Source: Niallia sp. XMNu-256 (GTDB taxonomy: Bacteria; Bacillota; Bacilli; Bacillales; Cytobacillaceae). From it: DNA of 64,000 nucleotides. A program made the position numbers and the translations under genes. A model generated the notes under the pieces. It made no database searches, was not told the DNA's origin, and saw only the letters and a program-made list of their open reading frames with translations. Each line of letters starts with the position of its first letter. Within the stretch, counting starts at the first letter, position 1. The stretch lies in contig NZ_CP137636.1 in assembly GCF_036670015.1 (NCBI RefSeq), positions 3,140,501 through 3,204,500 of the forward strand. The letters are read 5' to 3'. Below are positions 1 through 64,000 of the stretch, piece by piece.

Positions 1-931
1 TCCAATTGATAAAGTTAATCTTTTTCTCATTGCTTTCCGTTTCATATTCCTTAAACTCAATTTTCCCAAATCCCCATACTGGTATTTTGAGGTTACCGAT
101 TTTCAAAGTATGCTTTCTTACCTCTTCTCCATTATACACTTGGAAGGTACTCTTAATCGGCAATACTACCTTTGTTTTATACCATGTTTCTCCTAAAACT
201 TCTCCTTTTGCAGGTACTTGTACATTTTGACCTTCTTTTCCGATTAACCCTGAAACGAGTAATTGGCCTGGTTCCACTCGATCATGGATATCAACTACTG
301 CTTGACCTTCTTCAACAAACATATCCACAATTACTGCTTTTTTCTTGGCGACAAGATGCTGGGGACTTAAATATTTTGGCTTTTCTGGTTCATTTTTCTC
401 TACCACTTGGAGATGATAGGTTGTCCCCTGTAATTCCACACCAACCCAAGTGATTTCCTCTATATTATTTGTTAATTGACGTTGAATTGATTCCACATTC
501 TCCACAAAAAATTGCAATTTGCCAACTTTAACACCCATCTTATCCAATTCTTTATTAATTTTATACTCAGTAGCCGGCTCCGCTCCCTTTATTTGGATTC
601 CCCAAATCATATTAGAAAGAATGGTTATAATAATTAGAAAAACAATGGCGCCCACTAAAAATCCGCTATTTAGAAGCAATCGTTTAAATAGAAACGGCAG
701 TCCCTCTCGTTTCAAAAATTCAATACGGAGACCACTTCCCCTAGAGATAATTCTTAATTTGGCAATATCATTTAATCTCATTTTAAATTGAATGGATTCT
801 ATCCCGTTTCTCCTTACACTCCAAATATATAGTCCATTCCTTAATAACGTATTGATAAACCGTTCAATTCCTTTTCCCGTAACTTTGACTGTTATGATTC
901 CGATAAAAAAAGTAATCCAGCGATTTTTCAT
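1..931 (-). CDS. yqfD: Sporulation protein YqfD, 3' end outside window
   Basis: About 310 residues are visible from the start codon; the C-terminus lies beyond base 1. The protein begins MKNRWITFF and has one clear hydrophobic segment near residues 90-112, followed by a soluble domain containing the family phrase VVEKNEPEKPKYLSP, which is typical of YqfD. YqfD is a sigma-E controlled membrane protein of the mother cell needed for full spore resistance; its molecular role is not known. The ATG at 931 has a GGGTGG ribosome site. The frame stays open upstream to another ATG at about 1034, but YqfD homologues start at MKN. It follows yqfC by 115 bases. Confidence 0.93.
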   Translation of the reverse strand, partial: MKNRWITFFIGIITVKVTGKGIERFINTLLRNGLYIWSVRRNGIESIQFKMRLNDIAKLRIISRGSGLRIEFLKREGLPFLFKRLLLNSGFLVGAIVFLIIITILSNMIWGIQIKGAEPATEYKINKELDKMGVKVGKLQFFVENVESIQRQLTNNIEEITWVGVELQGTTYHLQVVEKNEPEKPKYLSPQHLVAKKKAVIVDMFVEEGQAVVDIHDRVEPGQLLVSGLIGKEGQNVQVPAKGEVLGETWYKTKVVLPIKSTFQVYNGEEVRKHTLKIGNLKIPVWGFGKIEFKEYETESNEKKINFINW

Positions 932-1046
932 TCCACCCTGCCTCTCTACCGAATTCGTAAAAGAGACTTTCACCTCCGTTTGTATACTTGTCCAGTTGGA
1001 TAATAGCCGCTTAATAAAATTCTGGCGGCTATGCATTCCAATTTCT

Positions 1047-1331
1047 TTATTCTTCTAGATAAATCACTTGATCTATTTTTCCTTCTAAAATAATCTCTTC
1101 AGGCAATATCGCTTTAATCACAAAGGCCTTTCCTTTTACAAGCAACTGACCTTGCTTGAGAAGCAATCTGAGTTCTTTATCTGAAAAAGTTAAGAGACCT
1201 CTGTGATTTTCAATATAAATATGTAAGTGCCCAATCATAGTAATTCGGGGTAGATCCATCATGACATCCTGAGGAAGTTCCATGTTTTTTGTAATTAAGT
1301 TACGGAGGTATTGTCCCCACTTTTTCGCCAT
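1047..1331 (-). CDS. yqfC: Sporulation protein YqfC
   Basis: This small protein of 94 residues belongs to the YqfC family found beside yqfD in spore formers. It has no membrane segment and is rich in alternating hydrophobic and charged residues (for example LHIYIENHRGLL), consistent with a beta-rich fold. The ATG at 1331 is preceded by AAAGGGGG at a suitable distance; an upstream in-frame start at 1352 would overlap that ribosome site and is unlikely. In B. subtilis yqfC and yqfD are transcribed by sigma-E, and the adjacent yqfD here supports the same. The biochemical function is unknown. Confidence 0.92.
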   Translation of the reverse strand: MAKKWGQYLRNLITKNMELPQDVMMDLPRITMIGHLHIYIENHRGLLTFSDKELRLLLKQGQLLVKGKAFVIKAILPEEIILEGKIDQVIYLEE

Positions 1332-1389
1332 AAAAAAAGAACCCCCTTTCATCTCATGTATATGAGATAAATGAAGATTCTAGCACTTT

Positions 1390-1857
1390 TTATTTGGCTC
1401 GTGATCTATTGTGACTATAAGGTTTCTTTGCTCGTGGCGGTCCAAGGATTTCTGCCCAAATGACGGCTTCTGCTAATTTAGACTCATCCACTTTAAATTC
1501 TTTAAGTTGTTGTTGCTGAATGGTTTGTGGTGCATGTTGTTTATCTGGTTTTTCAGATAAAGATGGCAGTTCTTCTTCTAGAACAACCTTTACCTCGGCG
1601 ATCTTTTTTTCCGATTGTTTTTCTGAAAATTGCCTTTCTGGCTTTATTTCTTCTTGAAAGGTGCGGCTCGTTTCTTTGAAAATTTCTCTCATTTCCTGGA
1701 ATACATCACCGCTTTTTTGGGTTGGCTTATGTCTGTCTGCTTCTACACGTTTTGCAGGAGACTCCTGTTTTTCCGATTTGTCCCTATTTTTAAATAGGGA
1801 GGAAATCACACCAATTAAAATAATTACGATTAGCGGATTTTCAAAGAGAATCTCCAT
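1390..1857 (-). CDS. yqfB: YqfB-like single-pass membrane protein
   Basis: The 155-residue product starts with a hydrophobic segment (about residues 6-22) and continues as a long charged, low-complexity tail rich in Glu, Lys and Gln, likely cytoplasmic and disordered. No catalytic motif is visible. The call rests mainly on position: it follows nfeD and floA with only 35 bases after floA, as yqfB does in B. subtilis. Sequence identity to B. subtilis YqfB cannot be judged reliably here. Start ATG has AAAGGAGGG upstream. It may help organise the flotillin membrane domain, but that is inference from operon position. Confidence 0.7.
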   Translation of the reverse strand: MEILFENPLIVIILIGVISSLFKNRDKSEKQESPAKRVEADRHKPTQKSGDVFQEMREIFKETSRTFQEEIKPERQFSEKQSEKKIAEVKVVLEEELPSLSEKPDKQHAPQTIQQQQLKEFKVDESKLAEAVIWAEILGPPRAKKPYSHNRSRAK

Positions 1858-1892
1858 AAAAGAAACCCTCCTTTCCTAAATATAGGACCGGT

Positions 1893-2894
1893 TTAGCCTT
1901 TTTTGTTTTTATTTTCTTTCGGTCCTGTCATTTTGCCAATTGAATCTCTCATATCTGTATCGGCGTTAATGTTTTGGATATTCATATAATCCATGACTCC
2001 TAAATTCCCATCTTTTAGCGCTTCAGCCATTGCAAGTGGAACTTCTGCTTCTGCTTCAACAACTTTCGCTCTCATTTCTTCTACTCGAGCCTTCATTTCC
2101 TGTTCCTTCGCAACCGCCATCGCACGACGTTCTTCAGCTTTCGCTTGGGCGATGTTCTTATCGGCATCAGCTTGTTCCATCTGTAAATGAGCACCAATAT
2201 TTTTACCAATATCCACGTCAGCAATATCAATCGATAGGATTTCAAATGCTGTTCCAGAATCTAACCCTTTAGCCAGAACCGTTTGTGAAATCATATCAGG
2301 GTTTTCTAGCACTTTCGTATGATGTTCTGATGAACCAATCGTTGAAATTACCCCTTCACCAACACGGGCAATAATGGTTTCTTCACCAGCACCACCAACA
2401 AGTCGATCAATGTTGGCACGCACAGTAATTCTCGCTTTCGCCTTTACTTCTATCCCATTCATCGCCATCCCTGCAATAAATGGAGTTTCAATCACTTTTG
2501 GATTAACACTCATCTGCACAGCTTCTAATACATCACGGCCAGCTAAATCAATCGCTGCACAACGTTCAAACATCAATTCAATATTCGCACGGTGCGCTGC
2601 AATTAAAGCATTCACCACACGGTCGACATTCCCGCCTGCTAAATAATGACTTTCTAATTGATTTGTCGTTACATTTAATCCTGCTTTATGAGCTTTAATT
2701 AGCGGATTAATGACCCGGCTTGGAATCACTCGTCTAAGTCTCATCCCAATTAATGTGAAAATACTTACTTTTACACCTGCAGCTAATGCAGAGATCCACA
2801 GCATGACAGGGACAAAGGTAAATAAAATTCCCAGTAACACAATAGCAACTACTACTGCTATTATGACAAATATTGTACCACCTGTTAAATCCAT
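1893..2894 (-). CDS. floA: Flotillin-like protein FloA
   Basis: FloA (YqfA) is a membrane scaffold that forms dynamic foci and affects membrane fluidity and signalling. The 333-residue protein has an N-terminal hydrophobic hairpin-like anchor (about residues 7-48), a PHB/SPFH-type central domain with conserved stretches [11 protein letters not shown] and [14 protein letters not shown], and a C-terminal Glu/Ala-rich helix near residues 235-300 that mediates oligomerisation in flotillins. Length is normal for the family. It starts 14 bases after nfeD and should be cotranscribed from the sigma-W promoter at 3736-3761. Ribosome site GGAGGAAG precedes the ATG. Confidence 0.97.
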
Positions 2895-2908
2895 ATTGTC
2901 TTCCTCCT

Positions 2909-3700
2909 TTATTCGTTATCTATTTCCTTCCACTCTCTAACCACAATTCTAGAACCTTCTACTTTAATAATCTTAACAGGTGTGTCCTTAACGATAAACC
3001 CACCTTCTGTTACAACATCGATCCGCTCATCACCAATTGTGACAGTCCCAGAAGGACGTAAATCAGTCATGGCATAAGCTTTCTTCCCAATTAATTCAGT
3101 TCTGTTTTGATTCGACACATATCCACTTTCTGTATTTGTTGAATCAGTTAATATAAACTTTTTGAAAAATTTCATTTTCTTATCAAACACCTTTATCATA
3201 ACCATACAGGCTAAAATTGAAATAGTAAAAGCGATTAACAATGAAATACCAATATGAACAAAATCTACAGCAGACATAAAAAAGCTCGCTAACACTGCAG
3301 CAAAACCAAACAGGCCTAGAATTCCCCCTGGTAAGACCAATTCTAATAAAATAAGTACAATTCCTCCCGCAAATAAGAGAAACGTCCCAATTCCAGCTAG
3401 CCCTGCAACTATATGGCCATAAAAATACAAAAGAAATGCAATAATACCAACAATTCCAGCCAGTCCAAATCTTGGTGTAAATAGCTCAATCACCAATCCT
3501 AAAAAACCAATCGTTAAAAGAATGGGAATTACGAGCGGGTGAACGAGAAATGCAATAAAGGAATCAAAAAAGCTAGACCCTGCTTCTCCTTGAGCCTCCA
3601 CAATTGAAGCACTAACATCGGTGGGTAACCAAATAAAAATAAGGGCAGGGGTCAGGATCAATCTCTGGGTGGGGATGGCTGAAGTTAATTTTCTGCACAC
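2909..3700 (-). CDS. NfeD family membrane protein lacking the protease domain
   Basis: The 263-residue protein matches the membrane and C-terminal OB-fold parts of the flotillin partner YqeZ/NfeD: several hydrophobic helices between about residues 45 and 175 (including [19 protein letters not shown] and GLLGLVLPGG-like turns), then a soluble beta domain with the motif [20 protein letters not shown]. subtilis YqeZ is about 437 residues because a ClpP-like serine protease domain precedes the membrane part; none is present here and the 5' space before the promoter is too short to encode it. I chose GTG at 3700 because AAGGGAGG lies eight bases before it; GTG at 3721 overlaps that site. A signal-like hydrophobic stretch follows the start. 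Confidence 0.9.
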
Positions 3701-3735
3701 GGGGGCAACCTCCCTTCTCACAAGTGTAATACAAT

Positions 3736-3761
3736 TACGTTTGAAAGGAAAATTAGTTTCA
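3736..3761 (-). promoter_or_regulatory. Sigma-W type promoter for nfeD-floA-yqfB
   Basis: Read on the minus strand there is a TGAAAC box (3756-3761), a 16-base spacer and CGTA (3736-3739). This is the consensus of the cell-envelope stress factor sigma-W, which drives yqeZ-yqfA-yqfB in B. subtilis. It ends 35 bases before the chosen nfeD start. Confidence 0.88.
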
Positions 3762-3822
3762 AAAATTTAGTGACAAAAGAAGAATTGTTTTCAATCGCCC
3801 CGCTGAACGAAGTTAATTCATT

Positions 3823-3852
3823 TAAAAAGGCCGCAGACATAAACTGCGGCCC
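3823..3852 (-). terminator. Rho-independent terminator after yqeY
   Basis: GGCCGCAG (3829-3836) pairs with CTGCGGCC (3844-3851) around a seven-base loop, and the minus strand continues into a T-rich run. It separates rpsU-yqeY from the sigma-W unit. Confidence 0.85.
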
Positions 3853-3880
3853 TTTAAATGAAGTTATTATCAAATGTTAT

Positions 3881-4324
3881 TTATGAAAGGTGTTGTTGTA
3901 CAAGTTTATTAACAAGTGACCCATCCGCTTTGCCTTTCACTTTAGGCATTAGAACAGACATCACTTTACCCATTTCAGTCTTAGTTGAAGCACCGACCTC
4001 AGCTATAGCTTGTTTTACTATTTCTGAAAGTTCTTCTTCTGATAACTGTTCAGGCATATATAACTCTACGTACTGTAATTCAGTACGTATTTTTTCAACA
4101 AGGTCATCACGACCTGCTTTTTCAAATTCATGGAGGGAATCCTTACGTTGTTTTACTTCACGTGAAAGCACCGTTAATTCTTCTTCTAGCGATAAGTCAT
4201 GGCCAGCCCTAATGGATTCATTCTGGATAGCAGCTTTGATCATTCGGATGACACCGAGCTTATCTTTTTCTTTGGTTTTCATCGCTTGTTTCATATCAGA
4301 ATTTAATCGTTCGAGAAGACTCAC
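3881..4324 (-). CDS. yqeY: GatB/YqeY domain protein
   Basis: The 147-residue YqeY protein resembles the C-terminal tRNA-binding tail domain of GatB, the glutamyl-tRNA amidotransferase subunit, but occurs alone here; its own role is not established. Typical family phrases are [14 protein letters not shown] near the N-terminus, [11 protein letters not shown] in the middle and [17 protein letters not shown] near the C-terminus. Length is normal. It starts with GTG at 4324 behind GAGGGTG and follows rpsU by 15 bases, the conserved order in Bacillus, so both share the rpsU promoter. A strong terminator lies downstream. Confidence 0.95.
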
Positions 4325-4339
4325 TACTTACACCCTCTC

Positions 4340-4516
4340 TTAGAACTTGCGTTTTCTTGCAGCCTCAGATTTCTTCTTACGTTTTACGCTAGGCTTTTCA
4401 TAAAATTCGCGCTTTCTAGCTTCTTGAATAGTACCTGCTTTAGAAACAGTACGTTTGAAACGTCGAAGAGCATCTTCAAGCGATTCGTTTTTACGAACGA
4501 CAGTTTTATTAGACAT
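4340..4516 (-). CDS. rpsU: 30S ribosomal protein S21
   Basis: The 58-residue, strongly basic protein begins [20 protein letters not shown] and ends in a run of Lys and Arg, as in all bS21 proteins. It sits near the anti-Shine-Dalgarno end of 16S rRNA in the small subunit and aids initiation. The ATG at 4516 follows GGAGGGAGGG; an upstream in-frame start at 4573 gives an unlikely 19-residue extension. It has its own sigma-A promoter at 4585-4613 and leads into yqeY. Confidence 0.98.
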
Positions 4517-4584
4517 TCTCTCTTTCCCTCCCTCCAAGCACAACACCTTACAATCGACACGAGAAAATCCCATGTACTTTGTAA

Positions 4585-4613
4585 ATTATAATATAACAAA
4601 GAAACAAGGTCAA
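4585..4613 (-). promoter_or_regulatory. Sigma-A promoter for rpsU-yqeY
   Basis: On the minus strand TTGACC (4608-4613) and TATAAT (4585-4590) are separated by 17 bases, an almost perfect housekeeping promoter. The leader to the rpsU start is about 60 bases. Confidence 0.88.
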
Positions 4614-4671
4614 CTCAAATTTCACTGGACTTATGTTTGTTTTGCGTAAGAGATTTTAATTCAAGTTCACT

Positions 4672-5325
4672 TTAAGCTTCAGATATGATTTTAACTCCTG
4701 CGCTAGCTCCAATTCTAGTTGCACCCGCTTGTATCATTGTATTCATATCCTCAAGTGTTCTAATGCCCCCTGATGCTTTCACCCCAACATGAGGACCTAC
4801 CGTTTTCCGCATTAGTTGAATATCTTCTCTAATAGCACCACCTGTTGAAAAGCCAGTCGACGTTTTAACGTAATGAGCCCCTGCTTTTACAGCAATCTCA
4901 CAAGCAATGACTTTTTCCTCATCGGTTAATAAACACGTTTCAATGATGACTTTTACAATTGCTTTTCCTTTGGCAGCTTCTACGACAGCAGTAATATCTT
5001 TTTCAACTAAGTCAAGATCGCGGTCTTTTAACGCTCCGAGTGGAATAACCATATCCACTTCTGTTGCCCCATTCTGAATCGCTTCTTTTGTTTCAAATGC
5101 TTTTACTTCAGTAGTCGTAGCTCCTAATGGAAAACCAATGACCGTACACACTTTTACAGATGTTCCTTCTAACAATTGACTTGCAAAACTCACCCATACT
5201 GGATTAATACAAACAGAGGCAAAGCCATATCCTTTTGCTTCTTCACAAAGCTTACGAATTTGTTCCTTCGTGGCATCAGCTTTCAAGATCGTATGATCAA
5301 TATATTTTGCGATAGGTTGTGACAT
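4672..5325 (-). CDS. deoC: Deoxyribose-phosphate aldolase
   Basis: DeoC splits 2-deoxyribose 5-phosphate into glyceraldehyde 3-phosphate and acetaldehyde in deoxynucleoside catabolism. The 217-residue TIM-barrel protein has the Schiff-base lysine in HYVKTSTGF (K154), a second active-site lysine in VKASGGIRT (K183) and the catalytic aspartate in EVDMVIPLG (D91). The ATG at 5325 follows AAAGGGAG; a GTG at 5343 overlaps that site. It sits alone downstream of mtaB and its terminator, rather than with deoxynucleoside kinase or phosphorylase genes, a location unlike the dra-nupC-pdp operon of B. subtilis. Confidence 0.97.
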
Positions 5326-5390
5326 TGTTTGACTCCCTTTCACTTGAATACGTTTATATTTAATGTTAGCATCCTGCTAAATAAAAATAA

Positions 5391-5412
5391 AGGAACTGCA
5401 AATACAGTTCCT
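5391..5412 (-). terminator. Terminator after mtaB
   Basis: AGGAACTG (5391-5398) and CAGTTCCT (5405-5412) form an eight-base-pair hairpin; the minus strand continues TTATTTTTATTT. It ends the long hrcA-to-mtaB transcript before deoC. Confidence 0.85.
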
Positions 5413-5418
5413 AATCAT

Positions 5419-6756
5419 TTAGACCGCTTCATCTGCTAGTTTTTCCTCTTCTAGTACTCGAACAAATTTACCTTCATTAAAAGGATAGCCAGCTTTTTCA
5501 ATTTTCACTTTTACTAATTCTCCAACCATCTCTTCTGTACCAGGAAACACCACTTTTAAATAATTATCGGTGTAGCCAACATATAAACCATCTTCTTGTT
5601 TTTCTTCAGGAATCACTTCTAATACTTGGCCCTCAAATTTAGACGCATATTCTTTTGCAAGTTGGTCAGATAACGAAATTAACCGATGAACTCGCTCATT
5701 TTTAATCCCTTCATCAACTTGGTCTTCCATTCGTGCAGCAGGTGTCCCTGTTCGCTTAGAATAAGGGAATACATGGAGTTCAGAGAATCTATGATCTTTA
5801 ACAAAGTTGTACGTTTCCATAAACTCTTCTTCCGTTTCACCTGGAAAACCCACAATCACGTCAGAAGTAACCGCGAGATCAGGCATAATTTCGCGTAACC
5901 TCATTAATCTTTCGGCAAAAGAATCCATTGTATATTTTCTTCTCATTCTCTTTAACACAGAATCTGAACCTGATTGAAGTGGAATATGCAAATGCCGAAC
6001 AATTACTTTCGATTGTTTGATCACTTCAATGACTTCATCCGTAATTTGGCTTGCCTCGATTGATGAGATTCGCAGGCGTTTTAACCCTTTTACATTAGCC
6101 TCTAAGTCACTAAGAAGGTTTGCAAGGTTATATTCTTTAAAATCGGCACCATATCCACCTGTATGAATTCCTGTTAATACAATCTCTTTATAGCCAGCGT
6201 CAACTAGCTGTTGAGCTTGTCGGATAACTTCTTGTGGATCACGTGAACGCATCAATCCTCTAGCCCACGGAATAATACAAAATGTACAGAAGTTATTACA
6301 TCCTTCTTGGATCTTTAACGAAGCCCTCGTCCGGTCCGTAAATGCAGGAACATCAAGCTCTTCATAGACGCGACTTTTCATAATATTACCAACCGCATTA
6401 ATCGGCTGACGTTCTTTGCGATATTGGTCAATATACTCTAGCATTTTGACACGGTCTTGTGTACCGATGACAATATCAACTCCAGGAATATCCATAATTT
6501 CAGCAGGCGATGTTTGAGCATAGCAACCTGTAACACAAATAACAGCATCCGGATTTTTTCGAATCGCCCGGCGAATCACTTGACGACTCTTTTTGTCCCC
6601 TGTATTTGTCACCGTACATGTATTAATAACATAAACATCTGATGCTGCATCAAATTCTACTCTTTCATAGCCCTCTTGCTTAAATAATTGCCAAATGGCC
6701 TCTGTTTCATAATGGTTGACTTTACAACCTAATGTATGGAATGCAACTTTTTGCAT
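5419..6756 (-). CDS. mtaB: tRNA methylthiotransferase MtaB
   Basis: MtaB (YqeV) adds a methylthio group to N6-threonylcarbamoyladenosine at position 37 of tRNAs reading ANN codons. The 445-residue enzyme shows the N-terminal iron-sulfur cysteines (C11, C47, C78), the radical-SAM motif CNNFCTFC (C153, C157, C160) and a C-terminal TRAM domain rich in short beta strands. The ATG at 6756 uses the GAGGTG that overlaps the rsmE stop, so translation is probably coupled. It is the last gene of the heat-shock operon, as in B. subtilis. Confidence 0.97.
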   Translation of the reverse strand: MQKVAFHTLGCKVNHYETEAIWQLFKQEGYERVEFDAASDVYVINTCTVTNTGDKKSRQVIRRAIRKNPDAVICVTGCYAQTSPAEIMDIPGVDIVIGTQDRVKMLEYIDQYRKERQPINAVGNIMKSRVYEELDVPAFTDRTRASLKIQEGCNNFCTFCIIPWARGLMRSRDPQEVIRQAQQLVDAGYKEIVLTGIHTGGYGADFKEYNLANLLSDLEANVKGLKRLRISSIEASQITDEVIEVIKQSKVIVRHLHIPLQSGSDSVLKRMRRKYTMDSFAERLMRLREIMPDLAVTSDVIVGFPGETEEEFMETYNFVKDHRFSELHVFPYSKRTGTPAARMEDQVDEGIKNERVHRLISLSDQLAKEYASKFEGQVLEVIPEEKQEDGLYVGYTDNYLKVVFPGTEEMVGELVKVKIEKAGYPFNEGKFVRVLEEEKLADEAV

Positions 6757-6761
6757 GTATT

Positions 6762-7511
6762 TCACCTCAATAATTCTAATTGGTAGGATACGGCAGATAA
6801 TAAGTATAAAGGTGCCGTTTCTGTCCTCAAAATCCTCGGTCCGAGGCTACAGCTAATAAACCCATGTTCTTGAAGCTTTTCGACTTCACCAGTCGTTAAT
6901 CCACCTTCAGGCCCAAAAACAACTAATAAAGAATTCCCTATTGTTAAAGACTGTAGACATTCCACTAAATTCCTTTTTTCGCCTTGTTTTGATTCCTCTT
7001 CATAAGCGATTATTTTCACATCGTAGTGTTCACTCGCCATAATTAAAGTAGATAGGCTTTGCGGAGCTTCAACTGAAGGAACAACACTCCGATGGGATTG
7101 TTCCGCCGCTTCTTTAGCAATTTTTTGCCATCTGCCTATTTTTTTATCTGCTTTTTTCTCATCCCATTTTACGATAGAACGAGCTGCAATAAAAGGGATA
7201 AATTTTGTGGCACCTAACTCTGTCCCTTTTTGAATAATGAGATCTAACTTATCCCCTTTAGGCAAGCCGCTCACAATCGTGACCTCAATTGGAAGTTCTG
7301 CAGACTCCTCCAACCATTGTACTACTCTTACAGTCAATTGCTCATTGGAAATGTTTGTAATTTTACACAGTGCTGATTGACGGTCTTCAGTTACAAGGAT
7401 GATTTCATCGTTTTCTTGCATTCGCATAACCTTAACGATATGGCGAAAATCATCACCAGTTATTTGAAATGCATTTTGGGCAGATGAATATGGGACAAAA
7501 TAGCGCTGCAT
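6762..7511 (-). CDS. rsmE: 16S rRNA m3U1498 methyltransferase
   Basis: RsmE methylates N3 of U1498 in 16S rRNA on assembled 30S subunits. The 249-residue protein has an N-terminal PUA-like domain (begins MQRYFVPYSS) and a C-terminal SPOUT knot domain with the SAM-binding phrases GPEGGLTTGEVEKL and LGPRILRTETAPLYLLSA. Length is typical. TAGGAGGT precedes the ATG. It lies between prmA and mtaB, so three RNA or ribosomal-protein modification enzymes follow the chaperones on one transcript. Confidence 0.97.
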   Translation of the reverse strand: MQRYFVPYSSAQNAFQITGDDFRHIVKVMRMQENDEIILVTEDRQSALCKITNISNEQLTVRVVQWLEESAELPIEVTIVSGLPKGDKLDLIIQKGTELGATKFIPFIAARSIVKWDEKKADKKIGRWQKIAKEAAEQSHRSVVPSVEAPQSLSTLIMASEHYDVKIIAYEEESKQGEKRNLVECLQSLTIGNSLLVVFGPEGGLTTGEVEKLQEHGFISCSLGPRILRTETAPLYLLSAVSYQLELLR

Positions 7512-7537
7512 GAAAAATACCTCCTACCATGTGTAAA

Positions 7538-7564
7538 AAGGGCTGTGTCTTACACATAACCCTT
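7538..7564 (-). terminator. Possible intra-operon terminator between prmA and rsmE
   Basis: On the minus strand AAGGG and TGTGT pair with ACACA and CCCTT around a small loop, followed by a short T run. The hairpin may reduce rsmE-mtaB expression relative to the upstream genes. Confidence 0.6.
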
Positions 7565-7574
7565 GGCCGTACAA

Positions 7575-8513
7575 TTATTGTTTTCTTGCTATAAAGGAAA
7601 CCCAGTCTTCGATTTGTAAAGTGTCTACAATATCGAATCCTGCAGCCTCAAGCGACTCCTTAACCTCATCCTTTTTCTGCTGGATAATCCCCGCTGTAAT
7701 AAAATATCCGTCTTGCTTTAAACATTTAGCAGCATCGTCCGTAAAACGTACAATTACTTCTGCCAAAATATTAGCCACAATCACGTCTACACTTTCCTCT
7801 ATTCCCTCTAATAAATTGTTTTGGAAAATATTTACGACTGAATGTACTTTATTTAGCTTAATATTGCTTTTTGCAGATTGAACAGCTACTTCATCTAAAT
7901 CTAATGCAGTAACCTTTTTTGCACCCAGCATGGCAGCCGCAATACTCAATACTCCCGAACCTGTTCCGACATCTATAACCATATCATCTTTTTTGACAAT
8001 CCGTTCTAATGCTTGGATACTCATAACGGTTGTAGGATGTGTTCCCGTACCAAATGCCATACCAGGATCCAATTCAATGATTAACTCATCACGGCCTTTT
8101 GGTGTGTATTCCTCCCATGTAGGAACAACCGTGAAACGCTCTGAAATTTTTACAGGATGATAATATTTTTTCCAAGCAGTTGCCCATTCTTCCTCATTTA
8201 CTTCTGATAAAGTTACACTGTTTATACCAATATCAATATTAAACAGTATCAGATTGTTAATTGCCTCTTTAATCGCATCAACCGTTTCACTTAAAAAACT
8301 AGTAACCGGTAAATAAGCCTTAACAATTACACCTTCATCAGGATAATCTTTCGGATTGAGTTGGTAGATTTCGCCGAATTGATCTTCCCTTTCTTTCACA
8401 AGTTCAAAAGGGTCCTCGATTACAACCCCACTTGCTCCAGCCTCATGTAAAATATTCGAAATCGGTTCTACTGCTTCATTTGTTGTATGAATACTTATTT
8501 CGGACCACTTCAA
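7575..8513 (-). CDS. prmA: Ribosomal protein L11 methyltransferase
   Basis: PrmA trimethylates lysines and the N-terminus of ribosomal protein L11. The 312-residue protein has an N-terminal alpha-beta substrate domain (starting with [17 protein letters not shown]), a linker, and a Rossmann methyltransferase domain with the SAM loop [13 protein letters not shown] near residue 180 and the [10 protein letters not shown] motif. The start is TTG at 8513, supported by ACAGGAG upstream and by the usual PrmA N-terminus. It follows dnaJ in the heat-shock operon, the standard Bacillus arrangement. Confidence 0.97.
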
Positions 8514-8583
8514 CTCAATAACAACTCCTGTTTAATCAAATTCGTTCCTCGGATTCATCTCACTATAGATAAACCTGGGAGAT

Positions 8584-9711
8584 TTAATCACCTTTAAAAG
8601 CCCTTTTCATTTTATCAAAGAACCCTTCTTCTTCTTTTGGCATTGGACCACTGACATCAGCAAATTCTTGAAGCAATTGCTTTTGTCGGTCAGTAAGTTT
8701 CGTAGGGGTAATAAGTTTCACAATAATATGCTGATCACCAATTCCACGACCTCTTACATTCGGAATTCCTTTTCCTCTTAATCGGAATTTGGTTCCGGTT
8801 TGTGTGCCTGCAGGAATTTTTAACTTGACTTTTCCGTGTAAGGTTGGAACTTCTATCTCATCGCCAAGTGCAGCTTGAACAAAGGTTAAAGGCATCTCAC
8901 AGTAGACATCATCGCCATCCCGTTCAAAATATTCATGTGGGCGGATATGGAATACAACATATAGATCTCCAGCCGGACCACCGTTTATACCTGGTTCTCC
9001 TTGACCTGCCACACGTAGTTGTTGGCCATCATCAATGCCTGCAGGGATTTTGACCGCAATTTTTCGACGTTTTTTCACTCGGCCTGTGCCACCGCAAGTG
9101 GAGCATTTATGTTTAATTTCTTGTCCCGTACCATTACAGTAATTACATACACGTCTGTTAACAATTCTGCCAAACGGTGTATTTTGTTCGATGTTTAGTT
9201 GGCCAGATCCATGACAATGTGAACAGGTTTCTGCTTTCGTTCCCTTCTTCGCACCTGTTCCCTCACAAGTTTCACAGTTTTCTTCCCGTGGAATGTCAAT
9301 TTCAGTTTCTTTTCCAGACACGGCATCTTCAAAATTCAGTGTCATCGTATATTGTAGATCGGCACCTTGTCTTGGTGCGTTTGGATCACGACGTCTTGTG
9401 CCACCGCCGCCAAAGAATGTACTGAAAATATCTTCGAAACCACCGAAACCACCAAAATCTCCATCTCCACCAAATCCACCAAATCCTTGATTTGGATCGG
9501 TATGGCCGAATTGGTCATAATGAGCCCGTTTTTGCTCGTCACTTAACACATCGTAAGCTTCTGTGAGTTCTTTAAATTTTTCATCCGCTCCTGGTTCTTT
9601 ATTTATATCTGGATGGTATTTCTTAGAAAGCTTACGGTATGCCTTTTTAATTTCATCCTTTGATGCACTTTTACTAACGCCAAGTACCTCATAGTAATCC
9701 CTTTTATCCAT
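8584..9711 (-). CDS. dnaJ: Chaperone DnaJ
   Basis: DnaJ delivers unfolded substrates to DnaK and stimulates its ATPase. The 375-residue protein has a J domain with HPD at residues 33-35, a Gly/Phe-rich linker (about 70-105), four CxxCxGxG zinc repeats between residues 146 and 210, and a C-terminal peptide-binding domain. The ATG at 9711 gives the conserved [12 protein letters not shown] start; an upstream GTG at 9723 is less likely. A terminator hairpin separates it from dnaK, so its level may be set by partial read-through or by a local promoter I could not define. Confidence 0.98.
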
Positions 9712-9821
9712 GATGATTACCACTCCCCGAATCTTTTCACATAAATTTTATTCTAGCATCTTCTGATAGCTACTTGCAATCTTTTCTGTGATTTGTATTT
9801 AGTATTTATAAGTTAAAAAAT

Positions 9822-9858
9822 AAAAGTCAAAGTCAAGGTTTACCTGACTTTGACTTTT
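9822..9858 (-). terminator. Terminator between dnaK and dnaJ
   Basis: Two 14-base arms (9822-9835 and 9845-9858) built on a repeated GTCAAAG pattern pair perfectly, and the minus strand continues TTTTATTTTTT. It is a strong hairpin inside the operon and should lower dnaJ transcription relative to dnaK. Confidence 0.88.
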
Positions 9859-9899
9859 CTATTTTCAAAAGAAAAAGTTCATATTCTTATTGTCTGGTA

Positions 9900-11753
<1,854 letters not shown>

Positions 11754-12332
11754 TTACTGATTTACTTTTACCATTGATGGACGGATCACTCGGTCCTTCA
11801 AAATATAGCCTTTTTGTAGTTCTTCTACGACAACATTCGAATCAAAGTTTTCATCTTGAACTTGCATAACAGCTTGGTGCATATGGGGATCAAACTCTTT
11901 TCCAACCGCATCAATTTGCTCGGCACCTTCTGCTTTCAAAGCTTCTAAAACACTGCGGTAAACCATATCCATCCCTTGTAACAGTGATTTTGCTTGTTCG
12001 TTGTCTGCGTCTAATTTCAATGCTCTTTCAAAATTATCAATTGCTGGTAATAAACTAGTGATCAAGCTTTGAGCCTTATATTTTTCAGTCGCTTCCAAAT
12101 CTAATCTTGCACGACGACGGGCATTTTCGAAGTCGGCTTGTAAACGAAGAATTCTATTTTCAGTCTCTTCAAGCTTTCCCTTTAACTCTTCATTTTCTTT
12201 CTTTAAAAGCTCGAGTTCACTTTCCTCTTGACTTTTGACTTCTTCATTCACGATTTCTTCAGCAGCTTCTAGATTTACTGTTTCTGTTTCTACAGTTGTT
12301 CCTTCTTGGTTCAGCTCTTTTTCAGCCACCAT
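11754..12332 (-). CDS. grpE: Nucleotide exchange factor GrpE
   Basis: GrpE releases ADP from DnaK and acts as a thermosensor. The 192-residue protein has an acidic disordered N-terminus, a long coiled coil (about residues 45-95, with [20 protein letters not shown]) and the C-terminal beta domain ending with [20 protein letters not shown] at 12332 follows AAGGAGGTGACG exactly; an in-frame ATG at 12359 would place that ribosome site inside the gene. Order hrcA-grpE-dnaK-dnaJ is standard for Firmicutes. Confidence 0.97.
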
Positions 12333-12469
12333 CGTCACCTCCTTAAAAATTTCTACCATGTGATCATGTTATTGGAAACATCTTATTTTTTATTGTCCCT
12401 GTAATGTTTAATAGCTAACGTTGGATTTACACGAATGTTTAACACATTAGATTGTACACATATTGAAAG

Positions 12470-12491
12470 GGGTGGAAAGGCAATCCCACCC
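12470..12491 (-). other. Stem-loop between hrcA and grpE
   Basis: GGGTGG (12470-12475) pairs with CCACCC (12486-12491). On the minus strand the sequence after it is only weakly T-rich, so it may be an mRNA processing or partial termination signal between hrcA and grpE rather than a full terminator. Confidence 0.5.
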
Positions 12492-12509
12492 TTAACAATA
12501 TTTCCACGT

Positions 12510-13541
12510 CTATTTTATTCCATACAGTCTTGTTAAAACCGTTGATAAATCTTTTGCCATAAACTGCATAAGACTAATTACACGAGAGTATTCCATGCGA
12601 GTTGGCCCTAGAACTGCAATGGATCCAAGTTGTTCCTCTCCAATAGAGTACGTCGCTGTAATAAAGCTACAATCCTCCATTGCAGAAATAATATTTTCCC
12701 GTCCGATTTTCACATGGATTCCAGTTGGATTTTGACGAATAATATTATAAAAGTCATCCTCTTGCTCAATCAAATCAAGTAACTCTCGGATTTTACTAAT
12801 ATTATGAAACTCTGGCTGACTTAGCATATTCGTTTTTCCACCGAAAAATAATTTCTCGCTATGTGACACTTTTAATGTATCAGCAATTGAATTGAGCAGG
12901 AGATCATAGTTTTCGATATGCTCTTTTAAAAGCACAACTACTTCTTTATACAATTTATCGTTCAATTGTTCAAGTGGAACCCCTGTCAAACGCTCATTTA
13001 GAATATTAACAAGCTTTTCAATTTCATTTGCATTTACGGACTGTGGTAAATGAACGACTTTATTTTCGACATGTCCTGTATCAGTGACGATAATCGCAAC
13101 AGCCGTTTCATTATTAAGTGGAATGATTTGAATTCGATTCATCTTGTTTTCCTTCACATCTGGACCAAGTACAATCGTAGTATAATTCGTAAGTTCCGAT
13201 AAGATTTTAGCAGACCTTTGTACGATCTTTTCCATTTCATAAATTCGCTCTGCAAAAATGGACTTAATCGTGTAGATATCTTTCTTTCCCAATTTCTGTG
13301 GGGAAATCAAATGATCAACGTAATATCGATATCCCTTCTCAGAAGGAATTCTACCAGATGATGTATGTGTTTTTTCAATAAATCCAAGTTCTTCTAAATC
13401 CGCCATTTCATTACGGATTGTTGCTGAACTTAATGCTATCTCATCCTTTTTGGCCAAACTTCTTGAGCCAACGGGTTGGGCGAATTGAATAAAATCATCA
13501 ACGATCACCTGTAAAATTAGTAACTGACGATCCGTTAACAT
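12510..13541 (-). CDS. hrcA: Heat-inducible transcription repressor HrcA
   Basis: HrcA represses class I heat-shock operons by binding CIRCE and needs GroEL to stay active. The 343-residue protein has an N-terminal winged helix ([18 protein letters not shown], then [12 protein letters not shown]) and a GAF-like central domain with dimerisation segments, ending in LTRLYGIK. The ATG at 13541 matches known HrcA N-termini and has AGAGGTG six bases upstream; GTG or ATG codons further upstream overlap that site. It is first in the operon and is autoregulated through the CIRCE at 13556-13582. Confidence 0.98.
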
Positions 13542-13555
13542 GTTCATCACCTCTG

Positions 13556-13582
13556 TTAGCACTCAATGAACCCGAGTGCTAA
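13556..13582. promoter_or_regulatory. CIRCE operator
   Basis: TTAGCACTC (13556-13564), nine bases, then GAGTGCTAA (13574-13582) is a perfect match to the CIRCE inverted repeat bound by HrcA. It lies directly downstream of the hrcA promoter -10 box, in the transcribed leader. Confidence 0.99.
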
Positions 13583-13592
13583 TTCTAATATT

Positions 13593-13622
13593 AAAATATC
13601 AAATATGAGGGGGAGATGTCAA
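13593..13622 (-). promoter_or_regulatory. Sigma-A promoter of the hrcA-dnaK operon
   Basis: On the minus strand TTGACA (13617-13622) is followed after 18 bases by TATTTT (13593-13598) with an extended TG before it. The CIRCE operator lies just downstream, as expected for HrcA control. Confidence 0.82.
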
Positions 13623-13664
13623 TAATAATTACTACTAAAACAGTTACATATGTGTTTAATGAAG

Positions 13665-14801
13665 TTAATCCAATAAAAATGCTTCAAATGCTTCATTTCC
13701 TAAAAATCGACCATGACGGGTTAAGAATATATGGTCGTTTTCAATTATGATTAAACCTTGTTTCTTTAGTAACTCGATTTTACTTTGAAAAATATCTAGC
13801 GGACTTTTACCGAACTTTTCAATAAAGCGCGAAATGCTTACCCCCTTCACTTTACGTAAACCAAGAAACATTTCTTCTTCCCACTTTTCTTTCTCGTATA
13901 ATCGATGAGCATCCATTATCGGTCGATTCCCATTATCAAGTGGTTGCATATACTTTTTTATCGGTCCATAATTTGAACTTCGAACTCCATTTACATAACC
14001 ATGGGAACCTGCGCCAAACCCATAGTAATCTTCATTATTCCAATACGTTAAATTATGTATACTTTCATAACCCGTTTTGGCAAAGTTACTAATTTCATAT
14101 TGATGGTAGCCGTGCTTCTCCATTTCATTCATTAACAAATCATACATTTTTGCTTCAACATCTTCAGTTGGGATTGGCAATTTTCCTTTGTTCATCAGTT
14201 GATAAAAAACCGTTTTAGGTTCAATAATAAGAGAGTACGCAGAAAAATGGGTAATCTCCAAAGCAAATGCTTCATCAAGGGTTTGTTTAAATTGCCGAAT
14301 CGTTTGGTCTGGCAGACTATACATCAAATCAATATTGATATTTTCAAAACCTACTTTTTTCGCCAATTCTATGGAGCGATAAACATCTTCTGGTTTATGG
14401 GTTCTACCTATTTTATGAAGTAGTTCTGGATCAAATGATTGAACACCAAAACTTAGTCGATTAACCCCGCCCTCAAATAATCTTTTTAATTTTTCTTCCG
14501 ATAAATCGCCTGGATTTGCTTCAAAGGTATATTCGATCCCTTGAGAAAAAGGTAAATATTCCTTAATTAACGCACATAGTCTTTCTAACTGCCTCTCATT
14601 TAAAGACGTTGGGGTTCCACCACCAACAAAGATTGAATTTAGTGTATGAGCTGGGGTTTGAGCTAATGCCAATTTCATTTCAGTTCCTAGTGCCTCAATA
14701 TACTCATCAACAGGCTGATTTTTCAAAAACACTTTATTAAAGTCACAATAATGACAGATATGTTCACAAAAAGGAATGTGAATATATGCGGCTTGGATCA
14801 T
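13665..14801 (-). CDS. hemW: Radical-SAM family heme chaperone HemW
   Basis: HemW (once annotated as oxygen-independent coproporphyrinogen oxidase) binds heme and delivers it to heme proteins. The 378-residue protein has the radical-SAM cluster motif CxxxCxxC at C12, C16 and C19 followed by DF, the GGGTPTSL glycine motif near residue 62, and a C-terminal winged-helix-like domain. It lacks the extra cysteine of true HemN enzymes after the cluster (F follows instead), which favours the chaperone assignment. It lies between lepA and hrcA as in B. subtilis. Confidence 0.94.
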   Translation of the reverse strand: MIQAAYIHIPFCEHICHYCDFNKVFLKNQPVDEYIEALGTEMKLALAQTPAHTLNSIFVGGGTPTSLNERQLERLCALIKEYLPFSQGIEYTFEANPGDLSEEKLKRLFEGGVNRLSFGVQSFDPELLHKIGRTHKPEDVYRSIELAKKVGFENINIDLMYSLPDQTIRQFKQTLDEAFALEITHFSAYSLIIEPKTVFYQLMNKGKLPIPTEDVEAKMYDLLMNEMEKHGYHQYEISNFAKTGYESIHNLTYWNNEDYYGFGAGSHGYVNGVRSSNYGPIKKYMQPLDNGNRPIMDAHRLYEKEKWEEEMFLGLRKVKGVSISRFIEKFGKSPLDIFQSKIELLKKQGLIIIENDHIFLTRHGRFLGNEAFEAFLLD

Positions 14802-14809
14802 TTTTAACG

Positions 14810-14848
14810 CCTCTTTCTAATACGAAAAAGAGGTGTATACGCCTCTTT
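14810..14848 (-). terminator. Terminator / alternative hairpin between lepA and hemW
   Basis: CCTCTTT occurs at 14810-14816 and 14842-14848 with AAAGAGG between at 14827-14833. On the minus strand the first pairing gives a terminator with a T run after lepA. The alternative pairing would bury the AGAGG ribosome site of hemW. Confidence 0.7.
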
Positions 14849-14882
14849 CTGAATAGCGATACTAACCTCTTTTACAAATCAA

Positions 14883-16721
14883 TTATTTTTTTGATTGATT
14901 GTTGTCGTCCATTTTTAATACCGCCATAAAAGCTTCTTGTGGAATTTCAACAGAACCAACCTGTTTCATCCGTTTTTTACCTTCTTTTTGTTTTTCTAAT
15001 AGCTTCCGCTTCCGAGAAATATCCCCACCATAACATTTTGCTAATACATTTTTTCTGATGGCTTTTATTGTTGACCGAGCAACAATTTTTTGTCCAATTG
15101 CAGCCTGGACAGGAACTTCAAATTGCTGTCTGGGAATTAATTCTTTAAGCTTTTCAACAATCACTTTTCCACGATCATATGAAAAGTCTTTATGAACAAT
15201 AAAGCTCAATGCGTCGACTTTCTCAGCATTTAAAAGAATATCCATTTTTACAAGCTTTGATGGTTTATAACCGATTAACTCGTAATCGAAGGATGCATAT
15301 CCCTTTGTACTGGATTTTAATTGATCAAAGAAATCATAGACGATTTCTGATAGCGGCATTTCATATATAATGCTAACACGTGTTTCATCTAAGTATTCCA
15401 TATTGATGAAATTACCACGTTTATGTTGGCAGAGTTCCATAATAGCACCAACGTAGTCATTCGGGGCCATCATCGTAGCCTTTACATATGGTTCCTCAAT
15501 CGTTTCAATTTTTTGTGGTTCAGGCATATCGGCTGGATTATCAACTTTTAAAGATGTCCCATCCGTCATCTGCACCTCATAAATAACACTTGGTGCAGTC
15601 GTGATTAAATCAATATTAAATTCCCGTTCAATTCGCTCTTGAATAATCTCCATATGAAGAAGTCCTAAGAATCCACATCTAAATCCAAAGCCTAGGGCCT
15701 GTGAAGTTTCTGGTTCATATTGAAGCGATGAATCATTCAGCTCAAGTTTTTCTAATGCTTCTCTTAGGTCATTGTATTTAGCGGTATCAATTGGGTAAAG
15801 TCCACAAAACACCATTGGATTTAATTTACGATAACCAGGCAGCGGTTCGGTAGCCCCATTTTTTGCATTCGTAATCGTATCCCCAACACGCGTATCTCCA
15901 ACATGTTTAATGGAGGCTGATAAAAATCCAACATCTCCCACTGTTAGTTCATCGACTGGCATTGGTTTAGGGCTAGTAACTCCTACTTCTGTTACCTCAA
16001 ACTCTTTTCCAGTTGCCATCATCCTTATTCGATCTCCGGCTTTTACCGTACCATCCACTACCCGGATAGATGCAACAACCCCACGATAAGCATCATAATA
16101 AGAATCGAAAATTAAAGCTTTTAAAGGAGCATCCGGGTCGCCCGACGGTGCAGGGACCTTCTTAACAATCTCCTCTAAAATATCTTCAATGCCAATCCCG
16201 GCTTTTGCAGATGCAAGTACTGCCTCAGAGGCATCAAGACCAATTATGTCCTCAATTTCTTGTTTCACCCGTTCTGGCTCTGCACTTGGCAAATCAATTT
16301 TATTAATAACTGGAAGAATTTCTAAATCGTTATCTAATGCCAGATACACATTAGCCAACGTTTGAGCTTCAATCCCTTGTGCCGCATCGACTACTAAGAT
16401 CGCTCCTTCACATGCTGCTAGGCTTCGTGAAACCTCATACGTAAAGTCGACGTGTCCAGGAGTATCAATTAAGTGGAAAGTATAAACCTCGCCATCCTTT
16501 GCTTGATACTTTAACTGGACGGCATTCAATTTAATTGTAATCCCTCTTTCACGCTCTAAATCCATAGAATCAAGTAATTGATCCTTCATTTCCCGTTTTG
16601 TTAATGTATTCGTTGTTTCTAAAATTCGATCAGCTAATGTTGATTTCCCATGATCAATATGTGCGATGATGGAAAAATTGCGAATCTTTTCTTGTCTATT
16701 TAATCTGTCTTCTCTATTCAT
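14883..16721 (-). CDS. lepA: Elongation factor 4 (LepA)
   Basis: LepA is a translational GTPase that affects initiation and 30S assembly and can back-translocate ribosomes. The 612-residue protein has the G1 loop AHIDHGKST (residues 20-28), G2 RGITIK, G3 DTPGH, G4 NKID, an EF-G like domain and the LepA-specific C-terminal basic domain with [26 protein letters not shown] at 16721 with TAGGAG upstream is preferred over a GTG at 16733 that overlaps the ribosome site. The spoIIP-yqxA-lepA-hemW order is conserved with B. subtilis. Confidence 0.98.
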
Positions 16722-16790
16722 AAGTTTGTCCACTCCTACTAGTCATCCACATATACACTATTTTTTGATTATAACAGTAGGATTGTATAA

Positions 16791-16970
16791 AGCGCAAGCG
16801 CCTGGTTCAGCCCCGAAAAGCACAAGTCGAGCCGACAAGAAGGTTGTTCTTCAACCTTCTAGCCGACTTGGCTTATCACTAGAGCCTGATTTTTCTAAGC
16901 CCTAAGAAAAACCTTATGACTCAATAGGCTCGGCGCTAAAGCCGGAGTAAGGAAAGCGCTAAAGCTTACG
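16791..16970. repeat. GC-richer palindromic intergenic element
   Basis: This 180-base gap between yqxA and lepA is clearly richer in G and C than its surroundings. It starts with AGCGCAAGCGCC and contains a long interrupted hairpin: CAAGTCG (16823-16829) and AGAAGGTTG (16838-16846) pair with CAACCTTCT (16852-16860) and CGACTTG (16864-16870). A second palindrome TTTTTCT/AGAAAAA lies at 16890-16911. No reading frame or ribosome site is convincing. It looks like a dispersed repeat, but copies elsewhere cannot be tested here. Confidence 0.55.
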
Positions 16971-16992
16971 AAAAATCACTTGATTTCAATCA

Positions 16993-17334
16993 TTATTTTG
17001 CCAAGAGATCGGCAATCAGTTGAATCATGCTGTCAGTAATGGTTGAAATCAAAGACGCTAAACTTTTCCCAATGGACGAGAAAAAATTATAGGCCTTCAT
17101 TTCTTCCAATTTCGCTTTTTTCTTTTCGATATCATGACTAGAAATTTCGTTTCCTAGGATCGACGCCTCCATCTCTCCTGCTTCTTTTTGTTGAATTTTA
17201 AAGGCGCCTTGAAATTGTTCATGTCCATACCCCTTCATTCTTACAATTCCTTCATTCGCCTGCTGCATTCCAAATAAAACAGATACGAACATAAGGCATG
17301 CAAGGAGGAATGATTTTAACATAAACATTTTCAT
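16993..17334 (-). CDS. yqxA: YqxA family protein (DUF3679)
   Basis: This 113-residue protein has an N-terminal signal or anchor segment (about residues 5-22) followed by a short soluble part with a Lys/Glu-rich helix (EKKKAKLEEMKAYNFF) and a C-terminal amphipathic helix. It matches the small YqxA family always found between spoIIP and lepA in spore formers; its function is unknown. The start is ambiguous between GTG at 17337 and ATG at 17334. It follows spoIIP by 17 bases and is likely cotranscribed with it. Confidence 0.82.
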   Translation of the reverse strand: MKMFMLKSFLLACLMFVSVLFGMQQANEGIVRMKGYGHEQFQGAFKIQQKEAGEMEASILGNEISSHDIEKKKAKLEEMKAYNFFSSIGKSLASLISTITDSMIQLIADLLAK

Positions 17335-17351
17335 CACTAGTCACTCTCTTT

Positions 17352-18557
17352 CTAACTTTCATTTGCTGGATTCACATGCGGTTGATCCACACTTTCAGCT
17401 TGCCAGTAATAATTGCTAATTACTTCTGCTAATACTTCTGCCGAGTTGTACAATTCTTCGAACGTATTATCGACTCCACCGAATTCTACGAGAATGGCAT
17501 TTTCAGAAAGGTCTTGGTTAAACTTTCCATTTGTACCTGCACCCTTCTTGGTAAAAACTCCGCGGCTTAGGCCCTTATAGGAGGAATCAAGCTGGCTTTG
17601 CAGTTCATTTGCAAAAGCAAGGTTTTTCTCATAATTAGCATGTTCCCCACCAATAACAAAAGCAAGCTTTGCATAAGGCTTCCCGTTCATTTCAATGGTC
17701 GTATCCTTTTTTCTTCTAGAATCACGATGAATATCGATTAAATAGGTTAAATCACGATTTTGCGTAACGGCCGCTTCAACAACCGTTCTAGATTCTTGAT
17801 AGGATCTTGCAAATGTTAAACCTTTTTCTTTTAATCTGGCCTCAATATCGGTTTTATCGACAACGGTACCAATCCCGCGTACTTCTAATTCTTCCTTAAG
17901 CTTGTCCCCAATATGGGTTACATTCACTTTGGAATGATAGGCATGGTTTGGATTTGTCACCCCTTTTAAGTAAGGAAGAAATGATTCTCGATTATGAGAG
18001 AAATAAACATAAACAACTTCCTTTTCTCCCGTTGTATTCGGTGGTGTACCATTATTGCCACCTTCACCACTGCCTTGAATATCATCCATGTTTTGCAGAG
18101 CAGCTTCCTTTTCAGCTTGTAAAATTTCGAGTGGTGGAGCTGACTCGATCGGCATATTCGTATAATCAGTTCCTTCACCTGCAACAATTATTTCTGTATC
18201 AAATAATGAAAATGCAGGCAGTTCCCTACCTAGTAAACTACGTGGATCATCCAAATTAATATTCGTCGATAATTTAAATAAATACTGTGTTATGGCGGGT
18301 TCTTGTGTTGATTGTGGCAATCCAGCTAAAAAATAATGATTTTCACTTCCGATCAAATTATAGAGCATATCACCTGTAATATTGGTTGCCGCTGATTTAA
18401 CTGATTCGGATGCTGGTCGATATTTAGGATCTAACGTGGTTAAAACCCCACTTATCGAAAAAATTAAAATTAAAAAGCAAACAAAGGTGATTATCCCCTT
18501 TAATAAGTGAGTTCCTTTAATAGTGACCATTAAATTGTTCGATTTAACAGATTTCAT
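17352..18557 (-). CDS. spoIIP: Stage II sporulation protein P
   Basis: SpoIIP is the peptidoglycan amidase and endopeptidase of the SpoIID-SpoIIM-SpoIIP engulfment machine. The 401-residue protein has one N-terminal membrane anchor (about residues 18-40), a variable region with a Gly/Asn/Thr-rich linker near 165-180, and the catalytic domain with IDIHRDSRRKKDTT and the C-terminal EFGGVDNTFEELYNSAEV motif. Length equals the B. subtilis protein. It lies downstream of gpr, the conserved context; in B. subtilis it is transcribed by sigma-E. A CATATAAAT stretch just upstream resembles a sigma-E -10 but no good -35 is seen. Confidence 0.96.
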   Translation of the reverse strand: MKSVKSNNLMVTIKGTHLLKGIITFVCFLILIFSISGVLTTLDPKYRPASESVKSAATNITGDMLYNLIGSENHYFLAGLPQSTQEPAITQYLFKLSTNINLDDPRSLLGRELPAFSLFDTEIIVAGEGTDYTNMPIESAPPLEILQAEKEAALQNMDDIQGSGEGGNNGTPPNTTGEKEVVYVYFSHNRESFLPYLKGVTNPNHAYHSKVNVTHIGDKLKEELEVRGIGTVVDKTDIEARLKEKGLTFARSYQESRTVVEAAVTQNRDLTYLIDIHRDSRRKKDTTIEMNGKPYAKLAFVIGGEHANYEKNLAFANELQSQLDSSYKGLSRGVFTKKGAGTNGKFNQDLSENAILVEFGGVDNTFEELYNSAEVLAEVISNYYWQAESVDQPHVNPANES

Positions 18558-18696
18558 CTCTCCACCTCTCTAGAGCATAAGTCTACTAATTTATATGACT
18601 CTGCTAGAGAAGATAGAACCTGTCTTTTAATCCTATTCAGAACTCTATTATTTTCTGCGAATAATTGATTAACCTATTCTTATTGTTATAGCCGTC

Positions 18697-19824
18697 CTAT
18701 CGAGTATAAAATCCGGCATTACCTTGATTGACATTGCTGTGAAGGCTGGCATTTAACCCATTTGCGATTAAATTGGCCATATCTTCAATAAACACATCTA
18801 CTTCCTTTGGTGTAACCATTAAGTTATGACCTAACGGAGATAATACTTCATAAATTAACTTCCGTTTTTCCTCCTCTGACAATGTGCCAACCATTCCTAA
18901 AAAGGTTTGTCGTTGTTGTTCTTCAGGCAAATCTTCATCCGTTAGTTTTTTTCTCTTTCCAAAAGTCATTCCAGCTGGAGCAAGCGCACGAGATGGACGA
19001 TTTCCTTCCCGTATTTCCTTCCCAAAATGCTTTAAAATAAAATCAATCGTATCACTAGTAATGGAAACGGCATCAACGACAGTTGGAACACCAATCGCAA
19101 TGACAGGTACACCTAATGTTTCTTTACTTAACTCCTTACGTTTGTTTCCAACTCCAGAACCTGGATGAATCCCTGTATCAGATATTTGGATCGTCGCATT
19201 GACTCTCTCAATAGAACGGGATGCAAGCGCATCAATCGCAATGACAAAGTCTGGCTTTGTCTTTTCAACAACCCCGAAAATTATATCGCTCGTTTCAATT
19301 CCCGTCAGCCCCATTACACCCGGGGACAACGCACTCACGGGACGGAATCCTTCTTCAACATTTTCTGGCTGTAGCTGGAATAAATGTCTTGTTACAAGTA
19401 GATTTTCACACACTTGTGGTCCTAAGGCATCTGGAGTAACATTCCAATTTCCTAGTCCTACGACTAAACAGGAGGCATCTTCTTTTATCCCATTTTGTTT
19501 CAAGAAATGAGCGAACTCAGCTGCGAATACATCTCCTACCTTTTGCTGTAGTTCTGTATCACTTTGTCTGATTCCAAGCACTTCAATCGTTAAGTATTTT
19601 CCTTGTTTTTTTCCTATTACATTTTCTCCCTCTTTTGTCACTTCGACAAAAGATATTTTCACGTCATCAACTTCTCTTTCCTTTATAATGACCCCTTCAA
19701 TTTGTGAAACATCTTCTTGTTCACCGACATGTTGACTCCCTTTTTCATGAATGACCATTTCACGAGCTTCAATTGCTAAGTCCGTTCGGACCGAATATCG
19801 ACTTAAATCAATTTCCTCTGCCAT
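18697..19824 (-). CDS. gpr: Germination protease GPR
   Basis: GPR degrades small acid-soluble spore proteins at germination. It is made as an inactive zymogen in the forespore and loses a short N-terminal piece. The 375-residue protein has the prosequence [15 protein letters not shown] before LAIEA, matching the self-cleavage site, which mimics the SASP cleavage sequence. Conserved phrases include [18 protein letters not shown] and [42 protein letters not shown] precedes the ATG. It is divergent from rpsT and upstream of spoIIP; sigma-F/G expression is expected from the family. Confidence 0.97.
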
Positions 19825-20071
19825 TGTAGTCCTCCCAAATTATAGAAAAATTATTTTATTATCTATCTTCTCCGTAATAGAGATAAATCATTCAAAGGAA
19901 AATAAAGCTATTATTTAGGGAAAAGTTAATAAGTTTCTATTTTAAATTTTTGTGGAGTATTGCAATATTCACTTCCGTTTGATAAAATATCATTTGTTCT
20001 TACAAATGGTAATGGATGTGTAATCGAGTTCATATAATCTCGGTGCTTTTTATATTAGGAGGTGAACGTTA

Positions 20072-20338
20072 ATGCCAAATATTAAATCTGCGATTAAACG
20101 TGTGCAAACAAATGAAAAGAAAAATGCTCACAACAATACGATTAAGTCTGATATGCGTACTGCTGTGAAAAAAGTTGAAGCAGCCGTTGTTCTAAACGAC
20201 GCTCAAGCAGCAGCTAGCACATTTACTGAAGCTGTTCGTAAATTAGATAAAGCTGCAGCAAAAGGTCTTATTCATAAAAATGCTGTTGCTAGAAAAAAAT
20301 CTCGTTTAGCGAAAAAATTAAACTCTTTAAATGCGTAA
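20072..20338 (+). CDS. rpsT: 30S ribosomal protein S20
   Basis: bS20 binds the 5' domain of 16S rRNA early in 30S assembly. The 88-residue, Lys/Ala-rich helical protein begins [20 protein letters not shown] after the initiator and ends [22 protein letters not shown] lies six bases before ATG. A TATAAT box at 20033-20038 is a likely -10, though its -35 is poor. It is a single-gene unit convergent with holA and shares a palindromic terminator with it. Confidence 0.98.
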
Positions 20339-20343
20339 TACGG

Positions 20344-20373
20344 AAAAGAGACTGTCAGTTGACAGTCTCTTTT
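20344..20373. terminator. Bidirectional terminator between rpsT and holA
   Basis: AAAAGAGACTGTC and GACAGTCTCTTTT form a perfect hairpin with A and T flanks on both sides, fitting termination of both convergent genes. It ends one base before the holA stop codon. Confidence 0.92.
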
Positions 20374-20374
20374 G

Positions 20375-21391
20375 TTATTGTTGTAACTTTAATAGAATTA
20401 ATTCAATTAATAATTCTTTGTTCATTGCCCCGGTTTTCATCTTATAATCAGCTTCTGCTAATTGCTTAATTAAACCAATGAGTTCATCTTCACTAAACTT
20501 TCGTGCTTGACCTGCAGCTAGTTTTACACGAAAGGGATGAACTTTAAGATGACTTGCAATTTGATTTTGCCCATATCCTCGCTTACCTAATTCCTTCACT
20601 TGGTAAATGAGACGGATTTGATTTGTAATAACGGCGAGGATTTTAATTGGCTCTTCATTTAATTTTAATAGGTCATAATAGATTCTTAATGCTTCTTCAA
20701 TTTTTCGTCCGACAATTTTATCCACTAACGTGAAAATATTCTGTTCTAAAGACCTTGCTACTAGACTTTCAACAGTTTTGACATCAATGATATGTCCTCT
20801 GCCAACATATAAGGCCATTTTGTCAATTTCACTAGTTAACATGAAAAGGTTTGTACCCGCTAAAACAAGTAAAAGATCCATTGCTTTCGGATCAAAGGTT
20901 ACCCCATTAAAATCGGCTCTGGCAACCATCCATTTTTTCAAATCCGCTTCTGTTAGTTTTTTTGCCTCAAATACAGCCGCCTTTTTCTTCAACTCTTTCG
21001 TCATTTTTTTCCGTTCATCCAATTTTTCATAAGGAGCCATAAACACAATAATAGAGTACGGTGCAGGTTCTTTTAAGTAAGTCTCTAATCTTGCCAGATT
21101 ATGCTCCACCTTATCTTTTGTTTTTTCTGCTGTTAAAAAATGTGGATTATGTAAAAAAAGTAACTTTTTTTCTCCCATAAACGGCAATGTCTCTGCATCT
21201 TCTAAGGCCATTTCAATTGGAGTTTCTGCTAAATCAAAACTTGATAAATTGAACTCAATGTCCTCTTCATTTAAAATCGCATCTGTTAATAATTGTTTCG
21301 TTTCATTTATAAGAAAGGTCTCTGTTCCATATAATAAATAGACGGGACTAAGCTCTTTTCTTTTAATTTTCTTCCATAAGTCAAAAATCAT
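20375..21391 (-). CDS. holA: DNA polymerase III delta subunit
   Basis: HolA (YqeN) is the delta subunit of the clamp loader that opens the beta sliding clamp. The 338-residue protein begins MIFDLWKKIKRKELSPVYLLYGTETFLI, the usual clamp-binding N-terminal domain of this family, and has the FTLVDKIVGRKIEEAL helix of the collar-proximal domain near residue 220. It has no functional Walker A motif, as expected for delta. ATG at 21391 has GGAG nine bases upstream; a TTG 24 bases further up is less likely. It lies downstream of the comE operon as in B. subtilis. Confidence 0.94.
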   Translation of the reverse strand: MIFDLWKKIKRKELSPVYLLYGTETFLINETKQLLTDAILNEEDIEFNLSSFDLAETPIEMALEDAETLPFMGEKKLLFLHNPHFLTAEKTKDKVEHNLARLETYLKEPAPYSIIVFMAPYEKLDERKKMTKELKKKAAVFEAKKLTEADLKKWMVARADFNGVTFDPKAMDLLLVLAGTNLFMLTSEIDKMALYVGRGHIIDVKTVESLVARSLEQNIFTLVDKIVGRKIEEALRIYYDLLKLNEEPIKILAVITNQIRLIYQVKELGKRGYGQNQIASHLKVHPFRVKLAAGQARKFSEDELIGLIKQLAEADYKMKTGAMNKELLIELILLKLQQ

Positions 21392-21487
21392 ACTTCCTCG
21401 CTCCGTTCGGTGCAACGATTCTTTTTGTTTCTCTTCTATCGTAAAGAAGAGAACGGAAATTTACAAGTATGATTTCTAAGAATGACC

Positions 21488-21523
21488 AAAAGGAACTGGC
21501 ATCAGATGTAGATACCAATTCCT
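21488..21523 (-). terminator. Hairpin with T run upstream of holA
   Basis: On the minus strand 13-base arms (21511-21523 and 21491-21503) pair fully with two G-U wobbles around a seven-base loop, followed by TTTT. It could stop read-through from comEC or act as a holA leader attenuator. The rest of the 320-base gap 21392-21710 shows no other clear feature. Confidence 0.6.
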
Positions 21524-21710
21524 AATCTATGTGAACGCCACTCATTTAAGACCTAGGTAACAAAAATGGTGACGGGATTGCTGTAATACTATTTTGACCC
21601 GATCAAACCGGACTATGTCTGACAAGAGTTGACAAGCATATTTTCTGAATAGTGGATTTTTTCTTAATGATAATTTATACTATTAACATGATAGTAAGGG
21701 GGTATGTTCA

Positions 21711-21845
21711 GTGAATGAATTTGAACAAGATGTTCAATGCAAACGAAATGATGCAATTGACGCTGGGGTGGGGTTTATTGTTTCATTTGGGTTTTTCGCA
21801 ACCTTATTTATTATTGCGACAGTCGTACAAGTGATTGGTTCATAA
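21711..21845 (+). CDS. yqzM: Small membrane protein YqzM
   Basis: The 44-residue product starts with GTG and reads MNEFEQDVQCKRNDAIDAG, then a single hydrophobic helix (about residues 20-42) ending VVQVIGS. It is nearly the same as B. subtilis YqzM, a conserved small membrane protein of unknown function encoded beside comEC. AAGGGGGT lies seven bases before the GTG. It is convergent with comEC and has its own terminator. The family match and location make it a real gene despite its size. Confidence 0.93.
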   Translation: MNEFEQDVQCKRNDAIDAGVGFIVSFGFFATLFIIATVVQVIGS

Positions 21846-21856
21846 TTGTTTTGGAT

Positions 21857-21883
21857 AGAGGCTGATTTAGAGCCTCTTTTTTC
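21857..21883. terminator. Terminator between yqzM and comEC
   Basis: AGAGGCT (21857-21863) pairs with AGCCTCT (21871-21877) and is followed by six T on the plus strand. It ends yqzM and may also act on the convergent comEC transcript. Confidence 0.85.
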
Positions 21884-21904
21884 TCTCTTATTTTGTTATA
21901 TATC

Positions 21905-24235
21905 CTATGGACGATGAACCCAAAAGGTGCCTGTCTCTTTTTTAAATCGATAAGTTATAGCTCCAGAAATATCTGTTCTTACTATTTTTATATTTCGACT
22001 TTTTAATCTTTTAAGTACTTCCCCATTGGGATGATTAAAACGATTATCCTTCCCAACAGATATAATCGCTATTTTCGGCGACACCTTGTTTAACAATAGT
22101 TCTGTTGTCGATGTTTTACTGCCGTGATGTCCGATTTTCAACACATCGGTATTAATATCTTTATATTGTTCCATTAATTTTTTCTCTCCATCTTCTTCCA
22201 AATCACCTGTAAGTAACCAACGCAACCCACCCATTTCGCTATATAACACTATAGAAGTATTATTTATATTTTCAGTAGTCTCATGTTTAATTGGGGATAA
22301 CACTGTAAAAACATAATTCCCACTATTCCATTGATCCCCTTGTTGGACAAACCGCACAGGTATTCCTTTTTGATGAGCTTGCTGCACTAATTTTGTTTCT
22401 AATTCGTTTTTCTTCAAGGTTAGGGGAAGAACTAACTCTTTAACTTTTAGCTCATTTAGTACTGCCTGGGCTCCCCCTGCATGATCAAAATCACCATGCG
22501 TAATAATCACCTTGTCAATGACAGCCGCACCCTTACTTTTTAAAAATGGAACAACTGTGTCTCTTCCAACTTCATAGGGGCGCTGCCTTTGTTGCCATTG
22601 TTCTTGATTAAATAGCATCGCTCCGCCTGTATCAATTAGATATGTCCCTTTTCCATAAGGAAGGCGAATAAAAATACTATCTCCTTGACCGACGTCAAGA
22701 AATGTAATTTCTCCTTCACTGCTATAGGTGGTAATTAACATTTGACTTAGAACCAAACATATGGGTATCAATAAGAGACCCATTTTATAGTAAAATTGCT
22801 TACGAAATTTTTCCCATACAACGAAATAACTAAAGAAACCCACAACATACAGGAAGAGAGAAAAATGATTAGGCTTTCCTACTAACAATTGATTAAAAGG
22901 GAAACGGGAAATAAATTCGGTTACTTTATTTGTCCAATCAATAATTTCTGTTAAAACAAAGATAAATGGATCTACCCATCCTTTAAACAGCAAGTGTAGA
23001 AGAAAGCAGGCCAGCACAAGTGGCAGAATAACAACATTAAATAATGGAATATAAAGCAGATTAACAACTAATGAAATGATTGAAAACTCGTAAAAGAAAT
23101 GGAGAAGAATGGGGGCAGAAGAGATCATGGATATAAAGGAAGTAACGAAGAGAGCGGTTGTCGTAGTTTGATTTTCTCCCAAAAGATATGGAAGTGAAAC
23201 CAATAAGGCAAAGGTGACCAAAAACGATAACTGAAAACCAACATTATAAATAACATAAGGACTAGCAAATGAATAAACTAAAAAGGTAACACAGAGCCCA
23301 TCTAATGGGCTTATCTGATAGGAAGGGCCCCATCTCTTTGCAATTAATAAAATCATTGTCATGATGACAGACCGATTCACCGATGGCGAAGCCCCCGTAA
23401 GAACTCCATATACAGGTAATAAGGCTAACAAAAGAATAACAGTGTTTTCTCTCGTGATTCCTATCCGAAGAAGAAGCTGATAAAAAATAGCGACAACAAT
23501 TGCAATATGAAGACCTGAAATTGCTAACAAATGAACAATACCTAATTCACGATAATGATCCATCGTTTCTGGTGAAATAAAATCATCACTACCAAACAAT
23601 AGAGCAGCAGCAAGCGGAACCGCTTTTTCTGGAAAGTGGGTTTCTAAATAATGAAATCCTTTATATCGAATCATTTTAATTGAGGTCATGAGCGTTGGAG
23701 CTTCTTGGCATGCGTTAATTTGAAGGGTTTTCGGCTTTAGTATCCAATGAATTCGATTTTGAAGTAAATATTCGCGGTAATTAAAGGAGTTTGGATTTGA
23801 GGATTCTGAGGGCTTCTCTAATATTCCTTCCACTTGGCAAACTAGACCAGGGGAAAGGTTGCTTTTTAGAAGTTGTTTTTCTCTCTCAGATTGAATTTTA
23901 TATCTTATCATCAACCTTTCTGATCGTGTTTGATCGTTTGCAGCAACAGTTAGGACGTCACCGTCGATATTCTCTATTTCATTAAATGATAATATAAACC
24001 GCTCTTCCTTACCAGATAGATGAGTTTGATTTTCTTGAACCACGATCCCTGCCCTTATAAAAAAAATACTAAAAATCAAAAAGGATAGAAGAATATACTT
24101 TCCTTCCACTCTTTTTTGTTTTAGTAAAAAAATAAACGAACAACCTAAAAGTCCGAGGATCAGGAATAAGTTTTCCATTACAGCTAAGATCCCTAGCAAG
24201 GCAGCTAATGTCAAAAATACAACTTTTGTTCTCAT
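21905..24235 (-). CDS. comEC: DNA internalization channel ComEC/Rec2
   Basis: ComEC forms the inner-membrane channel that takes up single-stranded transforming DNA. The 776-residue protein has an N-terminal OB-like exterior domain, many membrane helices between about residues 235 and 500 including the competence-domain stretch LLAISGLHIAIVVAIFY, and a C-terminal metallo-beta-lactamase-like nuclease domain with ITHGDFDHAGG, DVGQGDSIFI and KIGHHGSKTSTTE. All key metal residues are present, so it looks functional. GAGGGGATAAAT precedes ATG. It is the last gene of comEA-comEB-comEC. Confidence 0.97.
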   Translation of the reverse strand: MRTKVVFLTLAALLGILAVMENLFLILGLLGCSFIFLLKQKRVEGKYILLSFLIFSIFFIRAGIVVQENQTHLSGKEERFILSFNEIENIDGDVLTVAANDQTRSERLMIRYKIQSEREKQLLKSNLSPGLVCQVEGILEKPSESSNPNSFNYREYLLQNRIHWILKPKTLQINACQEAPTLMTSIKMIRYKGFHYLETHFPEKAVPLAAALLFGSDDFISPETMDHYRELGIVHLLAISGLHIAIVVAIFYQLLLRIGITRENTVILLLALLPVYGVLTGASPSVNRSVIMTMILLIAKRWGPSYQISPLDGLCVTFLVYSFASPYVIYNVGFQLSFLVTFALLVSLPYLLGENQTTTTALFVTSFISMISSAPILLHFFYEFSIISLVVNLLYIPLFNVVILPLVLACFLLHLLFKGWVDPFIFVLTEIIDWTNKVTEFISRFPFNQLLVGKPNHFSLFLYVVGFFSYFVVWEKFRKQFYYKMGLLLIPICLVLSQMLITTYSSEGEITFLDVGQGDSIFIRLPYGKGTYLIDTGGAMLFNQEQWQQRQRPYEVGRDTVVPFLKSKGAAVIDKVIITHGDFDHAGGAQAVLNELKVKELVLPLTLKKNELETKLVQQAHQKGIPVRFVQQGDQWNSGNYVFTVLSPIKHETTENINNTSIVLYSEMGGLRWLLTGDLEEDGEKKLMEQYKDINTDVLKIGHHGSKTSTTELLLNKVSPKIAIISVGKDNRFNHPNGEVLKRLKSRNIKIVRTDISGAITYRFKKETGTFWVHRP

Positions 24236-24293
24236 ATTTATCCCCTCAAACTTTCAAGTTAAAAATTTAAGGCTGACTTAACGTCAACCTCTT

Positions 24294-24704
24294 CTATTTT
24301 GCTAGATGAACCACTTCAATGTCCTTTAAAAAATAGTCATTCCATTTATTCCGATAGGGCTCACGAAAAACAACTTTTGCGATCCCGGACTGAGCTAATG
24401 TTTTCGCACAATTTTCACAAGGCTCATGAGTAACAAAAGCAGTAGCCCCTTTTAATAAGCTTCGATCTGCATGTAGAACAGCGTTTAATTCTGCATGTAA
24501 TGTTCGAATACATCTTCCTTCATCATTAATTAAACATCCTACATCTTCACAATGATCATGACCATGGATGGAGCCATTATACCCTGTTGAAATAATATGC
24601 TTGTCCTTTACAATGACACAACCGACATGTAATCTTGGACATGTCGAACGGGTTCCAACCTCATTAGCTATATCTAGAAAATAATGATCCCAACTTTTTC
24701 TCAT
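24294..24704 (-). CDS. comEB: ComEB, deoxycytidylate deaminase family, short form
   Basis: ComEB is a dCMP-deaminase-like protein of the late competence operon; it localises competence proteins in B. subtilis but is not essential for uptake. The 136-residue protein has the zinc motifs HAE (H70-E72) and PCENC (C96, C99) and a dCMP-deaminase insert with CEDVGC. It ends about 50 residues earlier than the 189-residue B. subtilis protein, lacking the C-terminal helical tail. The ATG at 24704 has AAAGGA upstream. The deaminase core is complete, so enzymatic function is plausible. Confidence 0.9.
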   Translation of the reverse strand: MRKSWDHYFLDIANEVGTRSTCPRLHVGCVIVKDKHIISTGYNGSIHGHDHCEDVGCLINDEGRCIRTLHAELNAVLHADRSLLKGATAFVTHEPCENCAKTLAQSGIAKVVFREPYRNKWNDYFLKDIEVVHLAK

Positions 24705-24789
24705 CTTTAATATTCCTTTCAATTTTCTATAAAATAAATGTTATATTCTTAGCTTATTAAAAAATCATTCAATGTCAATATTCAATTCA

Positions 24790-25407
24790 TCAAATCGAGA
24801 TCTCATCTTTCAATTTTTCAAATGTTTTTTCACCAATCCCGCTAATCTTCTTAAGATCCTCAATGGCTTTAAATGGTCCATTTTGCTCCCGAAATTCGAT
24901 GATCGCATCCGCTTTAGACGGTCCAATTCCAGTGAGTGTCTGTAATTCACTTTGAGACGCTTTATTAATATTAATTTTCCCATCACCTTTTTCTACTCCT
25001 ATTCCTCTCCCATTGGTTACATCAATTATTTCTTCTCCCACAACAGGAAAGTATAAAACCATTTCATCCTCTAATTTCATCGCTAAATTAATGCTATTTT
25101 GATCAGCATGTTCAAGTAGTCCACCAGCCCTTTCAATTACATCCTTCACTCGATCGCCTGGTTGGCACTCATAAACTCCTGGGGAATGGACGGCCCCTTT
25201 AACATCAACTACAATTTTTTCCTCTACAGCTAATGGACTTTGATCGGTTTCATTTTCCTCTAAAGATTCTTGTTCCATCCAATCATTATTCAACATTGAA
25301 CTTGTTTTATTGTGATCGACTCCCACTATGTAATAGACAACAATCGCACCAATTACCAGGAAACCAATAAACATGACTAACTTGTTTTGTTGGACAATCT
25401 TTTTCAT
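24790..25407 (-). CDS. comEA: Competence DNA receptor ComEA
   Basis: ComEA is the membrane-anchored receptor that binds double-stranded DNA during transformation. The 205-residue protein has an N-terminal anchor (about residues 9-27), an acidic linker, a SLBB-like domain with VVDVKGAVHSPGVYECQPGD, and a C-terminal double helix-hairpin-helix DNA-binding domain with LTGIGPSKADAI and ISGIGEKTFEKL. Length equals that of B. subtilis. The ATG at 25407 follows AAAGGG; earlier in-frame starts would add 18 residues without a ribosome site. It is first in the comE operon and divergent from comER. Confidence 0.97.
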   Translation of the reverse strand: MKKIVQQNKLVMFIGFLVIGAIVVYYIVGVDHNKTSSMLNNDWMEQESLEENETDQSPLAVEEKIVVDVKGAVHSPGVYECQPGDRVKDVIERAGGLLEHADQNSINLAMKLEDEMVLYFPVVGEEIIDVTNGRGIGVEKGDGKININKASQSELQTLTGIGPSKADAIIEFREQNGPFKAIEDLKKISGIGEKTFEKLKDEISI

Positions 25408-25521
25408 AAATAATCTACCCTTTCTGTAGTATGACATCTTTAGGTTTTGTGTTTTTGGCATAATACCCCTTCATGATTCATAGCATGTAGGAGAGTCGGT
25501 CTGTAAGAGGAGGAATGGATA

Positions 25522-26343
25522 ATGGAAATTGGGATTATTGGTACAGGAAACATGGGGAGGATATTAATAGAAGCACTGCTGGATGGAAAGGCCGTTTCCT
25601 CTTCCTCCATGATCATAACAAATAGAACTCTAATTAAAGCAATTGCCATTCAAGAAAATTACCCAGATCTATGCATTACTCAGCATATAGAGGAGATTGG
25701 AAAACGAGCAGATTTAATCTTTATTTGTGTAAAACCCCATGACGTGTATGATGTCACAAGAAGGCTTAAACCGTTTCTCACAAAAGATAAATGTGTGATT
25801 TCGATCACAAGTCCAATTAGCGTTAATCAACTGGAGTCGGTTCTCCCGTGCTCTGTTGCCAGAGTTATACCGAGTATTACAAACCGGGCTCTTACTGGGG
25901 TTAGTTTATTAACATATGGAAAGAACTGTGAGGAACAATGGAAAAGCAGGATAAAAGAGGTAATGGGGCATATTTCCAGACCACTCGAAATCAAAGATGA
26001 GATTACCAGAGTTGCATCTGATATTGTTAGCTGCGGGCCTGCCTTTTATAGCTATTTAACACAACGATTTATCCAAGCGGCTGTTCATGAGACACAAATT
26101 GATCAAGAGACAGCGACAATATTGGCAAGTGAAATGTTAATCGGCCTTGGGGAGTTACTTCGAAATGGGTTTTATACATTACCAACTTTACAGGAAAAGG
26201 TTTGCGTGAAGGGCGGTATAACAGGCGAAGGAATTAAAGTATTAGAAAATGAAATAGGAGATATGTTTGAACAATTATTTCAGGCTACACACTTAAAGTT
26301 CGAAGACGACTTGGCTATTGTAAGAGGACAATACATTAAGTAA
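25522..26343 (+). CDS. comER: ComER, pyrroline-5-carboxylate reductase-like protein
   Basis: The 273-residue protein starts with the Rossmann motif GIIGTGNMG and keeps the P5C-reductase fold, including CVKPHDVYDVTRRL and the C-terminal helical dimerisation region with VCVKGGITGEGIKVLE. ComER is encoded divergently to comEA; it is dispensable for competence in B. subtilis and has been linked to sporulation and biofilm signalling in the B. cereus group. Whether it makes proline is unclear. AGGAGG lies eight bases before the ATG. It has no neighbour on its strand. Confidence 0.94.
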   Translation: MEIGIIGTGNMGRILIEALLDGKAVSSSSMIITNRTLIKAIAIQENYPDLCITQHIEEIGKRADLIFICVKPHDVYDVTRRLKPFLTKDKCVISITSPISVNQLESVLPCSVARVIPSITNRALTGVSLLTYGKNCEEQWKSRIKEVMGHISRPLEIKDEITRVASDIVSCGPAFYSYLTQRFIQAAVHETQIDQETATILASEMLIGLGELLRNGFYTLPTLQEKVCVKGGITGEGIKVLENEIGDMFEQLFQATHLKFEDDLAIVRGQYIK

Positions 26344-26401
26344 ATAGTTCTAGTTCTATTCGTTAAACCCTCTTTTTTTAAAAAAAATACAAAAAAATAT
26401 T

Positions 26402-26435
26402 TCCCCCTGTAAGCGCAGTTCCTTTTACAGGGGGG
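26402..26435 (-). terminator. Terminator of the yqeG-yqeM operon
   Basis: CCCCCTGTAA (26403-26412) pairs with TTACAGGGGG (26425-26434), and the minus strand continues into a long T-rich tract. It also lies about 60 bases after the comER stop and could act on that gene in the other direction. Confidence 0.85.
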
Positions 26436-26444
26436 CTTTATCGA

Positions 26445-27194
26445 TTACGAAACTTTTCGTGCGGTAAATAAAATTCTTTCAGATTCGCTTTCAGGCTTAG
26501 TGTTATTAAAATCTGCTGTAATTGCAAGAACTTCAAAACCAGTGTTCTCTAACCATTGGGTATAACGCTCAACAGGAAATGTTCGTTGAAAATGAAGTTC
26601 GTCATAACGTTCGTATTGATTGGTAGAGTTGTCTCGTTGAAAGAAAGTTAACTCATGTTCAACACTATCGGAATGTTCCCCTGCAAAACATTGCCAGATA
26701 TAGCTAATCTCTTCCCCATTATAAGCATAGGTTTGATTGATAAACAATTCGTTCATCTTATAAAGAGAGTGAACATCAAATAGGAATAATCCCCCTGGAA
26801 TTAAATGTTGATGAACTCTTTCAAACGTCCGGATCACTTCTTCTTCACTTTGTAAGTAATTAAGCGAATCACAGAAAGTACCGATCAAATCAAATTCACC
26901 TATGGCTTCTATTTCTGACATATCCTGTTGAATTAAAAACAATGAAGATCCCGTTTTCTCGGCCTTTTCCCCTGCTACGGTTAACATTTCTGCGGAAAGA
27001 TCCACACCTGTAACTGAAAAGCCAGCGCGAGCTAAACGAAGCGAAACCTCACCAGTACCGCATGCCAAATCAAGAAACCTATTTCCAGTTACACGGTATA
27101 ACTCTTTTTGGTTTTTTACAAATTCAACCCACTTCTCATACGGAACATCTTGCATTAATTCATCATAAATCTGCGCGAAATTACCATACGTCAT
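26445..27194 (-). CDS. yqeM: SAM-dependent methyltransferase YqeM
   Basis: The 249-residue class I methyltransferase has the SAM motif FLDLACGTGEVSLRLA near residue 42, the acidic residue in GVDLSAEML, and IGTFCDSLNYL as motif IV. The substrate is not known. It begins with ATG overlapping the rsfS stop by four bases, which implies translational coupling. It is the last gene of the operon with ribosome-assembly genes, as in B. subtilis, so an RNA or ribosomal substrate is a reasonable guess but is not shown. Confidence 0.92.
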   Translation of the reverse strand: MTYGNFAQIYDELMQDVPYEKWVEFVKNQKELYRVTGNRFLDLACGTGEVSLRLARAGFSVTGVDLSAEMLTVAGEKAEKTGSSLFLIQQDMSEIEAIGEFDLIGTFCDSLNYLQSEEEVIRTFERVHQHLIPGGLFLFDVHSLYKMNELFINQTYAYNGEEISYIWQCFAGEHSDSVEHELTFFQRDNSTNQYERYDELHFQRTFPVERYTQWLENTGFEVLAITADFNNTKPESESERILFTARKVS

Positions 27195-27547
27195 TCGTTT
27201 AACACACTTTGAATGTCTTCAAATGGGGCATCTCCCCATAAACGTTCTAAATTGTAGTAGCCTCTTTCATCCTTATGGAATATATGAACCACGATATCCC
27301 CAAGGTCCACAAGCACCCATTTTGCCTCATCAAATCCTTCAATTCGTTTTACCGTAACAGTTAATTCATCTGCTTTTTCTTTTATTTCACGAGAAATAGC
27401 TTGAACTTGTTTGTCAGAGTTTCCGTGACAAATTACAAAATAGTCCGCTACTAATGAGATCCCTTTCATATTTAAAACTACGATATCTTCTGCTCTTTTA
27501 TCATCCGCAGCTTTCACGGTCACTTCTAATACATTACGTATATCCAT
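27191..27547 (-). CDS. rsfS: Ribosomal silencing factor RsfS
   Basis: RsfS (YqeL, Iojap family) binds L14 on the 50S subunit and blocks subunit joining when nutrients are low. The 118-residue protein carries the family core MKGISLVADYFVICHGNSDKQVQAIS and the C-terminal DLGDIVVHIFHKDERGYYNLERLWGDAP. Length is normal. Its ATG overlaps the yqeK stop (TAATG) and its stop overlaps yqeM, so it is embedded in the tightly coupled operon. Confidence 0.97.
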   Translation of the reverse strand: MDIRNVLEVTVKAADDKRAEDIVVLNMKGISLVADYFVICHGNSDKQVQAISREIKEKADELTVTVKRIEGFDEAKWVLVDLGDIVVHIFHKDERGYYNLERLWGDAPFEDIQSVLNE

Positions 27548-28113
27548 TAATCTGCCTCCTTTTTAACTAGTGCGTTATAAGTATGAAATGTAAGAGGAAA
27601 AATTTGTTGATTCTTCTTCATTAAGAATCCAATTGAGTTTTTGATGGATTGGATCAATGCCGCATCCAAATTGGTGTTTGCCATTTCACGAACTTCCTCA
27701 ACCCCCGGAAAATGCCTTCCAGGTTCTATATAATCAGCTAAATAGATGATTTTTTCTAAAAGAGTCATGTTAGGCCTGCCTGAAGTATGATAGCGTATGG
27801 CATTTAATACATCACTATCCATAATTCCTACTTCTCTTTCCACCAAAAATGCACCAACGGGAGCATGCCATAATTCAGTATTATAATGAAGTAAATCAAG
27901 GTCCATGCCCTGCTCTAAAATAATTTTTCTCATTTCCTCTTTATTACGAAATTTTGCGTAATCATGAAAAATTGCTGCTAACTCTGTCTTTTTTTCATCT
28001 GCTCCATACCTCTTTGCTAATGTAACAGCTGTTTCCATTACTCCAAGGGTATGTGTGTAACGATGCTCAGTTATTTGATTCTTTACAATAGATAATGCTT
28101 CATCACGTTTCAT
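27547..28113 (-). CDS. yqeK: HD-domain diadenosine tetraphosphate hydrolase YqeK
   Basis: YqeK-type proteins hydrolyse diadenosine tetraphosphate symmetrically to ADP. The 188-residue protein has the HD metal motif as [19 protein letters not shown] and a downstream [12 protein letters not shown], all typical of the family. It overlaps the nadD stop by 11 bases and rsfS at its other end. Because Ap4A derives from tRNA synthetases and adenylating enzymes, pairing with NadD is conserved in Bacillus, but the reason is not settled. Confidence 0.95.
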
Positions 28114-28669
28114 ATAACCGCTTCTCCTCTATATACCCCAACACTGAATCAGGAACAAAGTAACGAATGGTTTTTCCTTCCCTTACTCTATTTCTAATCA
28201 TTAAAGAAGAAATTTCAATGTTAGGAACATCCACGAAAAGGATTGGATAATTTGTTTCACTTTGATAGTGTGGACGATTTACCCCGACAAAGGTAACCAG
28301 CTCGACCAATTCATCAATTTTATACCAGTTTGGTAAATACTCAATCATATCCGCACCAATGATAAAATAAAACTGATGTTCATATTTTTCTTTAAGTAAC
28401 TTGATGGTATCATACGTATAGGATTTTCCAGGTCTCTCCAACTCAATAGCTTGGGCTTCAAAGTGAGGGTGATCCGAAATCGCCTTATGCACCATTTCTA
28501 GCCGATGAGTCCCGGTTACCCCGCTATTATTTTCTTTATGTGGGGGCTCCTGATTAGGCATAAACCAAATTTTATCCAGACCTAATGCATGTTGTACTTC
28601 ATTCGCAATCACAAGATGCCCTATATGTGGAGGGTTAAAGGTTCCCCCTAGAATGCCAATCTTTTTCAG
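28103..28669 (-). CDS. nadD: Nicotinate-nucleotide adenylyltransferase, apparent CTG start
   Basis: NadD joins nicotinate mononucleotide with ATP to form deamido-NAD. The 188-residue protein has the nucleotidyltransferase motif [11 protein letters not shown] (HxGH at residues 15-18), MPNQEPPHK, and [10 protein letters not shown] near the C-terminus. The essential N-terminal strand and HxGH motif lie upstream of any ATG, GTG or TTG in this frame, so translation must begin further up. CTG at 28669 gives [10 protein letters not shown] exactly where other NadD proteins start, with AGGTG eight bases before it. A GTG at 28612 would delete the catalytic histidines. It overlaps yqeK downstream. Confidence 0.93.
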
Positions 28670-28726
28670 CGGAATTGCACCTACTTTTTAAAATTATGTT
28701 TTCTCAAATAATTGACTTATGGATGA

Positions 28727-29017
28727 TTATGGTAAAATCAATTGTTTATTTTCTTTGGATTCTTTATATAAAACAATTATATTTCCAATGATTTGAACAA
28801 GCTCAGCTTTAGTACCACCTGCTAGAGCTTTTGCTACATCATCTTTTTCGTCCTCACAATTTTGTAAGATACTAACTTTCAGCAGCTCGCGGGCTTCTAA
28901 TGCTTCGCTTACTTGCTTAATCATATTTTCATTCACTCCACCTTTACCAACTTGAAAGATTGGGTTAAGATGATGAGCTTTTGAACGTAAAAACCGTTTT
29001 TGTTTTCCTGTTAACAT
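28727..29017 (-). CDS. yhbY: Ribosome assembly RNA-binding protein YhbY
   Basis: This 96-residue CRM-domain protein (YqeI in B. subtilis) binds RNA and associates with ribosomal precursors. It begins MLTGKQKRFLRSKAHHLNPIFQVGKGGVNENMIKQV, and the GxxG-type loop GKGGVN is the RNA-binding signature of the CRM fold. The ATG overlaps the aroE stop by seven bases. It sits with yqeH and rsfS, supporting a role in subunit assembly. Length is standard. Confidence 0.96.
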   Translation of the reverse strand: MLTGKQKRFLRSKAHHLNPIFQVGKGGVNENMIKQVSEALEARELLKVSILQNCEDEKDDVAKALAGGTKAELVQIIGNIIVLYKESKENKQLILP

Positions 29018-29850
29018 GACTTTCCTCCCAATTGCTTAAGACAAACTGATTGCATTCGATCCATGTCAGGAAAAATCCCTGTCCACTTTTCAAATTGAAG
29101 TGCTCCTTGATAAGTAAACATTGGTATTCCATTTTGGATACGAGCGCCTTTTTGTTTTGCTTCACGCAATATTTTAGTTTCTAATGGACTGTAAATTATA
29201 TCACTAACTAAAGAAGTTGATTTTAATTTCTCTACAGAAAGCGGTGATGCTTCAATATCTGGATGCATGCCAATTGAAGTGGTTTGCACGATTACATCAT
29301 ATTTAGCTAATTGTTCCTCCGCTTCTTTAAAACTGAGTACTTCAGAATTTTTTGGAAATGGACAGTTATTAACTAAATATTCTGCCTTTTCGACTGTCCT
29401 ATTAGCAATATCAACTTTTTTCACACCTGCTTGTGCCAATGTATAATAGATGGCTCTTGCTGCACCACCTGCACCGATTAATAGCATATTCTTATCCATG
29501 AATGAAGGAACTTCCTTTTTAAGCCCTTCTAAATAACCACTTCCATCCGTATTATACCCAATTAAACGGCCATGATCATTCACGACAGTATTAACGGCAC
29601 CTATTGCTTCTGCCAAAGGATCAATTTCATCTAATAATGGCATAATCATTTGTTTATGCGGAACCGTGACACTTAATCCAGCTAAATTAATCGCTCTAAA
29701 ACCTTTTACTGCATCTTGCAAGTTTTCAGGTTTAACATGAAAAGCAACATATGTAGCGTCAACTGAATACAATTGAAATAAATCATTATGCATAATCGGT
29801 GACATTGAATGTGCAACCGGATCCCCGATTACCCCATATAACTTTTTCAC
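29011..29850 (-). CDS. aroE: Shikimate dehydrogenase
   Basis: AroE reduces 3-dehydroshikimate to shikimate with NADPH. The 279-residue protein has the substrate-binding SMSPIMHND and the catalytic lysine in VTVPHK, the nucleotide-binding GAGGAARAI, and the C-terminal MFTYQGALQFEKWTG. It starts with GTG behind GGGGAG. It lies between yqeH and yhbY, where it sits in B. subtilis too, although it has no obvious link to ribosome assembly. Confidence 0.97.
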   Translation of the reverse strand: MKKLYGVIGDPVAHSMSPIMHNDLFQLYSVDATYVAFHVKPENLQDAVKGFRAINLAGLSVTVPHKQMIMPLLDEIDPLAEAIGAVNTVVNDHGRLIGYNTDGSGYLEGLKKEVPSFMDKNMLLIGAGGAARAIYYTLAQAGVKKVDIANRTVEKAEYLVNNCPFPKNSEVLSFKEAEEQLAKYDVIVQTTSIGMHPDIEASPLSVEKLKSTSLVSDIIYSPLETKILREAKQKGARIQNGIPMFTYQGALQFEKWTGIFPDMDRMQSVCLKQLGGKSC

Positions 29851-29907
29851 TAGCTTCTCCCCTTCCTTTGGAAGTTAACAAATAAGTATCTCGTCTTTTA
29901 TTTATCT

Positions 29908-31011
29908 CTAGATTAACGACTTTCTCAACAAAACATGAACACCTTTTGGAACATAGGCTGCAATAACCGCACCTGGTTCATTGACTGTGATCCAACCTAG
30001 TCCTGAAAAGACAATATCGGTTTTTGCTTCTTTAATTGTAAAGGTTTGTCTCACCAACTCTGGGAAAGATTCTACGTCTTCCTTTCTTGGTGGTGTTAAC
30101 AATTCCCCTACATGATTCCGGTATAATTCATCTGCTTTATCTAATTTTGTCCGATGAATCGTTAGTTCATTTGAAAAATAACAAGAAAATGAACGCCTTC
30201 CACCTTTTATGTAATCGAATCTTGCTAATCCTCCAAAATACAAGGTCTGCTCTTCATTTAGTTGATAGACTTTTTGTTTGATTTCTTTTTTTGGTGTAAT
30301 TACCTTTAGATCTCGTTTGTCCACAAAATGGGCCATTTGATGATGATTGATGATTCCAGGCGTATCCACTAATGCCTTCCCATCTGACAATGGAATTTCA
30401 ATCGTATCTAAGGTTGTTCCAGGAAAATGAGAAGTTGTAATTACGTCCCCTTCCCCTGTTACTTCTTTTAGGATTCGATTAACAAATGTTGATTTTCCCA
30501 CATTTGTACAACCAACAATAAAGACATCTTTTCCATTTCGATATTTCTCGATCGCCTCTGTTACTTCTTTCATAAAATACCCTTTTGCTGCACTTACTAA
30601 AAATACATCAATTGGCTTTAAACCAAGCTGTTTGGCCTCATGCTTCATCCAATTAATGACCTTATTCGGTTTTACCGACTTTGGTAAAAGGTCAACTTTA
30701 TTTCCAATTAAAATTACATTATTTTTACCAACAAAACGGTGTAACCCAGGTAGCCAGCTGCCATTAAAATCAAAGATATCGACAACCTTAACAATTAACG
30801 CATCGTTTTTACCAATTCCATTTAGAATTCGTAAAAAATCATCGTCCGTTAAACTAACATCTTGGACTTCATTATAATGCTTCAGCCGAAAGCAGCGCTG
30901 ACAAATAATTTCCTCTTTTTCTAATGCTGACATAGGTGCATAACCAATGTCACTTGCGTTTTCTGTTTGAATTTGGACTCCACATCCAAAACAAGAATAC
31001 TGTTCACTCAA
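29908..31011 (-). CDS. yqeH: Ribosome biogenesis GTPase YqeH
   Basis: YqeH is an essential, circularly permuted GTPase needed for 30S assembly and 16S rRNA maturation. The 367-residue protein has an N-terminal zinc finger (CFGC at C7 and C10; CQRC about 30 residues later), then the permuted order G4 NKVD, G1 GCTNVGKST, G2/G3 region with DTPG, and a C-terminal RNA-binding domain. TTG at 31011 is preferred because GGGAGG lies nine bases upstream; an ATG at 31029 overlaps that ribosome site. It starts six bases after the yqeG stop. Confidence 0.97.
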   Translation of the reverse strand: MSEQYSCFGCGVQIQTENASDIGYAPMSALEKEEIICQRCFRLKHYNEVQDVSLTDDDFLRILNGIGKNDALIVKVVDIFDFNGSWLPGLHRFVGKNNVILIGNKVDLLPKSVKPNKVINWMKHEAKQLGLKPIDVFLVSAAKGYFMKEVTEAIEKYRNGKDVFIVGCTNVGKSTFVNRILKEVTGEGDVITTSHFPGTTLDTIEIPLSDGKALVDTPGIINHHQMAHFVDKRDLKVITPKKEIKQKVYQLNEEQTLYFGGLARFDYIKGGRRSFSCYFSNELTIHRTKLDKADELYRNHVGELLTPPRKEDVESFPELVRQTFTIKEAKTDIVFSGLGWITVNEPGAVIAAYVPKGVHVLLRKSLI

Positions 31012-31016
31012 ATGAA

Positions 31017-31532
31017 TTAATCCTCCCATTGTAACAAGCCTTTTTTTCTAAACCAATTCATGATACGTCTTTCGACAAACCGATTAAATTTCGTAGCCAT
31101 CCCATCATTTTGAGCGACAGGTAAGACAAGTATCGTATGAAAACCACTGCGATTCCCACCTAATATATCGGTTAACAGTTGATCACCAATGACAACTATC
31201 TCTTCTTTTTTCAAATTCATTCTCGAAGCCGCTTGGATAAATGCATGTGACATCGGCTTTCTCGCTCTAAAAATAAATGGCATCTCTAATGGATCTGAAA
31301 ATGCCTTAACCCGTGCCTCATTATTATTTGAAACAATCGTCACTTGTATTTGATTTTGTTTCATTTTTTCAAACCATTCCATGACCAATGGTGTAGCTTC
31401 TGGTCGATCCCATTCAACTAACGTATTATCAAGGTCGGTAATAATTCCTTTAATGCCTTTTTCTTTTAATTCACTTGGATTGATATCCAAAATACTTTTT
31501 ACATGTTGACTTGGTAAAAATTGTTTTAACAA
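31017..31532 (-). CDS. yqeG: HAD-superfamily phosphatase YqeG
   Basis: YqeG belongs to the HAD phosphatase family IIIA; its substrate is unknown, though related eukaryotic and cyanobacterial enzymes act on phosphatidylglycerophosphate. The 171-residue protein has motif I TDLDNTL (D33, D35), motif II in VSNNNEARV and motif III/IV in VIGDQLLTDILGGNRSG. TTG at 31532 gives MLKQFLPSQ, matching the family start, with GGGGTG upstream. It is the first gene of the eight-gene operon. Confidence 0.92.
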   Translation of the reverse strand: MLKQFLPSQHVKSILDINPSELKEKGIKGIITDLDNTLVEWDRPEATPLVMEWFEKMKQNQIQVTIVSNNNEARVKAFSDPLEMPFIFRARKPMSHAFIQAASRMNLKKEEIVVIGDQLLTDILGGNRSGFHTILVLPVAQNDGMATKFNRFVERRIMNWFRKKGLLQWED

Positions 31533-31583
31533 ACTTTGCACCCCATTAAAATCAAATTCGTGCCCTCGAATTTGTGCCCGGTT

Positions 31584-31665
31584 TTTTATCGAGCTTCAGA
31601 ACGCCACATCCTGTGGCTTCGCCTGACTAGGACGTCCTGTCCGTCGTCGAGCTTGCTCGATAAAA
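31584..31665. repeat. Palindromic element with 11-bp inverted ends
   Basis: TTTTATCGAGC (31584-31594) and GCTCGATAAAA (31655-31665) are perfect inverted ends around 60 bases. Inside, GCCACA and TGTGGC pair, and AGGACGTCCT is palindromic. The element is GC-richer than its surroundings. It resembles a miniature inverted-repeat or dispersed hairpin element; other copies cannot be checked here. Confidence 0.6.
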
Positions 31666-31701
31666 TACCTTTAAAAAAACCGAGGCATCCGCCGGAGGCC
31701 T

Positions 31702-31795
31702 AACTTATTCAGTAAGGATATAAACCTTATTGAAACAGAAAACTGTTTGCATACACCCCTAAACCTCCATAGTGAAGTCTTTTACTGAATAAAGT
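31702..31795. repeat. Second large stem-loop element
   Basis: TTATTCAGTAA (31705-31715) pairs perfectly with TTACTGAATAA (31782-31792) around 66 bases. The interior holds AAGG/CCTT and AACAG/CTGTT hairpins. On the minus strand a GGAGG and a 15-codon frame lie inside. It could be a structured RNA or a repeat; between it and the first element lies a small GC-rich hairpin followed by a T run on the minus strand. Confidence 0.5.
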
Positions 31796-31905
31796 TAACC
31801 TCTTTTTCTAACTCTATATCTTGACAAATTTAGATCTTTTTCACCTTTACCATCATACCCAATTTTTGCTATTAGTTCAAAAAAATTTACGTCCTCGTCA
31901 TTCAC
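31795..31905 (-). CDS. Possible 36-residue ORF or gene remnant
   Basis: A GTG at 31905 opens a frame encoding 36 residues, starting NDEDVNFFELIAKIGYDG after the initiator and ending LSRYRVRKRG. The composition is protein-like, unlike the surrounding AT-rich DNA, and the frame stays open six codons further upstream. The ribosome site is weak (only AGG). I do not recognise the family. It may be the C-terminal remnant of a decayed gene; its stop touches the palindromic element. The rest of 31906-32000 shows nothing else. Confidence 0.3.
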   Translation of the reverse strand: MNDEDVNFFELIAKIGYDGKGEKDLNLSRYRVRKRG

Positions 31906-32003
31906 GATAAACCTATATTCATAAGGTTATTAAATCGTTTAATTACTCCATTTTAGAACCAAACTACTTAAAAATCGTTCGACATCTTTCAGCAAACTTT
32001 TTC

Positions 32004-32102
32004 TGTGGATAACTTTATACACAAAATAAACAGCTGATTTATTCATCCTAGTCTATTTATAAACAATTTAGTCACAAGTTATCCACGGGTATTTGTGGAT
32101 AA
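32004..32102. promoter_or_regulatory. Four DnaA boxes upstream of sda
   Basis: TGTGGATAA (32004-32012), TTATACACA (32015-32023), TTATCCACG (32079-32087) and TGTGGATAA (32094-32102) match the DnaA box TTATNCACA in both orientations, three perfectly and one with a final mismatch. In B. subtilis DnaA controls sda, which links replication initiation to sporulation. Confidence 0.88.
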
Positions 32103-32104
32103 GA

Positions 32105-32116
32105 GAACGATTGTTC
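32105..32116. promoter_or_regulatory. LexA (DinR)-type box in the sda promoter
   Basis: GAAC-N4-GTTC, the core of the Bacillus LexA operator, begins three bases after the last DnaA box and overlaps the predicted -35 element. Its position suits repression that is relieved by DNA damage. This is inference from the motif. Confidence 0.65.
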
Positions 32117-32139
32117 TTAGAAAACAAATCTGATACAGT
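32111..32139 (+). promoter_or_regulatory. Sigma-A promoter of sda
   Basis: TTGTTC (32111-32116) and TACAGT (32134-32139) are 17 bases apart, with an extended TG before the -10. The leader to the sda start is about 100 bases. Confidence 0.65.
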
Positions 32140-32246
32140 AAAAGTACAAGCTAATGAAGCATAACTTTTACTATACGCAGGAAAGATATAAATAGAACAT
32201 TTTTATAGAATTAAAGTAGTACATTTTAATGGAGGTGAATTCTGGC

Positions 32247-32387
32247 ATGTATAAACTATCCGATGAGCTACTAATCCAATCCTATCATAAAGCAATCCAA
32301 TTAAATTTAAGCCCCGATTTCATCCGTTTAATTGAAGCAGAAATTCACCGTCGATCCTTGTCCCATAAAATTACAGTAACTTCTTAA
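32247..32387 (+). CDS. sda: Sporulation checkpoint inhibitor Sda
   Basis: Sda blocks autophosphorylation of the sporulation kinases KinA and KinB when replication is blocked or newly started, so it delays Spo0A activation. The 46-residue helical-hairpin protein reads [20 protein letters not shown] at its start and continues with the second helix [14 protein letters not shown], aligning over its full length with B. subtilis Sda. GGAGGTGAA precedes the ATG. It has a dedicated control region with DnaA boxes and a LexA-type box, and its own terminator; yqeG lies beyond on the opposite strand. Confidence 0.96.
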
Positions 32388-32392
32388 AACAT

Positions 32393-32415
32393 CCCCATAT
32401 AAATGGGGTTTTTTT
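32393..32415 (+). terminator. Terminator of sda
   Basis: CCCCAT (32393-32398) and ATGGGG (32403-32408) form a short hairpin followed by seven T. It lies between sda and the convergent psd. Confidence 0.88.
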
Positions 32416-32421
32416 CTTTAT

Positions 32422-33225
32422 TTATTTTACATTCTTATATTCGTTGTAGTTTAAATAACCAATACATTCACCAACTTTAATTTCGCTTGGAACAACTATG
32501 GATTCTTCCCTAATAAAGGCTCCCGCTTGAAATAGTAAAACAACGGAGGACCCGAATGAAAAATAGGCCATTTCACTTCCCTTTGTTAGTTTCTCTTCTG
32601 TCGTTAATTTCTCAATTGAATTAATAAACATCGCTCCAACTTTGACAATGGCAACCGTTCCATTTAAAGTCTCCACCTCTGTGATCATACGATAATTTTT
32701 TGCCAACGGCTTTTTTCCATATTTTAATCCCATTGAATTGACAGGATATGATTTTGCTCCCAAAGTCCATTGCTTGTTGATTCTACCTGTTACAGGGCTA
32801 TGTATTCGATGATAATGACTTGGGCTTAAATAAAAAATCATATAAGTGCCATCAACATAATCTTGAACGTTATCCATCCCACCGAGCATTTCCGCAATTG
32901 AATACACTTTCCCTTTAACGGTAATACAATGTTCGGCATCAATTTTACCGCACTCTTGAAGAACCGCATCAACAGGACTGATAACAGCAAAAGGATTTGG
33001 GTCAATGATTCGGGCCCCTTTTTTCAACTTTCTAGTAAAAAAATCATGAATGCTCTCGTAATCTTGTATTGACTTTTCCATTTCATGCAGATTAATTTGA
33101 TAGATTCTAGAATAAATAGGAATGAAGTACTTGCTCAGCGTTGACTTTGAAAACCTCGCCAACGTTAGTGCAACCCTTTCCCGATTTAACAAGTCTATAA
33201 AAAATCTATAAATATTTCCTAACAA
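32422..33225 (-). CDS. psd: Phosphatidylserine decarboxylase
   Basis: Psd converts phosphatidylserine to phosphatidylethanolamine at the membrane. It is a pyruvoyl enzyme that cleaves itself at a Gly-Ser bond; here the site is FGSS near the C-terminus, where most homologues have GST, so the serine that becomes pyruvoyl is kept. Other motifs are VISPVDAVLQ and LSPSHYHRIHSPVTG. The 267-residue length fits the Bacillus proenzyme. TTG at 33225 has a GGGGGG stretch six bases upstream; the ATG at 33252 has none. It is divergent from pssA, which makes its substrate. Confidence 0.95.
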   Translation of the reverse strand: MLGNIYRFFIDLLNRERVALTLARFSKSTLSKYFIPIYSRIYQINLHEMEKSIQDYESIHDFFTRKLKKGARIIDPNPFAVISPVDAVLQECGKIDAEHCITVKGKVYSIAEMLGGMDNVQDYVDGTYMIFYLSPSHYHRIHSPVTGRINKQWTLGAKSYPVNSMGLKYGKKPLAKNYRMITEVETLNGTVAIVKVGAMFINSIEKLTTEEKLTKGSEMAYFSFGSSVVLLFQAGAFIREESIVVPSEIKVGECIGYLNYNEYKNVK

Positions 33226-33346
33226 TGTTTTCCCCCCAAAAAAAGACCCCATTTGTCACTTTACTATTAGGCATAAAAACTTTAAAATTATATATTATTA
33301 TATAGTATACTTTAGGAGTTATTCCCTTTCCATAAGGAGTGAGGAG

Positions 33347-33886
33347 ATGTTTTTATCAGGCGTAATTGATCAGACGATCAAAAAATTTAAAGCACAAATT
33401 GCAAATGTATTGACTCTCGGTAATTTGACTTTAGGCGGCTTTGCCATCATTAGTAGTATAAAAGGGGATCTAAATTTAAGCTTGCTATTAATTTTTATTG
33501 CTGCGCTTTTGGATCGGTTTGACGGAATGACAGCTCGAAAATTAAATAGTGAATCAGAACTTGGTGAACAATTAGATTCCATGAGTGATATTATATCATT
33601 CGGTGTTGCACCTGCGCTTCTATTATATCAAGGAATCTTATCTGAGTTCGGTGCCCCTGGCTCATTCTTTACAATTTTTTATATTGCCTGTGGTGCTTTT
33701 AGGCTTGCACGATTTAATGTTTCAAATACGAAAGGCTACTTCACAGGTCTTCCCATTACTGCAGCAGGGTGTATTATGACCCTCAGCTTTTTAGCCATTT
33801 CATTTTTACCTCCACAATTTTTCCTTTTTCTCAATATTATTCTTTCATTCCTCATGATCAGCACGTTCCGGATGAAAAAAGTTTAA
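33347..33886 (+). CDS. pssA: CDP-diacylglycerol-serine phosphatidyltransferase
   Basis: PssA makes phosphatidylserine from CDP-diacylglycerol and serine, feeding Psd. The 179-residue integral membrane protein has the CDP-alcohol phosphotransferase motif with the aspartates of DRFDGMTAR and LDSMSD (about residues 57-80) and hydrophobic helices before and after it. AAGGAG lies seven bases before ATG. A TATACT at 33306-33311 is a possible -10. Both lipid genes sit together here, next to sda and sigK, unlike the pssA-ybfM-psd operon of B. subtilis. Confidence 0.96.
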   Translation: MFLSGVIDQTIKKFKAQIANVLTLGNLTLGGFAIISSIKGDLNLSLLLIFIAALLDRFDGMTARKLNSESELGEQLDSMSDIISFGVAPALLLYQGILSEFGAPGSFFTIFYIACGAFRLARFNVSNTKGYFTGLPITAAGCIMTLSFLAISFLPPQFFLFLNIILSFLMISTFRMKKV

Positions 33887-33905
33887 TATTCGTATGATTA
33901 CAAAG

Positions 33906-33940
33906 TCAAGCCTTCTTAATCTCGAATGGCTTGATTTTTT
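33906..33940 (+). terminator. Terminator of pssA
   Basis: TCAAGCC (33906-33912) and GGCTTGA (33928-33934) pair around a 15-base loop and are followed by six T. Confidence 0.8.
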
Positions 33941-34030
33941 ATTTTTCAATGGGACAGACAAAAAACTCTCCTTGCACACATAGATATTAGTTAAACATGT
34001 TTTAAATCTTTTGGCAGCGGAGGTGGCGTC

Positions 34031-34750
34031 ATGTCTGGAATTATTACTGCACTTGGCTTTTTGATTAAAGAGATTGTCTTTCTTGTTTCTTATGTTAAAA
34101 ACAACGCCTTTCCCCAACCGCTTTCTGCCTCTGACGAACGAAAATATTTACAACTGATGGCAGAAGGGGACTCACATGCACGGAATATGCTAATTGAACA
34201 TAATTTACGGCTTGTCGCACATATTGTTAAAAAGTTTGAAAACACGGGTGAAGATTCGGAAGATCTCATTTCAATTGGAACCATTGGATTAATTAAGGCC
34301 ATAGAAAGCTATTCCGATGGAAAAGGGACAAAACTGGCAACCTATGCGGCAAGATGTATTGAAAATGAAATCCTCATGCACTTAAGAGCATTGAAGAAAA
34401 CAAAGAAAGATGTTTCTTTGCACGATCCAATTGGTCAAGATAAGGAAGGAAATGAAATCTCCCTCATCGATGTACTAAAATCGGAATCAGAAGATGTCAT
34501 CGATACCATCCAACTCAATATGGAGCTTGAAAAAGTAAAAAAATATATCGATGTTCTAGATGAACGGGAAAAAGAAGTCATCATAGGCAGATTTGGACTT
34601 GATTTACAAAAGGAAAAAACACAGCGTGAAATTGCTAAAGAACTTGGCATTTCTCGTAGCTATGTATCTAGAATTGAAAAAAGAGCCTTAATGAAAATGT
34701 TCCATGAATTTTATCGGGATGAAAAAGAAAAACGACAAAGCTTAGATTGA
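34031..34750 (+). CDS. sigK: RNA polymerase sigma-K precursor
   Basis: Sigma-K directs late mother-cell gene expression. The 239-residue precursor has the hydrophobic prosequence ending FLVS before YVKNN, matching the SpoIVFB cleavage site after residue 20, then region 2 with LVAHIVKKF and [15 protein letters not shown], and region 4 with the helix-turn-helix [23 protein letters not shown]. The gene is continuous, with no skin-type insertion at the site where B. subtilis splits it into spoIVCB and spoIIIC. CGGAGGTGG precedes the ATG. It is monocistronic with a terminator. Confidence 0.98.
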
Positions 34751-34762
34751 TAGAAATTTCAC

Positions 34763-34797
34763 CAACCTACAGAATTTAAAACTGTGGGTTGTTTTTT
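34763..34797 (+). terminator. Terminator of sigK
   Basis: CAACCTACAG (34763-34772) pairs with CTGTGGGTTG (34782-34791) with one wobble, followed by six T. Confidence 0.85.
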
Positions 34798-34904
34798 CAA
34801 TTAACATTAGACAAGATGTAAAAGATAACTTACAATACACATGATTATCAAAAATGAACAAAACCTATATTTATGAGATCAAACCGATTACCAGGAGGAT
34901 GAGT

Positions 34905-36158
34905 ATGGAAAATAAAAGTATTGTGAAAGATTTATCACTTGCGCCTGACGGCCATTTGAAAATTGATTGGGTTAAAAATCATATGCCTGTCTTGAATAGT
35001 GTTGAAAACTATTTTAAAGATACTCAACCATTTAAAGGACTTAACGTGACAATTTCTCTTCATTTAGAAGCCAAAACTGCTTATTTAGCTAAAGTCGTTC
35101 AATCAGGGGGAGCTAACGTAACTATTTGTGGCAGTAATCCACTTTCAACCCAAGATGATGTCGCAGCAGCACTAGTTGAAGACGGAGTAACGGTATATGC
35201 AAAATATAATCCTAGCCAAGAAGAATACAAAGATTTCCTTATTAAATCGTTAGAGACTAAGCCAGATTTAATTATTGATGATGGCGGTGATTTAGTTACT
35301 GCACTACATTCAGAAAGACCCGATTTACGAGTGAATGTTCGTGGTGGATGTGAAGAAACGACAACAGGCGTGATCCGCAACCGAGCTCTTGAAAAAACAG
35401 GTAACTTGGCCTTTTCAATGGTAGCCGTAAATGATGCACAATGTAAATATTTATTTGATAACCGTTATGGTACAGGTCAATCGGTTTTTGATGGAATTAT
35501 GCGTACCACGAATTTAATTATGGCAGGAAAAACAGTTGTTGTTGTAGGTTACGGTTGGTGCGGTAAAGGCGTCGCCATGAGAGCCAAAGGTCTTGGCGCC
35601 AAAGTCGTCGTGACAGAAGTAGACAATATTAAAGCGATTGAAGCCCATATGGATGGTTTCACTGTGCTGCCTATGATTGAAGCAGCTAAAGTTGGGGATG
35701 TATTCATTACTGTGACAGGTAACTATAAGGTCATTAATAAAGATCATTTGCAAAACATGAAAGATGGGGCCCTCCTTGCAAACGCTGGACATTTCGATGT
35801 TGAAATAAGTAAAAGAGGTTTAGATGAAATATCTGTGTCTAAACGTACAGTACGGGCTAATATTGAAGAATACAAAACAAATGATGGCAGAAGATTATAC
35901 TTACTAGGTGAAGGCAGACTTGTAAACTTGACTGCTGCAGACGGCCACCCTGCTGAAATTATGGATATGACCTTTGCCTTGCAAGCTCTTTCTCTTCAAT
36001 ACATTAACGAACATTATAAAGAGCTGAAACCACAAGTTTTAAATGTTCCACATGCAGTTGACGAAAGAGTTGCCGAGTTAAAGCTGCAAAGCGAAGGGAT
36101 TGTCATTGATACATTAACAGAAGAACAAACTAAATATTTAAGCAGCTGGGAAGTCTAA
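34905..36158 (+). CDS. ahcY: Adenosylhomocysteinase (SAH hydrolase)
   Basis: AhcY reversibly splits S-adenosylhomocysteine into homocysteine and adenosine with bound NAD. The 417-residue protein has LHLEAKTAYL with the substrate residues, DDGGDLVTALH, the NAD-binding VVVVGYGWCGKGVAMRAKGLGA and VNLTAADGHPAEIMDM. ATG at 34905 has AGGAGG six bases upstream; two upstream in-frame ATGs have no ribosome site at a proper distance. It is convergent with mtnN, which degrades the same substrate by another route. Most Bacillus use only the MtnN-LuxS route, so this is a gain relative to B. subtilis. Confidence 0.96.
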   Translation: MENKSIVKDLSLAPDGHLKIDWVKNHMPVLNSVENYFKDTQPFKGLNVTISLHLEAKTAYLAKVVQSGGANVTICGSNPLSTQDDVAAALVEDGVTVYAKYNPSQEEYKDFLIKSLETKPDLIIDDGGDLVTALHSERPDLRVNVRGGCEETTTGVIRNRALEKTGNLAFSMVAVNDAQCKYLFDNRYGTGQSVFDGIMRTTNLIMAGKTVVVVGYGWCGKGVAMRAKGLGAKVVVTEVDNIKAIEAHMDGFTVLPMIEAAKVGDVFITVTGNYKVINKDHLQNMKDGALLANAGHFDVEISKRGLDEISVSKRTVRANIEEYKTNDGRRLYLLGEGRLVNLTAADGHPAEIMDMTFALQALSLQYINEHYKELKPQVLNVPHAVDERVAELKLQSEGIVIDTLTEEQTKYLSSWEV

Positions 36159-36173
36159 TTTCTGGTAATAAAA

Positions 36174-36210
36174 ACAGCTCCTACTTGAATAAGTTGGAGC
36201 TGTTTTTTTG
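36174..36210. terminator. Bidirectional terminator between ahcY and mtnN
   Basis: Fourteen-base arms AACAGCTCCTACTT (36174-36187) and AAGTTGGAGCTGTT (36192-36205) pair with a single mismatch, flanked by A and T runs on both sides. Confidence 0.9.
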
Positions 36211-36213
36211 AGG

Positions 36214-36921
36214 TTATTGGAAAGACTGCCAGCTTTTCAACATGCCGTCAACGATTTTATAAGAATGAAAGGCAGCTTTTTCGGTGAATTCCAAGAAATT
36301 TACCTTTGCAGAACCGTCTGCTTCATCTGACATCGAACGAATAATAACAAATGGCACCTTATTCATGTCGCAAACTTGTGCAACAGCTGCCCCTTCCATT
36401 TCAGCACAAGAGCCAGATAAATTTTGATAAAGCTCGTTTACTTTTTCACGACTTGCGATAAACTGGTCCCCTGAGAGAATTCTTCCTGATCTAACTTTTT
36501 GTTCCGAGATCACCTCACCGCTAACGGTTAGAGCAAGGTTTTGTAAATGCGGATCAGCCTGAAAAATGTGGTGTTCACTATAAGGTATTTTCCCGACCTC
36601 AAATCCCAAAGCTGTCGCATCCATGTCATGGTGCATAGCTTCAGAAGAAACGACGATATCCCCAATATGGAGATCTGGCGCTAAAGCCCCCGCCACTCCT
36701 GTAAAAATAACATGCGAAACGGAAAATTGATCAATCAATATTTGTGTACAAACACTTGCATTGACTTTTCCAACCCCACATTTACATATAACGACTGAAA
36801 AACCATTTAAAGTTCCAGTATAAAACGTAATACCTGCTTTCTCTTCTTGGGAAACAAGCTTCATACTATTACGATAATGCAAGATTTCTGCATCCATTGC
36901 GCCAATTATACCTATATTCAT
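36214..36921 (-). CDS. mtnN: MTA/SAH nucleosidase
   Basis: MtnN (Pfs) removes adenine from methylthioadenosine and S-adenosylhomocysteine, giving methylthioribose and S-ribosylhomocysteine. The 235-residue protein has E12 in MNIGIIGAMDAEI, the GVAGALAPDLHIGDIV phosphorylase-fold motif, MEGAAVAQ and the catalytic aspartate in SMSDEAD. GGAGGTAATA precedes ATG. It is the last gene of yrrT-mccA-mccB-mtaD-mtnN; in B. subtilis it directly follows yrrT instead. Confidence 0.97.
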   Translation of the reverse strand: MNIGIIGAMDAEILHYRNSMKLVSQEEKAGITFYTGTLNGFSVVICKCGVGKVNASVCTQILIDQFSVSHVIFTGVAGALAPDLHIGDIVVSSEAMHHDMDATALGFEVGKIPYSEHHIFQADPHLQNLALTVSGEVISEQKVRSGRILSGDQFIASREKVNELYQNLSGSCAEMEGAAVAQVCDMNKVPFVIIRSMSDEADGSAKVNFLEFTEKAAFHSYKIVDGMLKSWQSFQ

Positions 36922-36936
36922 TATTACCTCCGACCT

Positions 36937-38241
36937 TTATTCATTAAGTAGTGATTTCATTATTCGGTTGACTTCATAGTAAACTCTTTCTTCATCTACT
37001 GTTAATAATTGTTTATTTTTCATAATCGGCTTTCCTTGTACATACATATCCTTTACGTCTCTGCCAGATCCTGAATAAACAAGATGGGAAATCGGATTGT
37101 GAGTATGGGGTTGATAGAAAGGTGAATTTCGATCAATTATAATGAAATCTGCCTCTTTTCCAACTTCTAGGCTGCCGATTTTATCATCCAACCAGAGAGC
37201 TTCAGCACCATATTTAGTCGCCATTAAAAGCGCAGTCTCAGCATTAATTAAGGTAGCATCCAATTCTACCCCTTTATGCAGAATCGCCACTTGCTTTAAT
37301 TCTTCAAATAAGTCCAAGTTATTGTTGGAAGCAGAACTATCTGTACCTAAAGACACAGTTACCCCCTTCTCCAGCATTTTACGAATGGGTGCGATTCCTG
37401 AGGCTAATTTAAGATTACTAATAATATTATGAGATACTTTCACGTCATATTTCGCTAGAATGTCAATTTCCTCGTCATTCACATGGACAGCATGAGCAAC
37501 CAAAGTTGGTTGATTAAAAACCCCAATCTCTTCCAAGTGTTTGACAGGTCGGTTTCCGTATTGTTCTACATTTTGTTCTACCTCTTGAATCGTTTCAGAC
37601 ATATGTATATGGATCGGAACGTTAAGATCTACTGATTTATCAACAATTTTTGAAATAAATTCAGGATCACAAGTATACGGAGCGTGGGGTGACATCATCG
37701 TTGTAATTCTCCCATTTCCTTGTCCATTCCACTCCTTCGCAAAATTAGTGGCTTCCTCAAGTTTCATCTTTTTTTCTTCTTCTGAACCTAATGCAACGAT
37801 CCCTCTGCAAAGTTTCCCACGAATTCCAGATGTGTCTACCACTTTTGCGACTTCGTCCATATGATCATACATATCGACGAAAGTAGTGGTTCCTGTTCGA
37901 ATCATTTCAACAATTGATAAATAGGAACCCCATTTCGCGACTTCAGGATTAAATTTAGCTTCAATCGGCCAAATTTTCTCTTCCAACCACATCTTTAATG
38001 GTAAATCATCCCCATATCCACGTAATAAAGACATTTGCACATGACCATGAGTATTAATCAGACCTGGTAATAATAGATCGCCATTTAAATCGATTGTCTC
38101 TTGATAGTCATCTTTATCATTTGGTGTTTCTCCGACATAGGTAATGAGGCCATTCTCAATCGCAATCGCCCCATTTTTCACTATTTCATGTTGTTCATTA
38201 CAAGTAATAATTGTTCCATTATAAAGCAACGTACGTGTCAT
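36937..38241 (-). CDS. mtaD: MTA/SAH deaminase
   Basis: MtaD-type amidohydrolases deaminate methylthioadenosine or S-adenosylhomocysteine to the inosyl forms. The 434-residue protein has the metal-binding HGH (residues 65-67) after PGLINT, further histidines in SPHAPYTCD, HIHMSET and VAHAVHV, and the aspartate in GTDSSASNNN. The phrase SHNIISNLKLASG with LLRGYGDDLPLKMWL matches the MtaD group rather than guanine deaminases or chlorohydrolases, but the substrate is inferred. It lies 16 bases before mtnN, another enzyme using both nucleosides, which supports the call. B. subtilis lacks it at this locus. Confidence 0.87.
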   Translation of the reverse strand: MTRTLLYNGTIITCNEQHEIVKNGAIAIENGLITYVGETPNDKDDYQETIDLNGDLLLPGLINTHGHVQMSLLRGYGDDLPLKMWLEEKIWPIEAKFNPEVAKWGSYLSIVEMIRTGTTTFVDMYDHMDEVAKVVDTSGIRGKLCRGIVALGSEEEKKMKLEEATNFAKEWNGQGNGRITTMMSPHAPYTCDPEFISKIVDKSVDLNVPIHIHMSETIQEVEQNVEQYGNRPVKHLEEIGVFNQPTLVAHAVHVNDEEIDILAKYDVKVSHNIISNLKLASGIAPIRKMLEKGVTVSLGTDSSASNNNLDLFEELKQVAILHKGVELDATLINAETALLMATKYGAEALWLDDKIGSLEVGKEADFIIIDRNSPFYQPHTHNPISHLVYSGSGRDVKDMYVQGKPIMKNKQLLTVDEERVYYEVNRIMKSLLNE

Positions 38242-38349
38242 TTTAAAGTCTCCTTATTGTACTAATGTTAAATAGCTTACTATATTTTTGTAGCCAATGG
38301 AAGTATAGAAAGAGAGGCTTAAATTTGTAAACGGCCTCTCTTTCTATGC

Positions 38350-39492
38350 TTATTCATCCTTTTTCAAGGAAAAATCCAAATCTTCAATTAAATCATCTGC
38401 ATCTTCTAGCCCGATGGAAATGCGAATAAGGGAATCCGAAATTCCTAGTTCTTTACGTCTTTCTGGAGGAATTGAGGCATGAGTCATTTTGGCTGGAACC
38501 GAAATTAAGCTTTCTACAGCACCTAGACTTTCAGCAAGGGTAAAGTAGTTTAACTTTTTTAAGAACTCGTCTACGTTTATTTCATCACTAAGTTCAAATG
38601 AAACCATTGATCCGTAACCTCTCATTTGCTTCTGGACCCATTGGTATTGAGGATGAGAATCCAATCCTGGATAATAAACTTTCTTAACCTTCTCATGGTT
38701 ATCCAAAAATGTAACAATTGTTCTTGCATTTTGTTCATGCTCTTCCATTCGAACCCCAAGGGTTTTAATCCCCCGGATTAATAACCAAGAATCATGCGGA
38801 CCAAGAATACTACCAGTTGAGTTCTGGATAAAATGTAATTCCTGTGCTAATCCTTCACTTGCTGCAACAACAAGACCTGCTACTACATCGCTGTGACCAC
38901 CCAGATATTTCGTACCACTGTGGAGAACTACATCAACACCTAACTCCAAAGGATTTTGCCAATAAGGAGTTGCAAAGGTATTATCGACAATGGTCATTAG
39001 TTGAAATCTCTGTGCAAGGTCAACAATTGATTTGATATCCGTTACTTTTAATAGTGGGTTCGTTGGAGTTTCTAGAAAAATAGCTTTCGTTTGAGTGCGG
39101 ATTTCGTTCTTGATGACTTCAATATTACTCGTGTCAATAAAGCTTGATTGAATTCCAAAACGGTTGAGAACTTTATTAACCACTCGGAAGGTTCCCCCGT
39201 AAACATCATCAGTAAAAATAATGTGATCACCTGATTTGAACAACATTAGAACAGCTGTTATTGCGGCCATCCCTGAACTAAATGCAAATCCCGCTTTGCC
39301 GCTTTCTAATTCTGCGATTAAAGTTTCTAGCGCTTGACGAGTAGGGTTCCCTGTTCGAGAATATTCAAAGCCATTATGAACACCGACCGATTCTTGCTTA
39401 AAGGTGCTGGACTGATAGATTGGGATTGAAACAGCACCTGTTAAGGGATCTGTCCTAACACCACCATGGATGAGCTTCGTCTTTCTTTTCAA
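38350..39492 (-). CDS. mccB: Cystathionine gamma-lyase / homocysteine gamma-lyase
   Basis: MccB (YrhB) cleaves cystathionine to cysteine, 2-oxobutyrate and ammonia, the second step of reverse transsulfuration. The 380-residue PLP enzyme of the Cys/Met family has SSTFKQESV, YSRTGNPTR, FSSGMAAITAV and the PLP lysine K195 in HSGTKYLGGHSDV. It starts with TTG at 39492 behind a G-rich ribosome site that overlaps the mccA stop region. Cystathionine gamma-synthase or acetylhomoserine lyase activity cannot be ruled out from sequence alone, but pairing with mccA strongly favours MccB. Confidence 0.93.
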   Translation of the reverse strand: MKRKTKLIHGGVRTDPLTGAVSIPIYQSSTFKQESVGVHNGFEYSRTGNPTRQALETLIAELESGKAGFAFSSGMAAITAVLMLFKSGDHIIFTDDVYGGTFRVVNKVLNRFGIQSSFIDTSNIEVIKNEIRTQTKAIFLETPTNPLLKVTDIKSIVDLAQRFQLMTIVDNTFATPYWQNPLELGVDVVLHSGTKYLGGHSDVVAGLVVAASEGLAQELHFIQNSTGSILGPHDSWLLIRGIKTLGVRMEEHEQNARTIVTFLDNHEKVKKVYYPGLDSHPQYQWVQKQMRGYGSMVSFELSDEINVDEFLKKLNYFTLAESLGAVESLISVPAKMTHASIPPERRKELGISDSLIRISIGLEDADDLIEDLDFSLKKDE

Positions 39493-39494
39493 CG

Positions 39495-40418
39495 TTACAT
39501 CCCCCCATCATAAATTTTCTTACTTAAATATCGTTCACTTCCATCTGGGAAGACCACTACAATATTACTTCCCGCCTTAGCCTTTTTGGCCTCTTCAATA
39601 GATGCAGCAAAAGCGGCTCCAGAAGAACTTCCGACTAGTAGGCCTTCCTTTTCTGCCAATTCTTTCACATATCGAAACGCTATTTCATCTGTAATCGTGT
39701 ATATTTCGTTAAAAAAACGACGATCCATGTATTCAGGTAAAAATTCCATGCCAATTCCTTCTGTTTTATGAGGTCCAGGTTCTCCCCCATTTAATATCGA
39801 TCCTTGTGGCTCTACAATAACCGTTTTAATGGAAGGACATTTTTCTTTCAAAAACATTGCACTTCCCATGAAAGTCCCCCCTGTACCTGCGCCTGCAACA
39901 AATACATCGATTTTTCCATTAAGGGCATCCCAAACCTCAGGCCCTAATGTTTTATAATAGGTTGCAGGATTTGCAGGGTTAGAAAATTGACTGGGGATAT
40001 AGGAACCTCGTATTTCTTTTTGTAGCTCTTTTGCCTTTTGGATGGCCCCAACCATGCCTGCACTTGTTGGTGTTAACACAATTTGCGCTCCTAGTGCTTT
40101 CATGATTGCTTGCTTCTCAACGCTAAATTTTTCAGGAACAACCAATATGACTTTAATCCCTCGATTTAAGGCCGCTAATGCCAACCCGATCCCCGTATTT
40201 CCAGCTGTCGGTTCAATCATTGTGCCGCCTTCTTTTATTGCTCCATTTATAATAGCGTCATTCATTAATTCCAATCCAAGCCGATCTTTTACACTACCAC
40301 CTGGATTCATATACTCTAACTTTGCAAAGATACATACATCCTCCGGAAGTTGAAATCCATTGATCTTCACAAGAGGGGTGTTTCCAATCAACTCATGAAT
40401 ATGCCGATATACCTTCAA
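39495..40418 (-). CDS. mccA: O-acetylserine-dependent cystathionine beta-synthase
   Basis: MccA (YrhA) condenses homocysteine with O-acetylserine to cystathionine. The 307-residue PLP protein has ELIGNTPLVKI, the PLP lysine K44 in NPGGSVKDR, PTAGNTGIG and GTGGTFMG. It belongs to the cysteine synthase fold; CysK is the alternative, but the operon with mccB and yrrT marks MccA. TTG at 40418 has GGGGAGGAG just upstream; an ATG at 40460 would overlap yrrT. The 14-base gap to yrrT and two-base gap to mccB suggest coupled translation. Confidence 0.94.
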   Translation of the reverse strand: MKVYRHIHELIGNTPLVKINGFQLPEDVCIFAKLEYMNPGGSVKDRLGLELMNDAIINGAIKEGGTMIEPTAGNTGIGLALAALNRGIKVILVVPEKFSVEKQAIMKALGAQIVLTPTSAGMVGAIQKAKELQKEIRGSYIPSQFSNPANPATYYKTLGPEVWDALNGKIDVFVAGAGTGGTFMGSAMFLKEKCPSIKTVIVEPQGSILNGGEPGPHKTEGIGMEFLPEYMDRRFFNEIYTITDEIAFRYVKELAEKEGLLVGSSSGAAFAASIEEAKKAKAGSNIVVVFPDGSERYLSKKIYDGGM

Positions 40419-40432
40419 GGGTCTCCTCCCCT

Positions 40433-41071
40433 TTATCTTTTCGTTGCCTCCATAATCCACACAAAATCATTAAACCTTGTAAACGTCACATCAAGTTGGT
40501 TTTTTTCCATAATGGAAGATAATACTGGTATTGTTGTATAATATTCAGTTTGCAAGTCCTGTGCTAAATGGTGGTATTTATTATTTAATGCCTTCGTAAT
40601 GGCCTCTTGATGCTTTTCCCTTGTTTCAAAAATCGTATCTGCAAAGATTATTTTTCCACCGACTGGTAGGATTTTGCTATATAAGGCAATTGCATCTGCT
40701 TTCTCTATATCTGTTAGATGGTGAAAAGCATAAGAGCTGGCAAAGGTTTGGATTGGGATGTTTTGCGGAAAGTCGAAGAAATCCCCCTCTATAAAATCTA
40801 CCTTCTTTCCAAGCTTTCCTTTAGCAATTTTTCTCATCTCACTTGATGGTTCGACACCGATCACAAATAATTGTTTTGCTAATAACTTTTTCGTTAGATT
40901 TCCGGTACCTGGACCAAATTCAATCACGTTTCCAAAACAAAGATTAGCTACCTCTTCTAAAATTTCATCATAACGGAAAAATGCCTCTTGATATTCAAGA
41001 TCAAACCCTGCTACTGTTCGATCGTAAGTTACAGCCCATTGATTAAACAAATCAACAAAATCTTTTCCCAT
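40433..41071 (-). CDS. yrrT: SAM-dependent methyltransferase YrrT
   Basis: YrrT is a class I methyltransferase that opens the methionine-to-cysteine operon. The 212-residue protein has the SAM loop VIEFGPGTGNLTKKLL near residue 46, the acidic residue in GVEPSSEMRKIA and ASSYAFHHLTDIEKADAI. The substrate is unknown; producing SAH would feed the next genes. In B. subtilis the operon is repressed by CymR and is called yrrT-mtnN-mccA-mccB-yrhC. Here mtnN has moved to the end and yrhC is missing. I could not define a CymR box upstream. Confidence 0.92.
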   Translation of the reverse strand: MGKDFVDLFNQWAVTYDRTVAGFDLEYQEAFFRYDEILEEVANLCFGNVIEFGPGTGNLTKKLLAKQLFVIGVEPSSEMRKIAKGKLGKKVDFIEGDFFDFPQNIPIQTFASSYAFHHLTDIEKADAIALYSKILPVGGKIIFADTIFETREKHQEAITKALNNKYHHLAQDLQTEYYTTIPVLSSIMEKNQLDVTFTRFNDFVWIMEATKR

Positions 41072-41174
41072 TAACGTCCCATCCTTTATTATTCTTATCT
41101 ATATAGTATGATTTGACTTGTGTTTCGTTCCTTTAGTAGCTCTTTAAATTACAATGGATGTAACCCATTTTACG

Positions 41175-41266
41175 TGCAGCGGGTGAAATGCGTAGAGATG
41201 TGGAGGAACACCAGTGGCGAAGGCGACTCTTTGGCACATAACCGACTCGAGGCGCGAAAGCGTGGC
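41175..41266 (+). pseudogene. Fragment of a 16S rRNA gene
   Basis: About 92 bases match the 16S rRNA region around E. coli positions 680-775. The central 49 bases, from 41182 to 41230 (GGTGAAATGCG... to ...GGCGACTCT), appear identical to Bacillus 16S rRNA from memory, and the part after it, ending GCGCGAAAGCGTGG, is diverged with small changes. Flanking rRNA sequence is absent. The heptamer TTACGTG occurs at 41170-41176 and again at 41281-41287, just after the fragment. It cannot make a functional rRNA. The remainder of 41072-41495 holds only promoter-like AT-rich DNA. Confidence 0.9.
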
Positions 41267-41343
41267 TAAATAATAACAAGTTACGTGACAAACTAATGTT
41301 TGATTTAATAAAAAAAGATAATAATAAACGATAACGTCTGATC

Positions 41344-41374
41344 TTGATCTTGTTAATGTGACATTTACTATAAT
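41344..41374 (+). promoter_or_regulatory. Possible sigma-A promoter of ald
   Basis: TTGATC (41344-41349) and TATAAT (41369-41374) lie 19 bases apart, slightly wide for sigma-A. The -10 is perfect; the -35 is tentative. Confidence 0.45.
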
Positions 41375-41495
41375 ATTGTGAAAATAGACAAAAATCTGTA
41401 CGTCTTTTTTATAGGCTAAACAATGAAAAAATAAATGTGTTCATTTATTATTAAGTTAGGTAAAAACAACAAGGAATTTAAGGGAGGAATTCACA

Positions 41496-42632
41496 ATGAT
41501 AATTGGGGTACCTAAAGAAATTAAAAACAATGAAAACCGTGTTGCTTTAACTCCTGCTGGGGTTGTTTCATATGTGCACGCTGGACATAAAGTCATTGTT
41601 GAAACTGGGGCCGGAACAGGAAGTGCTTTTTCAGATGAAGAATATATTAGTGCTGGTGCAGAAATAATTGCTGATGCTGGGGATGTTTGGTCTCAAGCAG
41701 ATATGATTATGAAAGTGAAAGAACCCCTTGAAAGCGAATATAAATACTTCCGTGAAGGACTAATCCTTTTCACATACCTACACTTAGCAGCCGAACCGGC
41801 TTTAACGAAAGCATTGGTTGAAAAGGGAGTAATTGCTGTTGCATATGAAACGGTTCAATTAGGACGTGCTTTGCCATTACTTGCTCCAATGAGTGAAGTT
41901 GCTGGACGAATGGCTACTCAAGTTGGGGCCCAATACTTACAAAAAACGTATGGTGGAAAAGGAATCTTACTTGCTGGTGTACCAGGTGTTGAACGGGGAA
42001 AAGTAACAATCGTTGGTGGTGGGAATGTTGGTACAAATGCTGCTAAAATGGCAATCGGCCTGGGCGCAGATGTAACCATCCTTGATATTAGTGCAGACCG
42101 TCTTCGCCAATTAGACGATATCTTCGGAAATTCAATCAAAACATTAATGTCTAACCCTTACAATCTTGCCAAATGTGTGGCTGAATCTGATTTAGTAATC
42201 GGTGCGGTATTAATTCCTGGTGCAAAAGCACCTAAATTAGTGACTGAAGAAATGGTTAAATCAATGAAACCAGGTTCAGTGATTGTTGACCCAGCCATTG
42301 ACCAAGGTGGATCAGTAGCAACTACATATCCAACAACACATGACAATCCAACCTTTGTACTCCACGATGTTGTTCATTATGCTGTTACGAATATGCCCGG
42401 CGCAGTCGCAAGAACTTCCACAATGGCTTTGACAAACGTGACTGTTCCTTACGGTATAGAAATTGCGAACAAAGGCATTGTAAAAGCAATCGCTGAGAAC
42501 CCTGCATTAAAACTTGGTGTTAACACTGTAAACGGTGAAGTAACGTATGAAACAGTAGCCAGAGATCTAGGCTATGAATATGTACCAGTTGAGCAAGCAT
42601 TGGATAAAGAGTTATCTCAACTTATAAGTTGA
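41496..42632 (+). CDS. ald: Alanine dehydrogenase
   Basis: Ald deaminates L-alanine to pyruvate and ammonia with NAD, used for growth on alanine and during sporulation. The 378-residue protein has [23 protein letters not shown], the substrate lysine and histidine in MKVKEPL and YLHLA, and the NAD-binding [37 protein letters not shown] precedes ATG. It is monocistronic with a long leader after the 16S fragment and a strong terminator. In B. subtilis ald is elsewhere, next to its regulator adeR, which is not present here. Confidence 0.98.
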
Positions 42633-42637
42633 ATGAA

Positions 42638-42667
42638 AAACCCTTCAAATCGATTGAAGGGTTTTTT
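42638..42667. terminator. Terminator between ald and yrrS
   Basis: AAACCCTTCAA (42638-42648) and TTGAAGGGTTT (42654-42664) form a perfect 11-bp hairpin with A and T runs at both sides, serving both convergent genes. Confidence 0.92.
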
Positions 42668-42674
42668 ATTTTTT

Positions 42675-43340
42675 TTAGTTAGGCAGCTCCTCAACAAGTG
42701 CAGGTTTCCAACCGCCCCCATCTACCCATTCTAGATAGACCTGATATTTTTTATTGCTCTCTTTTATGATTATAGTTGCTTTAGATTTTTTGGGTCCATT
42801 ATTTTGAAGCATTTTAAGGATATCTCCTTTGCTTTGATTAAAACCTGTTGCATCAGAGACGGCTTTAAGCTGCTCATTCCAATCCACACTGCCTATATTA
42901 TAATCTTGGGCAGGCTCGACTTGTTTTGTACCAACTGGTTTCCAATTAGGATCCTTTATCGATTTTTCGTCATTTTCATTACTGTTGACTTGATCTTCTT
43001 CTATTTCCTCTGTTTCATCTACACTTTCTTGTTCGCCTTGTTCGGCTTCTTCACTTGCATTTTGGTCCTCTGTGTTATCTTTATCTACTGTGTCTTCATC
43101 CACATCAACTTCTTCTAATTGTTCCTCAGCCTCAAGTTCTTCGTTTGTATTTGCCACTGTTTGCTCAGTAGGATTGCCCGCTTCTGTCTTGGCATCTTTC
43201 CCAAAAATATTGAACGATACAATGACAATTAGTAATAGTACTATTAAAATCATCGAATTTAATATTAAATTAGTTTTTCTTCTTTTGGCTCTTTGTTCTG
43301 AACGTGATGCTTCTGTCATATTTTCCTTATTATTTTTCAA
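42675..43340 (-). CDS. yrrS: YrrS family membrane protein (DUF1510)
   Basis: The 221-residue protein has a basic N-terminus, one membrane helix (about residues 25-46), a long very acidic linker rich in Glu, Asp, Gln and Asn (about 55-130), and a conserved C-terminal domain beginning DPNWKPVGTKQVEPAQ and ending YLEWVDGGGWKPALVEELPN. This is the YrrS layout. It starts with TTG behind GAGGAG. It lies downstream of pbpI, as in B. subtilis, where both are linked to sporulation-phase cell wall synthesis. Its function is unknown. Confidence 0.9.
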   Translation of the reverse strand: MKNNKENMTEASRSEQRAKRRKTNLILNSMILIVLLLIVIVSFNIFGKDAKTEAGNPTEQTVANTNEELEAEEQLEEVDVDEDTVDKDNTEDQNASEEAEQGEQESVDETEEIEEDQVNSNENDEKSIKDPNWKPVGTKQVEPAQDYNIGSVDWNEQLKAVSDATGFNQSKGDILKMLQNNGPKKSKATIIIKESNKKYQVYLEWVDGGGWKPALVEELPN

Positions 43341-43451
43341 AGCAAATTCTCCTCTCTAGCAAAGAAAGTTTACTATTATTTTTCTATATCGTTTATTTCA
43401 AGCGATTAAAACTATAACATATCATGATACTTGATGGAAGGTCCAAAGGTT

Positions 43452-45221
43452 TCAATTGATATTTCTTAATTCATAATCATAGATGGATTGAACAAGATCC
43501 TTATAAACAGGGCTTATTGCCCCTTCATTTCCTTTAACATCCAAACTGACAACAACTAAAGCATATTTAGGATTTTGATAGGGGAAATAGCCAGCAAACC
43601 ATTTGTTATATAATTGTTGATCATTAATAAACTTTCCCGTTTCCCCTGTTCCAGATTTACCAGCAATTTCATAAGGTAAATCTCTGTAGCCTTTCCCAGT
43701 CCCTTCTTCATGGGTGATAACCTCGCGCAAGACCTTTTGCAGCTTTGTTGCAGTATAAGGTGAAATTGTCTCCCCTTCAAGCTTTTTCTCTTTAAACGTT
43801 ACTAATGAAGAACCATTTTTATACTCAATAGCCGATGCAAACCTTACCATCTCTTTTGTTCCGCTTCTAGCAATCGTGGCCATCATATTAGCAACAGAAA
43901 GGGGCGTTGCACGAACTTCATGCTGACCAATGCCAGTTAAAGCGATAAAATTTCGATCCTTTTTAGCCTCTTCTGTTAAAAATACTCTTCCCTTATCCTC
44001 TTCACCGATCTGTTTAAATTTATCATAATGATAAATATCCCCTTGCCAGCCTGAAGTTCCTGTGAAAGCAAGCTTTCCTGCAAACTCTTCAAGCATATTA
44101 GGATCCATTGCCTGTAATTCTTTAGCTAAAGTTGCAAATGTATTATTGCAACTTTTAGCAAAACTATCTGCAAAGTTTAAGTTACCATAATCAAAAGCCT
44201 CATCCCGTTCTCCATTAATTTTAACACTACAATTAAACAGTCGATTAGGATCATCTAATTGATTTTCGATTACTGCAGCAGCTACGACTGTTTTGAAGAC
44301 AGATCCGGTAATTTGTTCTGTTACCATCAAATTATCAACATGCCCATTATGCTCATGAAAGGGATTTTTTTGGTTTATTTGAGGCCGGGAAACCATCGAT
44401 AATACAGAATTAGTTTTGATATCCAACAGGACTAGTCCACCCTTTTTAACACCATGTTTATCAAGAATATTCTCAGCGATTTCTTGAAGCTCTAAATCAA
44501 TCGTTGTTCGGATATTTATGGGATAAAATGGATTTGCTGGTTCTACATATTTAACGTTCGTACCGAATAATGGTCCACCACTCGCATCGACATGAAAAAC
44601 TAGCTTTGCTTCTCCCTCAGGTAATATAAATTCGTCAAAACTCCTTTCTAGTCCTGTTAATCCGATCGATGTTTTTAAAGAAATTTCCTTATCAGGATAA
44701 CGAGACTTTAAGACCTTTGCATTCTGACCAGTAATCCCAATTAAATGTTGAGCTGGATGTGTCGTCATTTCAAATTTTTTCTGAACTGCAAAAACACCAG
44801 GAATTTGTAATTGGTTTATTTCTTCCATTTGCTTTTTTGTAAGTGACAAGGGTTTTGGTTCCCCATAGGCAAATGGCTTTTGGGCTGACTCAACCGCATT
44901 TCTTAAGGAGGAAACAGGAACATTTATAATGTTTGCAATTCTATCGACATCCCAATCAGTATTTTTTAAAAATGGAAATAATATGAGGACTGGAATATTC
45001 TGGTGGGTTAAAGAATTTCCATTCCGATCAAGGAATCCACCTCTTCCGCTGTCAATCACAATTTCCTGTGCCCTTTGAGCCACACTTTCCTCTAGTAAAT
45101 TAATTTTGTGTTTGGAAAAATGCTCGGCTTCAAAAAGTTGGATTTGCATCAATCTTCCAATTAACAGCAATAAACAACAGACAAATACACTTGTTATGAA
45201 AATAGCCCTTTTTCTCCACAT
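43452..45221 (-). CDS. pbpI: Class B penicillin-binding protein PbpI
   Basis: PbpI (YrrR) is a transpeptidase that crosslinks peptidoglycan. The 589-residue protein has an N-terminal membrane anchor (about residues 5-24), a pedestal domain, and a transpeptidase domain with the active-site SVFK after EQITG, SCN as second motif and KSGTGETG as third. It is a sigma-F forespore gene in B. subtilis. ATG at 45221 has GAGGTG nine bases upstream; this ribosome site sits inside the 3' arm of a 13-bp hairpin. It lies between greA and yrrS. Confidence 0.94.
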   Translation of the reverse strand: MWRKRAIFITSVFVCCLLLLIGRLMQIQLFEAEHFSKHKINLLEESVAQRAQEIVIDSGRGGFLDRNGNSLTHQNIPVLILFPFLKNTDWDVDRIANIINVPVSSLRNAVESAQKPFAYGEPKPLSLTKKQMEEINQLQIPGVFAVQKKFEMTTHPAQHLIGITGQNAKVLKSRYPDKEISLKTSIGLTGLERSFDEFILPEGEAKLVFHVDASGGPLFGTNVKYVEPANPFYPINIRTTIDLELQEIAENILDKHGVKKGGLVLLDIKTNSVLSMVSRPQINQKNPFHEHNGHVDNLMVTEQITGSVFKTVVAAAVIENQLDDPNRLFNCSVKINGERDEAFDYGNLNFADSFAKSCNNTFATLAKELQAMDPNMLEEFAGKLAFTGTSGWQGDIYHYDKFKQIGEEDKGRVFLTEEAKKDRNFIALTGIGQHEVRATPLSVANMMATIARSGTKEMVRFASAIEYKNGSSLVTFKEKKLEGETISPYTATKLQKVLREVITHEEGTGKGYRDLPYEIAGKSGTGETGKFINDQQLYNKWFAGYFPYQNPKYALVVVSLDVKGNEGAISPVYKDLVQSIYDYELRNIN

Positions 45222-45228
45222 AAATGAT

Positions 45229-45259
45229 AACACCTCGTCAAAAGTGTTGACGAGGTGTT
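45229..45259 (-). promoter_or_regulatory. Hairpin enclosing the pbpI ribosome binding site
   Basis: AACACCTCGTCAA (45229-45241) and TTGACGAGGTGTT (45247-45259) pair perfectly over 13 bases with a five-base loop. On the minus strand the GAGGTG of pbpI is in the 3' arm. The following TTATCATTT is only weakly terminator-like, so it may serve as greA terminator, translation block, or both. Confidence 0.75.
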
Positions 45260-45280
45260 CGATTTATAAACGATTATCCC

Positions 45281-45757
45281 TTATTTAATTTCGATAATCT
45301 TAACATTCATCTCTCCGCCTGGAGTTTGAACGGTAACTTCATCTCCAACTTTTCGTCCCAGCATACTTCTAGCAATTGGTGAATCATTAGAAATTTTTCC
45401 TTCAAATGGATCTGCTTCCGCACTTCCAACAATTGTATATGTTTCCTCGTCTCCGTCTGGGAGTTCAACAAAAGTGACAGAACTACCTAATGAAACAGCA
45501 TCTTTGCTTAGTTCATCTTCACTAATAATCTTTGCATTACGAATCATATTTTCAAGGGTTGTAATGCGTCCTTCCACAAATGCTTGTTCATCTTTTGCTG
45601 CATCATACTCAGAATTCTCAGATAAATCTCCAAAACTACGTGCAATTTTAATTCTTTCAACGACTTCTTTACGTTTAACCGTTTTCAAATTCTCCAATTC
45701 CTGTTCAAGCTTTTCTTTACCAGCTTGCGTCATTGGAAATACCTTTTCTTGAGCCAA
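45281..45757 (-). CDS. greA: Transcription elongation factor GreA
   Basis: GreA rescues backtracked RNA polymerase by stimulating transcript cleavage. The 158-residue protein has the N-terminal coiled coil (about residues 12-75) with the acidic tip [15 protein letters not shown], then a C-terminal FKBP-like domain with [20 protein letters not shown] at 45757 has AAGGAG eight bases upstream and gives the conserved [10 protein letters not shown] start; a GTG at 45766 overlaps that ribosome site. It follows the tRNA hydroxylation genes; the udk gene that precedes greA in B. subtilis is absent. Confidence 0.97.
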
Positions 45758-45819
45758 AACATTCACTCCTTCTAGTGTTCACAACCCCCATAAGATTGTG
45801 TGTTGTTATCAAATATATA

Positions 45820-45847
45820 CATGCGCGTTCCTAATAGAACGCGCATG
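45820..45847. other. Perfect 11-bp hairpin upstream of greA
   Basis: CATGCGCGTTC (45820-45830) pairs with GAACGCGCATG (45837-45847) around a six-base loop. It is not followed by a T run on either strand, so it is probably not a simple terminator; it would lie in the greA leader. Confidence 0.7.
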
Positions 45848-45880
45848 GATTATAATCGTTACCCCGACTAAACGGGTTAT

Positions 45881-45908
45881 AAGAATCTCCAATATATGGG
45901 AGATTCTT
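45881..45908. other. Ten-bp hairpin after trhP2
   Basis: AAGAATCTCC (45881-45890) pairs with GGAGATTCTT (45899-45908). It lies 59 bases after the trhP2 stop and could be a weak terminator on the minus strand, although the T run is missing. Together with the next hairpin it occupies the place where udk is found in B. subtilis. Confidence 0.65.
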
Positions 45909-45966
45909 TGTATTTATGCTATTGTTGCATAAAATTGTTGTTTATGCAATAAAGAATTTATTGTTA

Positions 45967-47235
45967 TTATAGTTCTTTTCGCATCATGTTGTTTGAATAA
46001 AGTGGTTTGTCTACCTTAAATTGGACAACCTGTAACGGATGACGAGCTGCGTCTAGTTCATTCCCATCCTCGTCCCATATCTTATCAATGACAATTTTGA
46101 AGTTTTCAATTTCCGGTCCAAAGAATTCAACTTCTTGACCTGGTTTAAAATGATTTCTTTGCTGTAAAGTAACCATTTCTGTTTCAGGATTGTAATCAAG
46201 AACAAGACCCGCAAAGTCGTAGCTAGTCTTCTTGCTATGATTACCAAACATCTGTTCTTTATAACCAGGAACCCCTTCAAAGAAAGCAGGTGCCGTATCA
46301 CGATTTGCACACTTGTCTAATTCATCCAACCATTCCTGATGAATGACAAAATGATCTGGATCCGCACAGTAAGCATCAATGACTTTGCGATAAACACTTA
46401 TAACGGTTGCAATATAATGGATGGATTTCATTCGACCTTCAACTTTAAGACTATCGATTCCTAATTCAATCATCTTTGGAATGGATTGAATCAAGTTCAA
46501 ATCTTTCGGACTCATCGCAAAGGGTGCATCCTCTTCGGCAAATAAAGCATTTTCTTCGTTGTCATTTAATTGATATAAGTCATAATCCCAGCGGCAAGAT
46601 TGGCAGCAACCGCCACGATTTGAATCTCGGGCTGTCATATGGTTACTTAATGTACAACGGCCAGAATAAGCAATACACATTGCACCATGAACAAAGGTCT
46701 CAATTTCAATGTCAACCTTTTCCTTCATTTCTCGAATTTCTTCAGCACTTGTTTCCCGTGCAAGCACCACTCGTTCACAACCTTCTTCTTTCCAAAATTG
46801 GACAGTTTGCCAGTTGGTTATTGACTGTTGTGTACTGATATGAACCTCAATTTCAGGTGCAACTCTTCTACATGTTTCAATAATTAGTGGATCAGCCACA
46901 ATGATTCCATGTACACCCGCTTCTTTTAGTCCAAGCATATATTCTTCTAATCCATCTATATTCTCATTATGAGCAAAAATATTCGTTGTTACATAAACCT
47001 TTGCCCCATATTTACTTGCAAATTCAACGCCTTCTTTCATTTCCTTGAAAGTAAAATTATCAGCATTTGAACGCAATCCATACTCTTGTCCACCAATAAA
47101 AACAGCGTCAGCTCCGTAATGAACCGCTATTTTTAGCTTTTCAAGATTTCCAGCTGGTGCAAGTAATTCAGGCTTCTTCACAATTACGCGTTTCCCATTC
47201 ACGATTTTTGAAATCGGTTCTTTTACGATAGCCAT
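45967..47235 (-). CDS. trhP2: tRNA uridine-34 hydroxylase subunit TrhP2 (peptidase U32 family)
   Basis: TrhP2 (YrrO) belongs to the U32 family once called collagenases; in B. subtilis it and YrrN make 5-hydroxyuridine at tRNA wobble position 34. The 422-residue protein has PELLAPAGNLEKLK, GADAVFIGG, HISTQQSITNW, the cysteine cluster CIAYSGRC with GGCCQSCRW (a likely iron-sulfur site) and the family end motif DSLKVEGRMKS. AAAGGAGATAAAGA precedes ATG. It follows trhP1 and trmR, so the whole modification pathway is together. Confidence 0.93.
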   Translation of the reverse strand: MAIVKEPISKIVNGKRVIVKKPELLAPAGNLEKLKIAVHYGADAVFIGGQEYGLRSNADNFTFKEMKEGVEFASKYGAKVYVTTNIFAHNENIDGLEEYMLGLKEAGVHGIIVADPLIIETCRRVAPEIEVHISTQQSITNWQTVQFWKEEGCERVVLARETSAEEIREMKEKVDIEIETFVHGAMCIAYSGRCTLSNHMTARDSNRGGCCQSCRWDYDLYQLNDNEENALFAEEDAPFAMSPKDLNLIQSIPKMIELGIDSLKVEGRMKSIHYIATVISVYRKVIDAYCADPDHFVIHQEWLDELDKCANRDTAPAFFEGVPGYKEQMFGNHSKKTSYDFAGLVLDYNPETEMVTLQQRNHFKPGQEVEFFGPEIENFKIVIDKIWDEDGNELDAARHPLQVVQFKVDKPLYSNNMMRKEL

Positions 47236-47331
47236 TCTTTATCTCCTTTCACTTTCCTAAGTTCGTTTTCGTTCGTTGTATAACAAGCCATATCCCTGTC
47301 ATGTATAAATATGGCTGTTTGTTTGATCTGT

Positions 47332-48261
47332 TTAATAAACCGTTTCTTTAAAGAAGAAACCTGTGTCAAGAGGTCGAGAAGCTGGTTGAATTTCCTGTAT
47401 ACGTTCGAGTAGCTCTCCTTTAATATCTTCATATGCATCAGGGTCTTCACAGCAGATATCAATCGCTTTTCGATACAATTTCGTTACCTCAAGGATGTAT
47501 TCGAAAGAATGCAGAACTCCATCTATTTTGAAAGAGTCAATTCCTACCTCAATAAGTTCCTGTAATTCATCAATCACGCACATATCATTCGGACTCATAA
47601 TATGGGTTCCATTTTCATCTTCAAAAAGTGGGTATTTCGTTCCCCGCTCTTTATCGTGTAAAAACAGCCCGTTTCTATTACTTTCCTTTTCGATTTCCAT
47701 GTCTTTTCCCTGATATCGAAAATAGTTACCTAGTAAAGAGCGTTTTGATTGGAACATATTTAACATGCCATGAACTTGCACTTCAATTTCGATTTCGGCA
47801 TTCTCTTTTATCTCTAGAATGGCATCTAAATTAATTTCTTTGGCTAGTACCGCCCGTTTTGCCCCTTTTCTTCCCCAATAGTTGCACGTATACCAGTTTG
47901 TCCCCGTTGTTTCCGTACTCCAGTGCAGTTTCATGTCTGGGGCTGCCTCTCTAGCTGCAAGCAATACAGCTGGATCACCAAAGGTGACGCCATCAACATG
48001 AATGGATGTCAAAAACTGTAGATATCCTGGCAACTCAGGAAGTTTGTCATTATGGAATAAGGCATTCATCGCCACGTATACTTTTTTCCCATGTTCGTGA
48101 GCGATTTCAACCGCTTTTTTAATATCATCACGGGGAAATTCCCCTGCTAAACGTAAACCAAATTTTTGTTCTCCCACTAAAAAAGCATCTGCTCCCGCTT
48201 CAATTAATGGAAGAATGTCATGAATAGAAACTGGAGTTACAAGTAATTCCGGCTTATTCAT
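47332..48261 (-). CDS. trhP1: tRNA uridine-34 hydroxylase subunit TrhP1 (peptidase U32 family)
   Basis: TrhP1 (YrrN) is the second U32 protein of the tRNA hydroxylation pair. The 309-residue protein has KPELLVTPVSIHDILPL, GADAFLVGEQKFGLRL, STETTGTNWYTCNYWG and DSFKIDGVLHSFEY. It lacks the cysteine cluster seen in TrhP2, suggesting only the partner holds the cluster. The start is ambiguous: ATG at 48261 and ATG at 48264 share the ribosome site AAAGGGG; 48261 matches the B. subtilis N-terminus. It overlaps or abuts the trmR stop and is 96 bases before trhP2. Confidence 0.92.
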   Translation of the reverse strand: MNKPELLVTPVSIHDILPLIEAGADAFLVGEQKFGLRLAGEFPRDDIKKAVEIAHEHGKKVYVAMNALFHNDKLPELPGYLQFLTSIHVDGVTFGDPAVLLAAREAAPDMKLHWSTETTGTNWYTCNYWGRKGAKRAVLAKEINLDAILEIKENAEIEIEVQVHGMLNMFQSKRSLLGNYFRYQGKDMEIEKESNRNGLFLHDKERGTKYPLFEDENGTHIMSPNDMCVIDELQELIEVGIDSFKIDGVLHSFEYILEVTKLYRKAIDICCEDPDAYEDIKGELLERIQEIQPASRPLDTGFFFKETVY

Positions 48262-48266
48262 CATCT

Positions 48267-48902
48267 TCACCCCTTTTTACTGATTGCAATTCCGTCTCCA
48301 ACGGGTAAAATAACAGTATCATAATCAGGGTGACTCATGAGCCACTCATTATACTGTTTAATTTTCTTCACAAGTTGGGCTGTTCTTTTATGTTCAATTT
48401 TTTCTTCTGCAACAAGCCCTTTAAATAGCACATTATCGGTGATAACTATTCCTTTATCATCCAAATAACGGCTGTACATTTCAAAAAATCGCTTATACTG
48501 GCCTTTTGCTGCATCTATAAAGATAACATCAAAAGGTCCATAAGAAGACACGGTATTCTCTATTTCAAGTGCATCTCCTATTAATAAAAAGACTCGTTCT
48601 CCCATTTGAGATTCTTCTATATTCTGTTGTGCTAAGAGAGCTCTCTCTTCGTCTCTTTCAATCGTAATAATTTGAGTGGTTGGCAAAGCATCGGCCATTC
48701 TTAGTGCTGAGTAGCCAATTGCTGCCCCTATTTCCAGAATCCTTCTCGGCTCCTTAATGCGAAGGATCTGTAATAATGCCTCAATACCAACTGATTCCAT
48801 AATCGGAACCCCATGGTCCAAAGCATACTTTTCCATTTTGCTAAAAAAATCAGACCGCTCACGTATTAAACCTTCAATATAATGATGAACAGAATCTTTC
48901 AT
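48267..48902 (-). CDS. trmR: tRNA 5-hydroxyuridine O-methyltransferase TrmR
   Basis: TrmR (YrrM) methylates 5-hydroxyuridine to 5-methoxyuridine at tRNA position 34. The 211-residue protein is a small O-methyltransferase of the catechol methyltransferase type, with ILEIGAAIGYSALRMA, TIERDEERA, and the metal-binding VIFIDAAKGQYKRFFEMY and VITDNVLFKG. ATG at 48902 is chosen over a GTG at 48911 that lies against the ribosome site. It directly precedes the hydroxylase genes, giving a complete pathway in one operon. Confidence 0.93.
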   Translation of the reverse strand: MKDSVHHYIEGLIRERSDFFSKMEKYALDHGVPIMESVGIEALLQILRIKEPRRILEIGAAIGYSALRMADALPTTQIITIERDEERALLAQQNIEESQMGERVFLLIGDALEIENTVSSYGPFDVIFIDAAKGQYKRFFEMYSRYLDDKGIVITDNVLFKGLVAEEKIEHKRTAQLVKKIKQYNEWLMSHPDYDTVILPVGDGIAISKKG

Positions 48903-49108
48903 CCTACCCACATCCCTTTTTACAACAAGAAAAAATAGCGTTTCACAGAAGGCGAAAACGGTAATTAGAGAAATCTATTTGCCGTAAAATGCCTTGTACA
49001 CTGTGTTTACGCTACTTAACATGATTGGATCACAAAATAACTTTTTCTATAATAACATAAACCAAGAAGAATTACCAAATTTACAAAGGCCAATTCCCTT
49101 AGTTGGTA

Positions 49109-50242
49109 TTAATTCCCAGTAATATATTTAGCTTTTTTCGCTGCATGCTCATCAAGTGTGACAGAGAAATAGACTTGACCATCAGGAGCAGCTAAGAAAT
49201 ATAGATAGTTGGTTTCTGCAGGAGAAAGTGCGGCTTCAATTGAAGATACCCCCGCATTTGCAATAGGTCCAGGTGTTAATCCTGAATTCTTATACGTATT
49301 ATATGGATGATCTACTTCTAAATCTTTATAGTAAACTCTCTCTTGGTGTGCTCCTTTTGCATAGAGGACAGTTGGATCTGTCTGTAAGGGCATCCCTAGA
49401 TCTAGTCGATTATAAAAAACACCCGAAATTTGGTCACGGTCAACTTGTTTCGTCGCTTCTTCTTCAATTAATGAGGCCATTGTCAGTAATTCATGAACGG
49501 TCATGTTCTTTTCTTTAATTTGAGTTTGATAATTCTCGATAACTGATTGGGTTTTATCAAGCATAACCGCGACAATCTCTTCGATCGATGGGTTTTCTAC
49601 ATAGAACGAATAGGTTGCCGGAAATAAATATCCCTCCAATGGATATCTGACCTTAGCATCATAAACCTCTTTTGTTATTAGATCAGGATATTGGTTCATT
49701 AGTGAATCAATAAATTCATGATCATTTAACATTTTCATGACTTCTTCAGAGGAGTAATTCGTATTGTCCGCAATAATGCCGGCAATTTCTTTGAGGTGAG
49801 TTCCCTCAGGAATTGCAATTTTAACAACCGCATCTTGAATCACTTTTCCGGTTTTTAGACTATTAATAATTTGTTCTAATGTCATAGAAGGCTTTAAAAC
49901 ATAATCTCCTGCCATAAAACCAGATTCATTTTTAAATTTAACATAATATTTAAACACACGGGCATCTTTAATGATCCCGCTTTCCTCTAAGATGTTTGAA
50001 ATATTTGTTACTCCGGAACCGATCGGAATACTAACAGCAATTTCTTCTTTGCTATTCGAATCAACCGGCTTTAAGGCAGAACTAATATAAAAATAGCCTC
50101 CAACAACGACTACGGCTACAATAATAAAGATAGCAAGTGAGATCATTGCAACAACTTTGCGAACTACTTTTGCCTCATTTTGACGTTCGATTAATTTCTC
50201 TTTAAAGATTGCCTTTTTGTCATTCTTCTCTTCAGAGTTCAT
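49109..50242 (-). CDS. mltG: Endolytic murein transglycosylase MltG
   Basis: MltG (YrrL, YceG family) cleaves nascent glycan strands and sets their length. The 377-residue protein has a charged cytoplasmic N-terminus (about 1-28), a membrane helix (about 29-54), a LysM-like region with IPEGTHLKEIAGIIADNT, and the catalytic domain with the glutamate-rich MASLIEEEATKQVDRDQISGVFYNRL and the conserved PYNTYKNSGLTPGPI. GGAGGGAAAGG precedes ATG. It is separated from yrzB by a terminator and lies before trmR. Confidence 0.96.
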   Translation of the reverse strand: MNSEEKNDKKAIFKEKLIERQNEAKVVRKVVAMISLAIFIIVAVVVVGGYFYISSALKPVDSNSKEEIAVSIPIGSGVTNISNILEESGIIKDARVFKYYVKFKNESGFMAGDYVLKPSMTLEQIINSLKTGKVIQDAVVKIAIPEGTHLKEIAGIIADNTNYSSEEVMKMLNDHEFIDSLMNQYPDLITKEVYDAKVRYPLEGYLFPATYSFYVENPSIEEIVAVMLDKTQSVIENYQTQIKEKNMTVHELLTMASLIEEEATKQVDRDQISGVFYNRLDLGMPLQTDPTVLYAKGAHQERVYYKDLEVDHPYNTYKNSGLTPGPIANAGVSSIEAALSPAETNYLYFLAAPDGQVYFSVTLDEHAAKKAKYITGN

Positions 50243-50310
50243 CCTTTCCCTCCATTCTACAGGATTCTACATATTTCTCGAATCATTATACTATAATTCC
50301 TTCAAAGCGT

Positions 50311-50349
50311 AAAAAAATATCAAGCCTAATAAGATCGGCTTGATATTTT
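50311..50349 (-). terminator. Terminator after yrzB
   Basis: AAATATCAAGCC (50315-50326) pairs perfectly with GGCTTGATATTT (50337-50348); the minus strand continues with several T. It ends the alaS-yrzB operon. Confidence 0.9.
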
Positions 50350-50373
50350 CATAACTATTATAGTATTCCTTAC

Positions 50374-50658
50374 TTATTCTTCCTCATCTTCAGCAAGGAA
50401 AGTGTTAAGCATTTCTTCGATTAAATCCCATTCTTTATCCGTTTCGATTGGCATTAACTCGCCATCTTCGCCATCAGCATTTGGAATAAAGGCAGAAGCA
50501 TGAATCTCAATTTCTTCTTCATCTTCTTCATCTGAACTAATCGGATAATATAATACATAGGACTTGCCAAACTCTTCTGAGTCAAATGTGAATAGCACTT
50601 CACATAATTGTTCGTTACCTTCTTCGTCGACTACAGTTATATTTTTTTCATCTTGCAT
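50374..50658 (-). CDS. yrzB: DUF1292 protein YrzB
   Basis: This acidic 94-residue protein matches Yrz[26 protein letters not shown], then [14 protein letters not shown] and an acidic C-terminus. Its function is unknown. ATG at 50658 lies six bases after GAGGTG; earlier in-frame starts are too close to that site. The conserved alaS-yrzL-yrrK-yrzB order is kept. It starts 10 bases after the ruvX stop. Confidence 0.92.
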
Positions 50659-50668
50659 CATTTCCACC

Positions 50669-51088
50669 TCATTTGTTTTGACTATCTAAATATCCTTGCA
50701 GGATCATAGATGCCGCCATTTTATCAATAACCTTTTTTCGCTTTTTCCGACTCATATCTGCTTCAATGAGGAGCCTTTCTGCTGCAACAGTTGTTAATCT
50801 TTCATCCCACAAAACAACCGGAATACCGAATCTTGTATTCAACTCATCTGCATAAAACTGACTGGCTTCCCCACGCGGCCCAATCGTTCCATTCATATTT
50901 TTAGGCAATCCGACAACAATTTTACTAACGTCATGGTCTTTAATCAGATTCTCCATTTCCTCGAATCCGTATTCACCTTGTTCTTCATTTATTGCAATGG
51001 TCTTTAAGCCCTGTGCAGTCCAGCCGAGTTCATCACTTAGAGAAACTCCCACGGTCTTTGATCCAACATCCAAGCCCATAATTCGCAT
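50669..51088 (-). CDS. ruvX: RuvX/YqgF family nuclease
   Basis: RuvX (YrrK) has an RNase H fold and is called a Holliday junction resolvase, though related YqgF proteins process pre-16S rRNA ends. The 139-residue protein has the metal aspartate in [30 protein letters not shown] and [13 protein letters not shown], and [14 protein letters not shown] at its end. Length is typical. GAGGGATTATT precedes ATG. It lies between reoM and yrzB. Confidence 0.95.
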
Positions 51089-51115
51089 AATAATCCCTCA
51101 TCCTTATCAATAAAG

Positions 51116-51145
51116 AAGGCACTTTTAGCAAACCAAAAGTGCCTT
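51116..51145. terminator. Hairpin between reoM and ruvX
   Basis: AAGGCACTTTT (51116-51126) and AAAAGTGCCTT (51135-51145) form a perfect 11-bp stem. On the minus strand the end is CTTTATTG, a modest T run, so it is probably a partial terminator within the operon. Confidence 0.7.
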
Positions 51146-51156
51146 GCAAAGCATGT

Positions 51157-51420
51157 CTACAATTTGTACTCTTTTAAATAGGACTTCATCAATTCCTCCA
51201 TAATTTCATCACGCTCTAGCTTTCGAATTAAATTGCGTGCATCTTTATGTCTAGGAATATAAGCTGGATCGCCGGATAATAGGTACCCAACAATTTGATT
51301 GATGGGATTGTACCCTTTTTCCTGAAGCGCCTCATAAACTTGGAGTAGTACTTCCTTTACATTATGTTCAACAGGTTCCTCAGAGAAATTGAACCTCATT
51401 GTTTGATCAAATGAGCTCAC
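51157..51420 (-). CDS. reoM: IreB/ReoM family regulatory phosphoprotein
   Basis: This 87-residue protein (YrzL in B. subtilis, ReoM in Listeria, IreB in Enterococcus) is phosphorylated by PASTA-domain kinases and in Listeria controls ClpCP degradation of MurA. The phosphosite context [11 protein letters not shown] is present with threonine at residue 7, and the helical core [30 protein letters not shown] is nearly invariant. GTG at 51420 follows GAGGTG by six bases; frames further upstream lack a ribosome site. It lies after alaS in the usual order. Confidence 0.94.
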
Positions 51421-51523
51421 AATGTACACCTCACTTTTTTGAGGAAAAGATAGTCCGATTGAAAAGAAAGAAAACCTTTTCAACATTTCTTCAATATTTA
51501 TTCTACACTAATTTTTAACAATA

Positions 51524-54157
51524 TCAAACAGATTTAACCCATTCTTGTACGTATTCTAGTGCAGCATCTAATTTAGAAGGATCCTTTCCCCCTGCCTGTG
51601 CCATATCAGGACGGCCGCCACCGCCACCGCCACAACGGGTGGAGACTTCTTTAATTAACTTTCCAGCATGGTATCCTTTGTCAATTAAATCCTTTGTCAC
51701 ACCAGCAATTAAATTTACTTTTCCATCAACCGCACTGCCAAGTACAATTATGCCTGAACCCATTTTTTGTTTTAAGTCATCAGCCATATTACGAAGATTA
51801 TTCATATCGACGTTTTGGACCTTTGCTGCCAATACAGGGACTCCATCGACTTCTTGTACTTTTGAAATTAGACTTCCCGCTTCAATATTACCCAATTTTG
51901 CCGCTAATGATTCATTTTCACGATGTAAATGTCTGATTTCATTTTGCAAACTATCAATTCTTGCCGGAACATCTTTCACACTTGATTTTAATTTTGCTGC
52001 GGCTTCTTTTAAAACACCAATTTGCTGGTTCATTAAGCTATATGCAGCTTCTCCTGTAACTGCTTCAATACGGCGTGTGCCAGCCCCAATCCCGCTTTCG
52101 GAAACAATTTTAAATAATCCAATTACTGAGCTATTCGGCACATGGCAGCCTCCACATAGTTCAAGGCTGTAGTCACCAATCTTTACGACGCGGACAATAT
52201 CGCCATATTTTTCACCAAACAGTGCCATTGCACCCATTGCTTTTGCTTCATTGATTCCTTTATAATCAATCTCAACATTTAAGCTTTTCCAAATCTGCCC
52301 GTTTACAATTTCTTCAATTCTCTCTAATTCTTCAGGTTGAATCTGTCCAAAGTGAGAGAAGTCAAAACGTAAACGATCAGGTTCTACTAATGAACCGGCT
52401 TGGTTAACATGGTACCCAAGCACATCTTTTAAAGCCTGATGAAGAAGATGTGTTGCGGTATGATTTTTAATGACTTTTGCACGGTTTTCTTCATGAACAG
52501 TTGCGGTTACTGATTGATTAACTGTTAATTCCCCTTCAGCAACAAGAGCGCGGTGAAGACTCTGTCCGTTCGGTGCCTTTTGAACGTCTAAAACATCAAC
52601 TTTTAACCCTGGGGCTGTTAATGTCCCTTTATCAGCTATTTGACCCCCACTTTCAGCGTAAAATGGGGTAGCATCAAGGATAAATTGAATTTCATCCCCC
52701 TGGGTCGCCTTTTCAACTAGCTCGCCATCCTTTAAGAGAACCACAACATTTCCTTGAACTTGGAGCTGATCATAACCAACAAACTTGCTCTCGTTATGGA
52801 TATCTCTTAATACGCCACCTTGTACTTGCATCGAATCAACTTCTTGTCTTGCTGTTCGTGCCCGCTCACGCTGTTTCTCCATTTCAACCTCAAAACCGTC
52901 ATGATCAATCGTCATGCCTTCTTCTTCTGCGTATTCTTCAGTAAGTTCAACTGGGAATCCGTACGTATCATATAATTTAAAAACATCTTCACCAGAAATT
53001 TGGCTGTTACCTTTTTCCTTTTCTTTCTTCATCACATCAAATAATATTGTTAAGCCTTCATGTAACGTTTCATGGAAACGCTCTTCTTCATTTTTTATCA
53101 CTTTTTCAATGAAATCTTCTTTTTCCTTAACGGTTGGGTAAAAGTCAACCATAATTTCCCCAACAACCGGAACGAGTTCATACATGAATGGACGATTGAT
53201 GTTGATGTTTTTGGCATAACGAACCGCTCTTCTAAGTAAGCGTCTTAAGACATAGCCACGGCCCTCATTCGAAGGGAGTGCTCCATCGCCAACTGCAAAC
53301 GCAACCGTTCTTACATGGTCAGCAATTACTTTAAAGGCAACATCATCTTCATCATTCTTACCATATTCTGTATTCGCGATTTTTTCTGTTGCTTTAATAA
53401 TTGGCATAAACAAGTCAGTATCAAAGTTGGTATTTACATTTTGGACAAGTGAGGTAATACGCTCAAGTCCCATTCCGGTATCAATGTTTTTATTCGGCAG
53501 CGGCGTATAGGTTCCATCAGGATTATGATTGAATTCAGAGAATACCAGATTCCATACTTCTAAATAGCGTTCGTTTTCTCCGCCAGGATATAGTTCTGGA
53601 TCAGATAAGTCATTTCCAAACTCTGGCCCACGATCATAGAAGATCTCGGAGTTTGGACCACTTGGACCTTCTCCAATATCCCAAAAGTTCCCTTCAAGGC
53701 GGATGATTCTTTCCTCAGGAACGCCTACTTTGTTTTTCCAAACCTTATAAGCATCTTCATCTTCTGGGTGAATCGTAACAGACAGTTTTTCAGGATTAAA
53801 TCCAATCCATTTTTCGTCTGTTAAAAATTCCCATGCCCAAATAATCGCATCTTCTTTAAAGTAGTCACCAATTGAAAAGCTCCCTAACATCTCAAAGAAT
53901 GTATGATGTCTTGCCGTTTTTCCAACGTTTTCAATATCATTTGTACGAATCGATTTCTGAGCATTTGTGATCCGAGGATTTTGTGGAACGACACGACCGT
54001 CAAAATATTTTTTTAGTGTTGCTACTCCACTGTTAATCCATAATAACGATGGGTCATCATGAGGAACAAGGGATGCACTTGGTTCAACAGCATGCCCTTT
54101 TTCTTGGAAAAAGTCTAAGAACATTTGTCGGATTTGTGAACCCGTTAAATTTTTCAT
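51524..54157 (-). CDS. alaS: Alanyl-tRNA synthetase
   Basis: AlaS charges tRNA-Ala and edits mischarged Ser or Gly. The 877-residue class II enzyme begins [17 protein letters not shown], and has the N-terminal catalytic core (with [14 protein letters not shown] and the DTGMGLERI motif), the editing domain with [11 protein letters not shown] and CGGCH, and a C-terminal DHHA1 domain with a glycine run in [21 protein letters not shown] at 54157 follows GGAGG by seven bases. It is controlled by the T-box leader upstream and followed by reoM-ruvX-yrzB. Confidence 0.99.
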
Positions 54158-54185
54158 ATTATAACCTCCAATATAGAATTTTTTG

Positions 54186-54456
54186 CACAAAAAAAGCCCT
54201 TCCTCCCTGGACAGGGACGAGGGACTCTACTCGCGGTACCACCCTGATTATGAATATCTAATATATCCATCTCTCAAATGCCTTAACGCGGCTCACGGCA
54301 GTGATTAGCTGCACTCAGGATTAGCTTTCAGTTATCCTTCATCTAGAGCTTCTTTCAGCTAGGGAAGCTCCTCTCTTACACGTAAATTAACGCTTAGATG
54401 GACTATAACTTACTTTTTCCTTCATCATGTTAACAATGATTTATTGTATGTATTCA
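54186..54456 (-). promoter_or_regulatory. T-box riboswitch of alaS
   Basis: On the minus strand the leader contains the T-box sequence AGGGTGGTACCGCG (54232-54245), followed by a G/C-rich terminator hairpin and a T run just before the alaS ribosome site. Upstream is a stem I-like region with AAGAGAGGAGC and GCTGAAAG elements. Uncharged tRNA pairing with the T-box would favour read-through. Several GCU triplets could be the alanine specifier; I cannot fix which one. Confidence 0.95.
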
Positions 54457-54462
54457 ATACAG

Positions 54463-54492
54463 ATTATAGCGATTTTTACGGAAACTTGTCAA
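54463..54492 (-). promoter_or_regulatory. Sigma-A promoter of alaS
   Basis: On the minus strand TTGACA (54487-54492) and TATAAT (54463-54468) are both perfect and separated by 18 bases, just upstream of the T-box leader. Confidence 0.92.
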
Positions 54493-54535
54493 TATTTACT
54501 GGCAAAGCAGCCATTAAAAGCCAACATTTACCCCT

Positions 54536-55618
54536 TTATGAATCAGGTGTTAATACCTCATGCTTTTTCTCCAAATATTTTCTTAAATGGACAAGACTTA
54601 CTTTTATTATAGCTACAACGGGTACCGACAAGATCATTCCAAGGATTCCACCAATTTCTTCACCAGCAAATAAAGCAAACATGATCATTAATGGATGCAT
54701 ATGCAGACTTTTCCCGACAATAAGCGGCGATAGGATATTTCCTTCCAAAAACTGTAAAACCAAAACGATGACAACAACAATCATAATCATTTTTACAGAA
54801 ATGGTCGCTGCAATTAATAAAGCAGGTATAGCTCCAATGAAAGGGCCAAAATACGGAATGATGTTCGTAATTCCAATGATTGCTCCTAATAAAAGTGGGT
54901 ATTTCATATCAAAAATCCAAAACAGAAAGCTTGTTAAAGTGCCAATTAATCCACAAACTAAAATTTGACCTCTAATATAGCCGCCTAAAGATTTGTCAAT
55001 ATCACGAAGAAGAACGACCCCTTCACGTCTCCATTTCCTAGGTGTTAAATACCAGACTGCCTTTTTAATTGTGACATAGTCTTTTAACATATAAAATGAA
55101 ATAAATGGAATAAGGGCAATTGTGAAGACATTGCCTAACATTTCTAAAATGGAATTAATGATATTTGTGATCCTTAATGCGATCCCTTGTTCAATTGAGG
55201 AAATCCCATCATATACTCTTTTCTGGATTCCATCAGGCCATGTAGAGGTTTTCTCCTGAATGGATTGGGTAAATTCCAAATACTGTTTAGAAAAAATCGG
55301 GATGCTTTCCGCCAAATCTTTCAATTGCCGAATGATTTCTGGCAAACCTTTATAAAAGGCATAGCCAATCCCACCAAAAAATAAAAAATAAATAAAAAAA
55401 ATAGCTAGCCCGCGATGTAAACCAGCTTCATGAATTCTTTCAATAATCGGATGTAATAAATAAGTAATAAATCCTGCGATGAAAAATGGTAAAAGGATCG
55501 TAATTACTGTATCAACTAACGGGTGCCAAAAGGGTTTTAACTTAATGAAAACAAATATAACAATCATTAAAAGGAGTAGAAATCCAAGTCGATAATACCA
55601 TTTTATACGGATGTTCAT
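54536..55618 (-). CDS. yrrI: AI-2E family transporter YrrI
   Basis: The 360-residue membrane protein belongs to the AI-2E/UPF0118 family, some members of which are exporters or Na+/H+ antiporters; its substrate is unknown. About seven hydrophobic helices are visible, starting with residues 9-28, then 33-57 and 68-90, a large soluble loop around 95-150, and a C-terminal bundle with GALIGITNIIPYFGPFIGAIPALLIA, the family signature. AAGGAGG precedes ATG. In B. subtilis the glutamine transport operon separates it from yrrD; here only a zinc-ribbon gene does. Confidence 0.92.
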   Translation of the reverse strand: MNIRIKWYYRLGFLLLLMIVIFVFIKLKPFWHPLVDTVITILLPFFIAGFITYLLHPIIERIHEAGLHRGLAIFFIYFLFFGGIGYAFYKGLPEIIRQLKDLAESIPIFSKQYLEFTQSIQEKTSTWPDGIQKRVYDGISSIEQGIALRITNIINSILEMLGNVFTIALIPFISFYMLKDYVTIKKAVWYLTPRKWRREGVVLLRDIDKSLGGYIRGQILVCGLIGTLTSFLFWIFDMKYPLLLGAIIGITNIIPYFGPFIGAIPALLIAATISVKMIMIVVVIVLVLQFLEGNILSPLIVGKSLHMHPLMIMFALFAGEEIGGILGMILSVPVVAIIKVSLVHLRKYLEKKHEVLTPDS

Positions 55619-55647
55619 TTTGAACCTCCTTGTATGATATAAATATG

Positions 55648-55678
55648 AAAAAATGGGATAACCTTAAAAGGTTACCCC
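55648..55678 (-). terminator. Terminator upstream of yrrI
   Basis: GGGATAACC (55655-55663) and GGTTACCCC (55670-55678) pair with one mismatch; the minus strand continues ATTTTTTC. It ends the yrrD-zinc-ribbon transcript. Confidence 0.82.
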
Positions 55679-55732
55679 GAAATCTACGTTGTCATTCATT
55701 TAAACCCTTTTAAGCGTTGTTATATTATTTAC

Positions 55733-55924
55733 TTACGATAATAATCGACGTTCATCTTCTCCAAATAGATCATCTAAGGAACTTAATGTCCCATCTTCTT
55801 CTACTTGATGGGTATGAATGACCCCTTGGGAAACCGATAGTTCAATGAAACAATTCCAACAATAGTATTGGTTGATTCCAATTTTACCAATGTCTTTACT
55901 TTGGCAATTCGGACAACTAAACAT
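55733..55924 (-). CDS. Small zinc-ribbon protein
   Basis: The 63-residue product reads MFSCPNCQSKDIGKIG and has two CxxC knuckles (C4-C7 and C22-C25), then a C-terminal acidic part with VEEDGTLSSLDDLFGEDE. It resembles small uncharacterised proteins encoded between yrrI and yrrD in Bacillus (YrzR-like), but the exact gene name is uncertain. ATG at 55924 follows GAGGTG by six bases. It starts 16 bases after yrrD and is probably cotranscribed. The function is unknown. Confidence 0.85.
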   Translation of the reverse strand: MFSCPNCQSKDIGKIGINQYYCWNCFIELSVSQGVIHTHQVEEDGTLSSLDDLFGEDERRLLS

Positions 55925-55940
55925 GGGGAACACCTCACAG

Positions 55941-56417
55941 TTATTTTACATTCACTATGATGGCGTCCTTCCCAATCGTTGGTGGTTTGTCCGTTTTTAC
56001 AACACGTTTTCCTTCCATGATGTCTGAAAAGAAGCCATCTGAGCATTTATACCCTACAATGGTTCCCACTTTTTCCAAAAAATATACATCTTCAAGTAAT
56101 CCTAATTGCTCGCCTTCTTTTGTCATCATGGCTTTTCCGAGTAAAGGAGGATGCCCACCCTCAAATGGATAGCTGTCCCATTTTTCATGCAATGGCTTTA
56201 ATTGTTCACGAGTATTTATCATAACCCCATCAGGTCCAAATGAGGATACATTTTGAACATAGATGATATGTGTTTTTTTCAGCACTGCGCCTTTTTTTAC
56301 CAACAAACCCTCTACTTTACCATTTTTACTAATTGCTAAATCACAGATTTCACCTATTTTTGATCCTGTGTTTAGCTCAAAAATAGGCATCCCTTTTAAT
56401 AATGAAAATGTTCGCAA
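55941..56417 (-). CDS. yrrD: PRC-barrel protein YrrD
   Basis: The 158-residue protein contains two PRC-barrel-like segments, the first starting FSLLKGMPIFELNTGSKIGEICDL and the second near VMINTREQ, then a segment with LGLLEDVYFLEKVGTIVGYKCSDGFFSD. Such barrels occur in ribosome maturation factor RimM and in photosynthetic proteins; the role of YrrD is unknown. TTG at 56417 gives MRTFSLLKG, matching YrrD starts, with AGGTGGGG upstream. It is divergent from yrrB; the 300-base gap between holds no clear gene. Confidence 0.85.
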   Translation of the reverse strand: MRTFSLLKGMPIFELNTGSKIGEICDLAISKNGKVEGLLVKKGAVLKKTHIIYVQNVSSFGPDGVMINTREQLKPLHEKWDSYPFEGGHPPLLGKAMMTKEGEQLGLLEDVYFLEKVGTIVGYKCSDGFFSDIMEGKRVVKTDKPPTIGKDAIIVNVK

Positions 56418-56717
56418 AGAATCCCCACCTTCCCGAACACTTTTAGTATCTCCGGAAAATGAGGAATAACCGAACAAGAAAACATTTACAAAAAAAAGAA
56501 TGTAATGCTTTTACCCTTTTTTAGCTGGTGGACTCAGAGTTGGAACAAATCCAATGTTTTCATGCCCCTTTCCCCTTTCATTGGAATTAACAATCTTTCA
56601 TTGAAGAGGCAATAAAGGCAATTCTACTTTCTTGTGAAAAATATGCTATACTTTTTCCATAACTAGCTTATAGTATCATGGATTTTTATTAGAATAATTT
56701 CAATTGGAGTTGAACAA

Positions 56718-57365
56718 ATGGATAAGAATTTACAAGGAATTCAATATATGCAAGAAGGTAAATGGGAGGAAGCGGCTAAAGTATTTACAGAAATGATTGA
56801 AGCGACACCAAAAGATCCGATTGGTTATATTAATTTTGGTAACCTTTTGGCTGCGATGGGAGATTCCGATCGGGCCCTGCAATTTTTCCAAAAAGCCATC
56901 GAGTTAGATGAAAATACGGCTTCAGCTTATTACAGCATGGGCAATGTTTATTATGAACAGGAACAGTTCCAACAAGCAACAAACATGTTTGAAAAGGCGA
57001 TGAAAAAAGGGTTAGAGTCAAGTGATAACTATTTTATGCTAGGCATGTCTTTTATCGCTTTGGAACAACCAAGACTCGCTCTCCCTTACTTGCAAAGATG
57101 TACAGAGTTAAATGATCAAGATGGAGAAGCTTTCTTTCAATATGGCCTTTGCTTAGCAAATGAACAATACATAGATGAAGCGATTTTGCAATTTAACAAA
57201 ACGGTAGAGTTAGACCCTGAACATGCGGATGCTTACTATAATTTAGGTGTGGCTTATGGCTATAAAGAGAACGGTGAAAAAGCATTACAAATGTTTAATC
57301 AAGCATTAGAAGTTGATCCTGACCATATTCTTGCCAGTCATGGGAAAAAGTTATTGGAATCTTAG
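56718..57365 (+). CDS. yrrB: TPR-repeat protein YrrB
   Basis: The 215-residue protein is made of about six tetratricopeptide repeats, each with the pattern A-x-YNLG or INFGNLL followed by P at the turn (for example ATPKDPIGYINFGNLLAAMG and DPEHADAYYNLGVAYG). Such proteins are scaffolds for protein binding. YrrB is encoded before recD2 in B. subtilis as here, 42 bases apart, so cotranscription is likely. A TATACT near 56645-56650 could be a -10 element. The partner is unknown. Confidence 0.93.
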   Translation: MDKNLQGIQYMQEGKWEEAAKVFTEMIEATPKDPIGYINFGNLLAAMGDSDRALQFFQKAIELDENTASAYYSMGNVYYEQEQFQQATNMFEKAMKKGLESSDNYFMLGMSFIALEQPRLALPYLQRCTELNDQDGEAFFQYGLCLANEQYIDEAILQFNKTVELDPEHADAYYNLGVAYGYKENGEKALQMFNQALEVDPDHILASHGKKLLES

Positions 57366-57407
57366 TCCAATTACTGGTGTTTATCCTTTGCAAAGGAGGT
57401 GTCATGT

Positions 57408-59822
57408 TTGGAAAAACAGGATTCATTAGACTTGTTTGGCGAACAAACGAAATTTATAAAAGGAAGACCCATTGTTACGATTTTTCATAATGAGCAGAAC
57501 TTATATACGGTATTAAAGATACGAGTAGATGAAACAAACGAAGATTACGAAGACAAAGAAGCTGTAATAACTGGATATTTTCCGAGGATTCATGAGCACG
57601 AACATTATATTTTTTATGGAGAAATGAAAGACCATCCCAAGTTTGGCCTTCAATTTCACGCAACCCATTTTCGCAAAGATATTCCTCAAACAAAACAAGG
57701 GGTGGTTACCTATCTTTCAAGCGAGCTGTTCAAAGGTATCGGGAAGAAAACTGCCGAAAAAATTGTAGAAACCCTTGGAGAAAATGCAATTACGAGGATT
57801 CTGAATCAACCTTCTTTACTAGACACCGTGCCAAAGCTTCCACCAGAAAAAGCCAAAGATTTATATGACACGTTGATGGAGCACCAAGGACTTGAACAAG
57901 CAATGATTGCCCTAAATCAATATGGCTTCGGTCCCCAATTATCCATGAGAATTTTTCAAGCCTACAAAGAAACGACTCTCGACGTAATCCAATCAAATCC
58001 TTATAAACTTGTTGAAGATGTTGAAGGGATTGGATTTGCGCGTGCCGATGAGCTAGGGTTTCAATTAGGAATTTCCGGAAGTCATCCCGATCGAATCAAA
58101 GCCGGATGTCTCTTTATTTTAGAACAAGAGTGTATGCAAAATGGCCATGTTTATGTACAGGCTGAAACCTTATTGGTCAAGGTGCAAACTTTATTAGAGG
58201 AAAATAAACGAGATCAAATTGAATTTGATGATATTACACTGGAACTACTGAAACTAAATGAAGAGGGAAAAATCATTGTTGAGGATCAACGTTTTTACTT
58301 ACCTTATCTTTATTATTCTGAGAAAGGTCTTGTCACAAGTATTGAGAAGCTATTACAGCAAACTCAATATGAGGAAGCTTTTCCTGAATCCGAGTTTTTA
58401 TTAGCATTAGGGAATCTTGAGGAACGTTTAGGGGTTCAATATGCACCGACCCAAAAAGAGGCAATCCAAACCGCCTTAATGTCGCCATTGTTAATTTTAA
58501 CAGGGGGGCCTGGGACGGGAAAAACGACAGTCATTAAAGGGATTGTGGAGCTTTATGCTGAGCTACACGGTTGTTCGTTAAACCCGAATGATTACAAAAA
58601 AGAAGAGCCCTTTCCATTTTTACTAACAGCACCTACTGGGAGAGCAGCGAAGCGAATGTCCGAATCCACAGGACTGCCTGCTGTCACCATTCACCGCTTA
58701 TTAGGCTGGAATGGGTCAGAAGGTTTTGATCATCATGAAGACAATCCACTAGAGGGTAAAATCTTAATCGTTGATGAAAGTTCAATGGTCGATATTTGGT
58801 TGGCAAATAAACTTTTTAAAGCGTTGCCGGAAAATATCCAAGTCATTTTGGTTGGTGACGAAGATCAGCTTCCTTCTGTAGGCCCTGGTCAAGTATTAAA
58901 AGATTTATTACGTTCAGAACGAATTCCAACCATTCGCTTAACGGATATTTATCGTCAAGCAGAAGGTTCATCGATTATTGAGCTGGCGCACTGCATTAAA
59001 GATGGCGATTTACCTGCCAATGTTTCCGCTCCAACGAAAGACCGTTCTTTTATTAAGTGTCAGTCTGGTCATATTGCAGATGTTGTCCAAAAGGTTATTT
59101 TAAATGCGGTAAAGAAAGGTTACTCGCCTCGGGATATTCAAGTATTAGCCCCGATGTACAAAGGACCAGCAGGAATTGATCGTCTCAACAAAGTGCTACA
59201 GGAAGCGTTAAATGGCAACCCGGATGGGAAGCGAAAGGAAATTGTTTTTGGTGATACTACTTATCGTGTAGGTGATAAAGTACTTCAATTGGTCAACCAA
59301 CCCGATCAGCATGTTTATAATGGAGATATGGGTGAAATTGTGTCTGTGTTTTATGCAAAGGAAAATGTTGAAAAACAAGATATGGTTGTTGTTTCCTTTG
59401 AAGGTACAGAAGTCACCTATACAAGGCAAGATTTGGGACAAATCACATTGGCTTATTGTTGTTCCGTGCATAAAGCACAAGGGAGCGAATTTCCAATTGT
59501 GATTTTGCCAATTGTAAAAAGCTATTACCGAATGCTGCGCAGAAACCTAATTTATACTGCGATTACAAGAAGTAAACAATTTTTAATTCTTTGTGGGGAA
59601 GAAGACGCTTTAATGAATGGGGTTAAGCGGGCTGACGAACAAATGCGTCAAACCACCTTAATGGAGAAATTATCTGGTTTAAGCGAAGGCGACAATCAGG
59701 TTGAAGATACGATTTTGGAAGTGGAAACTGACAACACCTCTGAGATTTCCTATGAAGAAATGCTAATGAATGTCGATCCTATGATTGGTATGGAAGGAAT
59801 TACACCCTATCATTTTATGTAG
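57408..59822 (+). CDS. recD2: ATP-dependent DNA helicase RecD2
   Basis: RecD2 (YrrC) is a 5'-3' superfamily 1 helicase involved in repair and replication fork progress outside RecBCD. The 804-residue protein has an N-terminal OB-like region, helix-hairpin-helix segments (FKGIGKKTAEKIVE and VEGIGFARADELG), Walker A GGPGTGKTT at residues 366-374, the DESS Walker B motif, and C-terminal motif VI TAITRSK. TTG at 57408 follows AAAGGAGG by eight bases; GTG at 57399 overlaps the ribosome site. A strong terminator follows. Confidence 0.96.
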   Translation: MEKQDSLDLFGEQTKFIKGRPIVTIFHNEQNLYTVLKIRVDETNEDYEDKEAVITGYFPRIHEHEHYIFYGEMKDHPKFGLQFHATHFRKDIPQTKQGVVTYLSSELFKGIGKKTAEKIVETLGENAITRILNQPSLLDTVPKLPPEKAKDLYDTLMEHQGLEQAMIALNQYGFGPQLSMRIFQAYKETTLDVIQSNPYKLVEDVEGIGFARADELGFQLGISGSHPDRIKAGCLFILEQECMQNGHVYVQAETLLVKVQTLLEENKRDQIEFDDITLELLKLNEEGKIIVEDQRFYLPYLYYSEKGLVTSIEKLLQQTQYEEAFPESEFLLALGNLEERLGVQYAPTQKEAIQTALMSPLLILTGGPGTGKTTVIKGIVELYAELHGCSLNPNDYKKEEPFPFLLTAPTGRAAKRMSESTGLPAVTIHRLLGWNGSEGFDHHEDNPLEGKILIVDESSMVDIWLANKLFKALPENIQVILVGDEDQLPSVGPGQVLKDLLRSERIPTIRLTDIYRQAEGSSIIELAHCIKDGDLPANVSAPTKDRSFIKCQSGHIADVVQKVILNAVKKGYSPRDIQVLAPMYKGPAGIDRLNKVLQEALNGNPDGKRKEIVFGDTTYRVGDKVLQLVNQPDQHVYNGDMGEIVSVFYAKENVEKQDMVVVSFEGTEVTYTRQDLGQITLAYCCSVHKAQGSEFPIVILPIVKSYYRMLRRNLIYTAITRSKQFLILCGEEDALMNGVKRADEQMRQTTLMEKLSGLSEGDNQVEDTILEVETDNTSEISYEEMLMNVDPMIGMEGITPYHFM

Positions 59823-59825
59823 AGT

Positions 59826-59862
59826 AAAAAGCTGATTGCGAATTTTCGTAATCAGCTTTTTT
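59826..59862 (+). terminator. Terminator of recD2
   Basis: AAAAAGCTGATT and AATCAGCTTTTTT pair over a long stem that extends into the loop, with six T at the end (59857-59862). Confidence 0.92.
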
Positions 59863-59940
59863 AACGCGTGAAAAACGGGAGCGTACTCTTATAACAAAAG
59901 TGAACTTGTCACAAAAGAATAACATCTAAAATCGGTTACC

Positions 59941-59973
59941 AAAAGAACACCTTGGTTCAAGCGAACCAAGGTG
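59941..59973 (-). terminator. Terminator of mnmA
   Basis: CACCTTGGTTC (59948-59958) and GAACCAAGGTG (59963-59973) form a perfect 11-bp hairpin with a four-base loop, followed by TTCTTTT on the minus strand. Confidence 0.88.
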
Positions 59974-59976
59974 CCA

Positions 59977-62254
<2,278 letters not shown>

Positions 62255-62271
62255 ACTTTTCACCTCTTATG

Positions 62272-62299
62272 AAAAAACGGGATGAGCTTAAGCTCTCCC
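62272..62299 (-). terminator. Terminator between cymR and yrvO
   Basis: GGGA and GAGC pair with GCTC and TCCC with a single bulge (62279-62299); the minus strand continues GTTTTTT. It separates cymR from the desulfurase-mnmA pair. Confidence 0.8.
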
Positions 62300-62719
62300 T
62301 TAAATGTAGAACATATATGAATCAACTTCACCGTCATCTTTATGGTTGGCTAAATCTTGAATGGTTGTGCTATCAAGAACATCTTTGACGGCATCTCTTA
62401 TTCTTATCCATAATGCCCGTTTTACTGGTTCTTCATCCTCAATACCTTCTACAGGAGTGATCGGTCCTTCAAGAACACGAATAATATCTCCTGATGTAAT
62501 TTCTGATGGTTCTTTCGCCAATATATAACCGCCGTATGCTCCACGGATACTTTTTACTAAGCCGGCGTTACGTAATGGAGAAATCAGTTGCTCTAAATAA
62601 TGTTCAGATAAATCATTTGCCTGAGCAATTGACTTTAGTGATACAGGACCTTCCCCATATTTTTTGGCTAATTCAATCATAATTGTTAAGCCATAACGGC
62701 CTTTTGTTGATATTTTCAT
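62300..62719 (-). CDS. cymR: Cysteine metabolism repressor CymR
   Basis: CymR is an Rrf2-family repressor of cysteine uptake and synthesis genes and acts in a complex with CysK. The 139-residue protein begins MKISTKGRYGLTIMIELAKK and has the winged helix with LKSIAQANDLSEHYLEQLISPLRNAGLVKSIRG and the long C-terminal helix WIRIRDAVKDVLDSTT. It has no cysteines, so it cannot hold an IscR-type cluster, which confirms CymR. ATG at 62719 follows AGGGGTG, and the gene starts right after the membrane-protein stop codon. It should control yrrT-mccA-mccB at 38-41 kb. Confidence 0.96.
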   Translation of the reverse strand: MKISTKGRYGLTIMIELAKKYGEGPVSLKSIAQANDLSEHYLEQLISPLRNAGLVKSIRGAYGGYILAKEPSEITSGDIIRVLEGPITPVEGIEDEEPVKRALWIRIRDAVKDVLDSTTIQDLANHKDDGEVDSYMFYI

Positions 62720-62720
62720 C

Positions 62721-63401
62721 TTAAACACCCCTGTTATATTCTTCAATAATTTGCTGAGACTGCTTGTGGCTATGCCACTTACTTAAAATAAAATCGGTCA
62801 ATTTTTGGCATTGTGGCAAAGTAAAACTAGCTGTTACACCAATTAATACACTATAAACAATGGTACCCCAAAATAATGGTCCACCTAATTGCCAGCCAAT
62901 CAAAACAGCTACGATTTCTAAAGTCGTCCGAACAGGCCCTACCTTCCAATTTGTTATGGATGTGATTGCAAGCATTAGACTATCCCGCGGTCCAGCCCCT
63001 AATTGAGCAGAAATATATAATCCCATCCCATAGCCATTAATGATTAAACCACAGAGAAACATTACTATTTTACCAATGTAGCTTTCTGGTGTTTGGAGAA
63101 ATGGTAGTAATAAAAACATGTCAATAAAGATACCGACAAGTAACATATTTAAAAAGGTGCCAATTGGAGGAAATGATTTAAGAAGGATGGCGGATAGAAT
63201 AACAATCGCTACCCCAACAAGAATACTCCATGTCCCAATGGTTAATCCGAAGCGATAATACAGACCTATATGCAAAACATCCCATGAAGAAGGCCCTATA
63301 TTTGCAATAATAATAAGTACAACTCCAAATGTCATGACAAGTAAGCCAAGTAAAAAAATCATGAATCTCGGAACTAATTGACCCTTATATTTTTTTCTCA
63401 T
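62721..63401 (-). CDS. YczE/YyaS/YitT family membrane protein
   Basis: The 226-residue protein has about five or six hydrophobic helices: residues 12-35, 48-70, 78-98, 105-125 and 165-200 approximately. The phrases IANIGPSSWDVLHIGL and AQLGAGPRDSLMLAIT are internal repeats typical of the YczE/YitT family of uncharacterised membrane proteins, two related halves. ATG at 63401 has AGGAAGG upstream. It ends one base before the cymR start, so the two are very likely cotranscribed. In B. subtilis rarA and cymR are adjacent with no such gene. A TATAAT at 63453-63458 may be its -10. Confidence 0.85.
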   Translation of the reverse strand: MRKKYKGQLVPRFMIFLLGLLVMTFGVVLIIIANIGPSSWDVLHIGLYYRFGLTIGTWSILVGVAIVILSAILLKSFPPIGTFLNMLLVGIFIDMFLLLPFLQTPESYIGKIVMFLCGLIINGYGMGLYISAQLGAGPRDSLMLAITSITNWKVGPVRTTLEIVAVLIGWQLGGPLFWGTIVYSVLIGVTASFTLPQCQKLTDFILSKWHSHKQSQQIIEEYNRGV

Positions 63402-63517
63402 CTTTGACCTTCCTGTCTGCTTTAAAAGCATAGTATTAAGATAGACTTTGTTATTATAACATAATTTTATTCCTCTTTGGAGGGGTAACCTGTCATCAGC
63501 ACATTCCCTGTAATTCA

Positions 63518-64000
63518 TTATTTTTCCTTAAATTGCTGTAGTCTGTTATAAATAGCGGCCAATCTTTTTTCTTCACCCGCTTCTACTGGCTGGTAATATT
63601 GGGTTCCTTTTAGATTTTCAGGCAAATACTCTTGCTTCACCCAACCTCCAAAGGTTCCTAATGGATAATCATGTGGATATTGATATCCTACATGACCTAA
63701 TACAGCTGCTCCTGCATAATGGGCATCCCGAAGGTGTTTCGGAATATCCCCTACTTTACCCTTTCGGATATCATCTATTGCATTATCTAGCGCCTTATAT
63801 GCTGAATTCGATTTGGACGACAGACACATTTCAACTACAGCTGCAGCCAATGGAATTCGCGCTTCTGGCAACCCAAGCCGTTCACTTGCTTGAACTGCCG
63901 CTAACACATGACTACCTACGTTCGGGTTGGCTAGACCGATATCTTCATAGGCGATGACTAATAGCCTTCTATTGACAGAAATAAGATCTCCATTTTCAAG
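63518..64000 (-). CDS. rarA: Replication-associated recombination protein RarA, 5' end outside window
   Basis: The last 160 residues of RarA (YrvN, MgsA) are visible; the AAA+ ATPase part lies beyond base 64000. The C-terminal tetramerisation domain contains IAYEDIGLANPNVGSHVLAAVQASERLGLPEARIPLAAAVVEM, SNSAYKALDNAIDDI, the PKHLRDAHY motif and GYQYPHDYPLG. RarA acts at stalled replication forks. Its end at 63518 is 117 bases before the YczE-like gene. A CCTC-TTT-GGAGG palindrome at about 63471-63482 lies in this gap. Confidence 0.95.
   Translation of the reverse strand, partial: LENGDLISVNRRLLVIAYEDIGLANPNVGSHVLAAVQASERLGLPEARIPLAAAVVEMCLSSKSNSAYKALDNAIDDIRKGKVGDIPKHLRDAHYAGAAVLGHVGYQYPHDYPLGTFGGWVKQEYLPENLKGTQYYQPVEAGEEKRLAAIYNRLQQFKEK

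Follow-up and report, generated by a model that had tools for sequence, protein, structure and literature searches.

A decayed 16S rRNA fragment between yrrT and ald in Niallia sp. XMNu-256

The analysed window, a 64,000-nucleotide stretch of Niallia sp. XMNu-256 DNA (contig NZ_CP137636.1, positions 3,140,501 to 3,204,500), contains an alanine dehydrogenase gene, ald (41496..42632, plus strand; TIGR00518, 597 bits), which, judging from its position compared with relatives, was inserted between two genes on the minus strand. These are a methyltransferase gene (40433..41071), identified as yrrT by position, from relatives and gene order, with no NCBIfam model above its cut-off, and a yrrS homologue (42675..43340), probably the ancestral neighbour of yrrT. 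The gap between yrrT and ald harbours a decayed 16S rRNA fragment (41167..41265, plus strand), recognized by local alignment and by a match to the SSU covariance model. At 40433-40460, the reading frame of yrrT overlaps with a yrhA-like one, and in many relatives ~450-950 bases separate these two genes. In Bacillus subtilis, mtnN occupies the yrhA-yrrT interval, and the operon studied here appears to have lost it.

When the 16S of this genome was aligned locally to 41100-41399, its positions 682-780 matched 41167-41265 on the plus strand with 90 of 100 columns identical, two one-base gaps and a score of 78, while 200 mononucleotide shuffles of the same region reached a top score of 19. The plus-strand 16S core fragment described in an earlier sequence-only reading is thus real. 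Three full 16S copies of this genome matched the segment in a genome-wide search (92% identity over 94 bases, E 9e-31), and beyond these no match was better than E 6. With Infernal, the bacterial SSU model of Rfam also matched at 41153-41233; at 26-32 bits, this match does not reach the gathering score of 50, which is unsurprising for a short, decayed fragment. The G+C content was ~0.5-0.57 within the fragment compared to 0.2-0.33 in the surrounding gap, an about twofold difference. The fragment is incomplete, with about 99 of the 1550 bases of 16S, and lies outside any rRNA operon. Neither other rRNA nor tRNA was found around it in the window, where the next best rRNA match (18 bases, E 0.03) was not credible; the isolation of the fragment, also claimed earlier, was thereby borne out.

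When the complete 16S gene was used as query, this fragment proved to be the single stray one in the genome, besides the complete copies and two 208-base ends at C1:27293 and C1:97293, which were rejected as further stray pieces because both end at assembly gaps. An assembly artefact joining 16S reads, which the sequence-only reading had named as a ground for discarding it, was considered unlikely and rejected, as the fragment differs from all own copies at ~10% of positions and the window is free of N. Elsewhere in the genome, the operon at G000:C1:11000-18500 (L107) was assembled as 16S, two tRNAs and 5S, with the 23S missing between them and no N; this is probably a collapsed assembly and may be a real deletion. 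A 71-base repeat downstream of its 5S was rejected as stray rRNA, being located within a protein gene frame (L107:3726-4691). A group II intron match (L107:190-260) and a reverse transcriptase gene (G000:C1:10118-10738) lie directly upstream of the rRNA operon.

Comparison with relatives indicated how the gap arose. Within the 1.5 kb covered, ald was present at none of their 22 yrrT loci, and a yrrS homologue stood upstream of yrrT in 14 of them. No yrrT was found in the ald loci of relatives or in 80 further ald loci, the latter also having no yrrS, and 16S sequence was found neither in the relatives' ald or yrrT loci nor in the 80 further ald loci. As relatives carry yrrT without ald and commonly with yrrS upstream, the present gap appears to have been created by the arrival of ald, which stands here between yrrS and yrrT and apart from them in relatives and was therefore inserted into an older gap. 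The location of the fragment between yrrT and ald, as first described, is correct, but this is not an old yrrT-ald gap, as shown by the absence of ald from the relatives' yrrT loci. The comparison of this gap among relatives, proposed earlier as a check, accordingly returned neither the gene arrangement nor any 16S sequence at their yrrT or ald loci.

Traces of both parent regions may still flank the fragment. On its left, 41086..41131 (minus strand) probably remains from the inherited DNA upstream of yrrT, with 74% identity over 46 bases in the relatives' locus L077 and 86% over 29 bases in L098, and on its right, 41373..41472 (plus strand) is a probable ald upstream region, with 65% identity over 103 bases to that of the closest ald found (L017). 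Both homologies are weak, so that the exact breakpoints are only loosely placed. The 16S fragment looks as though it sits in the seam between inherited DNA on the yrrT side and inserted DNA on the ald side. The same piece was absent from four genus relatives, which form the nearest comparison and are already ~20% diverged in the Ald protein. No relative carries the fragment. The earlier description of an old insertion in an intergenic gap is supported, and the insertion is specific to this lineage.

Among 33 16S loci of the family, the fragment was closest to the 16S copies of this genome and of two relatives, all sharing CTCTTTGGCC. The fragment contains an extra G inside the conserved AGCGGTGAAATGCG stretch, and GACGCTGAGG is changed to GACTCGAGG; relative to all 33 loci, AGCGGTGAAAT has gained a G, and GAC(G/A)CTGAGG has lost a base and undergone a substitution. 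Such changes at conserved sites characterize an rRNA pseudogene and, together with the own-lineage affinity, point to a 16S gene copy of this lineage that has decayed rather than to a functional rRNA variant. Copies with the identical changes (GGCACATAACCGACTCGAGGCG) were found neither in the genome collections nor in the viral collections scanned. Phages and plasmids matched only the 16S part of the query, with none matching the flanks among the matches listed.

The decay of the fragment is also uneven, in agreement with the earlier observation of an intact first half and an altered second half. The differences (8 in 95) are clustered in the second half and leave 54 consecutive columns unchanged, a run whose length or more would have P ~0.007 under an even spread. 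This clustering argues against simple neutral decay, which does not predict it. A few multi-base events would explain much of the pattern, and functional 16S copies may have overwritten the first half by gene conversion.

The TTACGTG motif at 41170-41176 and 41281-41287 had been proposed to mark insertion at a short homology. As a clean insertion duplication, this pair does not hold, since the left copy draws its ACGTG from the 16S sequence, and further repeats of 7-8 bases are common in the AT-rich gap; the right copy lies 15 bases past the end of the fragment. No transposon-like target site duplication directly flanks the insert.

Taken together, the fragment is very probably a non-functional scrap of own-lineage 16S, captured in or around the placement of ald in the yrrS-yrrT gap and followed by neutral decay. 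The ald gene would have been placed into the yrrS-yrrT intergenic region through break repair or illegitimate recombination, and the 16S piece would have been captured during, or around, that event, presumably as filler in a double-strand break sealed by end joining, with later decay by neutral mutation. We infer that ald arrived and the 16S piece was captured in a single event, by way of end joining that took up a filler piece; end joining is plausible because Ku is encoded in the genome (C1:2337238-2337783). Among the origins suggested in the sequence-only reading, capture during repair thus becomes the favoured one, with reverse transcription and operon recombination kept as lesser rivals.

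In an RNA route, a 16S rRNA fragment would have been reverse transcribed, for instance by the reverse transcriptase of a group II intron, and its copy joined into the break. Abundant rRNA is an obvious template, and the genome possesses two reverse transcriptase genes of equal score, one (C1:10118-10738) next to a group II intron match and with an rRNA operon ~2 kb away, the other at C1:1931299. The fragment has neither operon promoter nor spacer sequence, which fits an RNA origin, but a DNA fragment from within the 16S gene would look the same, and this route left no mark at the fragment in the form of a poly-A tail, an intron end or a target duplication; the RNA route is considered unlikely. 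The more specific version, in which a reverse-transcribed rRNA piece patched a chromosome break joined to the incoming ald segment, is less likely again; if true, such scars would record RNA-templated repair in bacteria. The fragment might also be all that is left at this site of a more extensive rRNA operon copy, of chromosomal or plasmid origin, which was lost by recombination and was perhaps the carrier of ald. Plasmids of related Bacillaceae carry 16S-type matches and rRNA operons are recombination hot spots; however, the window contains no other operon sequence and the relatives' ald loci contain no 16S, so that this origin is very unlikely.

That the segment has been kept because it serves some purpose, either within a small RNA or within the ald regulatory region, was judged highly improbable. 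The fragment precedes ald in the same orientation and has an unusual clean run of 54 columns, but its predicted fold does not stand out from those of shuffles (z -1.1), only weak promoter-like sites were detected, and no terminator-like site was found in the segment. Moreover, relatives are devoid of the fragment, no similar copy was found in the genome collections or the viral collections, and likeness to the relatives' ald upstream regions starts only ~100 bases downstream of it. Binding of ribosomal proteins, another suggestion made earlier, does not stand either: most 16S helix partner strands fall outside this piece, so known ribosomal protein sites are not expected to form, and shuffled sequences fold about as well. 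With no significant fold and no relative carrying the fragment, a retained function appears unlikely.

The main addition to the earlier account is that the 16S piece occupies the apparent seam of inherited and inserted DNA: capture around the arrival of ald would mean that a gene insertion can hold ribosomal DNA scrap in its seam. As a single case, it has little wider consequence beyond a small caution for 16S-based assembly screening; how bacteria patch breaks might come to light if such scraps were surveyed systematically.

The phenomenon is not unique, and the present case is a further rRNA pseudogene fragment. Three family genomes with 16S pieces not ended by assembly gaps were counted as precedents, and the partial 16S matches in L099, L100, L101 and L105 were excluded as stray pieces because they end at N characters. 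In G080, a 104-base 16S piece (positions 903-1006; L102:1594-1697) is 99% identical and outside any rRNA operon, and in G009, two 16S pieces of ~250 bases each (positions 1215-1473 and 724-963; L104:1587-2084) lie side by side in opposite orientation, away from a normal operon. The third precedent, L103, is a truncated 363-base 16S piece (94%) that lies near a protein gene resembling the one found next to an operon in the genome studied here, and may for this reason be a truncated operon, not a stray piece. In the open-licence literature, no paper dedicated to stray rRNA scraps of this kind was found, though such papers may exist elsewhere. Like other rRNA pseudogene fragments (L102 and L104), the present one is a short internal 16S piece outside an operon and diverged from the functional copies; it differs from them in its lower identity (~90% to the 16S gene compared, against 93-99% in the others) and in its position in a gene-insertion seam. 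Filler DNA at end-joined breaks would be comparable in that the fragment appears to be a short piece of unrelated genomic sequence set between DNA that was once apart, in a genome encoding Ku, whereas the junctions of the fragment are too old to retain microhomology or the original ends, and the mechanism is one that we infer.
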